Positions 1 through 64,000 of a stretch of 64,000 nucleotides of DNA are shown one piece after another (position 1 is the first letter of the stretch; each line of letters starts with the position of its first letter). The stretch lies in NCBI RefSeq assembly GCF_015351235.1, contig NZ_JADKSJ010000001.1, forward strand, positions 124,001 through 188,000. Direction: 5' to 3'. The notes under the pieces are model-generated. The model made no database searches. It saw only the letters and a program-made list of their open reading frames with translations, and was not told the DNA's origin. The translations under genes were made by a program, and so were the position numbers. This DNA is from Plantibacter sp. VKM Ac-2880 (GTDB lineage Bacteria > Actinomycetota > Actinomycetes > Actinomycetales > Microbacteriaceae).

Positions 1-98
1 TGGAGTGCGATCGCGCCGTCGGCGCCGACACTCTGGGAGTGGTCGTCGCTGGCGACGGGCGCTCCGCTGTTGGTGGTGGTGTAGCTGGGCTCGGACAT
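1..98 (-). CDS. Catalase, N-terminal fragment (cut by window edge)
   Basis: Only the first 32 codons are inside the window. The visible peptide begins MSEPSYTTTNSGAPVASDD and continues through HSQSVGADGAIAL, which matches the start of clade-type monofunctional haem catalases (a TTT.AG.PV.SD.HS..VG..GP..L pattern). The family breaks down hydrogen peroxide in the cytoplasm. The ATG at 98 is preceded by a clear GAGGAG ribosome-binding site. It lies 116 bp downstream of the Fur-family gene on the same strand, the arrangement of actinobacterial furA-catalase pairs, so peroxide-responsive control by that regulator is likely (inference). Catalytic residues are outside the window. Confidence 0.8.
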   Translation of the reverse strand, partial: MSEPSYTTTNSGAPVASDDHSQSVGADGAIAL

Positions 99-147
99 GT
101 CTCTCCTCGAGGGGTGGGGCTGGTCGGACGGTCGGTTGGCTTCAGCA

Positions 148-168
148 CTGCCACCATGTCGGTGGCAG
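148..168 (-). promoter_or_regulatory. 8-bp-stem hairpin between furA and catalase
   Basis: CTGCCACC and GGTGGCAG form a perfect 8-bp inverted repeat around a 5-nt loop. It sits between the Fur-family stop codon and the catalase start. There is no T-run on either strand, so it may act as an mRNA processing or attenuation element rather than a simple terminator. Confidence 0.35.
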
Positions 169-214
169 CTGACGATCGGCATGGAAGTGGCGTCGAATGA
201 TCTGTGGAACGGCG

Positions 215-661
215 TCAGGACGCATCCGCCTGGCACGCGGGACAGACGCCCCAGAACGTGATCTCGGCCGCGTCGACGAGGTAGCCCGCCGTGTCGTCAG
301 GGTGGAGGCACGGAGCCGAACCCTGCGTGCAGTCGACGTCGACGACGGCGCCGCACGAGCTGCAGACCAGGTGGTGGTGGTTGTCGTCGACGCGGAGCTC
401 GTAGCGGCCGGGATGGCCGTCGGGCTCGATGCGACGCACCAGACCGGCGGCCACGAAGGCGTTGAGGACGCTGTAGACGGCCTGCGGAGACGTCTGCGGA
501 GCGCGTGGTCGCAGGCTCGCCACCACCTGCTCCACGTCGGCGTGCGGCGTGCTCGCCAGGATCTCGAGCACGGCGAGGCGCCCCGTGGTCACGCGCAGAC
601 CGGCGGCGCGGATCTTGGCGTTGAAGTCGTTCGCCGCCGACGCCACCCCCGATCCGTTCAT
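215..661 (-). CDS. furA: Fur/PerR-family metalloregulator (FurA-like), peroxide or iron sensor
   Basis: This 148-aa protein has the Fur layout: an N-terminal winged helix (about residues 12-85), the metal-site HHH run at 95-97 and two CxxC motifs (C100/C103 and C140/C143) that form the structural zinc site. In actinobacteria such proteins repress their own gene and the linked catalase gene and respond to peroxide and iron. The ATG at 661 is chosen because the open frame upstream reads through an A+T-rich palindrome (682-698) that should be its operator. The catalase gene follows on the same strand, so the pair probably forms one autoregulated unit. Whether it senses iron or peroxide cannot be decided from sequence. 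Confidence 0.85.
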   Translation of the reverse strand: MNGSGVASAANDFNAKIRAAGLRVTTGRLAVLEILASTPHADVEQVVASLRPRAPQTSPQAVYSVLNAFVAAGLVRRIEPDGHPGRYELRVDDNHHHLVCSSCGAVVDVDCTQGSAPCLHPDDTAGYLVDAAEITFWGVCPACQADAS

Positions 662-681
662 GCCCCCACCGTATCGAGTTG

Positions 682-698
682 TTTTGAATTTATCAAAA
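682..698. promoter_or_regulatory. Putative Fur/FurA operator palindrome
   Basis: TTTTGA-N5-TCAAAA is a perfect 6-bp inverted repeat in an A+T-rich island, about 20 bp upstream of the furA start. Position and base composition fit an autoregulatory Fur-family operator overlapping the promoter. Binding is inferred. Confidence 0.6.
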
Positions 699-815
699 TA
701 AGGACTTCCCCTCAGGTCTTCCCGCAGCCCCCACCACTCTAATATCTGATATGCACAGGAGCCGGACGGCACGACGATTGTGGAGAAGCGCGAGGGCTGT
801 GGAGGAGGTCTCCCG

Positions 816-1427
816 CTACAACTCGACCGTGAGCAGCGGGCGCAGGGAGCGGCGCGTCTCCTCGGCCATGTCGACAGCGTCGCGATCGAGCAGCCACTGC
901 AACTGCAGGCCGTCCATCATCGCGATGAGCATGCGCGCCGCACTCGCCGGCTCGATGCCCGGCACCAACTGACCCTCGCGAGCCATCACCTGGAACGAGA
1001 GGGTCATGCCGTCGATCAACCAGCTGTACCGCCGCACGAAATGATCGTGTGCCGGGTGGTCCGGTGACGTCGCCTCCGCGGACAGGACGCAGTGGAGTTC
1101 GACGAGACCCGGCACGCGCATGTTGTGCTCGACGAGACGCAGGAGCCCCCGGATGCCCTCGAGACCGCTGCCGATCTCGATCGCGGACTGCTCACGGTCC
1201 CGGTCGTCACGGAAGTCGAGGATCGCGGCGAGGAGGTCGTTCTTGGTCGAGAAGTGGTGGAGCAGACCGGCCTGGCTCATGCCGACGCGTTCCGCGACCT
1301 CCCGGAGCGAGCCACTGCGGAAGCCCTGTTCCGCGAAGACGTCCATGCCCGCCTCGAGGATCTCCCGGCGCCTGGCCGCCGTCTTGGCGTAGCTGCCACG
1401 GGGGCGACCGGTCTGCGTTGCCGTCAT
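816..1427 (-). CDS. TetR/AcrR-family transcriptional regulator
   Basis: The 203-aa protein has an N-terminal TetR helix-turn-helix, with RREILEAGMDVFAEQGF followed by SLREVAERVGMSQAGLLHHF (residues about 20-60), and a C-terminal helical ligand domain without a recognisable ligand signature. The start chosen is the ATG at 1427 (MTATQTGRPRG); the upstream in-frame extension is basic and unlike the family. The adjacent gene on the opposite strand starts at 1529 and encodes an acyltransferase, so the 101-bp divergent gap may hold a shared operator. Target genes are unknown. Confidence 0.85.
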   Translation of the reverse strand: MTATQTGRPRGSYAKTAARRREILEAGMDVFAEQGFRSGSLREVAERVGMSQAGLLHHFSTKNDLLAAILDFRDDRDREQSAIEIGSGLEGIRGLLRLVEHNMRVPGLVELHCVLSAEATSPDHPAHDHFVRRYSWLIDGMTLSFQVMAREGQLVPGIEPASAARMLIAMMDGLQLQWLLDRDAVDMAEETRRSLRPLLTVEL

Positions 1428-1528
1428 CCCGCGATCGTATCGCCCGGTCGGGCATCGCGAGACGGACCGGCTCACCGCTGCACTCCGCGCTCCGGCACTT
1501 CCTCAGGTGTCTGTCGTACGGTGTCGCC

Positions 1529-2302
1529 ATGAAACGCCCCATCGAGCCCGTATACGACACCGCCGTCGGTGTCGGTCGCTCCCTGTTCGGTGTCTGGCGC
1601 CTGCGCCGTCACACCACCGGTGTCGAACACCTCCCTGACGACGGCGGGGCGGTGATCGCGATGACCCACTTCGGGTACCTCGAGTTCGCCCTCGTCGAGT
1701 GGGCGACCGTGCTCCACAACCGGCGCCGCATCCGCTTCATGGCCAAGCAGGGCGCGTTCGACAAGCCGCTTGTCGGCCGACTCCTGCGGAGCATGCGCCA
1801 CATCGCCGTGGACATGCGCGCCGGCGGTGCCGCCTATGCGAACGCCGTCGCGGCACTCCGCAGTGGAGAACTCGTCGGGGTCTTCCCGGAGGCGGGCGTC
1901 AGCGCCTCGTTCACCGTTCGCGAGCTGAAGTCCGGCGCCGTCCGCCTCGCTCAGGAGGCCGGCGTCCCGATCATCCCCGTCGCCGTGTGGGGCGGCCACC
2001 GGCTCCTCACCAAGAACCACAAGGTCGGCTTCCGCGAGCGCTTCGGCGTGCCGGTGCACTTCTCCTTCGGTGAGCCGATCCAGGTCCACCCCGAGGACGA
2101 CGTGGCGACGAGCACCGAACAGCTGCGCGACCGCCTGCAGGGCATGGTCGACGAGCTGCAGCGCGACTATCCGGTCGACGGCACCGGAGCCTGGTGGCAG
2201 CCACGCTCGCTCGGCGGCACGGCACCGACACCCGCCGAAGCCGCCGCGGCCGACCTCGAGCGCGAACGCCGACGCGCGGCGCGTCGGCAGTCGGCGAGCT
2301 GA
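1529..2302 (+). CDS. 1-acyl-sn-glycerol-3-phosphate acyltransferase (PlsC-like)
   Basis: This 257-aa protein has the acyltransferase motifs in order: a block I variant around MTHFGYLEF (Thr-His in place of the usual Asn-His, then four residues to a polar position), a GVFPEAGVS block III and an IPVAVWG block IV. The family transfers an acyl chain to lysophosphatidic acid at the cytoplasmic membrane face during phospholipid synthesis. Block I lacks the canonical HxxxxD Asp (it reads HFGYLE, so Glu is offered), which makes the exact substrate uncertain. The start ATG at 1529 (MKRPIEPVYD) is typical; the longer open frame upstream overlaps tetR antisense. The TetR gene is divergent. Confidence 0.75.
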   Translation: MKRPIEPVYDTAVGVGRSLFGVWRLRRHTTGVEHLPDDGGAVIAMTHFGYLEFALVEWATVLHNRRRIRFMAKQGAFDKPLVGRLLRSMRHIAVDMRAGGAAYANAVAALRSGELVGVFPEAGVSASFTVRELKSGAVRLAQEAGVPIIPVAVWGGHRLLTKNHKVGFRERFGVPVHFSFGEPIQVHPEDDVATSTEQLRDRLQGMVDELQRDYPVDGTGAWWQPRSLGGTAPTPAEAAAADLERERRRAARRQSAS

Positions 2303-2389
2303 GCCCACGTCCGCCGCGGTCTATCCTGTGGAGGTGCCACCTCTGACCTCGCAGACCCTCCCCGTGGAGCACCGTCGCTCCGCCTCCCC

Positions 2390-3337
2390 ATGCTGCGCGT
2401 GGACGGTGAGAGCGTGAGTCGCGGGTGGAACGGCTTCGTGGCGAAGTCGGCCTGGCTGCCCAAGGCCTGGCGGGAACGCGCTGAGCGCGCGCTGAGCGAG
2501 GAATCGACGACGGGCCCGTCGGGCGCCGACCAGTCGTCCTCGACGGACTCGCACCCCACGGCTTCCGGACGGACAGCCGATGCGTCGACCGGTCCGGCGC
2601 CCGCTACGACGGCTCCCGTCGAGACCGAGACTGCGGAGGCCCGGAACACCACGGGGCACCCGCAGCCGCACACGCCTGCCTCCGACTCCGGTACGGCGTC
2701 CGACACCGCCACCGGCCAGGAGTCGGTGCGAATCATGGACCCGGTCGCCCTCCCCGTCACGGCGTCGGCCCCGGTCGTCCCACTGAGCGTCGCCATCACC
2801 GACTTCGAACTGGCCGACGACTCCGTGATCGGGCCTGCCTCGGTCCTCGACAACCTGGAACTCACGAAAGCTGCCGTGACCAGGGTCGCAGCGGCGATCC
2901 TCTCGACGGAGGGGCCCATCGCCGTCCCACGGCTCGTCACGATCGTCGCCCGCCGCTTCGGCGTGGACCGGCTGTCCGAGGAGAGCCGGACGGAGCTGTC
3001 CGCACTGGTGACCGAGGCGTTCGTCGTGCAGAACGGTTTCGCCTGGCCGACCGGACTCGACGTCGTCACCTGGCGCGGTGTCCGCAGGGTCGTCCATCGC
3101 GACCACCGTGCGGTCACGGACATCAGCCCCGCCGAGATCTGCAACGCCATGGAGCTCGTCATCGCCGCGAGCCCTGAGCAGGAGGTGGACCGCGAGCAGC
3201 TGCCGATGCAGGCGGCCTCCGTCCTCGGCTACGGGCGCCTCGGCGAGACCGCTCGTCGCTGGCTGGATCTGACGCTCGACCAGGCGGTGCTCCACGGCCG
3301 TCTCGTCGAGGACGGCGAGCGCATCCGTCTCCCGTGA
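2390..3337 (+). CDS. DUF3320-domain protein, stand-alone
   Basis: The 315-aa protein has a low-complexity Ala/Thr/Ser/Pro-rich N-terminal half (about residues 30-125) and a folded C-terminal half beginning near KAAVTRVAAAILSTEGPI. The C-terminal part resembles the DUF3320 module usually found at the end of large DUF4011/superfamily I helicase-like proteins: two winged-helix-like repeats with an ISPAEICNAMELVI linker. Here the module occurs without a helicase. ATG 2390 lacks an obvious ribosome-binding site; GTG 2414 in the same frame is an alternative. DNA binding is plausible but unproven. Confidence 0.6.
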   Translation: MLRVDGESVSRGWNGFVAKSAWLPKAWRERAERALSEESTTGPSGADQSSSTDSHPTASGRTADASTGPAPATTAPVETETAEARNTTGHPQPHTPASDSGTASDTATGQESVRIMDPVALPVTASAPVVPLSVAITDFELADDSVIGPASVLDNLELTKAAVTRVAAAILSTEGPIAVPRLVTIVARRFGVDRLSEESRTELSALVTEAFVVQNGFAWPTGLDVVTWRGVRRVVHRDHRAVTDISPAEICNAMELVIAASPEQEVDREQLPMQAASVLGYGRLGETARRWLDLTLDQAVLHGRLVEDGERIRLP

Positions 3338-3347
3338 GACCGGTTCG

Positions 3348-4439
3348 TCAGCGGACGGGCGGACCCTGCTGCCCGTAGGGGAGGCTCGTGTCGGTGACGC
3401 CGTCGATGAAGGCGTCCATGCGCTGCAGATTGAACCGCCCCTGATCGTTGAGCAGGAACTGGTACTCATGCTCGAGCCCGGGCCGGAAGTCCGGGTTGAA
3501 GATCATCGACTGCACGTCGACCCCGAGCCCCTGGAGTCTCGCCTTGAACTCGACCGACTGCGGGTAGAGCGGGTCCCAGTTGCCCACCGTGATGTAGGTC
3601 GGCGGATACTTCGCCGTGAGGTAGTCGACGACCGACGCTGAGGCGACCTCAGGCCGCGTCTTGTAGTCGCGCGCGCCGAAGTAGGACCACAGCACGGTGT
3701 CGAGGAACCACCCGAAGCTGCCCTCGGCATTGACCAGGCTGAGGTCGTACGCGCCGCAGGCCAGCACGACTCCGGCCAACTGCTGCGGTTCGATCGGCGA
3801 CTCGACCTCGATCGAGCTGGCGTACTCGGAGCTCGTCACGACGTTCGCGACCTGAGCGGCGATCTGCGCACCGGCGGAGTCACCGGCGAGGATCAGCTTG
3901 GAGGAGTCGACGTTGAGCGCCCGCGCATTGGCGTCGAGGTAGCCGAGGGAGTCGGCGACCTGCTCGATCGGCAGCGGATACTGCCCCTCCGGAGCGATCG
4001 TGTACTCCACCGCGACCGCCGTGTACCCCTCACCGGCGAGCACGCGCATGTAGTTGGAGATGAGTTCCTTGCTTCCGGAGATCCAGGCGCCGCCGTGCAC
4101 CCAGACGATGGTCGGGAGCGCGGCACCGCTCCCGCGGACGCCGTCGGGCGTGTAGACGTCGAGGAGGGCGTCGGCGTCGCCGGAGCGGTACGGGATGTCG
4201 CGTCGCACGTCGACACCGTCCGGCACGAACTTCTCGAGGTCCGACTGCACGACCTTCGCCCGCTCGTCGAACGCCATCCTGATGACCATCGACCCAGGCC
4301 AGGGCGTCAACTGCAGCCAGACGAAGATGACCAGTGCGATGGCGAGGATCACGCCGATGATCCAGAACATGGTGTTGCGGACGATGCGCAGGAACCGCGA
4401 GAAGCCGGAACGAGGGCGGTCTGTCCTCAAGCGATTCAC
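3348..4439 (-). CDS. Membrane-anchored alpha/beta hydrolase (HSL-type esterase/lipase)
   Basis: The 363-aa protein has one N-terminal membrane segment (about 24-44), then an alpha/beta-hydrolase domain. The oxyanion motif HGGAW is at 115-119 and the nucleophile elbow GDSAG at 186-190, as in the hormone-sensitive-lipase/carboxylesterase group. A late Asp (in GNWDPLYPQ) and His (in LEHEYQF) can complete the triad. The arrangement predicts a catalytic domain held at the outer face of the membrane, hydrolysing an ester of unknown identity. It converges with the DUF3320 gene, leaving only 10 bp between stop codons. The opposite side is a 186-bp gap before csbD. Confidence 0.8.
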   Translation of the reverse strand: MNRLRTDRPRSGFSRFLRIVRNTMFWIIGVILAIALVIFVWLQLTPWPGSMVIRMAFDERAKVVQSDLEKFVPDGVDVRRDIPYRSGDADALLDVYTPDGVRGSGAALPTIVWVHGGAWISGSKELISNYMRVLAGEGYTAVAVEYTIAPEGQYPLPIEQVADSLGYLDANARALNVDSSKLILAGDSAGAQIAAQVANVVTSSEYASSIEVESPIEPQQLAGVVLACGAYDLSLVNAEGSFGWFLDTVLWSYFGARDYKTRPEVASASVVDYLTAKYPPTYITVGNWDPLYPQSVEFKARLQGLGVDVQSMIFNPDFRPGLEHEYQFLLNDQGRFNLQRMDAFIDGVTDTSLPYGQQGPPVR

Positions 4440-4625
4440 CTCCCGGCGGGTCTGGACGGCGGCACTGCCTGGCGGAACACGAACATCCAGTGTCGCATCC
4501 GACGGCGCGCCACCGGTGCCGTCGAAGGTTTTCGACGGATTCCGTGACGAATGCGAGGCGAGCTGCGTCTTACTTCATGAACCGGTCATCACCGCCGGTT
4601 TCCAACGCAGAAGAAGGAGTACGCC

Positions 4626-4799
4626 ATGAGTGCATCGGACAAGATCCAGAACGCCGCTGAAGACCTCGCGGGCAAGGCGAAGGAAGCCCTGGGCAAGGTC
4701 ACCGGCGACGACAGCAAGGTCGCGGAGGGCAAGGCCGACCAGACCAAGGCTGACGCCAAGAAGGCCGGCGAGAATGTCAAGGACGCCTTCAAGCACTAG
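4626..4799 (+). CDS. CsbD-family small stress protein
   Basis: The 57-aa protein (MSASDKIQNAAEDLAGKAKE... ending VKDAFKH) is entirely amphipathic helix, rich in Lys, Ala, Asp and Glu, with the DKIQN...GKAKEALGKVTGD pattern of the CsbD family. Members are abundant general-stress proteins of unknown biochemical role. The start is supported by an AAGGAG ribosome-binding site about 8 bp upstream. A GlsB-type stress membrane protein follows 96 bp downstream, suggesting a shared stress response. A short GC hairpin (4821-4838) lies between them. Confidence 0.85.
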   Translation: MSASDKIQNAAEDLAGKAKEALGKVTGDDSKVAEGKADQTKADAKKAGENVKDAFKH

Positions 4800-4895
4800 T
4801 CCTCGCGATACAGTGGCTGGCCCCGCTCACCGGCGGGGGTAGCACCACGATCGGTCGGCACCCCGCTCGATCCAGCAATCACATTTGGAGACATC

Positions 4896-5159
4896 ATGAG
4901 TTTTCTCGGCTTCCTGCTGCTCGGCCTCATCGCCGGCGCCATCGCCAAGGCCATCCTTCCGGGTCGTCAGGGCGGCGGCTGGTTGATCACGCTGCTGCTC
5001 GGCGTCGTCGGGGCGCTCCTCGGCGGTTGGCTCGGCGGCCTCCTCTTCGGCGCGAACCTCCAGGAGTTCTTCTCGCTGCAGACGTGGCTCCTCGCCATCG
5101 GCGGTTCCATCGTCGTGCTCCTCATCTACGGTGCACTGACCCGCAACAAGAAGGCTTAA
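4896..5159 (+). CDS. GlsB/YeaQ/YmgE-family stress membrane protein
   Basis: The 87-aa protein has three hydrophobic segments with many glycines (LLLGLIAGAIAKAILPG, LLGVVGALLGGWLGGLLFG, and a C-terminal segment ending LLIYGALTRNKKA), which is the transglycosylase-associated/GlsB family fold. The family is linked to general stress and envelope stress, with no known enzymatic activity. A strong terminator follows. Confidence 0.88.
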   Translation: MSFLGFLLLGLIAGAIAKAILPGRQGGGWLITLLLGVVGALLGGWLGGLLFGANLQEFFSLQTWLLAIGGSIVVLLIYGALTRNKKA

Positions 5160-5177
5160 CACCAGCTCCACAGCACG

Positions 5178-5213
5178 CGAACGCCCGGTCCCTCTCGAGG
5201 GGCCGGGCGTTCG
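5178..5213 (+). terminator. Rho-independent-type terminator after glsB
   Basis: CGAACGCCCGG pairs perfectly with CCGGGCGTTCG (11-bp stem, 14-nt loop). It is followed by a weak T-containing tail (TCGTTGTTCG) and placed 18 bp after the stop codon. It may also serve the convergent pfpI-like gene. Confidence 0.75.
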
Positions 5214-5241
5214 TCGTTGTTCGGGTCAAACGGTCAGGCGG

Positions 5242-5793
5242 TCAGGCGTGCTGGCCTTCATGCTCGCCCTCGCCGATCTCTTCGACGAGCTTGGCGTTGA
5301 ACGCCGGCAGGTCGTCGGGCGTCCGGCTCGACACCAGACCCTGGTCGACGACGACCTCCTCGTCGACCCACGAGGCTCCTGCGTTCCGCAGGTCCGTCTT
5401 GAGGCTCGGGTAGCTGGTCAGTTCGCGCCCGCGGACGACGTCGGCCTCGACCAGGATCCACGCGCCGTGGCAGATCACGCCGACCGGCTTGCCCTGCTCG
5501 AAGAAGGCCTTCGCGAAGGCGATCGACGCCTCATCCAGGCGGAGGTCGTCGGCGTTGACGACACCACCGGGCAGCACGAGCGCGTGGTAGTCGTCGGAGG
5601 ACGCCTCGGTGACGGCCACGTCGACCGGCTGGACATGCCCGTTCTTGCCGGTCACGTCCTGCGTCGCGGGGGAGATCAGTCGGGCCGTCGCGCCTGCACC
5701 GGTGACCGCCTCCCATGGGCTGGTCAGTTCGCTGTCCTCGTAGCCGTCCGTCAGGAGGAAGGCCACCTGCTTGCCGTCGAGTTCTGCACTCAT
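5242..5793 (-). CDS. DJ-1/PfpI-family protein (type 1 glutamine amidotransferase-like)
   Basis: The 183-aa protein follows the PfpI pattern: FLLTDGYEDSEL near residue 13, VLPGGVVNAD at 73, and the nucleophile elbow VICHGAW with Cys108-His109. Close relatives are annotated as intracellular proteases, general stress proteins or deglycases; the true substrate is disputed in the family. Length is typical. The gene stands alone on the minus strand, converging with glsB. The ATG at 5793 has no competing upstream start. Confidence 0.85.
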   Translation of the reverse strand: MSAELDGKQVAFLLTDGYEDSELTSPWEAVTGAGATARLISPATQDVTGKNGHVQPVDVAVTEASSDDYHALVLPGGVVNADDLRLDEASIAFAKAFFEQGKPVGVICHGAWILVEADVVRGRELTSYPSLKTDLRNAGASWVDEEVVVDQGLVSSRTPDDLPAFNAKLVEEIGEGEHEGQHA

Positions 5794-5903
5794 CGTCGCT
5801 CCAATCCATCAGCGTCAGGGACGCCGTCCGGCGACCCGCCAGCGACGTTACGCGCAGCCCCGAAGTGACGGCCCGGCCTTCCGCCGAGCGCGAACGGGCT
5901 TGC

Positions 5904-6863
5904 TCAGGCGTCGCAGGCGATGCCGTCGCCGTCACGGTCGAGGTCGTACACGTCGCTTCCGACGACGTACACCGGTCCCGGCGTGTAGGCCGGTCCGTTC
6001 CCGCTGCCGCCGGCGCAGTCGACGTCGCTCGCGATCGGGACGCACTGCCCCTCGTAGTTCGGGTCGCAGCCGCCGCCGACGGGGTCGGCGACAGGTGCTG
6101 GAGCCACGGGCGCGGGTTGCCGGGTGCCGACCGAGGTCACCTGCGTGACGGGCTGCACCGTGACGACCTGGGAGACGACCTCGCGGGCGACCTCGGTGCC
6201 GGCCCGTGTCGTCACGCGGTAGGTGTTCGTCTGCTGACCGTCGACTCCGACGGTGGTGACGGCGACCTGACCGACGTCGAGGTTCGGGTCCTGCACCTCG
6301 GTCGCCGTGAACGGCACCGCGACGACCTCCGTCACCTCGGTGACGACGTCGGTCGGGGTGGGGGTCGCCACCGGGGTCCGCTTCGGAGCGGGGGTGGCGG
6401 CGTCTTGAGCCGTCAGTAGCGCCGCAGGCCGATCCGGCGCCGGAAGCGTCGCAGCACTCGCACCGCCACCGACGACGACGAGGCAGAGGGCTGCGGCGAC
6501 CACGGCGAGCGCGGTACCCCGGTTCCGGATGCCGAGCCGGCTGGCGTGACCGCGAACGAGGGCGATCACGCCGACGGCCGCTGCGACGATAGCGACGAGC
6601 GCGAGCAGGGCACCCCAGAACGCACCGCCGATCGCGCTGAGGAGCACCAGCGCGACGACGAGACTGATCAGGATGACGTGCAGTGGCCGAAGTCGGCTCG
6701 GATGGGTCTCGATGGGCGGCCTGGGCACCGCGGCGGTGGACGTCGCGGTCGCGGTGGCGGGCATCGTCGCCGGGAATCGCGCCCCACCCCAGGCGAAGCC
6801 GGTCCACCACCGCTGCCCGCCCGGTCGTTCAGGATCGGGATACCAGCCGGATGGAGTGCTCAT
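5904..6863 (-). CDS. DUF2510/G5/excalibur-domain membrane protein
   Basis: The 319-aa protein is modular. An N-terminal DUF2510-type motif (GWYPDPERPGGQRWWTG, residues 6-22) is followed by Pro/Thr linker, two or three membrane segments (about 58-130), a Pro/Thr-rich linker, a G5 domain (VPFTATEVQDPNLDVG to QPVTQVTSVG) and a C-terminal excalibur calcium-binding motif (DLDRDGDGIACDA). G5 and excalibur domains occur in wall-associated proteins, so the C-terminal half is probably outside the cell. ATG 6863 is chosen because the family starts directly before the WYPDP motif; the 22-residue upstream extension is unlikely. Function unknown. Confidence 0.8.
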   Translation of the reverse strand: MSTPSGWYPDPERPGGQRWWTGFAWGGARFPATMPATATATSTAAVPRPPIETHPSRLRPLHVILISLVVALVLLSAIGGAFWGALLALVAIVAAAVGVIALVRGHASRLGIRNRGTALAVVAAALCLVVVGGGASAATLPAPDRPAALLTAQDAATPAPKRTPVATPTPTDVVTEVTEVVAVPFTATEVQDPNLDVGQVAVTTVGVDGQQTNTYRVTTRAGTEVAREVVSQVVTVQPVTQVTSVGTRQPAPVAPAPVADPVGGGCDPNYEGQCVPIASDVDCAGGSGNGPAYTPGPVYVVGSDVYDLDRDGDGIACDA

Positions 6864-6952
6864 GCCCTGATGGTGGTGCCTGGAGCCCATCCGCACAAGA
6901 ACCCCGATTGGGGCGGTGGGGGGTTTCACCCACAGGTGTCGTCTTGCGCGAC

Positions 6953-7897
6953 TTAAACGCCCACGAAGCGAATGGTCTGCTGGAGCCTGGTGCGGATGTC
7001 GAACAGCTGGTTGCCACCCATGCGTTCGATGCCCGGAAGACCCGTACGGAGCAGGTCGGCGAGCCGCGAGCGCTCCACGAGGACGGTGACGGGGTGCTTC
7101 CGGCCGATGAACTCGACGGACTCCTCGACGGCACCGTCGGGCACGACGATGACCGAGGCGGTGAACTTCACGCGGGCCGCCTTCGCGACCGTGCGCGCCG
7201 AGCGGACGAGCGAACGCACAGGCTCCTCTCGGACACCGAGCGTCTCGCCGACGACCTCACCTCGATGCACGCTCACCGGCCCGCCCCAGTCCTCGGACTT
7301 CACCGCGAACAGCCCGGTCGGGCCGAGGACGACGTGATCGATCTTCGCCTCGCCGGGAGCCAGGACGTCGTGCCACACGGTGTACCCGATGCCGAGCGTC
7401 GCCACCGTGCGGGCCGTCTGCTCCTCCGCCAGCGCGTTGGCGAGCTGGTGCCGGATCTCGCGCGGGGCGGAGCGGACGAGCTTCGGGTCGTAGGGGTCGT
7501 CGAGCGGGACGCCACGGCCGACCCACTCCCTGATGAGCTCGAGGTAGGCCTCCCGCGAGTCGCCGCCGGGATGCCCGTAGGCCCGCGCTCGAGGACGGGA
7601 GTCCGCACGCTGGGTGCCGGAACGTCCGGTGGTGGACGCGGACCAGGTGGGCTCGTCGTCCGCGTCGACGCCGCCGGACGGGACGTTCCGTCCGCGGTCG
7701 TACGCGGCGCGACCGTCGACCGTGCCGACACGCTCCCACGCCAGTTGCACCGCGTTGAACTGCGGGGCGCTGCCGCCGAGGTCGGGGTGCGTCTCGCGCA
7801 TCAGCCGGCGATACGCCCGTCGGAGCTCGTCCTGGGACGCCGTCGTGCTCACACCGAGCACCTCGTACGGGCTGGCTGAGAGTGGGCTCTCCGGCAT
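6953..7897 (-). CDS. J-domain protein fused to a NERD-like nuclease-related domain
   Basis: The 314-aa protein begins with a J domain (residues about 8-70) with the invariant HPD at 37-39, so it can engage an Hsp70. After a linker, the C-terminal part (from about 150; IDHVVLGPTGLFAVKSEDWGG) looks like the NERD domain, which is distantly related to restriction-type nucleases: a D-x..-G-x-F-x-V-K/E-x-K-like core. The NERD core here reads AVKSEDW, with Lys-Ser-Glu rather than the usual E-x-K, so catalysis is doubtful. The client or role is unknown. Confidence 0.7.
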   Translation of the reverse strand: MPESPLSASPYEVLGVSTTASQDELRRAYRRLMRETHPDLGGSAPQFNAVQLAWERVGTVDGRAAYDRGRNVPSGGVDADDEPTWSASTTGRSGTQRADSRPRARAYGHPGGDSREAYLELIREWVGRGVPLDDPYDPKLVRSAPREIRHQLANALAEEQTARTVATLGIGYTVWHDVLAPGEAKIDHVVLGPTGLFAVKSEDWGGPVSVHRGEVVGETLGVREEPVRSLVRSARTVAKAARVKFTASVIVVPDGAVEESVEFIGRKHPVTVLVERSRLADLLRTGLPGIERMGGNQLFDIRTRLQQTIRFVGV

Positions 7898-8013
7898 CGA
7901 GGGTGGTCGCTTTCGTCGGCGGGGTCGGTGTCTCCGACACGGGAGACTATCGCGGTCAGCTGGCAGAGCGCCGAAGTGCCGCTCGCCGACCGTGCCACCC
8001 GGGTGCCCTCCGC

Positions 8014-8943
8014 TCAGGCCCGGACACCGGCGCCGGCGGCTCGGACGGTCTCGGCGACGGCATCGGCGATCGGCGTCGGTCGCACGCCGAAGGCGAGCTC
8101 GAACGCACTGGAGTCGAACCGGTACGGAGCCGTGTACTGGTAGCTCATCTCGCGCGTCTCGCGCGCACCGGCGTTGAAGAGGGACCCGATCCGCATCATG
8201 GCCGCACCCATGATCTTGATCGGGCCGTCATGCCCTCCGGCGAGACGGAGGTAGTCGCGTCCTGTCAGCGCCGGACCGGTGGGCAGGTGCCAGAGGCGTC
8301 CGCGCGCGGCGGTGTCCGTGCCGAGGATGGCCAGTCCACGACCGACATCGGGGGTGTAGGTGAGCGAGTGCGGCAGGTCGGCGTCGTACAGCCAGGTGCC
8401 CGGCCGTCCTGCGGCGATCGGGTCGATCCCGAAGCTGTTGAACACACTGGTCGATGCACCGGGGCCGAAGAAGTCGGCGCTCCGTCCCACCGTCGAGACC
8501 AGACCGCGTTCCGCCACCGCCGCTGCGAGCGCGGCCGCAGCACGAGCACGGACCCGGCCCTTCCGGCTGACGGGTGCCAGCGGAGTCCCCTCCGTCATCG
8601 GGCCATCCACCGCGCCGTACGCATAGACGTTGTCGAGGGAGACGAGGTGCGTCCCGGTCGCCACTGCCGCCTCGATGACGTTCTCGACGATGCGGGGCCA
8701 GCGCTGCTCCCAGAGAGCGGCGGAGTAGGGCAGACCAGCGGTGAGGTAGGCGACGTCCGCTCCGTCGAGCGCGGTCCTGACCGCATCCCGATCGAGGAGG
8801 TCGGCGATGACCGAGGTGACGCCCGGCACCGTGGACGCCCGGCGGCCGACCGAGCCGACGGATACGCCGGTCGCGAGGAGCGCTTGCGCGGTCTCCCGTC
8901 CGATGACGCCGTTGCCGCCGAGGATGACGTGGGTGGTGCTCAT
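8014..8943 (-). CDS. NAD(P)-dependent epimerase/dehydratase family protein
   Basis: The 309-aa protein starts with a Rossmann dinucleotide-binding motif (GGNGVIGR, a GxxGxxG) and keeps the extended SDR features: an acidic region after beta-2, a VYAYG catalytic Tyr region and a C-terminal substrate region. The catalytic YxxxK is not clear (the Tyr in NVYAYGAVDG is not followed by Lys), so it may be an atypical SDR. Start ATG 8943 is chosen because the Rossmann motif should begin within about 10 residues. A palindrome lies 50-75 bp upstream, suggesting TetR-like control. Confidence 0.75.
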   Translation of the reverse strand: MSTTHVILGGNGVIGRETAQALLATGVSVGSVGRRASTVPGVTSVIADLLDRDAVRTALDGADVAYLTAGLPYSAALWEQRWPRIVENVIEAAVATGTHLVSLDNVYAYGAVDGPMTEGTPLAPVSRKGRVRARAAAALAAAVAERGLVSTVGRSADFFGPGASTSVFNSFGIDPIAAGRPGTWLYDADLPHSLTYTPDVGRGLAILGTDTAARGRLWHLPTGPALTGRDYLRLAGGHDGPIKIMGAAMMRIGSLFNAGARETREMSYQYTAPYRFDSSAFELAFGVRPTPIADAVAETVRAAGAGVRA

Positions 8944-8994
8944 GCTGGTCTCGATTCTGAGCGACGCGGTTCGTCGTCCCAGTTGGAGAGTAGC

Positions 8995-9017
8995 ACTATC
9001 GGATAGTTTCACTATCC
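8995..9017. promoter_or_regulatory. Palindromic operator candidate upstream of the epimerase gene
   Basis: ACTATC-G-GATAGT is a perfect palindrome (8995-9007), followed by a direct half-copy CACTATCC (to 9017). Such sites are typical of TetR-family operators. It lies in the short gap between the epimerase gene and the stop of the methyltransferase gene, at the position expected for the epimerase promoter. Confidence 0.5.
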
Positions 9018-9049
9018 AGTTGGGGATCCGTTCCGCGAACGGTCACCGT

Positions 9050-10582
9050 TCAGACAGCAGGAAGCAGGATCCCGTCGTCGATGAGCGCACGCACGCGGGG
9101 GAGGAGTTCGTCGCCGAGCTCGCCGGCGTCGACCTCGACGAGTTGCGCGATCGCGTCGACGATGGCACCGAGGGCGAGTTCGCCATCGCACGCACCGACG
9201 AGTCCGGCGAGTCCCGTGTCGACGCCGACGGACCTGGCCAGCCCGCCACCCTGGCGCAGGTGCATCGCCGTCGGGTCCTCGTCGCCCGGCCAGTAGTGAC
9301 GCTCCTCCGTGACGTCGCCGGCGAGGACGACGCGCTCACGGAGCAGGGCCTGGTCGTCGAGCGCGACCTGCCAGTCGTGCGCGGCGAGGCAGACGGCGAG
9401 GTGGGCTCCGAGGCCCGCCGAGTTGGATCCCGCATGGCCGTGGAGACGCTCGAGCCGGCGCAGCGAGGTGGGGGAGTCGGTCCGCCGGAGCAGGACGTAG
9501 CCGAAGCCGACGCCCGTCACCGACCGCGATGCGAAGTCGTCGAGCCAGGCTGCCGCGAGGCGTTCGAACTCGGCGGTGCCGGCCCTCGTGCCACCGTCCC
9601 GGATCCAGGTCTCGGCGTACTCCGCCGGATCCTGCACCTCGCGTTCGATCACCCAGGCGTCCACCGTCTCCCGGCTGTGCTCCACCCAGTCCGCGACGCG
9701 ATCGAGTCCGTCCGTCCGTGCGCGGTACTCCCAGTTGCCGAGGAACTGGGCCACCCCGTCCTCCGTCAGATGCCGGGCCGCCTCGATGAAGACCGACTCG
9801 ACGAGGGCGTCACCGACGAGCCCGCCGTCCCGGTACTCGTAGTTCGGGACCCCCTCCATCCGTGGTGTGATCACGAACGGCGGGTTCGAGACGATGCGGT
9901 CGAACCGCTCGCCGGTCACCGGCTCGAACATGCTGCCGAGACGGAACTCGATCGAGTCGATCCCGTTGAGGCGTGCGTTGAGCGCTGCGAGTTCGAGCGC
10001 CCGCTCCGAGATGTCCGTCGCGACCACACGATCCGCGATCCGCGACAGGTGGAGTGCCTGGATCCCGCACCCCGTGCCGAGGTCGAGTGCCGATCCGACC
10101 CGCTCAGGCAGGATGATGCCGCTGAGGGTCATCGACGCACCACCGACGCCGAGCACGTGCTCCTCGCCGAGTTCGTGGCCGAGGGCGAGTTCGCCGAGGT
10201 CGGAGGCGATCCACCAGGCCCCGCTCCCGTTCGCGTCCACCCAGGCATAGGGGCGGAGGTCGAGGGCCGGGCGGAGGCCGCGGTCGTCGAACCGGCTGAG
10301 GAGGCCGAGCTCCACCGCTCCGTCGGCACCGAGCGTCGGCAGGGCGCGGGAGACCGCGTCGACGTCCGCCGGCAGCCCGAGGATGAACAGCCTCGCCAAG
10401 GTCGCGACCGGCTCCACGCCCTCCGTGCCCTCTCGGGCGTCGAGCGCTCGGATCGCCACGACCCGGTTCGATCGGTGCAGGGCCGCCTCGGCCATCTCAC
10501 CCCACAGGCCGCGCACCCGTTCCACGGTGTACCCGGCGGTCGTGAGGTCGGCACGGAGGAGGTCGATCAGTCGCTGGTCCAC
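9050..10582 (-). CDS. Class I SAM-dependent methyltransferase (DUF7059 N-terminal domain)
   Basis: The 510-aa protein has an N-terminal domain as found in actinobacterial DUF7059 methyltransferases, then a Rossmann methyltransferase core with motif I LDLGTGCGIQALHLS, and NPPF in VSNPPFVITPR. The NPPF motif is typical of N-methyltransferases acting on a planar amide or base (HemK/PrmC, RsmC-like), so a ribosome or translation-factor substrate is likely. A C-terminal extension of about 200 residues has no recognised motif. GTG 10582 (VDQRLIDLLRADL) is preferred; the frame extends to 10636. Confidence 0.75.
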   Translation of the reverse strand: MDQRLIDLLRADLTTAGYTVERVRGLWGEMAEAALHRSNRVVAIRALDAREGTEGVEPVATLARLFILGLPADVDAVSRALPTLGADGAVELGLLSRFDDRGLRPALDLRPYAWVDANGSGAWWIASDLGELALGHELGEEHVLGVGGASMTLSGIILPERVGSALDLGTGCGIQALHLSRIADRVVATDISERALELAALNARLNGIDSIEFRLGSMFEPVTGERFDRIVSNPPFVITPRMEGVPNYEYRDGGLVGDALVESVFIEAARHLTEDGVAQFLGNWEYRARTDGLDRVADWVEHSRETVDAWVIEREVQDPAEYAETWIRDGGTRAGTAEFERLAAAWLDDFASRSVTGVGFGYVLLRRTDSPTSLRRLERLHGHAGSNSAGLGAHLAVCLAAHDWQVALDDQALLRERVVLAGDVTEERHYWPGDEDPTAMHLRQGGGLARSVGVDTGLAGLVGACDGELALGAIVDAIAQLVEVDAGELGDELLPRVRALIDDGILLPAV

Positions 10583-10648
10583 GCCCCCAGTGTGCCAGCT
10601 GCGGGGCGAGCGCTTCCGCGAAGCGGCCCCACTCACCCCACCGGCCGA

Positions 10649-13600
10649 TCAGCGGTCAGCCGCCATGATCGATTCCAGGTCCTCGTCCGCGTCCTGGTCG
10701 GCGGACGCGGCGGCCTGCTCGGCCTTGGCCGCACGCTTCCGCTCCCGCTTCGCGAGACGTCGCTCGGTGCGCCGCTCCAGGAGCAGGTAGAGCACCGGCA
10801 CGAGGATGAGCGTCAGCAACGTCGAGGAGACGAGACCGCCGATCACCACGATCGCGAGCGACTGCGAGATGAAGACGCCGCCGCCGGTGAGGCCGAGGGA
10901 CATGGGCACCAGGGCGAAGATCGTCGCGCAGGCGGTCATGATGATCGGTCGCAGTCGGAGTCTCGCCCCGTGCAGGACGGCGTCGTCGATGCCGTCACCC
11001 CGCGCACGATACGAGTTGACGAGGTCGATCAGCACGATCGCGTTCGTGACGACGATCCCGATGAGCATGAGCAGGCCGATCATCGACGGGATGCCGAGCG
11101 GGGTGCCCGTGATGAGCAGCGCGGCGATCGCTCCGGTCGCCGCGAACGGCACCGAGACGAGCAGGATGAGCGGTTGGAGCAGGCTCTTGAACGTCGCCAC
11201 CATCACGATGAAGACGAGGACGATCGCGATGAGCATGGCGAGGCCGAGCTGCGCGAACGACTCCTCCTGATCCTGGGCTACGCCGCCGACCGAGGCCGTG
11301 ACGCCGCTCGGGAGGTCCAGGCCGTTCAGCCCCTGCCGCACGGCGAGGGTCGTCGCGCTGAGGTCGTCCCCGGTCGGGGTGGCCGAAACGGTCACCGTCC
11401 GCACGCCGTCGATGCGGGTGATGGCCGCCGGAGCCTGTTCCTCCACCACCTGCGCCACGGCGCTCACGGGGATCGGGACGGCACTGACGTTGGCGAGGTC
11501 CTTCTGCGCCTGGGTGAGACGGTCGGCCTCGGCCTGCTGCTCGGCCGCTTCCGCCTCCGCGTCTCGCATCGCGGTCAACTGCTCGTCGATCGTCGTGATG
11601 GAACCCTGGAGCTGGGTGATGGCGTCACTCAACCCGGCGAGCTGCGCGGCACGGGCCTCGTAGGCCTGCTGCGCGGCCTCCTCCTCCGGCGTGGTGGGAG
11701 TGACCGGAGGAACCTCGACCGGCGCCGCCTGCAGCGCGCTCAACTGCGCTCGGAGCGCGTCGAGCTGTGACGCGGCCGTCGACCGCGCCTCCTGGAGTTC
11801 GGAGCGTTGCTTCGTGGCCTGGGACGCGGCCTCGTCCTTCGCCTGCTGCGTGGCCTGGTCCTGCTCGGCCGTGAGCGCATCGGTCGCGGCCTTCTGCGCC
11901 GCAGCCTGCTGCAACGCGCTGACCGGGAGTGGGAGTGCTGCGATCTCCGCCGGCGTCGTCCCCACGCGCTGCGAGCGCACGATGATGTCCCGAGAAGCGC
12001 CCTCGAGGATGACCGAGCCCGTCGGCGTGCCACGGAGTGCGCTGGCGATGGCCTGCCCGACCTGTTCCTGGGTGAAGCCGTAGCGGGCTGCGGCGGCGCG
12101 GTCCACGTTCACCTTCAGCAATCCCTGCTCGTCGGCGAGGTCACTCGTCGCATCCCGCAGACCGTCCGTCGTGCCGAGCATCTCCTGGACGGCCGCGGCG
12201 GCCGTCGCCAGGGCCATAGGGTCCTCGCCCTGGAGCGTCACCTCCATGCCGCCACCACCACCGGCGAGTCCTGCACCGGCGTCACCGACGGTGATCTCGC
12301 CGACGTCGTCGAGCTTCGCCACGGCGTCGCGGATGGTGTCGGCCACGGCCTCCCGCGAACTCTCCTTGCCCACGGTCACGCTGATCTGCGCCGTGTTGCT
12401 CGATCCGCTCCCGCCGACGGTGGTGAGGTACCCCGACACCCCGGCGGTCTTCGCGAGGACGGCCTCGACGGTCGCCGCCGCATCACTGGTCACGTCCAGA
12501 CTCGTCCCCTCAGGGAGCTCCTGGGTGACGGTCACCGTGTTCTCGCCCCCGATGTCTCCGAGGTAGTCGGTCTTCAGGAACCCGGCCGAGACGATCGTCC
12601 CGGCGAACACGACGGCCGCGATCAGCAGGGTGACCACCGGCCGCTTGAGCGCCGTGGTGAGGACCGGAAGGTAGGCGCGCTGGAGTTTGGAGTACGCCTC
12701 CGACTCGTCCTCGTCGACGGCCGGAGCAAGGTCGGAGGCCGCTGCCGGCGAGGAGGAGCCGCGCATGAACCAATAGGCGAGGACCGGGACGATGGTGAGC
12801 GACACCACGAGGGAGGCGATGAGCGCCACGGAGACGGTGACTGCGAAGGGCCTGAACAGCTCGCCGACCGTGCCTCCGACGAAGGCGACTGGGAGGAACA
12901 CCGCGACCGTGGTGATGGTCGACGCCGTCACCGCACCGGCCACCTCGCGGACCGCCTCGACGACACTCGATGCGGTCATGCCGCGACCGCTGTGGCGACG
13001 CTTGATGTTCTCGATGACGACGATCGAGTCGTCGACCACTCGCCCGACCGCCACCGTCAGGGCGGCGAGGGTGAAGATGTTCAGCGAGTAGTCGCCGATC
13101 CACAACCCGATCATCGCGATGAGCAGCGACAGGGGGATCGAGACGGCGGTGATGATCGTCGAGCGGATCGACAGCAGGAACACGAGGATCACGATGATGG
13201 CGAACAGGAGCCCGAGCCCACCCTCCACGGAGAGGTCGTGGATCGACTGCTCCACCATCGGCGACTGGTCGAAGACCACGGTGAACTTGGCGCCGGATCC
13301 CAGTTCCTGCTCGAGCCCGGGCAGGGCGTCGCGGATCGCGTGAGCGAGTTGGACGGCGTTCGCCGACGGGTCCTTGAGGATCGTGAGGGAGAGCGAGGGG
13401 AGGCCGTCCGCTCGCGCGATGGAGGTCTCCGCCGCGGGCACGAGCTCGACGTCGGCGACGGCGGAGAGCGCGAACGGCCCGTCCTCGTGCTGGATGGGGA
13501 GCGCCTGCAACTCCTCGAGCGAGCCGACCGCCGAGCCGACCTCGATCGACAGTTCCTTGCCGGCGTCGACGCTCGTCCCCGCCGCGGTCACCGCGCCGCT

Positions 13601-14224
13601 CGCCTGCACCGCAGCCACGACCTCCTCAGCCGTGACCTTCTTGGCCGCGAGGTCGGCCGGGCGCATCGTGATGACGAGCTGGGTGGCGTTCTGTCCGGCC
13701 AGGTCGACCTGGCGGACGCCACTGATGCCGCGGAGGGCGGGAAGGACGGTGCTCTCGACCCGGCCCGCGAACTCCCCGGACTCGTCTTCGGACGCGATGG
13801 CGAGTTGGAGGACGGGGATGTCGTCGCTGCCCCCGGCGAAGACCTCGGTGGTCGTGTCGCTTGGGAGGGTGCTCTTCAGACCGGCGAGCGCGCTCCGGAT
13901 GTCCCCGACGATCTTCTCGTCGTCCTGGCCGAAGTCCCAGCTCACCTGCAAGGAGGTGGAGCCGCCGACCGAGGTGGAGGTCACGCCGGTCACGCCCTTG
14001 ATGCCCTGCACCGCCTGCTCGACCGGCTCGGTCACCTCCCGCTCCACGGATGCGGGCGATGCACCCGGGTAGGTGGCGGACACGAACGCGCCGGGTTGCT
14101 GCACGGACGGCAGCAGCTCCTGCTTCAGGGAGCCGACGGCGAAGAGGCCGAACACGACGATGGCGGCGGTGATCAGGCCCACGATCAATCGGTTGGCGAG
14201 ACTGAGCCTCGTGAGGAATGACAT
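10649..14224 (-). CDS. RND-superfamily efflux permease (AcrB/HAE1-like) with coiled-coil insertion
   Basis: The 1191-aa protein is an AcrB-like permease. It starts MSFLTRLSLANRLIVGL and has the LLPSVQQP...TYPGASPASVEREVTEPVEQAVQGIKGV porter motif, two sets of membrane helices and the TM4 proton-relay region (AVGRVVDDSIVVIENI). RND pumps export drugs or lipids by proton antiport. Between residues about 772 and 909 there is an insertion rich in Ala, Gln, Glu and Lys, predicted as a helical coiled coil, placed in the second extracytoplasmic half. No membrane-fusion protein or outer-membrane partner gene is nearby. The longer open frame upstream of 14224 is antisense to a + strand gene and was excluded. 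Confidence 0.85.
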   Translation of the reverse strand: MSFLTRLSLANRLIVGLITAAIVVFGLFAVGSLKQELLPSVQQPGAFVSATYPGASPASVEREVTEPVEQAVQGIKGVTGVTSTSVGGSTSLQVSWDFGQDDEKIVGDIRSALAGLKSTLPSDTTTEVFAGGSDDIPVLQLAIASEDESGEFAGRVESTVLPALRGISGVRQVDLAGQNATQLVITMRPADLAAKKVTAEEVVAAVQASGAVTAAGTSVDAGKELSIEVGSAVGSLEELQALPIQHEDGPFALSAVADVELVPAAETSIARADGLPSLSLTILKDPSANAVQLAHAIRDALPGLEQELGSGAKFTVVFDQSPMVEQSIHDLSVEGGLGLLFAIIVILVFLLSIRSTIITAVSIPLSLLIAMIGLWIGDYSLNIFTLAALTVAVGRVVDDSIVVIENIKRRHSGRGMTASSVVEAVREVAGAVTASTITTVAVFLPVAFVGGTVGELFRPFAVTVSVALIASLVVSLTIVPVLAYWFMRGSSSPAAASDLAPAVDEDESEAYSKLQRAYLPVLTTALKRPVVTLLIAAVVFAGTIVSAGFLKTDYLGDIGGENTVTVTQELPEGTSLDVTSDAAATVEAVLAKTAGVSGYLTTVGGSGSSNTAQISVTVGKESSREAVADTIRDAVAKLDDVGEITVGDAGAGLAGGGGGMEVTLQGEDPMALATAAAAVQEMLGTTDGLRDATSDLADEQGLLKVNVDRAAAARYGFTQEQVGQAIASALRGTPTGSVILEGASRDIIVRSQRVGTTPAEIAALPLPVSALQQAAAQKAATDALTAEQDQATQQAKDEAASQATKQRSELQEARSTAASQLDALRAQLSALQAAPVEVPPVTPTTPEEEAAQQAYEARAAQLAGLSDAITQLQGSITTIDEQLTAMRDAEAEAAEQQAEADRLTQAQKDLANVSAVPIPVSAVAQVVEEQAPAAITRIDGVRTVTVSATPTGDDLSATTLAVRQGLNGLDLPSGVTASVGGVAQDQEESFAQLGLAMLIAIVLVFIVMVATFKSLLQPLILLVSVPFAATGAIAALLITGTPLGIPSMIGLLMLIGIVVTNAIVLIDLVNSYRARGDGIDDAVLHGARLRLRPIIMTACATIFALVPMSLGLTGGGVFISQSLAIVVIGGLVSSTLLTLILVPVLYLLLERRTERRLAKRERKRAAKAEQAAASADQDADEDLESIMAADR

Positions 14225-14479
14225 GGGACGGCTGGCCTCTCGGTCGCGGAGTGGGCGCGAGTCGCCCCAGTCCACGCTAGGGAGTGCCGTCCGCCGGCAC
14301 ATCCGCACGATGATGGACCTCCGCGGCCCGCCCATCCGCCGATCGGACGACGCCGATGGTCCTGGGGTACCAGGTGCGTCCATCGGTCCGAGGCCGTCTT
14401 GACGGCGAGGTCCACCGATACGAGGCGTACCCTTGATACCCGAGTGCGCGCCGCCGGTGCGCCGGAGCGAGGAGGGTAC

Positions 14480-14860
14480 GTGGATCTGCAGGCGGTCGAC
14501 CTTCCGAAACTGCGGCGTGATGCGCAGCTCGAACGCGAGGTCATCATCGAGCATCGCGCCCGAGACGGCGAGGACCCGTGGGACTTCCTGCCGTCGATGC
14601 CGACGGTCGACGAGCTCGTCGTCGCCGTACTCCGGGACGACGCGCTGCACGCTCGAGGGCTCGCCGCTCAGCACGCCATGGCACGGCTCGCGGGGTACTC
14701 CTCGCTGGAGGACGCCCAGGATCACCGCGACAATGCGGACCACTTGGAGTACGAGGTGCTCCGGGAGATCGCCCGAGTGCATCCGGAACTGACGCGTGCG
14801 GTCTGGCGGATGTCGGGCAAGGTGGCTCGACCGCCATGGGAGGGCGACGACGCGGAGTGA
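14480..14860 (+). CDS. Conserved hypothetical protein, 126 aa
   Basis: This acidic, mainly helical protein begins at GTG 14480 (VDLQAVDLPKLRRDAQ), chosen because AGGAGG sits just upstream. No domain is recognised. It carries WDFLPSMPTVDELVVAVLRDD and a C-terminal HPELTRAVWRMSGKVARPPWEG. Codon use is normal for the window (high GC3), so it looks real. It is divergent from the RND permease, with about 255 bp between starts, a space that probably carries both promoters. Confidence 0.55.
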   Translation: MDLQAVDLPKLRRDAQLEREVIIEHRARDGEDPWDFLPSMPTVDELVVAVLRDDALHARGLAAQHAMARLAGYSSLEDAQDHRDNADHLEYEVLREIARVHPELTRAVWRMSGKVARPPWEGDDAE

Positions 14861-14987
14861 CACCGCCTGGCTCGACGGCATCTGTCGGGCAGTCGTATGC
14901 CCGAATTTGAATACGACACATGGTGGGTGACAACCGCTGATCGCGGGCGCATACTCACAATATGCAGCTAGCTGATCGTTTCCGCGC

Positions 14988-16646
14988 ATGACGGAATCCA
15001 ACCTGTCCGAGACGCCTGGACGAAGCACCGCCGACCGCCGCAAATGGTTCGGACTCGTCGCCATCAGCGTCGCCGTCGCGCTCATCATCGTCGACTCCAC
15101 CATCGTCAACGTCGCGATCCCGTCGATCGTGGACGACCTCGGCATCTCGTCGACACAGGTCCAGTGGGTCCAGGAGTCCTACACCCTCGTCTTCGCCGCG
15201 CTCCTCATCGTGTTCGGGACCCTCGCGGACCGGGTGGGTCGCCGGAGGATGCTCCTCCTCGGCGTCGTCGTCTTCGTCGCGGCGTCGGTGTTCGCCGCAC
15301 TCGCAGCGACCGGCGAGCTCCTGATCCTCGCGCGGGTCGTCCAGGGCGTCGGCGGGGCGATGATCCTTCCCACGACCCTGTCGATCATCAACGCGACGTT
15401 CCGAGGCCGCGACCGAGCGATCGCCTTCGCCGTCTGGGGATCGACGATCGGCGGCATGGTCGCGGTCGGGCCGCTCCTGGGCGGCTGGCTGACGACCGAC
15501 TTCTCGTGGCGCTGGGCGTTCGGCATCAACGTGCCGCTCGGTGTCGTCATCGTCATCGGACTGCTCCTGTTCGTCTCCGAGTCGCGCGACGTGACGACCG
15601 GACGCATCGACGGTGTCGGTGCTGCGCTGTCGATCATCACGAGCTCGTCGCTCGTGTTCGGACTGATCGAGGGCCGCAGCCTCGGCTGGTGGACGACCGA
15701 GGCCCCGCTGGTCGTCGGCGACTGGACGTGGCCGTTCACGCTCTCCCCGGTGCCCATCGCACTGGTGGTGACCGTGATCGGTGCGGTCGCGTTCGTGCTC
15801 TGGGGCCGCCGACGCATGCGGCAGGGGCAGAGCACCATCATCGCCTTCTCGCTCTTCTCCCTGCCGTCGTTCCGCAACGGCAACATCGCTGCACTCATCG
15901 TCTCCCTGGGCGAGTTCGGCATCATCCTGTCGCTCCCGATCTGGCTGCAGAACGTCCTCGGATACAGCGCACTGCAGACGGGCGTGGTCCTCTTGGCGCT
16001 GGCGATCGGATCGTTCGTCGCGAGCGGCTTCGCCGGAGCCTTCGGGAACCGCGTCGCGCCGGTGACGATCGTGCGGGTGGGCATCCTCGCGGAGATCGCC
16101 GGTGTCGTCGGCATCGGGTTCGCGGTCGGAACCGACACCCCGTGGTTCGCGATCGCGGTGTCCCTCTTCGTCTACGGGTTCGGAGTCGGGCTCGCGACCG
16201 CGCAGCTGACCGGCGTCGTCCTCAAGGACGTCCCGATCGAGCAGAGCGGGCAGGGCTCCGGGACGCAGAGCACGGCCCGGCAGATCGGATCGGCGCTCGG
16301 CATCGCCGTCCTCGGCACCGTGCTGTTCATCAGCACCGCCTCCGTGCTCGACGCACGACTCGACGACGCCGGGATCCCGGTGGCCCAGCGCGATGCCCTG
16401 GTCTCGAGCGTGGTCGACAGCGCCGGGGCGTCCATCGCCGGACTCGCCGCAGACCCCGCGACGGCCGCGGTCGCCGAGGACGCCAAGGTCGCGCTCTCGG
16501 ACGGCACGCGATACGCGGCCTTCGCCGCCGCGGCGTTCCTCGTCGTCGGCTTCCTCGCGACCCTCTCGCTCGGTCACGGCCGGCGGGAGGACGAGGGTGC
16601 GCCGGACGAGGGCGACGCCGATCGCATCGTGTCAGACGGGTCGTAG
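14988..16646 (+). CDS. MFS transporter, DHA2 (14-TM) family, EmrB/QacA-like
   Basis: The 552-aa protein has the DHA2 signatures: IIVDSTIVNVAIPSI (motif D1), LVFGTLADRVGRRRML (motif A) and RVVQGVGGAMILPTTLSI (motif C region). About 14 hydrophobic segments are visible. The C-terminal part has a long polar loop (about residues 440-505), then a last membrane helix and an acidic tail. Family members export drugs, dyes or lipids by proton antiport. No regulator is adjacent. The ATG at 14988 directly precedes the hydrophobic region. Confidence 0.88.
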   Translation: MTESNLSETPGRSTADRRKWFGLVAISVAVALIIVDSTIVNVAIPSIVDDLGISSTQVQWVQESYTLVFAALLIVFGTLADRVGRRRMLLLGVVVFVAASVFAALAATGELLILARVVQGVGGAMILPTTLSIINATFRGRDRAIAFAVWGSTIGGMVAVGPLLGGWLTTDFSWRWAFGINVPLGVVIVIGLLLFVSESRDVTTGRIDGVGAALSIITSSSLVFGLIEGRSLGWWTTEAPLVVGDWTWPFTLSPVPIALVVTVIGAVAFVLWGRRRMRQGQSTIIAFSLFSLPSFRNGNIAALIVSLGEFGIILSLPIWLQNVLGYSALQTGVVLLALAIGSFVASGFAGAFGNRVAPVTIVRVGILAEIAGVVGIGFAVGTDTPWFAIAVSLFVYGFGVGLATAQLTGVVLKDVPIEQSGQGSGTQSTARQIGSALGIAVLGTVLFISTASVLDARLDDAGIPVAQRDALVSSVVDSAGASIAGLAADPATAAVAEDAKVALSDGTRYAAFAAAAFLVVGFLATLSLGHGRREDEGAPDEGDADRIVSDGS

Positions 16647-16774
16647 CCCGACGTTCGGTGGCGCTCCCTGCGGAAGCCGTGACCTCCCGGTGCACAAGCA
16701 CCCAGGTTCGTTTGGAGCGCCACCGTAGAATCGTGAGCGGACCACTCCGCCTGAGCGACGTGGTCCATCAGCCC

Positions 16775-19108
16775 ATGACACGACCAAGCCGCCTCCCACG
16801 CCTCCTCAGCGCCCTCGCAGCAGCCGCGCTGTCGTTCGCCGTCGTGTCCTCCGGGCTCTCCTCGCCGGTGTCACTCGCCGCTGCCGCACCCCTGCAGACA
16901 GCGCATGCAGCCACGACGCCGGACGGTCTCGTGTCGGTCGAGGTGAGCCCCAGCGACGGGGGAGCGGTCGAGCAGTCGTCGATCACCTCCTTCGGCATCA
17001 CCTTGACGAACGGGACCGACGACGACCTGCCGGCCGGTTCCCTCTTGCTGGCCGTCACCACCGCGCGCATCACCGGGACGGCGGCGCTCGACGCGTGGCT
17101 CGACACCTCGGGTGCCGACGCGGCGACGACACCGAGCGGGACGACCGTGGTCCGCACCATCGAGATCCCGGAACTCATCGCCGGGCAGCAGTACGTCGTG
17201 AGTGGCCTCGACTTCACCCCGCCGGCACTCGGCTTCGACGACGCGGACAGCTGGGGCTCCTACGGCGTCTCCGCGGGCTATACGGCGGGGGACACGGCCG
17301 CCGGGGGACGGACTGCGTTGGTCTGGCGGTCCCAGGGACAGCCCACGGCGGCCTCGCTCGCCGTCGTCGCCCCACTCACTGTGCCGATCAGCTACGGCGG
17401 GCTCCTCGACGCCGACGAGCTCACCGAGCTCACCGACGACGACGGTGCACTCACGACGCAGCTCGACGCGTACTTCGGTGAGCAGATCGCCCTCGGGATC
17501 GATCCTCGGATCATCGCCTCCATCAGAGCGCTCGGCACTCGAGCGCCTGAGGGGGCCGTGGCCTGGCTCGCCCGCCTCGAGGCCGCACCGAACGAGACGT
17601 TCGCCCTCCAGTACGGCGACGCGGAGCCTGCCGTCCAAGCCGAGGCTGGGCTCGGGCAGTTGATGGCGCCAACCTCGTTCGGCTTCGCCCTGGACGTCGC
17701 CGACTTCCCTGTGGTGCAGCCCACCGAGACTCCGACGCCGTCCGATACACCGACCACGGGCCCCGACGGCGTCCAGCCGAGCCCGGAGACGGGCCCGTCA
17801 CCCGCGACGGCGACCGATGAGGCGTCCCCGACCGCCACGCCGTCCGACGGGTCCACCCCCACACCGTCACCCTCCCAGACGCCCGCCCAACCGGTCCCGA
17901 CCGTTCCGACGATGGCCGAGCTGCTCGAATGGAGCTACTCACTCCCGAACATCGTGTGGGCGAGCGGCGCGGTGACCGATGCCGACCTCTCCGTCTTCAC
18001 CTCGTCCGGTGGCGCGGTCGCGATGGTGGACTCAGCCAACACCTCCACGAGCGGTCAGACGCTCCGCGCGTCGGCGACTGCCGGGACCACACCGACCCTC
18101 CTGGTCGACCACGGTCTCGCCGACTCACTGAGCGCCGCCGCCTCGGCGTCAACGGACAGCGCGTTCCAGAACGCCATCGCGGACGTGAACGCCCGGGCCG
18201 CCGCCATCGGTACGGAGGGGTCGACCGGCGGAACGGTCGTCGCAGTCCTCCCGCGCGCCGTCGACTCCACGCTCCCGGCCCTGGGCGACACGGTCAACGC
18301 ACTCCGCTCGTTGCCGGCCACCGCTCGGACGTCCCTCGCGAGCACCCTCACGGAACCGCCGGCCGCGGTCACCCTCGGTGCGATGGCCCCGAACGACGAC
18401 CGGGTTTCGGACGTCCGGGTCCTCCTCGACGACGAACGACTCGTCACCGAGTTCTCCTCCGTGTTGAACGAGCCCGAGCTGTTGACCGGGCGTGAGCGCG
18501 CCACGCTGCTCTCCAGCCTCGCAGCCGGGTGGCTCTCCACGGCGGAGGGCTGGGGCGCCGCGGTCACGGCGCAGCAGGAGCGCACCGACACCGTCCTCGC
18601 ATCGGTCCGCGTGACGGACAGCAGCCGAATCAACATGGTGGGCGGTGAGGTGTCGTTGCCGTTCGCGGTTCGGAACGACCTGCCGTACCCCGTCACCGTC
18701 GTGATGCAGGCGTCGCCGAGCAACGGTCGTCTCAGCATCTCCGGTTCCGTCACGCAGGAGATCGCCGCGGACTCGCGGGCGACTGTCCTCGTCCCCGTCC
18801 AGGCGCAGATCGGGAACGGTGACGCCACCCTCCGAGTGCAACTGTTCAGCACGGGTGGTCAGGCCATCGGTGAGCAGTCGTTCGTCGGCGTGAACGTCCG
18901 CGCCGACTGGGAGGGCATCGGCGCTGTCGTCCTCGCTCTGCTCGTCGCCCTGCTGTTCGTCAGCGGGGTCGTCCGCATGGTGCTCGGCCGTCGGGCGAAG
19001 CGTCGTGCTCTCGCCGCCCCCGCGGGCATCGCGCCGGACGACGATGAGCGTGCGGACGGAGAGCCCCCGGTAGAGTCGTCACCCGGACGACGGGAGACGA
19101 ATGGCTGA
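16775..19108 (+). CDS. DUF6049-family exported membrane-anchored protein
   Basis: The 777-aa protein has an N-terminal signal peptide (to about residue 40), a long extracytoplasmic part with a Thr/Pro/Ser-rich linker (about 315-375) and a C-terminal membrane helix (near VVLALLVALLFVSGVV) followed by a short basic then acidic tail. It occupies the position of Rv3909 in mycobacteria, directly upstream of murJ, and matches DUF6049. Its job is unknown but it is presumed to serve the cell wall together with MurJ. ATG 16775 is preferred; GTG 16760 is possible. It overlaps murJ by 8 bp, so the two are translationally coupled. Confidence 0.78.
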   Translation: MTRPSRLPRLLSALAAAALSFAVVSSGLSSPVSLAAAAPLQTAHAATTPDGLVSVEVSPSDGGAVEQSSITSFGITLTNGTDDDLPAGSLLLAVTTARITGTAALDAWLDTSGADAATTPSGTTVVRTIEIPELIAGQQYVVSGLDFTPPALGFDDADSWGSYGVSAGYTAGDTAAGGRTALVWRSQGQPTAASLAVVAPLTVPISYGGLLDADELTELTDDDGALTTQLDAYFGEQIALGIDPRIIASIRALGTRAPEGAVAWLARLEAAPNETFALQYGDAEPAVQAEAGLGQLMAPTSFGFALDVADFPVVQPTETPTPSDTPTTGPDGVQPSPETGPSPATATDEASPTATPSDGSTPTPSPSQTPAQPVPTVPTMAELLEWSYSLPNIVWASGAVTDADLSVFTSSGGAVAMVDSANTSTSGQTLRASATAGTTPTLLVDHGLADSLSAAASASTDSAFQNAIADVNARAAAIGTEGSTGGTVVAVLPRAVDSTLPALGDTVNALRSLPATARTSLASTLTEPPAAVTLGAMAPNDDRVSDVRVLLDDERLVTEFSSVLNEPELLTGRERATLLSSLAAGWLSTAEGWGAAVTAQQERTDTVLASVRVTDSSRINMVGGEVSLPFAVRNDLPYPVTVVMQASPSNGRLSISGSVTQEIAADSRATVLVPVQAQIGNGDATLRVQLFSTGGQAIGEQSFVGVNVRADWEGIGAVVLALLVALLFVSGVVRMVLGRRAKRRALAAPAGIAPDDDERADGEPPVESSPGRRETNG

Positions 19109-20717
19109 CGGCATCGGTAGGGCGAGCGCCCTCCTCGCCTCGGGGACGCTGGTCTCCCGGCTCCTCGGCTTCGTCAAGGCCATCCTCGTGGCACAGGCGA
19201 TCGGTGTCGTCGTCATCGGCGACACCTTCGCCATCGCGAACCAGTTGCCGAACACCATCTACGTCATCATCGGCGGCGGCGTCCTCAGCGCCGTGCTGGT
19301 GCCGCAGATCGTCCGAGCCGGTATCCATGCCGACGGTGGCAACGCGTACATCAACAAGCTCGTGACCATCACCCTGGTGTTCATCGGGGGAGCCACAGCG
19401 GTCATCACCCTGCTGGCGCCGGTCTTCGTGTTCATCGTGGCTGCCACCCTGCCGCCGGACCAGTTCGCGCTCGCGACGGCGTTCGCCTACTGGTGCCTCC
19501 CGCAGATCCTGTTCTACGCCCTGTACACCGTGCTCGGCGAGGTCCTCAACGCCCGCAAGATGTTCGGGCCGTTCACCTGGGCGCCCGTCCTCAACAACGT
19601 CATCGCGATCGCCGGCCTGGTCGCCTTCATCGGCGTGTACGGCAGCGGTGACCTCGCCGTGCTCGAGTGGACCGACGGTAGGACCGTCCTGCTCGCCGGG
19701 TCCGCCACGCTCGGCGTCGTGGTCCAGGCCGCGTTCCTCATGGTCTTCTGGCGGAAGGCCGGGCTGCGCTTCCGACCTGACTTCCAGTGGCGGGGGGTGG
19801 GACTCCGGGCCACCGGTCGGATCGCCAGCTGGACCTTCGGCATGCTGCTGCTGACGACCGGCGCGGGGATCATCGAAACCCAGATCGTCGCCTCCGTCAG
19901 TGATCAGGGGCCGTCCGTCGCGATCCTCAACTACGCGTGGCTGATCTTCATGCTGCCGCACTCGATCATCACCGTCTCGATCGCGACGGCGTACTTCACC
20001 CGCATGAGCGAACACGCGCAGGGCACCCGGGAGCACGGGCGTGACCTCCCTCGACTGCAGGCCGACATCTCGGCGGCGATCCGCGTCGTGAGCGTCCTCA
20101 TCGTCCTCGCCGCCGCGGTCATCATCGTGGTGGCCGTCCCCTTCGGAAGCGTGTTCGCGGAGACCTTCGAGCAGGCGCAGGCCATGGGGGGCATCATCAT
20201 CGCCTTCGTCATCGGCCTGGTCCCGTTCTGTATCCTCTTCGTCCTGCAGCGCGCGTTCTACGCCCTGGGTGACACGAAGACACCGTTCTTCTTCACGCTG
20301 TTCCAGACGCTGCTCTTCGTGCTGCTCGCGATCGTCGTCCTGCTCGTCCTGCCGAAGCACCTGGTGGGTGCCGGCGTCGCCCTCGCCATCACGGTCGCGT
20401 GCATCGCTCAGACGGTGGTCGCCGCATGGTTGCTCCGTCGTCGGCTGGGTGGCCTGGACACGAAGCGGATCCTCCTCAGCCTCCTGCGATACGTCGCGGC
20501 CGCCGTTCCCGCCGCCGCGGTCGGCGTCGTCGTGCTGTCGCTGTTGGGCGGCATCGGGGAGGAGGGGTTCACCACGGCGACGATCCCCGGAGCCATCATC
20601 ACGATGGCGGTCGTCGGCACCGTCATGGCCGCGGTCTACCTGGCCGTCCTCGCCCTCCTGCGGACGCCGGAACTCAAGGCCGCTCTGGCACCCGTCCTCG
20701 CTCGCCTCGGCCGCTGA
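19101..20717 (+). CDS. murJ: Lipid II flippase MurJ
   Basis: The 538-aa integral membrane protein has about 14 TM segments and MVIN/MurJ patterns: SRLLGFVKAILVAQAIG near the N-terminus, VLVPQIVRAG and LQRAFYALGDTKTPFF. MurJ moves lipid II across the cytoplasmic membrane for peptidoglycan synthesis. The ATG overlaps the 3' end of the DUF6049 gene, as in other actinobacteria. The C-terminal cytoplasmic pseudokinase domain known from mycobacterial MurJ is absent; the protein ends just after the last TM. Confidence 0.92.
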   Translation: MADGIGRASALLASGTLVSRLLGFVKAILVAQAIGVVVIGDTFAIANQLPNTIYVIIGGGVLSAVLVPQIVRAGIHADGGNAYINKLVTITLVFIGGATAVITLLAPVFVFIVAATLPPDQFALATAFAYWCLPQILFYALYTVLGEVLNARKMFGPFTWAPVLNNVIAIAGLVAFIGVYGSGDLAVLEWTDGRTVLLAGSATLGVVVQAAFLMVFWRKAGLRFRPDFQWRGVGLRATGRIASWTFGMLLLTTGAGIIETQIVASVSDQGPSVAILNYAWLIFMLPHSIITVSIATAYFTRMSEHAQGTREHGRDLPRLQADISAAIRVVSVLIVLAAAVIIVVAVPFGSVFAETFEQAQAMGGIIIAFVIGLVPFCILFVLQRAFYALGDTKTPFFFTLFQTLLFVLLAIVVLLVLPKHLVGAGVALAITVACIAQTVVAAWLLRRRLGGLDTKRILLSLLRYVAAAVPAAAVGVVVLSLLGGIGEEGFTTATIPGAIITMAVVGTVMAAVYLAVLALLRTPELKAALAPVLARLGR

Positions 20718-20779
20718 TCGCCGTCTGCCGGACGAGCGCATCGCGCGCACCTGAGAGCTGTCCGAGGCCCCACAGCAGC

Positions 20780-20805
20780 GGAATAGGCGCCGGTTAGGAT
20801 GTGTT
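20780..20805 (+). promoter_or_regulatory. SigR/SigH-type promoter for trxBA
   Basis: GGAAT (20780-20784), an 18-bp spacer, then GTT (20803-20805) exactly match the GGAAT-N18-GTT consensus of thiol-oxidative-stress sigma factors SigR (Streptomyces) and SigH (Mycobacterium), whose known targets include trxBA. The site is about 60 bp upstream of the trxB GTG. Confidence 0.65.
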
Positions 20806-20866
20806 ACACCACTCGGAAGCCCGGAACCCACCTGGTCCGGGAGTCCACGAACCACTGAGGAGCATC

Positions 20867-21877
20867 GTGCGTCAGGTCATCATCATCGGATCAGGACCCG
20901 CCGGCTACACGGCGGCGATCTACGCTGCGCGCGCCTCGTTGCAGCCGTTGCTCGTCGCGTCGTCGGTCGAGGCGGGCGGCGAGCTCATGAACACCACCGA
21001 GATCGAGAACTTCCCGGGTTTCCCCGACGGCATCCAGGGCCCTGAGCTCATGATGAAGCTGCAGGAGCAGGCAGAGAAGTTCGGCACCGAGGTGCTCTAC
21101 GACGACGTCACCGACCTCAAGCTCGAGGGCGACGTGAAGACCGTCACCCTCGGCAACGGTCAGGTCCACGAGGCACACACCGTCATCTTCGCCACCGGTT
21201 CCGCGTACCGCAAGCTCGGACTAGCCGACGAGGAGCGCCTCTCCGGTCACGGCGTCTCCTGGTGTGCGACGTGCGACGGCTTCTTCTTCAAGGAGAAGAC
21301 CATCGCGGTCATCGGCGGCGGCGACAGTGCGATGGAGGAGGCCACCTTCCTCACGCGCTTCGCGTCGAAGGTCTATGTCATCCACCGCAAGGACACCCTC
21401 CGCGCGTCGAAGATCATGCAGGACCGCGCATTCGCGAACGACAAGATCGAGTTCATCTGGAATAGCGAGGTCGCAGGCATCACCGGCGCCGACGCGGTGG
21501 ACGGCGTGACGCTGCGGTCGACCACCGACGGCACCGAGACGCACCTGCCGCTCGGCGGACTGTTCATCGCGATCGGCAACGACCCGCGCACGCACCTGAT
21601 CCACGGACAGTTGGACCTCGCTCCCGAAGGCACCATCGCGGTCAAGGGTCGCTCGTCGAAGACCAACCTGCCCGGCGTCTTCGCCGCCGGTGACGTCATC
21701 GACCCCACCTACCGTCAGGCCATCACGGCTGCCGGCAGTGGCACCATCGCGGCCCTCGACGCGGAGCACTACCTCGCCGACCGCGAGCAGGCTGCAGGCG
21801 AGTTGGCCGCCATCGGCGAGGCTCAGACCGCGGGCCGCCCCCAGCCTTCCGACCCGGTCCTCGCCACCACCGTTTGA
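20867..21877 (+). CDS. trxB: Thioredoxin-disulfide reductase
   Basis: The 336-aa flavoprotein has the FAD motif GSGPAGY (8-14), the redox pair CATC (C133/C136) within VSWCATCDGFFF, an NADPH motif GGGDSAMEE and the C-terminal FAD motif GVFAAGDVIDP. It uses NADPH to reduce thioredoxin, made by the next gene. Start: GTG 20867 (VRQVIIIGSG) with AGGAG at -8; the longer frame to 20801 would run through the promoter. The trxB-trxA pair is separated by 47 bp and ends at a terminator. Confidence 0.95.
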   Translation: MRQVIIIGSGPAGYTAAIYAARASLQPLLVASSVEAGGELMNTTEIENFPGFPDGIQGPELMMKLQEQAEKFGTEVLYDDVTDLKLEGDVKTVTLGNGQVHEAHTVIFATGSAYRKLGLADEERLSGHGVSWCATCDGFFFKEKTIAVIGGGDSAMEEATFLTRFASKVYVIHRKDTLRASKIMQDRAFANDKIEFIWNSEVAGITGADAVDGVTLRSTTDGTETHLPLGGLFIAIGNDPRTHLIHGQLDLAPEGTIAVKGRSSKTNLPGVFAAGDVIDPTYRQAITAAGSGTIAALDAEHYLADREQAAGELAAIGEAQTAGRPQPSDPVLATTV

Positions 21878-21924
21878 TCGACCGCGCGCCCACCTCGACG
21901 CGCGCACCACGAAGGAGAACACTC

Positions 21925-22245
21925 ATGTCAGATGCAGTCACCGAAGCCACGTTCGACGAGCTGGTCATCAACAGCGACAAGCCCGTCCTGGTCGACTTCT
22001 GGGCCGCCTGGTGCGGTCCGTGTCGCGCCGTCGGCCCGATCCTCGACACCATCGGCTCCGAGAACAGTGACAAGATCACCGTCCTCAAGCTGAACGTCGA
22101 CGAGAACCCGAACCTCGCGATGAAGTACCAGATCACCTCCATCCCGGCCATGAAGGTCTTCAAGGGCGGCGAGGTCGTCCAGACCGTCATCGGCGCAAAG
22201 CCGAAGGCAGCACTCGAGAAGGACCTCGCAGCTTTCATCGGCTGA
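21925..22245 (+). CDS. trxA: Thioredoxin
   Basis: The 106-aa protein has the active site WCGPC (Cys30/Cys33) within VLVDFWAAWCGPCRAV and the cis-Pro in SIPAMKVF. It is a cytoplasmic disulfide reductant recycled by the upstream reductase. The start ATG 21925 has GAAGGAGA at a good distance. A strong terminator follows 20 bp after the stop. Confidence 0.96.
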   Translation: MSDAVTEATFDELVINSDKPVLVDFWAAWCGPCRAVGPILDTIGSENSDKITVLKLNVDENPNLAMKYQITSIPAMKVFKGGEVVQTVIGAKPKAALEKDLAAFIG

Positions 22246-22265
22246 CCAGGAGATCATCCTCGCTC

Positions 22266-22299
22266 AGAACCGCCCGACTCTCCGGAGCCGGGCGGTTCT
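22266..22299 (+). terminator. Terminator after trxA
   Basis: AGAACCGCCCG pairs with CGGGCGGTTCT (11 bp, about 12-nt loop), followed by TCGTTTAT. Confidence 0.8.
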
Positions 22300-22350
22300 T
22301 CGTTTATGGATCACCGCGGCTAGGTACGAAAGGCAAGCTTCAGCGCTAGC

Positions 22351-22364
22351 GTTTCACGTGAAAC
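22351..22364. other. parS site (exact)
   Basis: GTTTCACGTGAAAC, the perfect 14-bp palindrome bound by ParB. It lies in the convergent gap between trxA and parB. Confidence 0.9.
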
Positions 22365-22470
22365 GTCGGACGATCGCTGTCAATTCCGGCTCGGATCAGG
22401 ACTTTCCCCATCTCGTGCGCGCCGGTCGCGGCACGGGACGGATGGTGTCGCAACAACTCGGAAGAACGCA

Positions 22471-22506
22471 AACGCGGGGACCGCTCGATGAGCAATCCCC
22501 GCGTTT
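22471..22506 (-). terminator. parB terminator hairpin overlapping a parS site
   Basis: AAACGCGGG (22471-22479) and CCCGCGTTT (22498-22506) form a 9-bp stem downstream of the parB stop on the minus strand; a T-rich tract (GCGTTCTTCC) follows on that strand. The arm nearest parB shares 4 bases with the parS at 22503-22516. Confidence 0.6.
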
Positions 22507-22516
22507 CACGTGAAAC
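22503..22516. other. parS site (exact)
   Basis: GTTTCACGTGAAAC, immediately 3' of parB (5 bp beyond the stop codon) and overlapping the parB terminator stem. Confidence 0.9.
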
Positions 22517-22520
22517 GTCG

Positions 22521-23570
22521 CTAGGAAGACTGTCCGAAGCCGGACTCGCCGAGCTCACTGAGGATGCGGTTCAGATCTGCGATCGTCGCGAACTCGACCA
22601 CCATCTGGCCCTTCTTCGCTCCGAGCGTGACCTTCACGCGAGTGTTCAGGCGGTCACCGAGGCGGTCGGCGATCTCGTCGAGCTGGCCACGGCGGGAGCC
22701 TGCGATCGGCCTCGGCTTCTTCGCCTGGACGCCTTGAGCGGCGGCGGCTTCTGCCGCACGAACGGAGAGGTCTTCGTTGACGATCTTGTCGGCGAGACGC
22801 TGCTGCGCTTCGGGATCAGTCAGGGACAGGATGGCCCGTGCGTGGCCGGCACTCAGCACGCCCGCTGCGACCCGCTGCTGGACCGCCGCGGGCAGCTTGA
22901 GCAGACGGATGGTGTTGCTGATCTGGGGCCGTGAGCGGCCGATCCGGTTCGCGAGCTCATCCTGGGTGATCCCGAAGTCCGCGAGGAGCTGCTGGTACGC
23001 AGAGGCCTCTTCCAGCGGGTTCAGCTCGGAGCGATGGAGGTTCTCGAGGAGCGCGTCCCGAAGCATGTCCTCGTCCGCAGTGTCCTTGATGATCGCCGGG
23101 ATCCGGTCGAGTCCGACCTCCTTCGAGGCGCGGAGACGTCGCTCACCCATGATGAGCTCGTACTGCTCATCGTCACCGGGGATGGGGCGCACGACGATGG
23201 GCTGGAGTACGCCGACCTCGCGGATGCTGGTCACCAGCTCGGCGAGGTGGTCCTCATCGAACACGGTACGGGGCTGGTTTGCGTTCGGAACGATCAGCCC
23301 GGGGGAGAGGTAGGCGAGTCGTGCACCGGGCACGGCGACGAGCTGTGGGCCCTCCTCGGCCGGGACAGCGTCCGACGACGGCGCTGAGGACTCGGCGGCC
23401 GCAGCCGCGGCGTCGGCTGCCGCCGTAGCCGCATCCTTTGCAGCTTTCCGAGCCGTCCCCTGGTTGTCGGGGAAGAAGACGTCGACGGGCCGGTTCGCCT
23501 GGGTATCGGAGCTCGTGGTCGGGATGAGGGCACCGATCCCACGGCCGAGTCCGGTTCGTTTCGTTGCCAT
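22521..23570 (-). CDS. parB: Chromosome-partitioning protein ParB
   Basis: The 349-aa protein has a basic N-terminal ParA-interacting peptide (TKRTGLGRGIGALIP), an Ala-rich linker (about 40-65), the CTPase motif GERRLRA (142-148) and ENLHR (176-180), a helix-turn-helix (about 202-221; TQDELANRIGRSRPQISNT) and a C-terminal dimer domain. It loads at parS, slides as a CTP-gated clamp and segregates origins with ParA. The stop of parA overlaps the parB ATG by 1 base, so they are co-translated. Nine parS or near-parS sites lie close by. Confidence 0.96.
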   Translation of the reverse strand: MATKRTGLGRGIGALIPTTSSDTQANRPVDVFFPDNQGTARKAAKDAATAAADAAAAAAESSAPSSDAVPAEEGPQLVAVPGARLAYLSPGLIVPNANQPRTVFDEDHLAELVTSIREVGVLQPIVVRPIPGDDEQYELIMGERRLRASKEVGLDRIPAIIKDTADEDMLRDALLENLHRSELNPLEEASAYQQLLADFGITQDELANRIGRSRPQISNTIRLLKLPAAVQQRVAAGVLSAGHARAILSLTDPEAQQRLADKIVNEDLSVRAAEAAAAQGVQAKKPRPIAGSRRGQLDEIADRLGDRLNTRVKVTLGAKKGQMVVEFATIADLNRILSELGESGFGQSS

Positions 23571-24550
23571 CAGTGACTGACTCCCTCAGGGTGGTTCGTA
23601 TCGGGTGACGCGTGCTGCTGTGCAGCCCAGCGGTTCGCTATCTCTGCAGCGGCCTCGAGGTAGGAGACGGCACCCAGAGACGTCGGGTCGTAGCTGATGA
23701 CGCTCTGCCCGAAGCTGGGCGCCTCCGAGATGCGCACGGCGCGGGGGATGATGGACTCGAGGACCTGACCGGTGAAGTGGTCACGGACATCCTGTGCGAC
23801 CTGCTGCGCAAGGTTGGTGCGCCCGTCGTACATCGTGAGCAGGATGGTGCTCACGGCGAGACCGGGATTCAGATGGCGCTGGATCAACTGGATACTGCTC
23901 AACAACTGGCTGAGCCCTTCCAGCGCGTAGTACTCGCACTGGATCGGGATGAGCACCTCCTTCGCCGCGACGAAGGCGTTGATCGTCAGCAAGCCGAGTG
24001 ACGGCGGGCAGTCGATCAGAACGTAGTGGAACGGCTCCTCGGCATCTTGGATGAACTGCTCGAGCGCGGTGCGCAGCCGGTGTTCACGAGCCACTTGAGA
24101 GACGAGCTCGATTTCAGCGCCGGCCAGGTGGATGGTGGAGGGAGCGCAGAAGAGGGTGGGGAACTCCGGGCTCTGCTGCACCACGTCGGCGAGCGGGAAG
24201 TCGTCGATCAGGACGTCGTACACGCTGGGGACGTCCGAGTGGTGCTCAACGCCGAGCGCCGTGGAGGCGTTCCCCTGCGGGTCGAGGTCGATGACCAGCA
24301 CGCGTGCGCCGGAGCGGGCGAGAGCAGCGCCGATGTTGACGGTCGTCGTCGTCTTGCCCACGCCGCCCTTCTGATTGGAAACCGTGAACACCCGCGTGTG
24401 GTCTGGAGTCGGCAGCGTTGCGTGAGCCAAGGCTTTGCGCCTCTCAGTCAGATGGTGAAGTTCGCGAGCCAGGGGAGTCGATGCGTCGAAGGCGCTACCA
24501 ACGGAGTCTCGCGCGGATGCTGCGGAATGCGTTGGTTCGGGTTGTTTCAC
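23570..24550 (-). CDS. parA: Chromosome-partitioning ATPase ParA
   Basis: This Soj/ParA-type ATPase has a deviant Walker A KGGVGKTT (about 61-68), Walker A' and B regions (VIDLDPQGNAS; YVLIDCPPSLG) and about 326 residues. It dimerises with ATP on the nucleoid and is driven by ParB-DNA complexes. Several starts are possible. GTG 24550 is preferred because AGAAGG stands 6 bp upstream; the frame stays open to an ATG at 24631. The chosen start and its ribosome-binding spacer lie inside a parS site. The N-terminal 50 residues are variable and Lys/Arg/Glu-rich, as in relatives. Confidence 0.92.
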   Translation of the reverse strand: MKQPEPTHSAASARDSVGSAFDASTPLARELHHLTERRKALAHATLPTPDHTRVFTVSNQKGGVGKTTTTVNIGAALARSGARVLVIDLDPQGNASTALGVEHHSDVPSVYDVLIDDFPLADVVQQSPEFPTLFCAPSTIHLAGAEIELVSQVAREHRLRTALEQFIQDAEEPFHYVLIDCPPSLGLLTINAFVAAKEVLIPIQCEYYALEGLSQLLSSIQLIQRHLNPGLAVSTILLTMYDGRTNLAQQVAQDVRDHFTGQVLESIIPRAVRISEAPSFGQSVISYDPTSLGAVSYLEAAAEIANRWAAQQHASPDTNHPEGVSH

Positions 24551-24557
24551 GTGAAAC
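24544..24557. other. parS site (exact), overlapping parA translation start
   Basis: GTTTCACGTGAAAC. On the minus strand it contains the preferred parA GTG codon and the spacer to the ribosome-binding site. Confidence 0.9.
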
Positions 24558-24745
24558 CTTCTCGCTCGAAACGTGTTCTTCAACCGTACCAGCGCAGGCT
24601 GACGCAGGGGACGGAGATCTCCCGCAAGCACGACTGATCCGATCGTCTCGGGCCGTCGACTTCGAGTTCATCCTCCGCCATCAGCACCACGAAGGACTGA
24701 GTGCACCGGAGCCGACGCTCCCGAGGACCGGAGTTGTGCACACGG

Positions 24746-24754
24746 TTATCCACA
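24746..24754. promoter_or_regulatory. DnaA box (consensus) upstream of parA
   Basis: TTATCCACA, a perfect consensus 9-mer, about 200 bp upstream of the parA start. A second perfect box is at 25068-25076. Confidence 0.6.
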
Positions 24755-25067
24755 GGCTCTTGCGGATCCCGCGCGTCCTCTGCCGAGCCACTCATGTCCA
24801 GCGCTGTCGCTCCGCTGGCACTCGCCCGATCGCCGTGCTCGGCGAGTGCCCGAACTCGACGGAACCCCGCCGAAGGACGTAAGTCCTCGACAGTTCCGCG
24901 GAAATACGCGGAACTTCGGGTCGTTCGGCCGTGACTAGACGAGCACCGCGACCACACAGCCCCTGCGTGCGGGCTGCCTACGTCGGCCGCCTATGACTCG
25001 GAGCTCGTTCAGGGAAGTGTTGTGTTGACCGATGATTCGCGCCAACGACCTCGGACTGTCCACAGAG

Positions 25068-25076
25068 TTATCCACA
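25068..25076. promoter_or_regulatory. DnaA box (consensus) in parA-rsmG region
   Basis: TTATCCACA, preceded by TGTCCACA, giving a closely spaced pair of box-like sites. Confidence 0.6.
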
Positions 25077-25136
25077 GTCAGCAGGTGCGGCAGGTGTGAT
25101 GGATCATCACGAGTGTCGCGTGCATTCTGCGCCAGT

Positions 25137-25150
25137 GTTTCACGTGGAAC
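25137..25150. other. Near-parS site (one mismatch)
   Basis: GTTTCACGTGGAAC, one base away from the palindrome. Confidence 0.7.
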
Positions 25151-25362
25151 ATTGCACTACTCGGCCATCCGACACGGCATCAGCACGACCGCCGCAGCGC
25201 CGGTGGGTTTCCTTGCGCGAATGGCGCTTCTTATGAGGACCAATGCGGCCCACTCATCATGAGTGGTGTCCTGACACAACTGAGAGACCGCCGGAAGGAG
25301 CAAGCGCCTGGAGGGCCGGAGCAGAACCGTGCCAGGTACGCGGCCCGTATCGCCACACCAGT

Positions 25363-25376
25363 GTTTCACGTGGAAC
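25363..25376. other. Near-parS site (one mismatch)
   Basis: GTTTCACGTGGAAC, identical to the variant at 25137. Confidence 0.7.
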
Positions 25377-25670
25377 ACCCCCTCAATGGCTAGCCTCGAG
25401 GTCGATGAACTACGAGTCAGCGACGCGGGATGTGCGCCTCACGGATTGATCGCGTCTCAGACCCGTCAGACATCCGCTACTTGCGCTCGTCGTCCACTGA
25501 CGCCCAGTGCAGCTTTGAGCCACACTCTGTGGCGTCGCCGGGGTGTGTCTTACTGCCGTTGACCGCGTGGCACGACAGTGACCTGCGTCAATGACCACGC
25601 GTGATGGTGCGCACACAGCCGACTGCCGTGGCGGTGCAGCTGTGTCGGCGTTCTGCGGATCGACCATGCT

Positions 25671-25684
25671 GTTTCACGTGAAAC
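25671..25684. other. parS site (exact)
   Basis: GTTTCACGTGAAAC in the gene-poor region. Confidence 0.9.
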
Positions 25685-26039
25685 ATCGACCCCAGTTCTT
25701 CACTAGATCCTCGTGAGGCCAGCAAGGCACGCCCCGGCGCCTGGTTCTGGATTCTTCAGCGAGCAGCGTTCGCGCTGAACGCGGGAGTGGCTTCATCCCG
25801 GATCCGTGGAACCCTCGGATTCAAGCCGTCATCCGTGTCGAGCACCCCAGCGAGACCGAGGCCAAAATCGGGACACGGTGACAACGGCCATCCGCGCCTC
25901 GGTCCGATCACAGCGCCCCGCCGGTATCGGAGGCGATGCCGCGCCGACGAGTTTCAGGCTAGGTTTCTTCACCGGATTGGCCGGTTGCTCGACGACAGGC
26001 CCTTCCCGGGCCGGGCGATAGCGTGCGAAGATACTCACC

Positions 26040-26053
26040 GTTCCACGTGAAAC
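26040..26053. other. Near-parS site (one mismatch, opposite orientation)
   Basis: GTTCCACGTGAAAC is the reverse complement of the variant at 25137 and 25363, so the same off-consensus form recurs three times. Confidence 0.7.
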
Positions 26054-26118
26054 ATCGCAGATGGTCCATTGGTGCTCCGGTTTCGCCGGAGAGACGCGCC
26101 ACGGCGTGTTCGACGGGC

Positions 26119-26132
26119 GTTTCACGTGAAAC
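26119..26132. other. parS site (exact)
   Basis: GTTTCACGTGAAAC, 66 bp from the previous near-parS. Confidence 0.9.
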
Positions 26133-27061
26133 AGACCTCAGTACGGCTGTTCATCGCGCCGCGCAAGGCGCCTACAGCATACGATGAGGCAGCGAACCCA
26201 CCCTTCTCGGGGCTCCTTCCGCAGACTCTTGCGTATGAGCGTGCCGGGGGAGGAGCCGACCTGTCGCGGCCGGCCGTCTCGGGCACCCACTCACGCGTGG
26301 CCGCCTGCATTCCGGCATCACCAGTCCCGCACACCGGGGCCGCTCACGTGATGCACACGGTACTTCGGCCACCGCCCGCGCGCTCCGCTGAAGCTCCGAA
26401 ACTCGCAACTCGCTCAGTGAGGTTCATCTGTAGCGGGGCTGCGGTACGCACCACTGATGCCGCTTACCCTCGCCGAATCGGTCCGGTCGCGTCGATGCCG
26501 CACCGCCGCCATCATTGTCCGTGGCGGCACCCGGATCCCGCGGAGCCCTCCCCGCGACCCTGCTGCGCTGACCGCCAGCGGCCTTCATCGAGCACTCTGC
26601 CGATCAAGATCAGCTGTATCCACTTTGCCGGTCGGTGCGAACTCCTGTGCTGGCGATGTTCGCTGGCACGCTACACACGCCGGGGAAGTTGCCTCGACCC
26701 ACCCACCGGTTGATGCCCGCGGTAACCAGCGCGCGATCACAACCAGAAGGATTCGCCGGATGAGCACACCCGTCCGAAGAGTCGGCCGTGTGGAGACTCC
26801 TGCAGCTCGCCGCGCGTATGAACCGGAACACGCGTGGCGGTCAACGATCGACGAGGCTCTCGGTGCTCGCGGTACGTCCCTTGGCACGCAGATCATGGTG
26901 TCGCGCCAAGACCAGCGGCCGAGTGACCTGTAGCGGCACAGCCGACCTCGCGCAGTGATTGGCTGTAAAATGCTTCATATCAGCATCAGCGGAAGCTGAC
27001 TCAACACGAATCGGAGCGTCATCAGCCGGCGAATCAGGCTAAATTGATGCCCGATATGACC

Positions 27062-27138
27062 GGAGAATCGCTCCTGACGAACTCAGGCTCCCTATGAGGC
27101 GGCCTCAGCTAGGCCGAGTTCGTCAGGACGCATTCTCC
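27062..27138. repeat. Large nested inverted repeat downstream of rsmG
   Basis: Two 23-bp arms (27062-27084 and 27116-27138) are complementary except for a central CGC/GCG block. The loop ends in a second perfect hairpin, GGCCT-cagct-AGGCC (27101-27115), that stacks directly on the right arm. It lies about 75 bp after the rsmG stop codon. It could be a terminator, a stable RNA or a DNA cruciform. No T-run is seen. Confidence 0.7.
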
Positions 27139-27211
27139 TGGCGAGTGCGGATCGGCTTGATCGCCGAGCTCAGAGGCGCCGGCGGAGCACTCGGCGCCCT
27201 GACGAATCGAG

Positions 27212-27859
27212 TCAGCCGCGAACAACGCCTAGGATGACTCGCGTTGGCTCCGCGAGCACACCCTCGCCGAGCGTGCGTACCTCGACGCCGGACACCTTGT
27301 ACTTGCGCAGCTCCTTCGTCGAAGCATCGACCTCAGCTTGCGCGCCGGCACCCTTCATCAGCACAAGCTCGCCACCGTCACGAAGCAGGGGAGCGGTGAG
27401 CGGCAACAACTTGCGGAGCGCGCTGACCGCCCGAGCCGTCACCTGGTCGAGCTGCTCCGCGAGTCGGACCTCTTCCGCTCTCGCCCGCACGACCTCGACG
27501 TTCCGCAATCCGAGCGCCCCCACCTGGTCGTTCAACCACGCGACGCGACGCTCCATCGGCTCGATGAGGACGAAGTCGACATCAGGTCGTGCGATCGCCA
27601 GGACCAATCCGGGAAGCCCAGCACCCGTGCCGACATCGCCGACTCGTCCGGGACGAAGCAACGGCGCGACGATAGCGCTGTTCAAGATGTGTCGCGTCCA
27701 CAAGCGAGGGAGCTCCAACGGGCCGATAAGCCCAAGGGGTTCCCCGTGCGTCGCCAGATTCCTGGCGAACGAGCGACCGACCTCGATCTGCTCACCGAAC
27801 AGTTGGGCAGCCTCGGCCGGCTCCGGCTCGAGGACAGCAGCGTCTTGTGCGTCAGTCAT
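27212..27859 (-). CDS. rsmG: 16S rRNA (guanine-N7)-methyltransferase RsmG (GidB)
   Basis: The 215-aa Rossmann methyltransferase has SAM motif GDVGTGAGLPG (about 74-84) and the RsmG pattern TRHILNSAIVAP. It methylates G527 (E. coli numbering) in 16S rRNA; loss causes low-level streptomycin resistance in many bacteria. It ends the leftward rpmH-to-rsmG operon. The 25-bp gap to jag is largely filled by a parS site, which displaces any clear ribosome-binding site. Confidence 0.93.
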   Translation of the reverse strand: MTDAQDAAVLEPEPAEAAQLFGEQIEVGRSFARNLATHGEPLGLIGPLELPRLWTRHILNSAIVAPLLRPGRVGDVGTGAGLPGLVLAIARPDVDFVLIEPMERRVAWLNDQVGALGLRNVEVVRARAEEVRLAEQLDQVTARAVSALRKLLPLTAPLLRDGGELVLMKGAGAQAEVDASTKELRKYKVSGVEVRTLGEGVLAEPTRVILGVVRG

Positions 27860-27863
27860 CGCA

Positions 27864-27877
27864 GTTTCACGTGAAAC
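27864..27877. other. parS site (exact) in jag-rsmG gap
   Basis: GTTTCACGTGAAAC occupies the space where the rsmG ribosome-binding site would be expected (4 bp from the ATG). Confidence 0.9.
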
Positions 27878-27884
27878 GCGCGCG

Positions 27885-28391
27885 TCAGCCGCGCGTGATC
27901 ACGGTGTGGCGATCGCGTCCCTCGCCGTGCGATTCGGACACGAACCCACGAGCGGAGACAATGTCGTGCACCAACTTACGCTCGTAGCTCGACATGGGAG
28001 GAAGTGCCGCCTCGGTCGATCCGGCTTCGATACGCTCGACAGCACGCTCGACCAGAGCGCCGAGCTCCTGCTGACGAGCCTCGCGGGACCCACCGATGTC
28101 GAGGATGAGACGTGAGAACCCACCCGTGCGGTTCTGCACAGCGAGACGCGTCAGCTCCTGCAACGCGTTCACGGTGTCGGGACGGGACAGGAGACGGAGG
28201 TTGCTCTCGGTGGGGGAGTCGATCGACACGTACGCACGACCGTTGCGGGCATCGATGTCGATGTCACCGTCGATGTCGCAGATGTCGAGGAACTCCTCGA
28301 TGTAGTCCGCCGCGACGTCGCCCTCTTCTTCGAGTTGGCTGATCGTGGGGGCTTCTTCGTCCTGGGCTACGGCCAGTTCCTGGTCAGTCAC
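27885..28391 (-). CDS. jag: RNA-binding protein Jag/KhpB (KH and R3H domains)
   Basis: The 168-aa protein has an acidic N-terminus, a KH-like domain (about 45-105; the GxxG is degenerate, read near QNRTGGF) and a C-terminal R3H domain (about 110-168) with SYERKLVHDIV and ending HTVITRG. Jag-type proteins bind RNA and are linked to elongation and YidC. The spacing to yidC is 8 bp, so the two are probably one operon. Confidence 0.9.
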   Translation of the reverse strand: MTDQELAVAQDEEAPTISQLEEEGDVAADYIEEFLDICDIDGDIDIDARNGRAYVSIDSPTESNLRLLSRPDTVNALQELTRLAVQNRTGGFSRLILDIGGSREARQQELGALVERAVERIEAGSTEAALPPMSSYERKLVHDIVSARGFVSESHGEGRDRHTVITRG

Positions 28392-28399
28392 CGATACTC

Positions 28400-29383
28400 C
28401 TACTTGTCTCGTCCGTCGGACTGCTGCTTCTTGGCGCGCGCCTTGCCCATGGGCTGCTGGCGCTGAGCCGGGACCTTCTTCTCCGGCACGGGGGCCTCGG
28501 AGATCGAGATGACGTCACCGTTCGGCGTCATCAGCTTGCCCTTGCGGGCGAGGCGCTCCTCGCGGGCCTTCGCCGCGTCGGATCCGGGCGTCGGCATGTT
28601 CCGGATGACGAGGAACTGCTGCACCATCGTCCACGCGTTGGAGGTCAGCCAGTAGAACATGACGCCGAGCGGGAACGCGAAACCGGAGAACAGGAAGACG
28701 AACGGGAGGATGTAGAGGAGGATGCGCTGCTGCTTGAACTGCGGGCTGGCCTTCGTCTCAGCGGACATGTTCTTCGAGACGATCTGCAGCTGGGTGATGA
28801 ACTGCGAGGCGCACATCAGGATCACCATGACCGCGGCGATGATGACGACGGCCCAGTTGACCGGGTTGCCGGCCAGCGCGGCCTGCATGCTGGTGTGCAG
28901 GGGGGCGATACCGAAGAGGTTCGCGTCGCCGAACTGGACGGCGAGCGTCTCGTTCAGTGGACCGACGCCTGCCTTGCTCTTCTGGGCGTCGTTCAGCACG
29001 GAGAACAGGGCGAAGAAGATCGGCATCTGGACCAGGAGGGGCAGACATCCGCTGACGGGGGAGGTGCCGTGCTTCTTGTACAGCTCCATGGTCTCGCGGG
29101 ACATGGCCTCGCGGCTGGCCTGGTCGCGCTTGCCCTTGTACTTCTCCTGCACCTTCTTCATCTGCGGTGCGATCTCGAGCATCTTGCGCTGGCTCTTGAT
29201 CTGCTTGATGAACAGGGGGATGAGCGCCGCACGGACGACGAGGACGAGGCCGACGATCGAGAGGACCCAGGTGAGGCCGGCTGCCGGGTCGAGTCCGACG
29301 GCCGTCCACAGCAGGTGCCAACCCACGAGAAGCAGCTCGACCGCCCACTTGAGCGGCCAGAGAATTGTGCCGATGATGTCCAT
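28400..29383 (-). CDS. yidC: Membrane protein insertase YidC
   Basis: The 327-aa protein has the Oxa1/YidC core: five hydrophobic segments, Arg51 in the hydrophilic groove (VVRAALIPLFIKQIKSQR), a cytoplasmic hairpin and the MPIFFALFSVL segment. It ends in a long basic tail (KKVPAQRQQPMGKARAKKQQ) that can contact the ribosome. It inserts small membrane proteins with or without SecYEG. It lacks the large periplasmic domain of Gram-negative YidC, as expected. Confidence 0.95.
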   Translation of the reverse strand: MDIIGTILWPLKWAVELLLVGWHLLWTAVGLDPAAGLTWVLSIVGLVLVVRAALIPLFIKQIKSQRKMLEIAPQMKKVQEKYKGKRDQASREAMSRETMELYKKHGTSPVSGCLPLLVQMPIFFALFSVLNDAQKSKAGVGPLNETLAVQFGDANLFGIAPLHTSMQAALAGNPVNWAVVIIAAVMVILMCASQFITQLQIVSKNMSAETKASPQFKQQRILLYILPFVFLFSGFAFPLGVMFYWLTSNAWTMVQQFLVIRNMPTPGSDAAKAREERLARKGKLMTPNGDVISISEAPVPEKKVPAQRQQPMGKARAKKQQSDGRDK

Positions 29384-29392
29384 AGGTGCGGG

Positions 29393-29704
29393 TCAGCCCT
29401 TTCCGTGGCTCGGTTGCACTACAAATCCGTGAGGCGTGACGCTGTAGCGGAAGTTCTTCTTGGGAGGGACCTCGTCGAAGCGCGGTGCCGCCCACGGGTG
29501 GCAGCGCGCGATCCGCGCTGCGGCCAGGCCTGCGCCGACGACGACGCCGTGCTGTTGTACCGCTCCCAGAGCGTACGCGGAGCAGCTGGGGTAATACCGG
29601 CAGACGTCACCGTAGAGCGGTGACACGGTGGCTCGATACCCGCGAAGCGCCAGCACCGCGGCATTGCGGGGCGCGAGGCAGGCAGCAGCGAGAACACCGT
29701 TCAT
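29393..29704 (-). CDS. yidD: Membrane protein insertion efficiency factor YidD
   Basis: The 103-aa protein has the YidD hallmark CRYYPSCSAYALGAVQQHG followed by ARCHPWAAPRFDEVP. It is a small membrane-associated factor helping YidC. The ATG at 29704 overlaps the rnpA stop codon (ATGA), so translation is coupled; longer upstream frames run antisense over rnpA. Confidence 0.92.
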   Translation of the reverse strand: MNGVLAAACLAPRNAAVLALRGYRATVSPLYGDVCRYYPSCSAYALGAVQQHGVVVGAGLAAARIARCHPWAAPRFDEVPPKKNFRYSVTPHGFVVQPSHGKG

Positions 29705-30063
29705 CGGCGTGCATCCGTCCGGACCGGGGTGACGCCTCGCTTGGCGAACGCGCGGTCGAGTTCGTCGTGGAGCGCGGCGAACGGCGCGGTCGCGGCCGAC
29801 GGCAACGCGCGGATCACGACGTCGCTCCCGCGGGCAGCGGAATCGACGCTGTCGTGGCAAATGGCCTTGAGGCGCCGTCTGACGAGATTGCGTGTCACTG
29901 CGTTTCCGACCGTTTTCGCAACGATGAACCCGAAGCGCGGCTGTCCGCCCTTCGGGTTCATACGTACGTAGGTGACCGTGTGCTCGCCGACGAACCGGGA
30001 TCCGCGACGGACTACCCCTCGGTAGTCGTCGCCGGACGTGATCCGGCTCCCACGCTCGAGCAC
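29701..30063 (-). CDS. rnpA: Ribonuclease P protein component
   Basis: The 120-aa basic protein carries the RnpA core PRFGFIVAKTVGNAVTRNLVRRRLKAI. It binds the RNase P RNA for tRNA 5' maturation. GTG 30063 is preferred (VLERGSRITSGDDY); it leaves 7 bp to the rpmH stop codon. The order rpmH-rnpA-yidD-yidC-jag-rsmG is conserved. Confidence 0.92.
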   Translation of the reverse strand: MLERGSRITSGDDYRGVVRRGSRFVGEHTVTYVRMNPKGGQPRFGFIVAKTVGNAVTRNLVRRRLKAICHDSVDSAARGSDVVIRALPSAATAPFAALHDELDRAFAKRGVTPVRTDARR

Positions 30064-30070
30064 GACGGCT

Positions 30071-30208
30071 CTACGCGGAGAGTTCGGTGCGGCCCTTGGC
30101 GCGACGAGCCGACAGGATGCCACGGCCGGCACGCGTGCGCATGCGCAGACGGAAGCCGTGCTTCTTGGCGCGACGGCGGTTGTTCGGCTGGAAGGTTCTC
30201 TTGCTCAT
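30071..30208 (-). CDS. rpmH: 50S ribosomal protein L34
   Basis: The 45-aa peptide [18 protein letters not shown]...[15 protein letters not shown] is L34 throughout. It is the first gene of the leftward operon, and the gap up to dnaA (30209-30535) holds its promoter. Confidence 0.97.
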
Positions 30209-30535
30209 AATTACGATCTCCGGATCATGACCAACCACTGCACAGGTGGCAGCAGGGTACGGAAGGGTGCCCGTGGGCAGAAGTCAACTGATTCAAACTA
30301 CGGGGTCGACGGTCGAAGGTCAAACCAGGTGCGGCCAAACGACTGATTATCCACAGGATTCCCAGAAATTGTAGCAGTGACACGCAGGCCCGCCGTACAG
30401 TGATTTGGGCCTGGGGCGACGTGTTGTTAGCGTGAGTCCCCGGGTTATGCACAGCGTGTGGATAGCACCGTGTTCAGCCCCGCATACTCAGGGGAGAGCC
30501 TGTGGATGAACCTGTGAGTATGTGTGGGGAGAACT
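30209..30535. promoter_or_regulatory. rpmH-dnaA divergent promoter region with DnaA boxes
   Basis: The gap between the divergent rpmH and dnaA genes contains one perfect DnaA box, TTATCCACA (30347-30355), and two close variants, TTATGCACA (30445-30453) and TGTGGATAG (30457-30465). TGTGGATGA is at 30501. The pattern fits DnaA autoregulation of dnaA. The dnaA ribosome-binding site is GGGGAGA just before the ATG. Confidence 0.75.
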
Positions 30536-31957
30536 ATGTCGGACGCCGACGATGCGATCGCTGAGACCTGGCAAACGGTGCTCGGGATCCTCTCCGTCGA
30601 CGACCGCATCACCCCGCCGCTGCGAGGGTTCCTGAACCTCATCGTGCCCAAGGGCATCATGGGCGGCACCTTCTACCTCGAGGTCCCGAACGAGTTCACG
30701 ATGGGGATGTTGAACCAGCGCATGCGCGCGCCCATCCTCGCCGCCCTCGGTTCGATCGTCGAAGGCGGCCCCGTCAGCAACTACGCGATCGTCGTCAACC
30801 CCGACATCGTCGAGGAGCGGTACGAGCAGGCCGGCTTCCAGCACATCGATCCGGCACCGCTCGAGTCACCGCAGCCGCAGTTGACCCCGACACCGACCCT
30901 GCCGGCGCGGGAGAACGACACCCGACTCAACCCGAAGTACAGCTTCGACAACTTCGTCATCGGTCAGTCCAACCGGTTCGCGCACGCGGCCGCCGTCGCG
31001 GTGGCCGAAGCGCCGGCGAAGGCCTACAACCCGCTGTTCGTGTATGGCGACTCCGGCCTCGGCAAGACACACCTCCTCCATGCCATCGGCCACTACGCCA
31101 TGAACCTCTACGCCGGCATCCGCGTGCGGTACGTCTCGAGTGAGGAGTTCACGAATGACTTCATCAACTCGATCGCGAACAACCGCGGATCCTTCTTCCA
31201 GTCGCGGTACCGGGACATCGACATCCTCCTGATCGACGACATCCAGTTCCTCCAGGGCAAGGCGGAGACGCAGGAGGCGTTCTTCCACACCTTCAACACC
31301 CTGCACGACCACAACAAGCAGGTCGTCATCACGAGCGACCTGCCGCCGAAGGCGCTGACAGGCTTCGAGGAGCGCATGCGTTCGCGCTTCGAGTGGGGTC
31401 TCATCACCGACGTCCAGGCACCCGACCTCGAGACACGGATCGCCATCCTGCGCAAGAAGGCGCAGAACGAGAAACTCCACATCCCGGACGAGGTGCTCGA
31501 GTTCATCGCGACGAAGGTGTCGAGCAACATCCGCGAGCTCGAGGGCACCCTCATCCGTGTGGTCGCCTTCGCGAGCCTGAATCGGACGGCGGTCGACATG
31601 ACGCTGGCCCAGACGGTCCTGAAGGACGTCATCAGCCTCGACGACGACAACGTCATCTCGCCCATCGACATCATCAACACGACCGCGGACTACTTCAAGC
31701 TCTCGGTCGACGACCTGTACGGCTCGAGTCGCTCTCAGGCCGTCGCGACGGCACGGCAGATCGCGATGTACCTGTGCCGTGAGCTGACCAACCTGTCCCT
31801 GCCCAAGATCGGACAGCTGTTCGGCAACCGCGACCACACCACGGTCATGTACGCCAACCGGAAGATCACGGACCTCATGCAGGAGAAGCGCTCGATCTAC
31901 AACCAGGTCACCGAGCTCACGAGCCGGATCAAGCAGAACCTCCGCTACGGCTCCTGA
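30536..31957 (+). CDS. dnaA: Chromosomal replication initiator DnaA
   Basis: The 473-aa protein has domain I (1-90), a Pro-rich linker (about 105-125), AAA+ domain III with Walker [10 protein letters not shown] (171-179) and Walker [12 protein letters not shown], and domain IV with the DNA-binding signature [15 protein letters not shown]-bound DnaA opens oriC. ATG 30536 fits the family N-terminus ([19 protein letters not shown]) and has GGGGAG at a good distance; the in-frame GTG 30524 is discounted. A terminator follows at 31996. Confidence 0.97.
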
Positions 31958-31995
31958 GCCCCGCGTCCGTCCTGACGCGTCCTGATGAACGTTTC

Positions 31996-32031
31996 CGGCC
32001 TCTCGACACCCGTGACGGGCTCGAGGGGCCG
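31996..32031 (+). terminator. Terminator after dnaA
   Basis: CGGCCTCTCGA pairs with TCGAGGGGCCG (10 of 11 bases), with an inner CCCGT/ACGGG stem; TTTTCGTTC follows. Confidence 0.8.
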
Positions 32032-32088
32032 TTTTCGTTCATCACGCGTCGACGAGCAGGACGCCACCGCTCGGACCGGCCTCGGATC

Positions 32089-32363
32089 TGTCCACATTCC
32101 ACCGTCTCAGCCCTGTGGATAACCTGTGGAGAGATGTGGAAGCATCGGACCGCCTTGTGAGTGAACATCATTCACCGGCGATCGAGTCCCACACACCCGC
32201 TGCACTCTCTCCACAGGCCGCCACCAAGTTACACACATGTAGTTCCCTGTGTTCGAGCGGGTTCGAGCGACTTATCCACAGTTTCCACACCGGTTAAGAC
32301 TGTTAACCGTTAATTCAATGATCTCTCCGCCAAACAACCTTTCCCCAGGCTCGCTTCTCCACA
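32089..32363. other. oriC: Chromosomal origin oriC (DnaA-box array between dnaA and dnaN)
   Basis: The region holds two perfect boxes, TGTGGATAA (32114-32122) and TTATCCACA (32272-32280), plus variants TGTCCACAT (32089), TGTGGAGAG (32125), CTCTCCACA (32207), GTTTCCACA (32281) and TTCTCCACA (32355). Next to them is an A+T-rich stretch with GTTAAGACTGTTAACCGTTA (from about 32293), the probable unwinding element. This is the standard place of oriC in actinobacteria. Confidence 0.88.
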
Positions 32364-32442
32364 GCCTCGACGCCACTCGACGCCGGAGGCCGACCCACTA
32401 GCATTGGTGACGTCATCGAGAACCAGAGACAGGGGACTTGTC

Positions 32443-33594
32443 GTGCGATTCAGCGTCAACCGGGATGTATTCAGCGAAGCCGTCTCGTTCGCAGTGAAGC
32501 TGCTCCCGCAGCGCCCGACGCTGCCGATCCTCAACGGCATCCTCATCGAAGCCGGCGACGACGGTCTCATCCTGTCCTCGTTCGACTACGAGGTCTCGAG
32601 CCAGACCGGCATCGCAGCAGAGGTCGAGGAGTCCGGCACCGCGCTCGTCAACGGCCGTCTGCTCTCCGAGATCGCCAGCCGACTCCCCAATGCGCCGGTC
32701 CGGTTCAGCAAGGTCGAGAACCGCATCGAGGTCACCTGCGGTTCCGCACGGTTCACGCTCGGTTCGATGCCCGTCGAGGAGTACCCGACCATCCCGCAGG
32801 TCGATGCCGAGTTCGGACTCGTCCCCGCCGACGAGTTCGCGACGGCAGTCAGCCAGGTCGCCGTCGCGGCGAGCCGCGACGACGTCACCCCGGTCATCAC
32901 CGGCGTGCAGCTGGAGGTCTCGAAGACGAGCCTCAGCCTCGTCGCCACCGACCGCTACCGGGTCGCGGTCCGCGAGATCGACTGGGACTCCGGTCAGGGC
33001 GACGGATCCAGCGAGACGGTCACGGCGCTCGTGCCCGCCCGGACCCTGCAGGAGGTCGGCAAGACGTTCGGGCACAGCGGGAACATCAACGTCGCGATCA
33101 CGAACCGCGACGACCGCGAGCTCATCGCTTTCCGGGCCGACCGCAAGACGGTCACCTCGCTCCTGATCAAGGGCAACTTCCCGCCGGTCAAGCGACTCTT
33201 CCCCGAGACGACGGACAACTACGCGATCATCAACACCGCGGAACTCATCGAGGCGACCCGACGCATGTCGCTGGTTCTCGAGCGCGAAGCGGCCCTCCGC
33301 TTCACCTTCACCATCGACGGGCTCACGCTCGAGGCCGTCGGATCCGAGCAGGCGCAGGCATCGGAAGGCATCGACGCCCTCCTCACCGGCGACGACATCG
33401 TGCTCTCCCTGAAGCCGCAGTTCCTGATCGACGGTCTGACCGCGGTCCGGAGCGAGTACGTGCGCTTCTCGTTCACCAAGACGGAGAACACGAACAAGCC
33501 GGGACCCATGCTCATCACGAGCCAATCCTCCAAGGATCAGCCGGGTGCCGACAGCTACAAGTACCTGCTGCAGCCGAACCTGCTGCTGCGCTGA
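32443..33594 (+). CDS. dnaN: DNA polymerase III beta subunit (sliding clamp)
   Basis: The 383-aa clamp has three repeated domains (VRFSVNRDVFSEAVSFAV..., and the DNYAIINTAELIEATRRMSLV third domain), and its C-terminal loop reads SYKYLLQPNLLLR. It encircles DNA and tethers polymerase III. GTG 32443 has AGGGGA upstream and matches the family start; ATG 32404 would place the start inside oriC. Only 17 bp separate it from gnd. Confidence 0.95.
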   Translation: MRFSVNRDVFSEAVSFAVKLLPQRPTLPILNGILIEAGDDGLILSSFDYEVSSQTGIAAEVEESGTALVNGRLLSEIASRLPNAPVRFSKVENRIEVTCGSARFTLGSMPVEEYPTIPQVDAEFGLVPADEFATAVSQVAVAASRDDVTPVITGVQLEVSKTSLSLVATDRYRVAVREIDWDSGQGDGSSETVTALVPARTLQEVGKTFGHSGNINVAITNRDDRELIAFRADRKTVTSLLIKGNFPPVKRLFPETTDNYAIINTAELIEATRRMSLVLEREAALRFTFTIDGLTLEAVGSEQAQASEGIDALLTGDDIVLSLKPQFLIDGLTAVRSEYVRFSFTKTENTNKPGPMLITSQSSKDQPGADSYKYLLQPNLLLR

Positions 33595-33611
33595 CACGCA
33601 AAGGATTTACC

Positions 33612-34502
33612 ATGCACATCGGTCTCGTCGGTCTCGGCAAGATGGGCAACAACATGCGCACGCGTCTGCGTGCGAACGGCATCGAGGTCACTGGTTTCGA
33701 CCGGAACCCGGATGTCACGGACGTCGCGACGATCAGCGACCTCGTCGCTGCACTCCCGGCACCTCGCACGGTCTGGGTGATGGTTCCCGCGGGAGCGATC
33801 ACCGATTCGGTCGTCGAGGAACTCAACGGTCTGCTGGAAGCCGGTGACCTCGTCATCGACGGTGGCAACAGCCGGTTCACCGACGACTTCAAGCACGCCG
33901 AACTGCTCTCCGCCAAGGGCATCGACTACATCGATGCCGGCGTCTCGGGCGGTGTCTGGGGTGTCGACAACGGTTACGGCCTCATGGTCGGCGGCTCCAA
34001 GGAGCAGGTCGAGCGGGTCATGCCGGTCTTCGACGCGCTTCGGCCCGAAGGTCCGCGTGACGAGGGCTTCGTCCACGTCGGCGAGGTCGGCGCCGGCCAC
34101 TACGCCAAGATGGTCCACAACGGCATCGAGTACGCCCTCATGCAGGCGTACGCCGAGGGCTTCGAGCTCCTCGACAAGCGCGAGGACATCATCAAGGACG
34201 TCCCGGGCACCTTCAAGGCCTGGCAGCGCGGCACCGTCGTGCGGTCCTGGCTGCTCGAGCTCCTCGTCCGCGCCCTCGAGGAGGACCCGGACTTCGAGCA
34301 GATCGAAGGGTACGTCGAGGACTCCGGTGAGGGTCGCTGGACGATCGAGGAAGCCATCGCCAACGCGGTGCCCGTCCCGACGATCTCCGCGTCGATCTTC
34401 GCCCGGTTCGTCTCGCGCCAGGAGGACTCGCCGGCGATGAAGGCCGTCGCAGCCCTCCGGAACCAGTTCGGTGGACACGCGGTCAAGAAGGCCGACGACT
34501 GA
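33612..34502 (+). CDS. gnd: 6-phosphogluconate dehydrogenase (short, GndA-type)
   Basis: The 296-aa protein has the nucleotide motif GLVGLGKMGNNM at the start, DGGNSRF (substrate), and SGGVWGVDNGYGLMVGG with the catalytic His/Lys further on (AKMVHNGIEYALMQ). This short class is decarboxylating and typical of actinobacteria, where the gene sits between dnaN and recF. It feeds NADPH and ribulose-5-phosphate into metabolism. A terminator follows, so recF probably has its own promoter. Confidence 0.93.
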   Translation: MHIGLVGLGKMGNNMRTRLRANGIEVTGFDRNPDVTDVATISDLVAALPAPRTVWVMVPAGAITDSVVEELNGLLEAGDLVIDGGNSRFTDDFKHAELLSAKGIDYIDAGVSGGVWGVDNGYGLMVGGSKEQVERVMPVFDALRPEGPRDEGFVHVGEVGAGHYAKMVHNGIEYALMQAYAEGFELLDKREDIIKDVPGTFKAWQRGTVVRSWLLELLVRALEEDPDFEQIEGYVEDSGEGRWTIEEAIANAVPVPTISASIFARFVSRQEDSPAMKAVAALRNQFGGHAVKKADD

Positions 34503-34528
34503 TTCACGACGCCTCCTGACGAACGAGA

Positions 34529-34565
34529 CGACCCTCCCGCGGCTCTATGCTCGCCGGGAGGGTCG
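34529..34565 (+). terminator. Terminator after gnd
   Basis: CGACCCTCCCG and CGGGAGGGTCG form a perfect 11-bp stem with CTTTCGTTC after it. Confidence 0.85.
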
Positions 34566-34656
34566 CTTTCGTTCACCATGCGCTCTTCAGTCGCCGGTGT
34601 CGCCGGTGTCGTCGAGTGCGCAGGAGGCCGGCGTCGGGGCGAGACGGTAGGGTGAC

Positions 34657-35889
34657 GTGGTGATCGTGCGGCACTTGAATCTCACCGACTACCGCAACTA
34701 CGCGGTGGTCGATGTGGCGCTCGAACCCGGCCCCAATCTGTTCGTCGGGCGGAACGGTCAGGGCAAGACCAATCTCGTCGAGGCGATCGGCTACCTGAGC
34801 AGTCTCGGGTCGCACCGGGTCTCGTCCGAGCAGGCGCTCATCAGGCACGGTGCGGATGCTGCGATCATCAGGGCGCGGATCGTGCACGACGGTCGCGAAC
34901 TCCTCGCCGAAGTGCAGCTCAACCGCGGTGCGGCGAACCGGGCGCAGGTCAACCGCTCGCAGATCAAGCCACGTGAGCTCCCACGGTACGTCTCGACCGT
35001 CCTGTTCGCTCCGGAAGACCTCCTGATCGTGCGCGGCGACCCCTCCGCGCGACGGCGGTTCATCGACCAACTGCTCGTCCAGCGCATCCCGCGGCTCGCC
35101 GGTGTCATGGCCGACTACGACCGCTCACTGAAGCAACGCAACTCGCTCCTGAAGTCTGCGCGGGCGCGGGGCCTGAAATCGGGCCCGTTGGCGACGCTCG
35201 ACCTGTGGGACGACCGACTCGTGCAGTACGGCACCGAGATCATCGCGGAACGCCTGCAGCTCATCGCGATGCTCGGGGGCCCGCTCCGTGCCGCGTACCG
35301 AGCCGTCGCCGGCGACGATCACCGGCCCGTCCTGCTGCCGGTCCTCAGCATTTCCGGGACGGACGCCGAAGACGAGTCCGCCGTGGCGGATCCGACGGAG
35401 ACCCCGGAACCGGGTGCGCCGGTCGATTCGGCGCTCATCGCGGAACGGTTCCGTGCTGCGTTGACGAACCGTCGTTCCGCCGAGCTCGAGCGCGGCCTGA
35501 CACTCGTCGGGCCCCACCGTGACGACGTCTTCTTCGGCCTCAACGGTCTGCCGGTGAAGGGCTATGCCAGTCACGGCGAGTCCTGGTCGTTCGCACTCGC
35601 GGCGAAGCTGGCCTCCGCCGAGTTGCTCCGTGCGGACTCCTCCCTCGGCGACCCGGTGCTGATCCTCGACGACGTCTTCGCGGAACTCGATTCGCGTCGT
35701 CGCGAACGGCTGGCGGCGGCCGTCGCCGAGTACGACCAGGTGATCATCACCGCTGCGGTCTTCGACGACGTCCCGGAACGATTCACCGCCCACGTGGTCC
35801 GCATCGAGGCCGGTCGGATCGTCGAGGACACCGACGATCCGACGTCGCTCCCCGCTGAGTCACCGGTTCCGGAGTCGACCCATGACTGA
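34657..35889 (+). CDS. recF: DNA replication and repair protein RecF
   Basis: The 410-aa SMC-like ATPase has Walker A GRNGQGKTN (about 31-39), signature and Walker B regions (ADSSLGDPVLILDDVFAELDSRRR) and D-loop. It helps load RecA at gapped DNA. GTG 34657 and 34660 are adjacent alternatives; no ATG is near. A linker of about 25 residues near 240-260 is rich in Asp/Pro/Glu. It overlaps the DciA gene by 8 bp. Confidence 0.95.
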   Translation: MVIVRHLNLTDYRNYAVVDVALEPGPNLFVGRNGQGKTNLVEAIGYLSSLGSHRVSSEQALIRHGADAAIIRARIVHDGRELLAEVQLNRGAANRAQVNRSQIKPRELPRYVSTVLFAPEDLLIVRGDPSARRRFIDQLLVQRIPRLAGVMADYDRSLKQRNSLLKSARARGLKSGPLATLDLWDDRLVQYGTEIIAERLQLIAMLGGPLRAAYRAVAGDDHRPVLLPVLSISGTDAEDESAVADPTETPEPGAPVDSALIAERFRAALTNRRSAELERGLTLVGPHRDDVFFGLNGLPVKGYASHGESWSFALAAKLASAELLRADSSLGDPVLILDDVFAELDSRRRERLAAAVAEYDQVIITAAVFDDVPERFTAHVVRIEAGRIVEDTDDPTSLPAESPVPESTHD

Positions 35890-36406
35890 GCCGAGACGAC
35901 TCGGTCGCGACGCCGATCCGGCCGGCGAGCTGTCGGCGGCGGTCTACCTCCGGTTCAAGGAGATCTTCGGCGGTGAGCGCGTCTCGCGCGACCGCAAACG
36001 GCGCGAACGATCGGCCGCCACCCCGCAGGACTCCGTCCCCTACGGCGTCGGTCGCGACCCCAAGGGGCTCGGGTCGGTCATCGATTCGCTGACGGCGGGC
36101 CTCGGCTGGAACTCGCCGCTCGCGCAACACGACCTCCTCGGCAACTGGGCGGAGTTGTGCGGTGAGGACACCGCCAGATACTCCGAACCGGTGTCGATCT
36201 CCGACGGCGTGCTGCTCGTGCAGTGCCAGTCGACGGCCTGGGCGACGCAGTTGCGCCACATGCGTCACGAGATCCTCGTCCGCATCGCCGAACGGTACCC
36301 GGAGGCAGGGGTCGACACGATCCGTTTTCAGGGCCCCGGAGCACCCTCCTGGAAAAGAGGCCCCAGGTCGATTCCAGGGCGTGGTCCACGCGATACTTAC
36401 GGCTAG
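35882..36406 (+). CDS. DciA-like protein (DUF721), putative replicative helicase loader
   Basis: The 174-aa protein has the DUF721 core (about 60-150; GLGWNSPLAQHDLLGNWAELCGEDTARYSEP... and LLVQCQSTAWATQLRHMRHEIL), preceded by a charged N-terminal region. In bacteria without DnaC/DnaI, DciA helps load DnaB at the origin. Translation is coupled to recF by the 8-bp overlap. The C-terminus PGAPSWKRGPRSIPGRGPRDTYG is Arg/Gly-rich. Confidence 0.85.
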   Translation: MTEPRRLGRDADPAGELSAAVYLRFKEIFGGERVSRDRKRRERSAATPQDSVPYGVGRDPKGLGSVIDSLTAGLGWNSPLAQHDLLGNWAELCGEDTARYSEPVSISDGVLLVQCQSTAWATQLRHMRHEILVRIAERYPEAGVDTIRFQGPGAPSWKRGPRSIPGRGPRDTYG

Positions 36407-36486
36407 GAAGGCAAATACGCCCTCCAGGCTCGGAAACCTGTCTCAAACGGGCGTTTTCTCGCGGCCTGACGAGCTCTGTTTGGTAG

Positions 36487-38538
<2,052 letters not shown>

Positions 38539-38539
38539 C

Positions 38540-38585
38540 CCCTTCGGCAGGCTCAGGGACCGCCCTTCGGCAGGCTCAGGGACCG
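38540..38585 (+). repeat. Tandem pair of a 23-bp structured intergenic repeat
   Basis: Two exact 23-bp copies (38540-38562 and 38563-38585) of CCCTTCGGCAGGCTCAGGGA plus CCG follow the gyrB stop codon with no gap. Each has terminal CCCT/AGGG pairing. Related copies lie after the rhomboid and pabA genes. Confidence 0.8.
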
Positions 38586-38661
38586 GGGCCAGAGCCCTGT
38601 CACCGCGCAACGACACTGATCAACACTCGAACCGCTTCAGGATCGAGAGAACGTAGAGAAC

Positions 38662-41275
<2,614 letters not shown>

Positions 41276-41286
<11 letters not shown>

Positions 41287-41683
41287 CGTCGCAGAGAAGT
41301 TGGCCAAGAAGTCGACCAAACGCACCAGCACCAAGCAGGTGCGCCTCAAGCTGGTGTACATCGACTTCTGGTCGGCGGTGAAGCTGTCGTTCCTGGCGGC
41401 GATCGCGGTCGCCGTGGTCATCGTGGTGTTCTTCTTCCTGGTGTACACCGTGCTGAACACCACGGGTGTCTTCACGAAGGTGGGCGGGCTCTTCACCGAC
41501 ATCGCCGGCCCCGGGAACAACATCCTCCAGTACGTCAACCTGCCGCAGGTCATGGCCTTCGCCGGCATCGTGGCGCTGCTCAACCTGATCGTCATCACGC
41601 TGATGGGTGCTCTGCTCGCCGGGCTCTACAACCTCAGCGTGAAGATCACGGGTGGTCTCCTCGTCGGGTTCACCAACAACTGA
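41276..41683 (+). CDS. DUF3566 membrane protein
   Basis: The 135-aa protein has a basic N-terminus ([19 protein letters not shown]) and two membrane segments (about 38-60 and 93-118) of the DUF3566 family. It sits at the end of the gyrBA operon across actinobacteria. Function unknown. The start codon lies inside the gyrA end, so it is translationally coupled. A hairpin follows the stop. Confidence 0.9.
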
Positions 41684-41694
41684 CCTTCCTCCGG

Positions 41695-41728
41695 TCCCAG
41701 CGCAGCTCGATTATGCGTTGCGCTGGGA
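41695..41728 (+). terminator. Hairpin after DUF3566
   Basis: TCCCAGCGCA and TGCGCTGGGA form a perfect 10-bp stem with a 14-nt loop, 12 bp after the stop; there is no clear T-run. Probably ends the gyrase operon before the tRNA genes. Confidence 0.6.
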
Positions 41729-41756
41729 ATCGGGTAGTCTCATCAAGGTTCAAAAC

Positions 41757-41830
41757 GGGGCTATAGCTCAGGCGGTTAGAGCGCTTCGCTGATAACGAAG
41801 AGGTCCCAGGTTCAAGTCCTGGTAGCCCCA
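41757..41830 (+). tRNA. tRNA-Ile (GAT)
   Basis: 74-nt cloverleaf: acceptor GGGGCTA/TAGCCCC, D loop AGCTCAGGCGGTTAGAGC, anticodon stem CTTCG/CGAAG with loop CTGATAA (anticodon GAT), T-arm GGTTCAAGTCC. CCA is not fully encoded. Confidence 0.97.
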
Positions 41831-41886
41831 CCCTGCACGACACGCAACACACTCGATGGATCAGGATCTCGCATCCGGATCTGTTC

Positions 41887-41959
41887 GGGGCCTTAGCTCA
41901 GTTGGTAGAGCGCCTGCTTTGCAAGCAGGATGTCGGGAGTTCGATTCTCCCAGGCTCCA
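41887..41959 (+). tRNA. tRNA-Ala (TGC)
   Basis: 73-nt cloverleaf: acceptor GGGGCCT/AGGCTCC, anticodon stem CCTGC/GCAGG with loop TTTGCAA (anticodon TGC), T-arm AGTTCGATTCT. It is 56 bp after tRNA-Ile, the usual pair beside gyrA in this group. Confidence 0.97.
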
Positions 41960-41970
41960 CAATCGAGAAG

Positions 41971-42000
41971 CAGCCTCCGTCACTCGACGGGGGCTGTTTT
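41971..42000 (+). terminator. Terminator after tRNA-Ala
   Basis: CAGCCTCCGTC pairs with GACGGGGGCTG (one G-T pair), loop ACTC, followed by TTTTG. Confidence 0.85.
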
Positions 42001-42323
42001 GCTGTGAGCGACGTTCCCGAGAAGGCCGGAAAATCGCGGTTTCCCGTACTTCCGTCGCCCTCGTGCCTACAGGCATTCCCTGGACCTGCGGGAGGACGTC
42101 GATAGTAAGGTGCGGCGGGACTCGCCGTCTGAGGCTCAGGGGCGCGAGTGGACCCGCTGCAGCGGTATGGACTCTGGTACTGCCTTGTCCTCTCTTCGAG
42201 ACCGGGGTCCGATGTGCACCTGCGGCTTGGTTCGTAGGGTTGTGGGTGAACGGGACTTGTGATGAGTCGAGTTCACTCGAACCAAGTCCTCTGCCGCCTC
42301 GCGGCCGCGGAAGGAGATCCTGC
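42001..42323. other. Intergenic region upstream of the lipoprotein gene
   Basis: No gene is supported here. This space between the tRNA terminator and the lipoprotein start presumably contains its promoter. No direct repeat of the tRNA-Ala 3' end was found. Confidence 0.5.
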
Positions 42324-43937
42324 ATGCGTCCCCTGTCTCGCCGCTCTCGGCACGCTCGGCCGCGTGCTCAGTCGCGCCGGACGGCGCCTGTCGCTGTCGG
42401 TCTGGTACTGATGCTTGGCTGCGCACCGCTGGCCGGATGCTCGCCTGCACCCGCTACGCCGGAGCAGCGGTCGACGACCGCCCTCCATCCGGCATCCGAC
42501 GAACTGAGCGCCATCGTCGCCGAGTTCGCGCGAGAGGGCTGCACCGATTCCTCGCTGCCCGTCACGGTCGAAGAGGAACGCCTGACGGCTGTCTTGCCGA
42601 ACGAGGCCGACCCGTCACGGCCCGCCGACCGCACGTTCGCGCGCACGATGGTCGAGGGCGCCGGATTCGCCGGATATACCGCAGCCTTCACCGATGTGCT
42701 GTGCCGACAGGGGTCTGTTGCGGATGCGACGGCCGTCGCCGAGCGGCTCGGCACCCAGCTGTGGCAGGACGCTGTTGCTCGAGCTCAGTCGGCGGAGGGC
42801 GTCTCCGGGGACCTGCCGGCAAGTGATGACCGACCGCTGTACTGGGTGCGACTTGAGGCCGTGTCGGTGTTGCATCAGTGGAGCCCGGACTTCGCGCTGT
42901 CTGCCGCCGCGCGGGCATCATTGGTGGATGTCTTCGACCGTGCGGCCCGCGGCATGAACGATATCGATCTGCCGGTGGGCGATCACGTGAGGCGGGTGCT
43001 GGTGAGCGGGTTCGATCCGTTCAGCCTCGACGGTGGCGCTACGGGCAGCGCCGCGGGAACCGTCGGCAATCAGATTCGCTACGGCAACCCTTCGGCCGCG
43101 ACCGCCCTGGCGCTCGACGGAACGAGGACGACGGCTCCCGACGGCACCATGGTGCACTACGAGGCTTACACGCTGCCCGTGAACTACCCGGAGTTCGAGC
43201 GCGGATACCTGGAAGACACCGTGGGGCCGCTGCTGGAGCCCGGTGATGACCGATTGGATGCGTCGATCACCATGAGCCAGGCAGGTGGCTCGCGCTTCGC
43301 GCTGGAGCAGTGGAACGGCCGCTATCACGGCGATGTCGCCGGCAACGACAACTTCGCGCCCTGCCCGCCTGGTGGACTGACGGGGGCGCCGCAGCTGGCG
43401 AAGGACAATCTTGGCTGCAGCACCCAGGTGCTGGAGCGTTGGGGTGGCGGCGACACATTGATGGATCCGCCGCAGTGGACCGCGTCGACCCTTCCGATCG
43501 AGCAGATGATCGTGGCGAGAACGGGTTCCGACGTTCCCCGTCCGCCGGGTGACGATTGGGAGGACGAGTCGGTTGCGTTCGGCGTGCTGTGGAACACGGA
43601 CTACAGGTATTTCCCCGATTGCGATGCTGGTGAGGAGACGTACGTATCTCAGCGCGAGGACACATACCCGCCCGCCCATCAGCCGACACCCCCGCCACAG
43701 GACTCCTGCGCACGCGGCGGCGGAGGTGGCGCCTACCTCTCGAATGAGTCTGCCTATCGCAACACACTGCTACGCGATCGAGCAGGGCTCGACATCCCGG
43801 CAGGGCACATCCATACCCCCGACATGCAACACTTCGACCACGAGTTCGCCGTGACGGATCCGACGTTCGAGGCATGGCGGGACGCCATCATCGCCCAGTC
43901 CCGCGAACTCATCGCGGTGGTCGGGGCACACAGCTGA
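42324..43937 (+). CDS. Lipoprotein with pyroglutamyl-peptidase (C15)-like domain, Ser at the Cys position
   Basis: The 537-aa protein has a signal peptide and lipobox LAGC (Cys39), a helical N-terminal half of unknown type and a C-terminal half resembling pyroglutamyl peptidase I: VLVSGFDPF (about 225), NPSAATALALDG, a Glu in SQAGGSRFALEQWN, then GAYLSNESAYRNTL and GHIHTPDM. In the family the YLCN Cys is the nucleophile; here it is Ser473, while Glu and His497 are kept. AAGGAG upstream supports ATG 42324. Placement on the membrane outer face is unusual, since Pcp is normally cytoplasmic. Activity is unknown. Confidence 0.75.
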   Translation: MRPLSRRSRHARPRAQSRRTAPVAVGLVLMLGCAPLAGCSPAPATPEQRSTTALHPASDELSAIVAEFAREGCTDSSLPVTVEEERLTAVLPNEADPSRPADRTFARTMVEGAGFAGYTAAFTDVLCRQGSVADATAVAERLGTQLWQDAVARAQSAEGVSGDLPASDDRPLYWVRLEAVSVLHQWSPDFALSAAARASLVDVFDRAARGMNDIDLPVGDHVRRVLVSGFDPFSLDGGATGSAAGTVGNQIRYGNPSAATALALDGTRTTAPDGTMVHYEAYTLPVNYPEFERGYLEDTVGPLLEPGDDRLDASITMSQAGGSRFALEQWNGRYHGDVAGNDNFAPCPPGGLTGAPQLAKDNLGCSTQVLERWGGGDTLMDPPQWTASTLPIEQMIVARTGSDVPRPPGDDWEDESVAFGVLWNTDYRYFPDCDAGEETYVSQREDTYPPAHQPTPPPQDSCARGGGGGAYLSNESAYRNTLLRDRAGLDIPAGHIHTPDMQHFDHEFAVTDPTFEAWRDAIIAQSRELIAVVGAHS

Positions 43938-44040
43938 CACTGTGCGGGAAGTCGCCGCCGCCCTTCGCGAGCTCGCACTCTGAGCGGACAGTGTTTTGGG
44001 CAGGCCCCTTCTCCGCCGTCCGGTCCCGATTGGACCCAAA

Positions 44041-44706
44041 TCAGGGAGCGACGAGGCCGAGTTCGTACGCCCGGATGACCGCTTCGACGCGGTTACGCAG
44101 GTCGAGCTTGGCAAGCACCCGGCCGACGTGGGCCTTGACGGTCGATTCACTGAGGAAGAGCCGGGCGGCGATCTCGGTGTTCGTCTCTCCCTGCCCGATG
44201 AGGATGAGGACCTCGCGCTCGCGAGCAGTGAGCTCGGACAGCGCCTCCTCCGTGCTGGCGTTCTGCCGGACTCCGAGATGGGGAGCGGCGGCTTCAATCA
44301 GCTTCGCGGTGATGCGTGGCGAAACGACGGCGTCCCCGGCGTGCACCGCGCGGATGGCTGCGACGAGTTCGTCCGGCCGGGTGTTCTTCAGCAGGAAGCC
44401 GGCGGCCCCGGCTTTGAGGGCGTCGAAGGCATACTCGTCCAGGTCGTAGGTGGTGAGCACGAGGATGCGGGCTGTGGGAAACGCGCGGGTGATGTGCCGT
44501 GTTGCTTCGATCCCGCCGACGCCGGGCATGCGGATGTCCATCAGGATGACGTCAGGTTGCAGTCGAGCGGTGGCGCCGATCGCGCGCTCTCCGTCATCCG
44601 CTTCGCCCACGACGACGATGCCGGGTCGTGCGTCGAGCAGCAGTCGGAAGCCGTAGCGGACGAGCTCCTGGTCGTCGACGAGGAGCACTCGAACATCGTC
44701 ACTCAC
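44041..44706 (-). CDS. NarL/LuxR-type response regulator
   Basis: The 221-aa protein has a receiver domain (VRVLLVDDQELVRYG; phospho-Asp in DVILMDIRMPGVGG; Lys in GFLLKNTRP) and a C-terminal LuxR HTH (LTAREREVLILIGQGETNTEIAARLFLSESTVKAHVGRVL). GTG 44706 overlaps the histidine-kinase stop (GTGAGTGA), so the pair is co-translated. The ABC transporter genes upstream on the same strand probably form one operon with it and may be its targets. Confidence 0.9.
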   Translation of the reverse strand: MSDDVRVLLVDDQELVRYGFRLLLDARPGIVVVGEADDGERAIGATARLQPDVILMDIRMPGVGGIEATRHITRAFPTARILVLTTYDLDEYAFDALKAGAAGFLLKNTRPDELVAAIRAVHAGDAVVSPRITAKLIEAAAPHLGVRQNASTEEALSELTAREREVLILIGQGETNTEIAARLFLSESTVKAHVGRVLAKLDLRNRVEAVIRAYELGLVAP

Positions 44707-45934
44707 TGGTTTCAGTCTCCCATCGCAGGCGCGCGAACACGCGCCATCCATTCTCCTCCGGGCCCGCCTCCAGCTCGCCGTCGTACAGCGCCACGCGCTC
44801 CCGCATCCCCACGAGACCTCGTCCGGCGGATGGCGTCGCGCTCGCTCGCGTCGAGGCATCCTGCACGACTACGGTGACCTCGCCGTCCAGCCACGCCACC
44901 GTCACTTCCGCCGATCGGACGTCCCTGGCGTGGCGGAGGACGTTGGTGAGCGACTCCTGCACGATGCGGTACACGGTGAGCCCGAGACCAGGGTCCGTCG
45001 ACGGGCGGCCTGTCATCGTGAACCGCACCGGCAGCCCCGCCGCGGTGAACTCCTGCACGAGAGCGGCCAGTCGGGAGGAGTCGGGTTGCGGAGCGTGCTC
45101 GGTCGCCGACGCTTCGCCGTCCCCCCACACTGTTCCCAGTAGGCGCCGCACTTCACCGAGGGTCTTCCGCCCTGTCTCCGCGACGCGTCCGATCGCCACC
45201 TTCGCCTCCTTCGGACGCTCGTCGATCGCCTCATGTGCGCCGTCGGAGATCGCGATCATGACGGCGAGGCTGTGCGCGATGACGTCGTGCATCTCCCGAG
45301 CGATCCGCTCACGCTCGTGGGCGCGTGCCGTCTCCGTCTGCTGATCCCGCTCTCGCGCCAGCTGCTCTGCGCGGAGCACCAGCTCACCGATGTATCGCCG
45401 CCGATGGCCGACGTTCGTGCCCAGCAGAGTCACGATCAGCAGGATCGCTGCGATCACCGAGAACGCGTTCGCCCAGTCCACCAGCGAGTCACGGGGCGCG
45501 ATCGACGGCTGCACCCCCAGGATCGGCGGTCCCAGGTGTCCGCGCAGAGGGAGAGTGACAGCGGCAACCGAACCGCACGCCACGGCGATGGCGAAGCACT
45601 GCCACGCCGCGGACGCCGGGCGACGAACCCCCGCCGTATAGAGCGCCAGCAAGACGAGTACCGACTCGGCGCCGGAGCCCACAGTGAAGGTAGCGATGAA
45701 CAGGACCATCACCGCGGCGAATGCCGCGCGGGGGTAGCGGTGACGGGCGACGATCGCGCCCACGCCGCCCAAGGCCAACACCAGCATCGCCCACAGTGGC
45801 GTCACGTACGGCGGTTCTGACGAGAGAACCGCGAGCCCGGCGACGAGCACGGCGTACAGCGCCAGTATCACGACGTCTGCGAGCTTCCCGAACGGCTCCC
45901 GCTCTCCTCTGAAGGTGCGGCGATCGCGTGGCAC
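44699..45934 (-). CDS. Sensor histidine kinase (HisKA_3/NarL-type)
   Basis: The protein has four to six N-terminal membrane helices, then a dimerisation and phosphoacceptor region with His in ERERIAREMHDVIAHSL and an HATPase domain with LTVYRIVQESLTNVLRHA and SAGRGLVGMRER. This is the DesK/NarX-like architecture of ABC-linked two-component systems. The start is uncertain: GTG 45934 is chosen because it follows the permease stop (45973) and precedes the first TM; the frame extends to 46048. Confidence 0.85.
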   Translation of the reverse strand: MPRDRRTFRGEREPFGKLADVVILALYAVLVAGLAVLSSEPPYVTPLWAMLVLALGGVGAIVARHRYPRAAFAAVMVLFIATFTVGSGAESVLVLLALYTAGVRRPASAAWQCFAIAVACGSVAAVTLPLRGHLGPPILGVQPSIAPRDSLVDWANAFSVIAAILLIVTLLGTNVGHRRRYIGELVLRAEQLARERDQQTETARAHERERIAREMHDVIAHSLAVMIAISDGAHEAIDERPKEAKVAIGRVAETGRKTLGEVRRLLGTVWGDGEASATEHAPQPDSSRLAALVQEFTAAGLPVRFTMTGRPSTDPGLGLTVYRIVQESLTNVLRHARDVRSAEVTVAWLDGEVTVVVQDASTRASATPSAGRGLVGMRERVALYDGELEAGPEENGWRVFARLRWETETSE

Positions 45935-45972
45935 CCCCGGCGAGGCGCCACGCGAGCTGCCGAGCCGGATAC

Positions 45973-46818
45973 TCAGGCGTCCCCCCGGCGCAGGCGGACG
46001 GCTCCGAGCACGAGGAACCCGATGGCCCAGATGACAGCGATCGCCCAACCCGCACCGGTACTGACGTGCCCGGCCGCGAGATCCACGAACCCGTCGTGAC
46101 TGTCCACAGGATTGCTCATGGCATCACCAGCCTTCGACATCGACAGGAGCTGAAGATTGCGCACCACCTGTGAAGCCGGCAACACCGACAAGACGATGGG
46201 AAGCAGAAGAATCACGGACATCGCGGTCGCGACGCTCGCAGCGACACTGCGCAGCAGCGCACCGACCCCTAATCCGAGGATAGCTGAAAGGCCCACGTAG
46301 ACCGACGCCCCGATGAACGACATCAGCACGCCCGGCGTGGTCAGCCCTGCCGCGAGATCGAGTCCGGCGAACAGGGGATACGTGGCGGCCCACGACCCGA
46401 ACGTCGCGATCAGCCCCGATGCTGTGGTCAGCAGGAACAACACCAGGGCCTTCGCCCCGAGCACGGGGAGCCGTGTCGGAACGGCAATCAGGGTGGGCTG
46501 GATCGTCCCGCTGGAGTACTCTCCGCTGATGATGAGCACCCCGAGCACGGCGGTGATGAGCTGACCGAACAGCACCGTGCCCAGGGTGACCTGGTCGAGC
46601 ATGAAGGGTGCAGAGGCCTGGTCCGGAATTCCGGCGCCTTCCATCGTGAAAGCCAGCGCGACGCTGACACCGATGCCGAACACGATGATCGCCAGCAGGA
46701 GGGCGACGGTCGACCGGAGGCTGGTGATCTTGATGAACTCCGATCGCAAGGTCCCCGAGAACGACACGCCCTGCGGGTCGGGAATGAAGGTCACGCGCTT
46801 CTTGTCGAGCATAGTCAT
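45973..46818 (-). CDS. ABC-2-type transporter permease
   Basis: The 281-aa protein has six membrane segments in the ABC-2 order, with SEFIKITSLRSTVALLLAI at the N-terminus and a conserved IISGEYSSGTIQPTLIAVP loop. It is the membrane half of the adjacent ATPase, which it overlaps by 4 bp. The substrate is unknown; bacitracin-like or other antimicrobial peptides are common for this type (inference). Confidence 0.88.
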   Translation of the reverse strand: MTMLDKKRVTFIPDPQGVSFSGTLRSEFIKITSLRSTVALLLAIIVFGIGVSVALAFTMEGAGIPDQASAPFMLDQVTLGTVLFGQLITAVLGVLIISGEYSSGTIQPTLIAVPTRLPVLGAKALVLFLLTTASGLIATFGSWAATYPLFAGLDLAAGLTTPGVLMSFIGASVYVGLSAILGLGVGALLRSVAASVATAMSVILLLPIVLSVLPASQVVRNLQLLSMSKAGDAMSNPVDSHDGFVDLAAGHVSTGAGWAIAVIWAIGFLVLGAVRLRRGDA

Positions 46819-47744
46819 GCGGAAACTCCTGTCTGGGGTGTGGCCGACGCACGGTACTCGACGTCGCCGGCTGTGAGGGCGATGTACGCTTCCTCGAGCG
46901 ATCCCGAGACCGCGACGGCCTCTTGCAGAACCACCTCGGCCGCCGAGGCTGCGGTTGCGACCTCATCGGCCGTGAGGCCCGTCACCTGGAGCGTTCCATC
47001 CGCCAGAAGGGACACCGAGACATCAGGTCCGGCGATCGCTGGCACGAGTCGACCGCTATCTCGTGTTCGAACCCGGACCACCGAGGGCGCGGCTCGGGAG
47101 ATGACGTCGCTGATCGGACCGTCAGCAAGGATCTTGCCGCGGCCGAGCACCAGGAGGTGGTCGGCTGTCTGCGCCATCTCGCTCATCAGGTGGGAGGAGA
47201 GCAGCACGGTTCGTCCCTCGGCGGCCAGGCTCTTCATGAGCGTGCGCACCCACCGCACCCCCTCCGGGTCGAGGCCGTTCACCGGTTCATCGAGGATGAT
47301 CGTCGCGGGATCGCCGAGAAGAGCCGCCGCGATCCCCAGCCGCTGCCCCATTCCAAGCGAGAAGCCACCGATCCGTTTGCCCGCGACCGAGTCCAGTCCC
47401 GTCAGCCCGAGGACCTCACGAACACGGGCGGCGCCGATCCGGTGCGTCGCCGCGATCGCGAGCAGGTGCTTGTACGCCGTTCTGCCGCTATGCGCCGCCT
47501 TCGCGTCCAGGAGCACACCGACCTCGCGAAGAGGAGCTCTGTGCTCGTGGTACGCGCGACCGTTCACCTGGACAGAGCCTGCGGTCGGCCGGTCGAGACC
47601 GACCGCCATCCGCATGGTCGTGGACTTGCCCGCACCGTTCGGGCCGAGGAATCCGGTCACCTGGCCGGGCCTCACCGTGAAGTCGATCCCACCGACGGCG
47701 ACCTTGGCGCCGTAGCGCTTCACCAGCGCCTCGGCCACGATCAT
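46815..47744 (-). CDS. ABC transporter ATP-binding protein (drug/antibiotic type)
   Basis: The 309-aa protein has Walker A GPNGAGKST, a signature sequence degenerate as FSLGMGQRLG, Walker B ATIILDEPVNGLDPEG and the switch His in LLSSHLMSE. A C-terminal domain of about 80 residues follows. ATG 47744 has GAAAGG upstream. With the permease and the HK-RR pair (order ATPase-permease-HK-RR) this forms one leftward operon. Confidence 0.92.
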   Translation of the reverse strand: MIVAEALVKRYGAKVAVGGIDFTVRPGQVTGFLGPNGAGKSTTMRMAVGLDRPTAGSVQVNGRAYHEHRAPLREVGVLLDAKAAHSGRTAYKHLLAIAATHRIGAARVREVLGLTGLDSVAGKRIGGFSLGMGQRLGIAAALLGDPATIILDEPVNGLDPEGVRWVRTLMKSLAAEGRTVLLSSHLMSEMAQTADHLLVLGRGKILADGPISDVISRAAPSVVRVRTRDSGRLVPAIAGPDVSVSLLADGTLQVTGLTADEVATAASAAEVVLQEAVAVSGSLEEAYIALTAGDVEYRASATPQTGVSA

Positions 47745-48632
47745 TTCAGTACCTTTCGCATACTCACGAGCGTAGGAAGGCACACCCCACGACGCATTGG
47801 ACGGGAGTACCGCGCTTCCAGACGACCAGCACCCAGGTACCGCGCGCGGGGCTCTCAGCAACCCCACGTTCAGATCTGACCTCCAGAGCATCTGCCTCAT
47901 GCCAGCCGAAACTGGGCTTTGGGTGTCGGTGTACCGAAGTATGTCGTCCGTGTCGGTTCGGATCCGCTCGGGTTCGTCAGTCAGGATCAGTGGCCGAGCG
48001 GGTTCGACCTGTCGTCGAAGCAAACGGCCGTCGGAGAGCTACATGACGGCCGGCAGAACGGCTGCCCGCATAGCGGCACTGATGGCCTCACCGAAGTGCA
48101 ATGGAATCTGCTTGATTCGACCTACTGGACGAATGACCAGGTTCGCGGGGGGCGGCCTCCCTCGTCGTCAGCTCGAGCCGTTCTACTCGCACCAGCGCCG
48201 ACAATGGCCGCCGTCTGATCGTCGATGATGCGTCGGTTTCTGTCATGAATTATGGAGGAACGGGCAGCGTGCGCCCTCGGTGCGCCCCGAGGCTGGTGGG
48301 AAGCCTGATCTGCAGGGGCTAGCGTTTCCCCTTCAACGCGCAATGGATGTTCGATTCCTCGCAATTCGTTGAGCCACGGATTTTCAGCGGGCGGATGATG
48401 CCTGGTTGGCCAGCCGTGGAGACACGCCTTCACCTCCTCTACGGCACCTTGAACCGCCTCGATGTTGATCGAAGGTTCAGATGCGCGAGCTCGACTTGAC
48501 CAACACGGTGCCATCTGAGAGTGACTCCCCAATGGTGTATCCCTGAGCAGCCGCTTCTCGAGCGGTCCGCCAGACCCGGACAAGCGCCGGGCATATAGCC
48601 ATGCCCCAAGCGACGGCGGTTAAGCTGGCGGC
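47745..48632. other. 888-bp region without a convincing gene
   Basis: The gap between the leftward ABC operon and the rightward Nudix gene shows no ORF with a recognisable product. A short minus-strand frame (in phase with 48477) ends in VWRTAREAAAQGYTIGESLS and DGTVLVKSSSRI, and a second minus frame (48122-48583) has NPWLNELRGIEHP. These look like gene remnants or chance frames. The ABC operon promoter should lie just upstream of 47744. Confidence 0.5.
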
Positions 48633-49055
48633 ATGGACATCCGCGTCGCTGCATATGCCGTCATCGTCGACGAACGGGGCATGCTGCTCTCCCACTGGAA
48701 CGAGAGCGGACACAGCGGGTGGACCCTCCCAGGCGGCGGGATCGACCCCGGTGAGGACCCGGCAGACGCGGCCGTGCGTGAGGTGTTCGAGGAGACCGGC
48801 TACCACGCGCAGCTCGACGAGCTGATCGGCGTCGACTCGCAGGTCGTGCCGGCGGAGCGTCGCCTCAGCTCGACGGCCACCGGGCCGCTCCACACCCTGC
48901 GGATCGTCTACCGGGCGCACCTCACCGGCGGCACCCTGACCTACGAGGCCGACGGCAGCACCGACTATGCCGCCTGGTACCCGCTCGACGAGATCGGCTC
49001 GCTCGACCGCGTCAGCCTCGTCGACGTCGGTCGACGCTTCGCCGGCCTCATCTGA
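48633..49055 (+). CDS. Nudix hydrolase
   Basis: The 140-aa protein has a complete Nudix box, GGGIDPGEDPADAAVREVFE followed by ETG (about 35-57), which coordinates divalent metal for pyrophosphate hydrolysis. The rest is a single compact Nudix fold ending RRFAGLI. The substrate (nucleotide, sugar or other) is not identifiable. A bidirectional terminator follows before a convergent gene. Confidence 0.92.
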   Translation: MDIRVAAYAVIVDERGMLLSHWNESGHSGWTLPGGGIDPGEDPADAAVREVFEETGYHAQLDELIGVDSQVVPAERRLSSTATGPLHTLRIVYRAHLTGGTLTYEADGSTDYAAWYPLDEIGSLDRVSLVDVGRRFAGLI

Positions 49056-49093
49056 GCGAACCGGCCTCACCACACGCGGCCCGCCCAACACGA

Positions 49094-49125
49094 AGCCCCT
49101 CCCCGGTCGGAACCGGTGAGGGGCT
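49094..49125. terminator. Bidirectional terminator between Nudix gene and convergent gene
   Basis: AGCCCCTC pairs with GAGGGGCT and an inner CCGGT/ACCGG stem strengthens it. Confidence 0.75.
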
Positions 49126-49143
49126 GCGTCGTGCGAAGCGAAC

Positions 49144-49668
49144 TCAGGAAGCCGCGGGCTCCTCGTCGGAGACCCAGAGCTCGTCATCGGCACGGAACGT
49201 CTGCCAGACGGCGTACGCGACACCGGCGGCGGCGAGGACGCCCAGGCCGATCGCGATGACGGTACCGGCGCCGGCACCCTTCTTGGCGGGCAGCACCTGC
49301 TCGGGGACGTGGAGGCGGCGCAGCGCAGACTGCACGCGCGTGTCCTTCGCGATGTCGCCGATGCTCAGCACTGTGCCGACGACGCCGCCGACAGCGGGGA
49401 CGACGCCGTGCGAGATGCCGTGCTTCACGCCGTCGACGGCGTTCCGCGAGTACTTGATGCCGCGGTCGACCGTGGGGACGACGCGGTGCTCGTAGGTGTC
49501 GCGGACGACAGGCGCCACCTGCTCCTTCGAGAAGTTCCCGAGCTGACGGCTCACCTCACGAGCGACCTCGTTGGCGTGGTTGAGAACATCCTGCTGGGAG
49601 TCCCAGAGGTCGGCAGCGGAACCCTTGAGCTTCTTGAGCTCTTTCCGGCGCTTGCGTGACAGGCTCAT
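49144..49668 (-). CDS. Membrane protein with C-terminal anchor, unknown function
   Basis: The 174-aa protein has a basic N-terminus (SRKRRKELKKLKGSAADLW), a long amphipathic helical middle, a Gly/Val-rich stretch (HGISHGVVPAVGGVVGTVL) and one C-terminal membrane segment (about 139-160) followed by an acidic tail. It is conserved next to ppiA in related genomes by memory, with no assigned function; some database entries call it a helicase, which the sequence does not support. ATG 49668 is the preferred start. Confidence 0.65.
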   Translation of the reverse strand: MSLSRKRRKELKKLKGSAADLWDSQQDVLNHANEVAREVSRQLGNFSKEQVAPVVRDTYEHRVVPTVDRGIKYSRNAVDGVKHGISHGVVPAVGGVVGTVLSIGDIAKDTRVQSALRRLHVPEQVLPAKKGAGAGTVIAIGLGVLAAAGVAYAVWQTFRADDELWVSDEEPAAS

Positions 49669-49772
49669 GTGGTCATCTCCAATGATCGCGGCAACAACGT
49701 AACCTCCATCTTGCCACTTAGACCCCTGGATACCATCCGAGAGTCCCGAACCCTTGTGCAAGAATTGTCTGT

Positions 49773-50330
49773 ATGTCAAAGCACACCGCAGTCGCCACGT
49801 TGCACACCAACCACGGTGAGATCAAGGTCAACCTCTTCGGAGACCACGCTCCCAAGACGGTCAAGAACTTCACCGACCTGGCGACCGGCGGGCGCGAGTG
49901 GACGGACTCGAAGACGGGCCAGACCCGGAACGACGCGCTGTACAGCGACCTCATCTTCCACCGCATCATCCCGGCCTTCATGATCCAGGGCGGCGACCCG
50001 CTCGGCACCGGCACCGGCGGCCCGGGCTACAACTTCGACGACGAGATCCACCCGGAGCTCACCTTCGACGAGCCCTACATCCTCGCCATGGCGAACGCCG
50101 GCAAGCGCCGCAACGCGATCACCGGTGCCGTCGAAGGCACCAACGGCTCGCAGTTCTTCATCACCACCGTTCCGACGCAGTGGCTCCAGGGCAAGCACAC
50201 CATCTTCGGTGAGGTCGCCGACGCTGACTCCCGCGCCGTGGTCGACGCCATCCAGGCTGTCCCGACCGGTGCCGGCGACAAGCCGATCGAGCCGGTCGTG
50301 CTGCAGAGCGTCACCATTTCCGAGGCGTAG
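49773..50330 (+). CDS. ppiA: Peptidyl-prolyl cis-trans isomerase (cyclophilin)
   Basis: The 185-aa cyclophilin has LIFHRIIPAFMIQGGDPLGTGTGG and TNGSQFFITT, the active-site Arg/Phe/Gln pattern. It accelerates Pro isomerisation in the cytoplasm; no signal peptide is present. The position before the rhomboid gene is conserved among actinobacteria. Confidence 0.95.
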   Translation: MSKHTAVATLHTNHGEIKVNLFGDHAPKTVKNFTDLATGGREWTDSKTGQTRNDALYSDLIFHRIIPAFMIQGGDPLGTGTGGPGYNFDDEIHPELTFDEPYILAMANAGKRRNAITGAVEGTNGSQFFITTVPTQWLQGKHTIFGEVADADSRAVVDAIQAVPTGAGDKPIEPVVLQSVTISEA

Positions 50331-50351
50331 ACCCGACTCGGAGGACAGACC

Positions 50352-51188
50352 GTGACCCTGCCCCGGGATCCGTCGGCCAACGTCTGCTATCGCCACCCAG
50401 ACCGTCAGAGCTTCGTGCTCTGCCAGCGCTGCGGTCGGACGATCTGCGGCGAATGCCAGACGCCCGGGGCAGTCGGTTTCATCTGCCCTGAGGACATGAA
50501 GGCGCAACGCCAGAGCGCTCCGCGCAACCGGATCGGCGCGAGGATCAGCAACTCCTCCCCGATCGTCACCTACGCGATCATCGCCGTCACGGCGTTCGTG
50601 TTCCTGCTGCAATGGATTCCTGGGCTCGGCGTCACCAACGCGCTGCTGTACGCAGGCGTGTATTCGGACCCCGCCTACGGAGCGTTCCAGCCCTGGCGGA
50701 TGCTCACCGCGGTCTTCGTGCACTCGCAGGGGTTCATCTTCCACATCCTGCTGAACATGTACACGCTCTGGATCTTCGGCCGGATCCTCGAGACCATGCT
50801 CGGACACTGGCGATTCCTGGCGCTGTACCTCGTCGCCGGGTTCGCCGGCTCGCTCGGCGTCCTGTTCCTCTCCGCCCCGCAGACTGCCGTCGTCGGTGCG
50901 TCCGGAGCGATCTTCGGCCTGCTCGGTGCCTTCCTCGTCATCCAACGACGGATGGGGGCGGACACCCGCGGTCTCCTGGTGCTCCTCGGCATCAACCTCG
51001 TGATCGGGTTCATTCCTGGCGTGAACATCGCCTGGCAGGCCCACCTGGGCGGCCTCATCGGTGGCGCGCTCATCGGCCTCATCCTCGTCAACACCCGGAA
51101 GCGCACGCAGCAGCCCCTCCAGGTGATCCTCATCGGCGCCGTCAGCGTCCTGCTGGTCGGCGCGAGCCTGGTCCCCGCGCTGGTCTGA
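50352..51188 (+). CDS. Rhomboid-family intramembrane serine protease with N-terminal zinc-finger motif
   Basis: The 278-aa protein has a B-box-like Cys/His cluster at the start (CYRHPDRQSFVLCQRCGRTI followed by CGECQ, about 9-33), then the rhomboid core of six membrane helices, with the catalytic Ser in VVGASGAIFGLLGA and the catalytic His in AWQAHLGGLIGG. It cleaves membrane proteins inside the bilayer; substrates are unknown. The start is GTG 50352. It is 21 bp after ppiA, so the two are likely co-transcribed. Confidence 0.9.
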   Translation: MTLPRDPSANVCYRHPDRQSFVLCQRCGRTICGECQTPGAVGFICPEDMKAQRQSAPRNRIGARISNSSPIVTYAIIAVTAFVFLLQWIPGLGVTNALLYAGVYSDPAYGAFQPWRMLTAVFVHSQGFIFHILLNMYTLWIFGRILETMLGHWRFLALYLVAGFAGSLGVLFLSAPQTAVVGASGAIFGLLGAFLVIQRRMGADTRGLLVLLGINLVIGFIPGVNIAWQAHLGGLIGGALIGLILVNTRKRTQQPLQVILIGAVSVLLVGASLVPALV

Positions 51189-51190
51189 CG

Positions 51191-51214
51191 CACCTCGACA
51201 GGCTCGGCGACCGG
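51191..51214 (+). repeat. Divergent copy of the structured intergenic repeat
   Basis: CACCTCGACAGGCTCGGCGA plus CCGG follows the rhomboid stop codon; it resembles the gyrB-gyrA and pabA copies but with one unpaired stem position. Confidence 0.5.
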
Positions 51215-51351
51215 GTTCGGCTCGGTCACAGTGCTCAGCGGCGATCCCGGGCCACACCCATTGAGCGTCCGTCGATCGGGCTGCCGTAGCGTTCGCGTTC
51301 GCGAAGCCCGTGAAGACTCAACCATGCAGCCGACGTTGAAGGTTGCGGGAG

Positions 51352-51478
51352 TTATCCACAGAGTTATGAACATTGGGGATAATTACACGGTTGTCATTCC
51401 CCGTGTTTCCGGGGGCCTCAGGAGTTCTCCACAGCACGGTGTGGATAACCGGGAAGTTCTCCACATTCCTGTGGAGAA
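51352..51478. promoter_or_regulatory. DnaA-box cluster between rhomboid gene and crgA
   Basis: Two perfect boxes, TTATCCACA (51352-51360) and TGTGGATAA (51440-51448), and three single-mismatch boxes, TTCTCCACA (51425-51433 and 51457-51465) and TGTGGAGAA (51470-51478), fall within 127 bp. The clustered array is oriC-like in density. Confidence 0.75.
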
Positions 51479-51507
51479 CTCGGCCCGGTGGGTCCTCCGC
51501 ACACGAA

Positions 51508-51538
51508 ACAGCGGGCCGTCCGAAGGACGACCCGCTGT
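51508..51538 (-). terminator. crgA terminator hairpin
   Basis: ACAGCGGGCCGTCC pairs with GGACGACCCGCTGT (13 of 14) with a GAA loop, just beyond the crgA stop on the minus strand; TTTCGTGTG follows on that strand. Confidence 0.65.
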
Positions 51539-51559
51539 GCACGAAGTATTGGGGTGGGG

Positions 51560-51805
51560 CTAGCGCCACCTGGTGGTCATGAGGAACCCGATGAAGGCGA
51601 TGCCGAAACCGACGAGGATGTTCCACGGCCCGAGGGACTGCACCGGCAGCAGCGTGCCGCTCAGGTAGTAGACGACGATCCAGGCCAGGCCGAGGAGCAT
51701 GAACCCGAACATGACCGGCTTGAACCAGACGGCGTTCGGAGCGGGCTCGCCGCTGCGCTGCTCGGGTTCGCGGGACGGTTTGGTGCGTGCCTTCGTGCGT
51801 GCCAT
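51560..51805 (-). CDS. crgA: Cell division protein CrgA
   Basis: The 81-aa protein has a basic N-terminus (ARTKARTKPSREP), two membrane helices and the CrgA pattern NAVWFKPVMFGFMLLGLAWIVVYYLSG, ending GFGIAFIGFLMTTRWR. CrgA recruits division and wall-synthesis proteins (FtsZ, FtsI, PbpA in mycobacteria) to the septum. It stands between the rhomboid and sortase genes as in other actinobacteria. Confidence 0.95.
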   Translation of the reverse strand: MARTKARTKPSREPEQRSGEPAPNAVWFKPVMFGFMLLGLAWIVVYYLSGTLLPVQSLGPWNILVGFGIAFIGFLMTTRWR

Positions 51806-51883
51806 GCCGACATTCTACCTGTTCAGCTCAATCGCTGCCTTGAGGATCAGCCGAACGGAGGTTCTTCTGGGTAGAATCCATGG

Positions 51884-52690
51884 GTGACAGACGACCTTCC
51901 CTCGCGAGCGAGCGCACGCGCCGCCGAGCGCCGCGCCCCGGCGAAGCACCGCGTCAGCGTCTTCGGCGTCGCGGGAGAGCTCCTCATCACCGCAGGCATG
52001 GTCGTCCTACTGTTCCTGGCATGGCAGCTCTGGTGGAACGACATGATCATGGCCGGTAGCCAGGCGAACGCCGCATCCAGCCAGTCACAGCAGTGGATCG
52101 CGAACGCCGAGACGGAACCCGCTCCGGAGCCCACCGTCGACGCGAGCGGCACCCCCGACTACGGAGAACCGCCGGTGACGGCCCGCCCGGCCCCCGGCGA
52201 TCCCTTCGCCGTGCTCTACGTGCCCCGGTACGGAGCGGACTACCGTCGCGTCGTCGCCGAAGGCGTCGACACGGCGACCGTGCTCAACAGCTTCGACCTC
52301 GGCGTCGGCCACTACCCCAGCACGCAGATGCCGGGTGAGGTCGGCAACTTCGTGGTGGCCGGGCACCGCAAGGCCTACGGTGGCGCGATGACGCTGATCA
52401 GCGACCTGCAGATCGGCGACCGGGTCTACGTGCAGACGGCCGACGGTTACTACACCTACGTGTTCCGGAACATCACCTACGTCCTGCCCACCCAGGTCGA
52501 GGTGTTGAACCCGGTTCCCCAGTTGGACGGCGTCGCGCCCACGCAACGCATCCTCACCCTGACCACCTGCAACCCGCTCTACTCGACGGCGGAACGCAGT
52601 ATCGCTTACGCGGTGTACGAGTCCTGGCAGCCGCTGTCTGCCGGACCGCCCGCCGAGATCGCCGCGTCCGTCGCGGCTGCAGGAGGCTGA
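51884..52690 (+). CDS. Class E sortase
   Basis: The 268-aa protein has an N-terminal membrane helix (about 26-48), a Pro/Glu/Thr-rich linker and a sortase barrel with the catalytic His in FVVAGHRKAYG, the catalytic Cys in TLTTCNPLYS and Arg in AERSIAYAVY. Class E sortases attach proteins with an LAxTG-type signal to the wall. GTG 51884 has no clear ribosome-binding site, but a TAGAAT -10-like hexamer 7 bp upstream suggests a leaderless mRNA. It begins a short operon with a small membrane protein and pabA. Confidence 0.88.
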   Translation: MTDDLPSRASARAAERRAPAKHRVSVFGVAGELLITAGMVVLLFLAWQLWWNDMIMAGSQANAASSQSQQWIANAETEPAPEPTVDASGTPDYGEPPVTARPAPGDPFAVLYVPRYGADYRRVVAEGVDTATVLNSFDLGVGHYPSTQMPGEVGNFVVAGHRKAYGGAMTLISDLQIGDRVYVQTADGYYTYVFRNITYVLPTQVEVLNPVPQLDGVAPTQRILTLTTCNPLYSTAERSIAYAVYESWQPLSAGPPAEIAASVAAAGG

Positions 52691-52692
52691 CG

Positions 52693-52854
52693 ATGTACGG
52701 CGCACTCTGGAGGGTCCTGCCCGGACCCGTGTGGCTGAGGATCATCATCCTCATCGTCCTGTTCGTGGCCGTGGTCGCCGCGCTCTTTACCTGGGTCTTC
52801 CCCTACGTGGACTCGTTCATCGTCGATCAGAACGTGACCGTCGGCGAGGAATGA
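52693..52854 (+). CDS. Small membrane protein (53 aa), unknown function
   Basis: MYGALWRVLPGPVWLRIIIL opens a peptide with one hydrophobic helix (about 15-38) and an acidic tail ending VTVGEE. Such small proteins sit between sortase and pabA genes in many actinobacteria. Its ATG is 3 bp after the sortase stop region, and its stop overlaps the pabA start (ATGA). Confidence 0.8.
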   Translation: MYGALWRVLPGPVWLRIIILIVLFVAVVAALFTWVFPYVDSFIVDQNVTVGEE

Positions 52855-53519
52855 CCCGCATCCTGGTCATCGACAACTACGACAGCTTCGTCTACACGCT
52901 GATCGGATACGTCGAACAACTGGGTGCTGAGACCACCATGGTGCGGAACGACGGCATCGACGTCGGCGATCTCGAGGACCGCATCCGCGAGGTGGACGGT
53001 GTCCTCGTCTCACCCGGACCAGGAAGCCCCTCGGACGCCGGCATCTCCATCGCCGCCGTACTGGCCGCGCACACCACCGGCACACCGCTCCTGGGCGTGT
53101 GCCTCGGGCACCAGGCGATCGCCGAAGCGTTCGGGGCAACCGTCGGCACCGCGGAAGAGCTCATGCACGGCCAGACCTCGTCGATCGAGCACGACGGCAG
53201 CATGCTCTACGACGGCGTTCCCCACCCCTTCAGCGCCACTCGCTACCACTCCCTCGCCGTCGTCGACGGCACCGTCCCCAACGACCTCGAGGTCACCAGC
53301 CGGACGGTCGGCGGCGTCATCATGGGCCTGCGCCACCGCGAGGCGCCCATCCACGGCGTCCAGTTCCACCCGGAGTCGGTGCTGTCCGAGGGAGGCTATC
53401 GCCTCCTGGCGAACTGGCTCGAGACAGCCGGACTCCAGGGCGCCCGGCAGCGGGCGGCGGGACTCAGCCCACTCATGGAGCGAAACCCTTCGACAAGCTC
53501 AGGGACCGGGGTTCGCTGA
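52851..53519 (+). CDS. pabA: Aminodeoxychorismate/anthranilate synthase component II (glutamine amidotransferase)
   Basis: The 222-aa class I amidotransferase has VIDNYDSFVYTL, SPGPGSPSDAG, the nucleophile Cys in LLGVCLGHQAIAEAFG and the His-Glu pair in GVQFHPESVLS. It supplies ammonia for p-aminobenzoate or anthranilate synthesis; both are possible because no component I gene is nearby. The last 11 residues (NPSTSSGTGVR) are encoded by a copy of the intergenic repeat, so the natural end was probably near SPLMER. Confidence 0.93.
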   Translation: MTRILVIDNYDSFVYTLIGYVEQLGAETTMVRNDGIDVGDLEDRIREVDGVLVSPGPGSPSDAGISIAAVLAAHTTGTPLLGVCLGHQAIAEAFGATVGTAEELMHGQTSSIEHDGSMLYDGVPHPFSATRYHSLAVVDGTVPNDLEVTSRTVGGVIMGLRHREAPIHGVQFHPESVLSEGGYRLLANWLETAGLQGARQRAAGLSPLMERNPSTSSGTGVR

Positions 53520-53546
53520 GGGCACTTCGACAGGCTCAGTGACCGG
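53486..53546 (+). repeat. Two repeat copies at the pabA 3' end
   Basis: Copy 1 (53486-53508, CCCTTCGACAAGCTCAGGGA plus CCG) lies inside the pabA reading frame; copy 2 (53523-53546, CACTTCGACAGGCTCAGTGA plus CCGG) lies after it. Stem ends differ but stay paired: CCCT/AGGG versus CACT/AGTG. Confidence 0.8.
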
Positions 53547-53599
53547 AGCTGCGGCTCTGGGACATTGACCACCGGGTGCGGCCCAGATGCTGGGGTGGC

Positions 53600-55291
53600 C
53601 TACGGGCCGGTGCAGTACGTCAGGGTGATGACGGACTTCTGCGGGACGTCTCCCGGGCCAGGTGACATCGCCTTCACCGGATCGCCGGCGACGGCCTTAC
53701 AGGTCGCGTCCGCCTGCGGCTGCACGACGAACTGCCTCGTCGAGTCCTGCAGGTAGTTGGTCGCATCGACGAGCGGCTGGCCGACGACGTCCGTCAGCGT
53801 CACGTTGCCGCTCGAAACGACGAGGTTCACCGCTGAACCCTGATCGACCGAGGTCCCCGCTGCCGGATCCATCCGGAGCACCACACCGGCCGGCACGGTC
53901 GGCGAGTTCTCGCGCGTCACGGAGCCCTGGGTGAGTCCTGCGGCGGCGATGGCGGCCCAGGCGGCCTCGGACGACTGGTTGGTGACGTCCGGGATCTCGA
54001 CCTGAACACGGCCGGTCGACACGTAGACCTTGATCTGCGTGTTCTTCGTCACCGTCGTGCCGCTCGGCGGATCGGTGCGGATCACGTGCCCGGCCTCGTA
54101 GTCGCTACTGGCCTCGTCGAACTTCGTGGGCACGAGCTCGAGCTGTTCGATCGTGCTGTTGGCACTCTCCCACGTGGCGTCGACGAGATCGGGGACCTCG
54201 CGGGAGTCGGTGGAGATGCTCGTGGCCGGCGGGAGCTGCACGACCCAGAACACCAGCGAGAAGAGGATGACCGCGATACCGGCGACCGCAGCCCAGATCC
54301 ACACGACCGGTGGCCGGCGCTGAGTGCGCGTAACGGTGTCGTCGGAGGTGAGCTGGCGGATCGCCTGCTCGGTGCTCGAGGCGGCCGTGGGAGACGGCCC
54401 GAACAGGGAGTCGTGGTCGTCGCGACGGACCGGCACATGACCGGCACCCGCCTCGTCGAGGTCCTCGCGGAACTCCACGGCGCTCTGGTACCGCTCGAAG
54501 CGGTCCTTGGCGAGGCCGCGCAGCACCACCTGGTCGAGGGCGGGAGACACCTTCGGGTTGATCGAGCTCGGCTTCACCGGACGCTCGCTGACGTGCTGGT
54601 ACGCGACGGCGACGGCGGTGTCGCCGCGGAACGGCGCCTTCCCCGTCAGCATCTCGAAGAGGACGACACCGGTCGAGTAGAGGTCGGTCCGTGCGTCGAC
54701 CGTCTCGCCCTTGGCCTGCTCCGGGGAGAAGTAGGCCGCCGTACCGAGGATGGCGGTGGTCTGAGCGACGGTGGTCGACGAGTCGGAGACGGCGCGGGCG
54801 ATGCCGAAGTCGGTGACCTTGACGTCGCCGGCCGTCGTGATCATGACGTTGCCCGGCTTGATGTCGCGGTGGACGACGCCTGCACGGTGCGAGTACTCGA
54901 GCGCGGTGAGGATGCTATGCGCAATCCGCACCGCTTCGTCCGCAGCGACCGGGCCCTCGGCGATGAGGTCTTTGAGCATTCGCCCTTCGACGTACTCCAT
55001 GACGATGAACGGTTCGATGAGATCGTGGCCGGAGCCGTCCTTCACGCGCTCCTCGCCGGCGTCGTACACGCGGACGATCGTGGGGTGCGCCATGCGCGAC
55101 GCGGCTTGTGCCTCCTGGCGGAAGCGGGACCGGAACGCCGGGTCGGTGGCGAGCGTCGACTTCAAGACCTTGATGGCCACGGTGCGCCCGAGCTTGGTGT
55201 CGACGCCGCGGAAGACGTTGGACATGCCTCCGCGACCGATGAGGTCGCCGACGACGTATCGACCTGCGAGCAGGCGTTGATCGTCAGCCAC
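53600..55291 (-). CDS. pknB: Ser/Thr protein kinase with PASTA domains (PknB)
   Basis: The 563-aa protein has an N-terminal Hanks kinase (GRGGMSNVF, catalytic [14 protein letters not shown]-like SPEQAKG), a juxtamembrane linker, one membrane helix (near WIWAAVAGIAVILFSLVFWV) and about three extracellular PASTA domains. PASTA parts bind wall precursors or muropeptides; the kinase phosphorylates division and wall proteins. GTG 55291 (VADDQRLLAGRYVV) is preferred, with AGGGGTGG upstream; ATG 55321 is possible. Confidence 0.94.
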   Translation of the reverse strand: MADDQRLLAGRYVVGDLIGRGGMSNVFRGVDTKLGRTVAIKVLKSTLATDPAFRSRFRQEAQAASRMAHPTIVRVYDAGEERVKDGSGHDLIEPFIVMEYVEGRMLKDLIAEGPVAADEAVRIAHSILTALEYSHRAGVVHRDIKPGNVMITTAGDVKVTDFGIARAVSDSSTTVAQTTAILGTAAYFSPEQAKGETVDARTDLYSTGVVLFEMLTGKAPFRGDTAVAVAYQHVSERPVKPSSINPKVSPALDQVVLRGLAKDRFERYQSAVEFREDLDEAGAGHVPVRRDDHDSLFGPSPTAASSTEQAIRQLTSDDTVTRTQRRPPVVWIWAAVAGIAVILFSLVFWVVQLPPATSISTDSREVPDLVDATWESANSTIEQLELVPTKFDEASSDYEAGHVIRTDPPSGTTVTKNTQIKVYVSTGRVQVEIPDVTNQSSEAAWAAIAAAGLTQGSVTRENSPTVPAGVVLRMDPAAGTSVDQGSAVNLVVSSGNVTLTDVVGQPLVDATNYLQDSTRQFVVQPQADATCKAVAGDPVKAMSPGPGDVPQKSVITLTYCTGP

Positions 55292-55353
55292 GTACCACCC
55301 CTGAATTCGCTTGGAGGACAAACACTAACAGCTTACTCGCGCGCCCTTCGAGC

Positions 55354-55377
55354 GCTCTCAGGGATGACCCTGAGAGC
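55354..55377. promoter_or_regulatory. 10-bp-stem hairpin between pknA and pknB
   Basis: GCTCTCAGGG-ATGA-CCCTGAGAGC is a perfect stem with a 4-nt loop in the 104-bp gap; pairing extends outward through CCTTC/GAAGG. No T-run on either strand. Confidence 0.6.
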
Positions 55378-55395
55378 ACTCGCGAAGGCATCGGC

Positions 55396-57141
55396 CTACT
55401 GTTCCTTGATGACGTTGACGGGGGTCGACGACGGCGATCCGGACGAGGTGCCGGTGCTGCACCGGACCGCGTACGACACGGTCAGCTGCCCCACGGCGTC
55501 GACCGTGATGGTGCCGGTGGTGGTGTTCGCGTCGAACTGCCCGGAGGAGTTGTTCTGGAAGTACCCACCGGAGACGGCGACGGTGTAGCCCAGGAAGTCA
55601 GCACCGGTCGGGCAGGCGTTCTGCAGCGCGAGCCAGTCGACCTTGATCGTGGTCGAGGTCGCGTCCTTCGGGATGACGAGCGAGCCGTCGTCGAGGGAGG
55701 ACTGGTCGAGCTTCGGAGCCTCGGTCGGCGGGTCGATGACGGCGACCTCGTCGTAGACGGTCAGCGTGATGGCGGAACCCGTCTTGACGTTGCCCGTGGG
55801 GTTCACGTCGTAGACGGTGTCGACCTGCTCCGGAGTCGTCGCCGGGTTGCCGACGTTCTTCGAGACGCTGAAGTTGTAGGGCGGTGCACTGAAGATGGTG
55901 TTGAGCTCTTCGAAGGACCGACCCTGGAGGTCGCTGAGGTTGATCGGGAAGATCGTCGGCGTCGGGGTGGGTGTCGGCGTCGGGGTCTTGGTCTTCGTCG
56001 GTGCGGCGGAGCTGGCGGTGGCCGTCGGCGTGGTCCCGCCGGCGTCGTTCCCCTGGTTCGCGAACACGGCGATGAGCGAACCCACCAGCACGATGACGAG
56101 GAGCGCGACCAGACCGATGAGCGGCCAGGTCCACTTGCTGCGCTTCTTCTTCTCGCCCTCGACCGCTGGGTCGTCCTCGAGCTGCTCGGCCTCTGCTGCC
56201 GACAGCAACTGCGTGGTGGCGTCGTCGGCGGCCGGCATGCGGCGCGTCTGGTCCATCACGGTGGTCGCGGCTTCGCCGGCTCCACCGAGGATCATCGGGA
56301 CGGCTGCGGCCGCAGCGTTGAGGTCGCCACGGCGGAGGGCCTGGGCGGCCCGGGCGACGTGCGCGGAGGACGCGGGGCGATCGACCGGGTTCTTGGCGAT
56401 CATCGACATGACGAAACGGCGGACCGGCTCGGCGATCGTGACCGGGAGCTCTGGCGGGGCCTCGTTGATCTGGGCCATCGCGATGGCGACCTGCGACTCG
56501 CCCGTGAACGGACGGCGTCCGGCCAGGCACTCGTACGCGACGATGCCGAGGGAGTAGATGTCGGTCGACGGCGACGCCGGGTGCCCGCTCGCCTGCTCCG
56601 GCGAGAGGTACTGGACCGTGCCCATGACCTGACCGGTCGCGGTGAGCGGCACCTGGTCGGCGATGCGGGCGATGCCGAAGTCGGTGATCTTGACGCGGCC
56701 GTCGGGCGTGATCAGCAGGTTGCCCGGCTTGATGTCGCGGTGGACGAGGCCGGCTGCGTGCGCGGCCTGCAGGGCCGACGAGGTCTGCGCGACGATGTCG
56801 AGCACCTTGTCGGTGGGGAGCACGCGCTCGCGCTCGAGCACCGTCGAGAGCGCCTCGCCGGGGACGAGTTCCATGACGAGGAAGGCGCTGCCATCCTCCT
56901 CGCCGTAGTCGAAGACGTTGGCGATGCCCTCGTGGTTCACCAGGGCGGCGTGCCGAGCCTCTGCACGGAAGCGCTCGAGGAACCCGGGGTCCCCCATGTA
57001 CTCGTCCTTGAGGATCTTGATGGCGATGGTACGGCCGATGACGAGGTCAGTGGCCTGCCACACCTCGCCCATTCCACCGATCGCAATACGAGATTGCAGT
57101 TCGTAGCGACCTCCGAAGGTCAGCCCGGCTGTCGGTCTCAT
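55396..57141 (-). CDS. pknA: Ser/Thr protein kinase (PknA-like) with one PASTA-like domain
   Basis: The 581-aa protein has kinase motifs ([40 protein letters not shown]), a Gln/Glu/Thr linker, one membrane helix (near [18 protein letters not shown]), a Pro/Thr-rich linker and one PASTA-like domain before an extra C-terminal module. Actinobacterial PknA normally lacks PASTA domains, so this longer form is slightly unusual. It overlaps pbpA by 4 bp (ATGA). Confidence 0.92.
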
Positions 57142-58613
57142 TTATTCAGCACCGCCTCTAGTACTTTCTTCGCGATCGGCGCGGCCACGAGGTTGCCGTA
57201 ACCGTCCTGTCCGAGTCCACCGCCATCTTCAACAACGACCGCCACGGCGACCTTGGGGTCGTCCGCGGGCGCGAAACCGGTGAACCACAGCGTGTACGGA
57301 TCGTCCGATCCGTTCTGTGCCGTGCCTGTCTTTCCAGCCACATCGACCCCATCTATTCTTGCATTAGTCGCAGCACCGCTCTGGACGCCCTGGACCATGA
57401 TGTCCGTGATCTCCTTGGCCACCTCGCTCGTGATCGGCTGCGACAACTGCGCCGGTTCGAACTCCTTCAGCACGCTCAGATCCGGGTTCACGACGCGGTT
57501 GACGAGCTGCGGGTTGCAGACGACACCGCCGTTCGCGATGCCCGCCGAGACCATGGCCATCTGGAGCGCCGAGGCCCGGACCGTGTACTGCCCGAAGGCG
57601 GCCATGGCGGTCTGGTCGTCACTCAGCGCGTTGGGGAACGTGCTCGGCTGCATCGGCATGGGGTTGAGGCCGGTCCCCGTGATGTTCACGTCCATGTTGA
57701 AGCCGAAGCTCTGCGCCATGTCGCGGATCTTCTCGTACCCGAGCTCGACACCGAGCTCGGCCAGCGGGATGTTGCAGCTGAGTTGGACGGCCGTCGCGAT
57801 GGAGACGGTCGCCCCACCGCCGCAGCTGCCGCCCTCCGAGTTGCGGATCACGGTGCTCGTGCCGGGGAGGGTGTATGTCGACGGGTTCGGGAACTCCGAC
57901 TCCGGCGTGTACTGGCCGGAGGCGAACGCGGCCGCCGCGGTGACGAGCTTGAACGTGGACCCGGGCGGATCGAGATCGCCGTCGACGCCCTTGTTCAGCA
58001 GCGGCTGACGGTCGTCGTCGTCGAGGGCGCGGTAGGCGTCGAGGACGGCGGCGTTGTCGTGGCTCGCGAGCACGTTCGGGTCGTAGCCGGGGCTCGACAC
58101 GGACGCGAGGATCTTGCCGGTCTTCGGCTCGATCGCGACGATCGCGCCCTCCTGGTCGCCGAGGGCGTCGAACGCGGCCTGCTGCACGACGGGGTCGAGC
58201 GTGACCTCGACGGCGGCACCCTTGGGAGCTTGCCCGGAGATGAGCCGGTTGATGGAGTCGAGGAACTGCGAGTTCGACGTACCGCTCAGGTAGTCGTTCG
58301 TCGCCAGCTCGAGCCCGGAGGATCCCTGCGTCGGCGAGAAGTAACCGGTGACGGGCGCGTACAACGGACCGTTCGCGTAGACGCGCTGGTACTTGTACTC
58401 GTCGTCGCTCGCGACCGATGAGGCGATCGCGGTGCCGTCCGTCAGGAGGATGGGGCCGCGTTCCGTGCGGTAGCTGTCGTACAGCGTGCGCGTGTTGCGG
58501 CCGTCGGCGTTGAGGGTGTCGGCCTGGAACATCTGGATGATGGTCGTCGACCCGAACAGGGCCAGGAACATCGCCAGCACGACGATGCTCACCCGCTTGA
58601 GTTCACGATTCAT
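57138..58613 (-). CDS. pbpA: Penicillin-binding protein 2-like transpeptidase (PbpA)
   Basis: The 491-aa class B PBP has an N-terminal membrane helix (about 8-28), a dimerisation domain and the transpeptidase motifs PGSTFK (Ser-Thr-Phe-Lys nucleophile region), SCN (in [12 protein letters not shown]) and KTGTAQ. It cross-links peptidoglycan together with RodA. It overlaps both neighbours (4 bp each), so translation is tightly coupled. Confidence 0.95.
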
Positions 58614-60007
58614 GAGACCACCGCCTTGGGTTGGGTTCGGACCGTATCGGAGATGCGGAGCAGCACGGCGATGATGATCCAGTTCGCGACGAGGGACGAT
58701 CCACCGGCGGCCAGGAACGGCGTGGTGAGACCGGTGAGCGGGATGATGCGCGTCACGCCGCCGACGACGACGAAGACCTGGAGGGCGACTGTGAACGCCA
58801 GGCCGATGGAGAGCAGCTTGCCGAAGTCGTCGGTGCCCGCGTAGCCGACCCGGAACCCGCGGGAGACGAGCAACAGGTAGAGCGCGAAGATGGCGAACAG
58901 ACCGGCGAGACCGAGCTCCTCACCGAGGCTGGCGATGATGTAGTCGCTCTGCGGGACCGGCGTGATCTCCGGCATGCCCTGGCCGAGACCGGTACCGAGG
59001 AGGCCGCCGTGGGCGAGACCGAAGATGCCCTGGACGAGCTGGTAGCTGCCGCCGTCGCGGTCGAAGACCTCTGGGTTGAAGGCGTCCCACCAGTTGTGGA
59101 ACCGACCGGCGACGTAGGACAGCGTCTGGCCGGCGATGAACGCCCCGGCGAAGAACATCGTGAGGCCGATGATGATCCAACTGGCACGGCTGGTCGCGAC
59201 GTACAGCATGACGAGGAACATGCCGAAGTAGAGCAGACCCGTTCCGAGGTCGCGCTGGAACACGATCACGCCCATCGCCATCGCCCAGACGACGAGGATC
59301 GGGCCCAGGTCGCGCAGGCGGGGGAACTGCACACCGAGGAACTTCTTCCCGACCATCGACAGGCTGTCGCGGGTGCGGACGAGGTACCCGGCGAAGAAGA
59401 CGGCGAGGGCGATCTTCGCGATCTCACCGGGCTGGAACGTGACCGCGTCGCCGATCCCGATCCAGACGCGCGCACCGTTGACCTCTCGACCGATGCCCGG
59501 GAGCAGCGGCAGGAGGAGGAGGACGAACGCGAAGAGGCCGGCGACGTAGGTGTACTTGAAGAGGATGCGGTGGTTCCGGATGATGAGGACGACCGCGATG
59601 GCCCCGCCGATGGCGATCGCACTCCAAACCATCTGCCGGACGGCCGCGCTCTCCCAGCCGGCGTCGCCGAGGGCGATGTCGATCCGGTAGATCTCCGCGA
59701 TGCCGATCCCGCCGAGCACGGTGGCGATCGGCAGGAGGAACGGGTCGGCCTCCGCCGCGGTGTAGCGGAGCACGATGTGGAACGCGAGGACGAGGAGGGA
59801 CAGTCCGGAGCCGAAGGTGATCAGGGCGAAGTCGAGATGGCCGAGCGCGCCGAGCTGCACGAGCATGACGGCGACCGCGTTGATCGCGAAGGCGAAGATG
59901 AGCAGGGCCAACTCGAGGTTGCGGAGCTTCTTCGGGAGCCGGAGCCGACGCATCGTCTTGATGACGCCGGTGTCGGCCTGGATCGGGGCTGCGACGTCAC
60001 TGGTCAT
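58610..60007 (-). CDS. rodA: FtsW/RodA/SpoVE-family glycosyltransferase
   Basis: The 465-aa SEDS protein has about 10-11 membrane helices, with GREVNGARVWIGIGDAVTFQPGE near the middle, the conserved Asp in SYVAGRFHNWWDAFNPE and a C-terminal LLLVSRGFRVG. It polymerises lipid II with its partner PbpA. It has a short hydrophilic C-terminal tail. It overlaps the phosphatase gene by 11 bp. Confidence 0.95.
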   Translation of the reverse strand: MTSDVAAPIQADTGVIKTMRRLRLPKKLRNLELALLIFAFAINAVAVMLVQLGALGHLDFALITFGSGLSLLVLAFHIVLRYTAAEADPFLLPIATVLGGIGIAEIYRIDIALGDAGWESAAVRQMVWSAIAIGGAIAVVLIIRNHRILFKYTYVAGLFAFVLLLLPLLPGIGREVNGARVWIGIGDAVTFQPGEIAKIALAVFFAGYLVRTRDSLSMVGKKFLGVQFPRLRDLGPILVVWAMAMGVIVFQRDLGTGLLYFGMFLVMLYVATSRASWIIIGLTMFFAGAFIAGQTLSYVAGRFHNWWDAFNPEVFDRDGGSYQLVQGIFGLAHGGLLGTGLGQGMPEITPVPQSDYIIASLGEELGLAGLFAIFALYLLLVSRGFRVGYAGTDDFGKLLSIGLAFTVALQVFVVVGGVTRIIPLTGLTTPFLAAGGSSLVANWIIIAVLLRISDTVRTQPKAVVS

Positions 60008-61241
60008 CGGTCACCCGCAGACGTTTCACGATGTCGAGGGCCTCGGAGAACGAGGAGGCGCTGATGGTCTGGTCGACGGCCTGGCGGTCGAAGTCGGAGA
60101 GCGAACCGAGCGGGATGCCAGTGTCCTCCTTGACGCTCGACAGCTGGATCGGCCCGACGTCCTGCTGGATCCCCTGGTAGATGACGACTGTGTCGGTGTC
60201 GCCACCGACGAAGTAGCGCGTCTGGGTCCAGGCGTATCCGAGCACGACGCCACCGACGATAGCGACGATGACGACGATGAGTCCGACGAGCCAGGTGATG
60301 CGGCGGCGCCTCGCACGGCGCTCGTCCTCCTCGATCAGCTCGTCGAGGTAGTCCTCCGACGCCGGCTCGAAGTGGGAGTTGCCGAGCGAGGTGACGCGCC
60401 CCGGGTGCAGCCAGCTGTTCGGGATGAGCGAGGGTTTCTTCACCGAGGGGGTGAGCGCGAAGGCGACGGGCTTCGAGGCGGAACCGACGACGACCGGATC
60501 GGCGTCGCCGACCGGCTGGTCGACGATGTCGACGACGACGACGGTCACGTTGTCGGGTGCGCCGCGGTCGAGGCTCTGTCGGACGAGCTTCTCGGCGGTC
60601 CGCTGCGCCGACAACTCCTCAGTGAGCGTGGCGGCGATGTGCGGCTCGTCGACGACGCCCGAGAGGCCGTCTGAGCAGAGGATCCAGCGATCGCCCGGCT
60701 GCGTGCCGAGCGTCATCGTGTCGATCTCGGGCGAAGCGTCGACGTCACCGAGGACGCGCATGAGCACGGATCGGCGCGGGTGCACCATCGCCTCCTCCGC
60801 CGTGATCCGGCCGGAGTCGACGAGGCGCTGGACGAAGGTGTGGTCGACCGTGATCTGGCTGAGCTCGCCCTCGCGGAACAGGTAGATGCGGGAGTCACCG
60901 ATGTGGGCGATGGCGACCTCGTTGCCGATGACCGCGAGGGCGGACACCGTGGTGCCCATGCCCGTGAGTTCCCGGTGCTTCGAGACCGTCTCGCCGAGGA
61001 TGGAGTTGGCCGCGAGGATGGCCGCCTGCAGCGTCGCCTCTGCCGCTTCCGACGAGGGATACGGCTCGTCTGCTTCGATGATGCGGTTCAGTGCCATCGC
61101 GGAGGCGACGTCGCCTCCGGCGTGGCCACCCATGCCGTCGGCGACGACGAACAGGTGACGCCCGGAATACCCGGAGTCCTGGTTGTTTGAGCGCACTTTA
61201 CCCACATGGGAGAGCGCCGCGCCGGCGCCGCTGGTCGTCAC
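59997..61241 (-). CDS. pstP: PP2C-family Ser/Thr phosphatase (PstP-like)
   Basis: The 414-aa protein has metal and catalytic motifs (RSNNQDS, VVADGMGGHAGG, IGDSRIYLFREG, LCSDGLSG), then a membrane helix (near WLVGLIVVIVAIVGGVVLGY) and a short extracellular C-terminal part. It removes phosphates added by PknA and PknB. GTG 61241 is chosen (VTTSGAGAALSHVG); it starts 4 bp after the FhaB stop. Confidence 0.94.
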   Translation of the reverse strand: MTTSGAGAALSHVGKVRSNNQDSGYSGRHLFVVADGMGGHAGGDVASAMALNRIIEADEPYPSSEAAEATLQAAILAANSILGETVSKHRELTGMGTTVSALAVIGNEVAIAHIGDSRIYLFREGELSQITVDHTFVQRLVDSGRITAEEAMVHPRRSVLMRVLGDVDASPEIDTMTLGTQPGDRWILCSDGLSGVVDEPHIAATLTEELSAQRTAEKLVRQSLDRGAPDNVTVVVVDIVDQPVGDADPVVVGSASKPVAFALTPSVKKPSLIPNSWLHPGRVTSLGNSHFEPASEDYLDELIEEDERRARRRRITWLVGLIVVIVAIVGGVVLGYAWTQTRYFVGGDTDTVVIYQGIQQDVGPIQLSSVKEDTGIPLGSLSDFDRQAVDQTISASSFSEALDIVKRLRVTDDQ

Positions 61242-61245
61242 CGGG

Positions 61246-61782
61246 TTACCGCCGCAGCTCGAAACTGGTCTGGCCGACCTTGACAGGGGTGTCGAGCGGG
61301 ATCTGCGTCGGGACACTCACGCGCTTGCCGGCGAGGAAGGTGCCGTTGGTGGAATCCAGGTCCTGGACCATCCACTCGTCGTTCCAGAGCATGAGCCGTG
61401 CGTGATGGGTCGAGGTGTAGTCGTCGCGGATGATGAGCCCCGAGTCGGCCGACCGGCCGATGGTGATCGGCTCGCGGCCGAGGGGCAGCTCGGTGCCCTG
61501 TTTCGGACCGGAGACGATGACGAGGCGGGACGTGTTGTCGACGGTCGCACGCGCGGGTGTGCCGTTCGAGCCGCTCGGTGCCGGCCGGCTGGGAGCCGGC
61601 GCGGTCGCCGCCCGCATCGGCTGCGGCGGCGTGGCCGGCGCACCGTTGGACGACTGCGGTTGCGGCTTGCGGGTGCGCGGACCGAAGAGGTCGGTGCGGA
61701 GGGCGTAGACGATGCCGAAGACGAACGTCCAGAGCAGGAGCAGGAAGCCGATGCGGAGGACCAGCAGGGTCAGTTCGCTCAC
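61246..61782 (-). CDS. fhaB: FHA-domain membrane protein (FhaB/FipA-like)
   Basis: The 178-aa protein has an N-terminal membrane helix (about 4-28), a Pro/Ala-rich linker and a C-terminal FHA domain (about 75-178; GREPITIGRSADSGLIIRDD...STNGTFLAG) that binds phosphothreonine. It links kinases to the division and elongation machines. The GTG start 61782 overlaps the FhaA stop by 4 bp (GTGA). Confidence 0.93.
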   Translation of the reverse strand: MSELTLLVLRIGFLLLLWTFVFGIVYALRTDLFGPRTRKPQPQSSNGAPATPPQPMRAATAPAPSRPAPSGSNGTPARATVDNTSRLVIVSGPKQGTELPLGREPITIGRSADSGLIIRDDYTSTHHARLMLWNDEWMVQDLDSTNGTFLAGKRVSVPTQIPLDTPVKVGQTSFELRR

Positions 61783-62525
61783 GCGCCGTCTCCCCACGAG
61801 TCGCTGAAGGACGACACGTCGTGACGCCGGGTCGCGTCGCTCATCCGTCGGTCCGATCCGGCGGCCTGGGCCACGACCCGGAAGACGATCCTGGTGCGGC
61901 CGATCTCGATGACGGCGTCGGGGGAGAGTGCCGCCTGGCGGAAGGGCTGGCCGTTGAGCTTCGAGCCGTTGGTGGAGCCGAGGTCCCGCGCCTGTCCGGC
62001 GTTGCCGTCCCAGAGGATCTCGACGTGCTTCCGCGACGTGCCCGTGTCGGGGATGGTGATGTCGGCCTCGGTGCCACGGCCGATGACGGTGCGGGCCTGG
62101 GTGATCGGGTAGCGCTTGCCGCCGATGTCGAGCACGGGCGCCCAGGTGACGGAGCCCTTGAGGTTGACGCTGTCGATCTGGACGAGGCCGTCGGGCAGGG
62201 AGCGGTCGCCGGACAGTCGGATGGTCACCGCGCCGGGGAAGGAGTAGCCCTGGCTCTTGGCGTGCTTCTGGACGAGCGAATCGAGCTCGTCGATGAGCGA
62301 GGGCCCGATGGCGTCCATGCGCTCGAAGTCGGTGGGCGACATGCGGACGGTGAACTTGTTGGGCACGAGGATGCGGTCGCGGGAGACGACGGCGGCCTTG
62401 GTGTCGAGTTCGCGTCGGAGGGCGCTCGTGATCTCGACCGGCTGGAGTCCGGACTTGAAGGTCTTCGCGAAGGCGCCGTTGACGGCGCGTTCGAGTCCCT
62501 TCTCGAAGTTGTCCAGAATGCCCAC
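61779..62525 (-). CDS. fhaA: FhaA-like protein (DUF3662 plus FHA domain)
   Basis: The 248-aa protein has an N-terminal DUF3662 domain (about 1-125; MGILDNFEKGLERAVNGAF) and a C-terminal FHA domain (about 150-230; GTEADITIPDTGTSRKHVEI and STNGSKLNG). FhaA binds phosphorylated MurJ in mycobacteria, where it slows wall synthesis. It lacks the long Pro-rich linker of mycobacterial FhaA. It is the first gene of the fhaA-to-pknB leftward cluster; a promoter should lie in 62526-62760. Confidence 0.93.
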   Translation of the reverse strand: MGILDNFEKGLERAVNGAFAKTFKSGLQPVEITSALRRELDTKAAVVSRDRILVPNKFTVRMSPTDFERMDAIGPSLIDELDSLVQKHAKSQGYSFPGAVTIRLSGDRSLPDGLVQIDSVNLKGSVTWAPVLDIGGKRYPITQARTVIGRGTEADITIPDTGTSRKHVEILWDGNAGQARDLGSTNGSKLNGQPFRQAALSPDAVIEIGRTRIVFRVVAQAAGSDRRMSDATRRHDVSSFSDSWGDGA

Positions 62526-62763
62526 GGTCTCTCGATTCGTGTCGGTGTCCTGGCAATGTTAGACGGTTTGGCTGTACAGGAGGCCAATCGACGCCGGTGC
62601 CGACGCCAGGTGTTCACCCGCTCGGCAGGCCGGGATCGGGCCCTGTGGAGGAGCCTCGTGGCCGTTTCGTCCCGCTCTGGCGCGGATCTCCGGTGTTCTC
62701 CGCCGTGGGTTCCGCGTGCTATCCTCGATAAGTTGCCGCGAGAGCGGTGACGTCTGGTGTCTC

Positions 62764-62850
62764 GCGCGAGTGGCGGAATTGGCAGACGCGCTGGCTTCAG
62801 GTGCCAGTGCTCGAAAGGGCGTGCGGGTTCAAGTCCCGCCTCGCGCACCA
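62764..62850 (+). tRNA. tRNA-Leu (CAG)
   Basis: Class II tRNA of 87 nt including encoded CCA: acceptor GCGCGAG/CTCGCGC, D arm TGGCGGAATTGGCAGACGCG, anticodon stem CTGGC/GCCAG with loop TTCAGGT (anticodon CAG), long variable arm TGCTCGAAAGGGCGT, T-arm GGGTTCAAGTCCC. Confidence 0.97.
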
Positions 62851-62896
62851 GGGCGGTTCACGTAAAAACGCGAATCAGTTCATGAAATTCGAGTTC

Positions 62897-62930
62897 GGCG
62901 GTTGCCTCGGTGAAAATCGAGGCAACCGCC
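62897..62930 (+). terminator. Terminator after tRNA-Leu
   Basis: GGCGGTTGCCTCG pairs perfectly with CGAGGCAACCGCC (13 bp, 8-nt loop), followed by GCTTCATTTT. Confidence 0.85.
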
Positions 62931-62946
62931 GCTTCATTTTCGGGCC

Positions 62947-63307
62947 TCAGCGTGGTTCGTGACTGAGTTCTGCTGCAGGACGCGTCCGCACAGTCGGCGA
63001 CGGCTCGAACAACAGTTCCGTGATTGATACCGGGACCCGCAACTCCCGAGTGATCGCCTCGAAGGTGGGGGTGGTTTCCTTCTTCATGTGGTGGAGCTCG
63101 CGCCAGCGCTCGGTGATGACGTTGGTGACTGAGCGGACGACCTTCTCCTTCTTGAACTTCTCCGAGAGCTCGTCGGCTGCTTTCGTGAGATGCTCACCGA
63201 ACGCATCGGACCATTGCGCGGCACGCCACAGCCGACCGCAAGCGGATGGACTCCGGGTCGGGGCCAAAGCTCTGAAAGTTCTGGAGCGTGAGTCTTTCCA
63301 GGAACAT
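62947..63307 (-). pseudogene. Broken OLD-family ATP-dependent nuclease gene (remnant)
   Basis: From ATG 63307 the minus strand reads MFLERLTLQNFQSFGPDPES, a typical AAA/RecF-like N-terminus of OLD-family nucleases, but the frame stops after about 39 residues. The next frame continues AAQWSDAFGEHLTKAADELS and ITERWRELHHMKKETTPTFE, which resembles a later internal part of the same family (the RWxELHxG..PxFE stretch). Walker A and the TOPRIM nuclease region are missing. The gene has therefore lost internal sequence and a reading frame. It lies just beyond the tRNA-Leu terminator. Confidence 0.65.
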
Positions 63308-63338
63308 CGTGCCTCTTTCTGCGGCGCTGTCGGGGAGA

Positions 63339-63995
63339 TCAGGGGGTACGTGATGCCTGCAGGTACGTGAGCACTGCTTTCACACGCCGGTTCTCATCTA
63401 CGGGGCTCAGGCCGAGCTTCTGGAAGATGCGTCCGACGTGCTTACCGACCGCGGGGTCGCTGAGCACGAGCTTCTCGGCGATGGCGGCGTTTGATTGGCC
63501 GTCCGCCATGAGAATGAGGACTTCGGTCTCCCGTGGCGTGAGCGTATCCAACGGGCCGGGGTGTGCGCTGCTGAGGAGGTGCTGGACCACATGAGGGTCG
63601 ATAGTCGTCCCCCCGCTGGCGATGTTCTGCAGTGCGCCGGCGAAGTCACGCACCCGGTTAATGCGGTCCTTGAGCAGATACCCGACGGCACCTTCGGGCA
63701 GTGTGAGGAGACGGCGGGCGTTCATGTCCGCGAGGTACTGCGAAAGGACGAGGATCGGCTGGTGCGGGTGCTGCTCCCGGATGCGAAGGGCGGCCTGCAG
63801 GCCGTCGTCCTTGTTCGCGGGTGGCATGCGGACGTCGGTGATGATGATGTCGGGAGCACTGTCCAGTCGCGCGTACGCTTCCTCCAGCTGGGGTGCCGTC
63901 TCGGCGGCGCCCACCACCGTGTGGCCCAGCCGCTCGAGCAGAGCGATGAGTGCTTCACGCAGTAGCGCTGAGTCCTCAGCGATCAGTATTCGCAT
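63339..63995 (-). CDS. NarL/LuxR-type response regulator
   Basis: The 218-aa protein has a receiver (MRILIAEDSALLREAL; phospho-Asp in DIIITDVRMPPANKDDG; Lys in GYLLKDRI) and LuxR HTH (LTPRETEVLILMADGQSNAAIAEKLVLSDPAVGKHVGRIFQKL). The kinase gene is not in the window but is probably just beyond its right edge on the same strand. This pair is distinct from the one at 44-46 kb. Confidence 0.92.
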   Translation of the reverse strand: MRILIAEDSALLREALIALLERLGHTVVGAAETAPQLEEAYARLDSAPDIIITDVRMPPANKDDGLQAALRIREQHPHQPILVLSQYLADMNARRLLTLPEGAVGYLLKDRINRVRDFAGALQNIASGGTTIDPHVVQHLLSSAHPGPLDTLTPRETEVLILMADGQSNAAIAEKLVLSDPAVGKHVGRIFQKLGLSPVDENRRVKAVLTYLQASRTP

Positions 63996-64000
63996 GCAAG

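What the first reader, a model, noticed from the sequence alone, without database searches (positions are those of the whole stretch)
51352..51478. Compact DnaA-box array beside crgA, about 19 kb from oriC
Within 127 bp there are two perfect DnaA boxes (TTATCCACA and TGTGGATAA) and three one-mismatch boxes in both orientations, about as dense as the dnaA-dnaN origin. It lies in the intergenic space 3' of the rhomboid gene and 3' of crgA, so it is not an obvious promoter for either. It could titrate DnaA (datA-like), reactivate DnaA-ATP (DARS-like), link replication timing to the CrgA/kinase division cluster, or be a relic second origin element. I know of no described role at this place.
Basis: partly seen in the sequence, partly recalled or inferred. 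Interest (0 to 1): 0.7.

Follow-up and report, generated by a model that had tools for sequence, protein, structure and literature searches.

The report
Conserved DnaA and McdR binding locus
Beside the cell-division gene crgA, near the chromosome's replication origin, lies a short conserved DNA element that pairs likely binding sites for the replication initiator DnaA with the known binding motif of a cell-division regulator (McdR), which suggests a place where Actinobacteria may tie DNA replication to cell division.

Summary
In this Plantibacter-like genome 5 of all 31 TTMTCCACA sites (4.03 Mb) fall in 127 bp; random placement never gave more than 2. The array sits between convergent rhomboid and crgA genes, 19 kb from oriC. 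Its core is a composite: phased DnaA boxes (the middle one degenerate here) abutting and overlapping a perfect AATNACANNNNTGTNATT dyad, the only perfect one in the genome. That dyad is the published operator of the MerR-family regulator McdR/ResR (Rv1830); the genome encodes a likely ortholog. Conserved beside crgA: boxes in 79 of 80 Microbacteriaceae-like loci, dyad in 77 of 80, strict composite in 48 of 78 loci, 31 of 46 families of the class, with scattered hits in other classes (10 of 358 genomes). The mycobacterial counterpart, Rv0010c-Rv0011c, is already known as a DnaA site of open function. New here: breadth, fixed geometry and the McdR operator. Best reading: a DnaA-controlling locus gated by McdR. 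Whether DnaA is held or reactivated there is open; no binding was measured here.

The parts
51352..51360 (+). DnaA box 1, perfect (TTATCCACA)
   Evidence: outer box found in 47 of 48 composite loci of the class
51364..51372 (+). middle DnaA-box-like site, degenerate here (TTATGAACA, two mismatches)
   Evidence: read; in relatives this place holds a box in either orientation (20 inverted, 19 direct of 48)
51374..51382 (-). DnaA box 3 (TTATCCCCA on the - strand), overlaps the McdR dyad by 2 bp
   Evidence: box 3 in 32 of 48 composite loci
51381..51398 (.). McdR/ResR operator-like dyad AATTACACGGTTGTCATT, perfect to AATNACANNNNTGTNATT
   Evidence: published motif seen
51425..51433 (+). accessory DnaA box (TTCTCCACA)
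51440..51448 (-). accessory DnaA box, perfect
51457..51465 (+). accessory DnaA box (TTCTCCACA), left arm of an inverted pair
51470..51478 (-). accessory DnaA box (TTCTCCACA), right arm of the inverted pair
51509..51537 (.). inverted repeat that looks like a terminator stem for crgA; read by eye, not tested
51560..51805 (-). crgA, neighbour whose 3' end faces the element
50352..51188 (+). rhomboid gene, convergent neighbour
32227..32244 (.). weaker copy of the dyad (2 mismatches) inside the dnaA-dnaN gap (oriC)

Best explanation
It is a non-coding DnaA-regulating locus with a built-in input from the division regulator McdR. Shown here: a core of phased DnaA boxes abutting a McdR-operator dyad, kept next to crgA in most sampled families of the class. 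Published for mycobacteria: DnaA binds the counterpart site, McdR binds this dyad at other promoters, and McdR overexpression raises copy number near the origin. Inferred: DnaA loads on the boxes and is held there (or inactivated) close to oriC; McdR, whose dyad overlaps the third box, competes with that DnaA and frees it. McdR would thus push DnaA towards initiation while it represses division genes such as whiB2. Because the element is copied soon after initiation, its dosage would damp a second start. I hold the holding/titration version (about 0.42) above the DARS-like version given as a rival (0.2); the confidence below is for the shared claim, a DnaA-regulating locus with a McdR input, whichever way it works.
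For: Density: 207 boxes (at most 1 mismatch) in 48.6 kb 3' of crgA against 42 in 591 kb elsewhere, 79 of 80 loci. Dyad (at most 2 mismatches) in 77 of 80 of these loci, 37 perfect, against 3 in 589 kb of the rest. Class-wide sample: boxes in 62 of 78 loci; dyad in 53 of 78, 57 hits in 34 kb against 6 in 184 kb; strict composite in 48 of 78 loci, 0 in reversed sequence, mean 0.0 in 50 base-composition shuffles. Of the 48, the dyad lies within 150 bp of the crgA stop in 42 and within 450 bp in 45. Geometry relative to dyad start: box 1 at -33 to -29 (47 of 48), middle box at -22 to -17 (inverted in 20, direct in 19), box 3 at -9 to -6 (32 of 48). Perfect dyads: 63 sites in 44 of 80 genomes, reversed-pattern control 0; the window site is the only one in its genome. 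Of 30 perfect-dyad loci read, 6 lie by crgA and 6 upstream of whiB2-like genes; DnaA boxes within 150 bp occur at 5 of the 6 crgA loci and 0 of the other 24. Clear McdR ortholog in 78 of 80 genomes, own included, 58-77% identity in the others. Literature passages.
Against: No DnaA or McdR binding was measured here, and I read of none in this family. 30 of 78 class loci lack the strict composite, including all 5 of f24 and both of f26, which have boxes but no dyad although McdR is present; none of the 5 f24, 3 f25 and 2 f26 genomes holds a perfect dyad anywhere, so McdR may read another motif there. Outside the class the composite pattern hit only 10 of 358 genomes. Closeness to oriC is only a trend: composite in 20 of 31 near and 2 of 6 far genomes, p = 0.20; dyad p = 0.17, boxes p = 0.035. 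The McdR DIP-seq paper names neither DnaA, crgA nor this site in its main text; two of its five peaks are not named in the text that I read. The published dnaA variants showed no change in initiation rate. HigA2 binds an overlapping palindrome at the counterpart site in vitro, so the dyad may serve other proteins too. In mycobacteria the site lies upstream of Rv0010c, so a promoter role there is possible.
Confidence: 0.62

Rival explanations
1. DARS-like reactivation site: the boxes assemble ADP-DnaA and McdR plays the part that IHF and Fis play at E. coli DARS2, so the element raises ATP-DnaA and promotes initiation.
For: A review states that the DARS core has three boxes with box I opposite to II and III. 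Here 22 of 48 composite loci show a full triplet with one box opposed to the other two: 13 with boxes 2 and 3 inverted, 9 with only box 3 inverted. McdR overexpression raises origin-proximal copy number. Variants at the mycobacterial site lengthen cells like dnaA variants, which that paper likens to hypomorphic alleles.
Against: In the window the middle box is degenerate (two mismatches). Spacing was not compared with E. coli DARS. Nucleotide preference cannot be tested here. The position close to oriC is more like datA.
Confidence: 0.2
2. Transcription device: DnaA and McdR act as promoter regulators or as a roadblock for transcripts in the gap (crgA or rhomboid readthrough, a neighbour such as Rv0010c, or an unseen small RNA), so that a gene's output follows the cell cycle.
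For: In 42 of 48 composite loci the dyad is within 150 bp of the crgA stop. McdR and DnaA both act as transcription factors elsewhere. In mycobacteria the site lies upstream of Rv0010c, and Rv0010c rises when HigA2, which binds there, is deleted.
Against: In the window it lies between convergent genes, and a rhomboid gene on the far strand was found in 54 of 78 class loci, though not always adjacent. In three genomes the composite persists 1.6-1.8 kb from crgA. In dnaA variants neither flanking gene changed expression in the mycobacterial study. No Rfam family came near its gathering score; small ORFs across the gap match over most of their length only in the two Plantibacter loci (one also loosely in a few others), the rest being short pieces.
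Confidence: 0.13
3. The dyad is an operator of another regulator (a HigA2-like repressor, or MtrA/GlnR, whose half-sites look partly alike) and its nearness to DnaA boxes is not a joint switch.
For: HigA2 binds an ATCAC-N-GTGAT palindrome at the mycobacterial counterpart. The MtrA motif is a degenerate direct repeat with partly similar letters. Families f24, f25 and f26 have McdR but no perfect dyad anywhere.
Against: My consensus, drawn from crgA loci before I knew the motif, equals the published McdR motif letter for letter. The same dyad lies upstream of whiB2-like genes, the known McdR target, in 6 of 30 loci, and a near copy does so in the own genome. McdR is in 78 of 80 genomes. Geometry between boxes and dyad is fixed.
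Confidence: 0.1
4. Second or relic origin of replication.
For: Box density exceeds that of the dnaA-dnaN gap; the core is AT-rich, 43% GC in a 60-bp window; the weak skew minimum of the 64-kb window lies near it.
Against: The dnaA-dnaN gap keeps its own boxes. Over 400 kb the skew wanders, with its minimum near 263 kb of the contig, at neither place, so skew decides nothing. The mycobacterial counterpart is bound in addition to a separate oriC.
Confidence: 0.03

Closest known systems
Rv0010c-Rv0011c (crgA) DnaA interaction site of mycobacteria (Hicks et al. 2020, PMC7738170; outline, abstract, sections 7 and 9 and search passages read)
   Different: That paper saw no obvious correspondence in other species, read the palindrome as two DnaA-box-like sequences, and did not link it to McdR in the text read.
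McdR/ResR operator in the whiB2 promoter (PMC9040748; first part of the results and passages read)
   Same: Identical motif AATnACAnnnnTGTnATT with the 4-nt spacer length that binding requires.
   Different: There it is a promoter site; here it abuts DnaA boxes between convergent genes.
E. coli datA (review PMC5742627, passages)
   Same: Non-coding DnaA-box cluster with a second protein's site, near oriC.
   Different: Essential datA boxes all point one way and the partner is IHF; here boxes 1 and 3 are opposed and the partner motif is McdR's.
E. coli DARS1/DARS2 (same review, passages)
   Same: Three-box core with one box inverted, plus partner sites.
   Different: Partners at DARS2 are IHF and Fis; nucleotide exchange untested here; spacing not compared.
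DnaA-box clusters of Streptomyces coelicolor and Bacillus subtilis
   Same: Clusters outside oriC that repress untimely initiation (as cited by the review).
   Different: The Streptomyces paper is not held. That one of its clusters (H69) may be this site is recalled and untested; the two f26 genomes, which I take to be Streptomyces, have boxes here but no dyad.

Membership tests
Rv0010c-Rv0011c-type DnaA site | Cluster of DnaA boxes in the gap at the 3' end of crgA | tested here: met
Rv0010c-Rv0011c-type DnaA site | Palindrome within the cluster | tested here: met
   dyad 51381-51398; that it is the same palindrome is inferred, the figure is not held
Rv0010c-Rv0011c-type DnaA site | DnaA binds it | not testable with these tools
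   published for mycobacteria only
McdR/ResR operator | AATnACAnnnnTGTnATT with 4-nt spacer | tested here: met
   perfect match, unique in the genome
McdR/ResR operator | Genome encodes the regulator | tested here: met
   182-aa ORF with a MerR_1 domain next to FtsR (NF050798 above cut-off) and an OdhI-like FHA ORF below its cut-off; orthologs in 78 of 80 genomes. No curated McdR model was hit, so the name rests on similarity, position and motif
McdR/ResR operator | McdR binds it | not testable with these tools
   shown only at other promoters
datA | Essential boxes share one direction | tested here: not met
   core boxes 1 and 3 are opposed
datA | Near oriC | tested here: met
   19 kb in the window; crgA within 60 kb of dnaN in 31 of 37 genomes, median 22 kb
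datA | IHF site and DnaA-ATP hydrolysis | not tested
   no IHF site search made; hydrolysis needs biochemistry
DARS | Three-box core, one box opposite to the other two | tested here: inconclusive
   full triplet in 22 of 48 composite loci; the middle box is degenerate in the window
DARS | Releases ADP from ADP-DnaA | not testable with these tools
   needs biochemistry
DnaA-box cluster outside oriC | Intergenic box cluster beyond chance | tested here: met
DnaA-box cluster outside oriC | Deletion alters initiation | not testable with these tools
   needs a mutant
Replication origin | Skew switch at the site | tested here: inconclusive
   weak minimum near it in 64 kb, but skew wanders over 400 kb

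The most novel reading that the evidence does not exclude
A cell-cycle switch widespread in the class, with scattered members in other classes of the phylum: one old DNA element at which the initiator DnaA and the division regulator McdR/ResR exclude or recruit one another through overlapping sites, so that one decision sets both replication initiation and division. The unexplained mycobacterial DnaA site would then be one case of a general actinobacterial counterpart to datA/DARS.
Probability: 0.4. Interest if true: 0.92.

Novelty: new variant of a known kind. Interest (0 to 1): 0.8.

Why it matters
How Actinobacteria time initiation is poorly known (general knowledge). This element gives a small, exact and widely shared target, names both likely proteins, and offers an explanation for a DnaA site in mycobacteria whose variation recurs in clinical isolates and whose function was left open. 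It also joins two lines of work, on DnaA and on ResR/McdR, that I did not find joined: searches and passages of three papers that name both, separately. The library holds only openly licensed papers.

Tried and rejected
Chance clustering: rejected. Plasmid relic: no match in the plasmid collection. Structured RNA: only one sub-threshold Rfam match, 12 bits against a cut-off of 90. Hidden gene: the three small ORFs tested match over most of their length in the two Plantibacter loci and one (the minus-strand 102-aa ORF) loosely at 32-40% in a few others; most hits are short pieces over the element or over crgA. MtrA as the dyad's owner: considered because of partly similar half-sites, dropped when the exact McdR motif turned up. 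FtsR as owner: its published motif differs. General oriC feature: the dyad (at most 2 mismatches) occurred in 6 of 40 dnaN-upstream stretches, 3 of which were cut short by contig ends, so it is not a common part of oriC, though the own genome has a weak copy; these 40 came from 40 of the 46 genomes. Skew test for a second origin: decides nothing. McdR absence as the reason for dyad loss: not so, McdR is present. BFN gene as a guide to mcdR: absent from this genome. A pattern with one base too many in its spacer hit 4 of 120 genomes and says nothing. A solved-structure search for the McdR-like protein gave one distant hit. A paper opened for DnaA in Streptomyces genomes held nothing on boxes.

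Rows dropped: one search kept the best 80 of 319 confirmed loci. In one search, L078 was left out because its dyad lies too near the stretch end. One search used 37 of the 46 genomes: 5 had crgA and dnaN on different contigs and 4 were not among the 78 loci.

No trees were built, so counts are of loci, not of independent events. The shuffles keep base composition only. In one search nine loci also scored in the opposite orientation. crgA matches in other classes are weak (E about 1e-3 to 2e-5 in a small search).

Full report
What was checked. The window holds 17 DnaA boxes with at most one mismatch against 2.55 expected. Six of them lie in 51352-51478, two perfect and four with one mismatch, in both orientations. 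In the 4.03-Mb genome there are 31 TTMTCCACA sites, five within these 127 bp; 20,000 random placements of 31 sites never gave more than two. The array lies between a rhomboid gene and crgA, which converge on it, about 19 kb from the dnaA-dnaN boxes.

Conservation in the family. A CrgA search kept the best 80 of 319 loci, mostly named Microbacteriaceae, nearest Plantibacter at 95% CrgA identity. In 79 of 80 there is at least one box within 600 bp 3' of crgA: 207 boxes in 48.6 kb against 42 in 591 kb elsewhere in the same loci. Lined up on the first box, the gaps share a core of about 50 bp: GTTATCCACAGG, a middle box-like site, TGGGGATAA, then a dyad ATTACAC-NN-GTGTAAT. The dyad (at most 2 mismatches) was scored in 77 of 80, 37 of them perfect, against 3 in 589 kb of the remaining sequence. 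L011 and L053 lack it; L078 was too close to the end of the stretch to be scored.

Conservation in the class. A strict pattern hit 24 of 394 genomes (12 in the own family, 11 in f27, 1 in f44), reversed-pattern control zero. The 19 loci that I read all hold the rhomboid gene, and 18 hold crgA beside the element; the nineteenth, a shorter locus, ends before it. Since that pattern was too strict for other families, I took CrgA itself: found in 78 of 80 sampled genomes; I fetched up to 2.5 kb of 3' sequence for all 78, 46 families, some cut short by contig ends. Boxes lie within 700 bp in 62 of 78: 136 in 52.9 kb against 45 in 163.7 kb. The dyad lies within 450 bp in 53 of 78: 57 hits in 34 kb against 6 in 184 kb. 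A strict composite (dyad plus at least two boxes within 38 bp upstream, anywhere in the fetched interval) is found in 48 of 78 loci, 31 of 46 families, in none of the reversed sequences and in a mean of 0.0 loci over 50 shuffles; 9 loci also score in the opposite orientation, which is possible because the dyad is a palindrome and boxes may flank it on both sides. In 42 of the 48 the dyad is within 150 bp of the crgA stop, in 45 within 450 bp; in G002, G281 (f2) and G047 it is 1.6-1.8 kb away, with long open frames between.

Geometry. Relative to the dyad start, box 1 lies at -33 to -29 (peak -31; 47 of 48), box 3 at -9 to -6 (peak -8; 32 of 48), and the middle box is inverted at about -21 (20) or direct at about -19 (19); 13 loci show box 1 opposed to boxes 2 and 3, and 9 show box 3 opposed to 1 and 2. 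In the window the numbers are -29, -17 and -7, and box 3 (51374-51382) overlaps the dyad (51381-51398) by two bases. So a protein on the dyad and DnaA on box 3 would touch or exclude each other; this is inference.

Other classes. A looser composite pattern hit 23 of 396 genomes of the phylum, control zero: 13 of 38 in the own class and 10 of 358 in other classes. Of the 20 loci returned, 18 show crgA beside the element. Of the 7 returned from other classes, 5 do so, with weak E-values, and in one of these (L275) the element lies on the 5' side of crgA; in L276 and L277 no crgA was detected; three more hits were not returned as loci. So outside the class the element is scattered at most, as far as this pattern can see.

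What the dyad is. The consensus AATNACANNNNTGTNATT that I used from then on is identical to the motif published for McdR (Rv1830, also ResR), an essential mycobacterial regulator; binding there needs both halves and the spacer length, not the spacer letters. Perfect dyads are rare: 63 sites in 44 of 80 genomes, reversed control zero, and a single one in the own genome, the window site. Of 30 such loci read, 6 lie beside crgA and 6 upstream of whiB2-like genes, the known McdR target; 18 show none of the four genes tested (crgA, whiB2, nrdE, nrdI). DnaA boxes within 150 bp occur at 5 of the 6 crgA loci and at none of the other 24. The own genome encodes a 182-aa MerR-like protein next to FtsR and an FHA protein; a clear ortholog is found in 78 of 80 genomes, own included, at 58-77% identity. 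The exceptions are G007 and G023; in G051 the match is partial. No curated McdR model was hit, so the name rests on similarity, position and motif.

What is known of the place. In mycobacteria the gap between Rv0010c and Rv0011c (crgA) is one of five regions highly enriched by DnaA in vitro, and its homolog is bound in M. smegmatis by ChIP-seq; the authors saw no obvious counterpart in other species and left its function open, naming titration or nucleotide exchange as possibilities. Variation there recurs in clinical isolates, mostly inside a palindrome, and lengthens cells as dnaA variants do. A later paper reports that another regulator, HigA2, binds the same place in vitro through an ATCAC-N-GTGAT palindrome and that Rv0010c rises without it; the McdR dyad contains such a palindrome when its variable bases are C and G. 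I infer, but could not check on the figure, that the clinical palindrome is the McdR dyad. McdR overexpression represses division genes and raises copy number near the origin in M. smegmatis. A second McdR paper names neither crgA, Rv0010c, Rv0011c, oriC nor DnaA in its main text, and finds that McdR tolerates some mismatches.

How it likely works. Both lines agree on one sign: McdR acts in favour of DnaA. Excess McdR raises origin copy number; disturbing the palindrome resembles weaker DnaA. The simplest mechanism is that DnaA is held on the phased boxes and McdR, overlapping box 3, lets it go. A DARS-like mechanism with McdR as helper predicts the same signs and differs in what happens when the whole element is removed. 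Position close to oriC (crgA to dnaN median 22 kb in 37 genomes) fits the holding version; opposed boxes fit the DARS core better.

Results against. Thirty of 78 class loci lack the strict composite; five of five f24 and two of two f26 genomes lack the dyad at crgA although they have McdR, and none of the ten f24, f25 and f26 genomes holds a perfect dyad anywhere. The link with distance from oriC is weak: p = 0.20 for the composite, 0.17 for the dyad and 0.035 for boxes. The dyad is not a general part of oriC (6 of 40). The dnaA variants of the mycobacterial paper showed no change in initiation rate.

Verdict. The site is a member of the known kind 'DnaA-box locus outside oriC' and the likely counterpart of a known but unexplained mycobacterial site. 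New are its reach across the class, its fixed geometry and the operator of a second cell-cycle regulator fused to it.

Noticed in passing
L100 2559-2730 (own genome C1 about 1490560-1490730): The region upstream of nrdH/nrdI/nrdE (class Ib ribonucleotide reductase; NrdE and NrdI confirmed) carries DnaA-box-like sequences followed by a dyad of the same type (TTACAGCCCTGTAGTT on the other strand): a possible second joint DnaA/McdR site.
   Followed up: partly
L101 2994-3009 (own genome C2 300993-301008): A near-consensus McdR-type dyad lies directly upstream of a WhiB gene (PF02467; the WhiB2/WhmD label is my reading) with no box visible beside it, matching the published McdR target outside mycobacteria.
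   Followed up: partly
window 25136-25151: A near-consensus parS-like sequence (TGTTTCACGTGGAACA) lies about 60 bp from a perfect DnaA box at 25068-25076; another perfect box is at 24746 (parS consensus recalled).
   Followed up: no
window 32227-32244: Weak copy of the McdR-type dyad within the dnaA-dnaN gap; G106 of the same family also has one upstream of dnaN.
   Followed up: partly
L112 and L114 (f2), L143 (G047): Boxes and dyad stay together 1.6-1.8 kb away from crgA, with long open frames between; in the two f2 loci they lie within about 0.3 kb of the end of the rhomboid match.
   Followed up: yes
L182 and L186 (G443 C17 294669 and 298258): Two matches to the mis-spaced box-plus-dyad pattern only 3.6 kb apart in one relative.
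   Followed up: no
L242-L271: 18 of 30 perfect dyad loci lie at none of crgA, whiB2, nrdE or nrdI; with a reversed control of zero they may mark further McdR targets.
   Followed up: no
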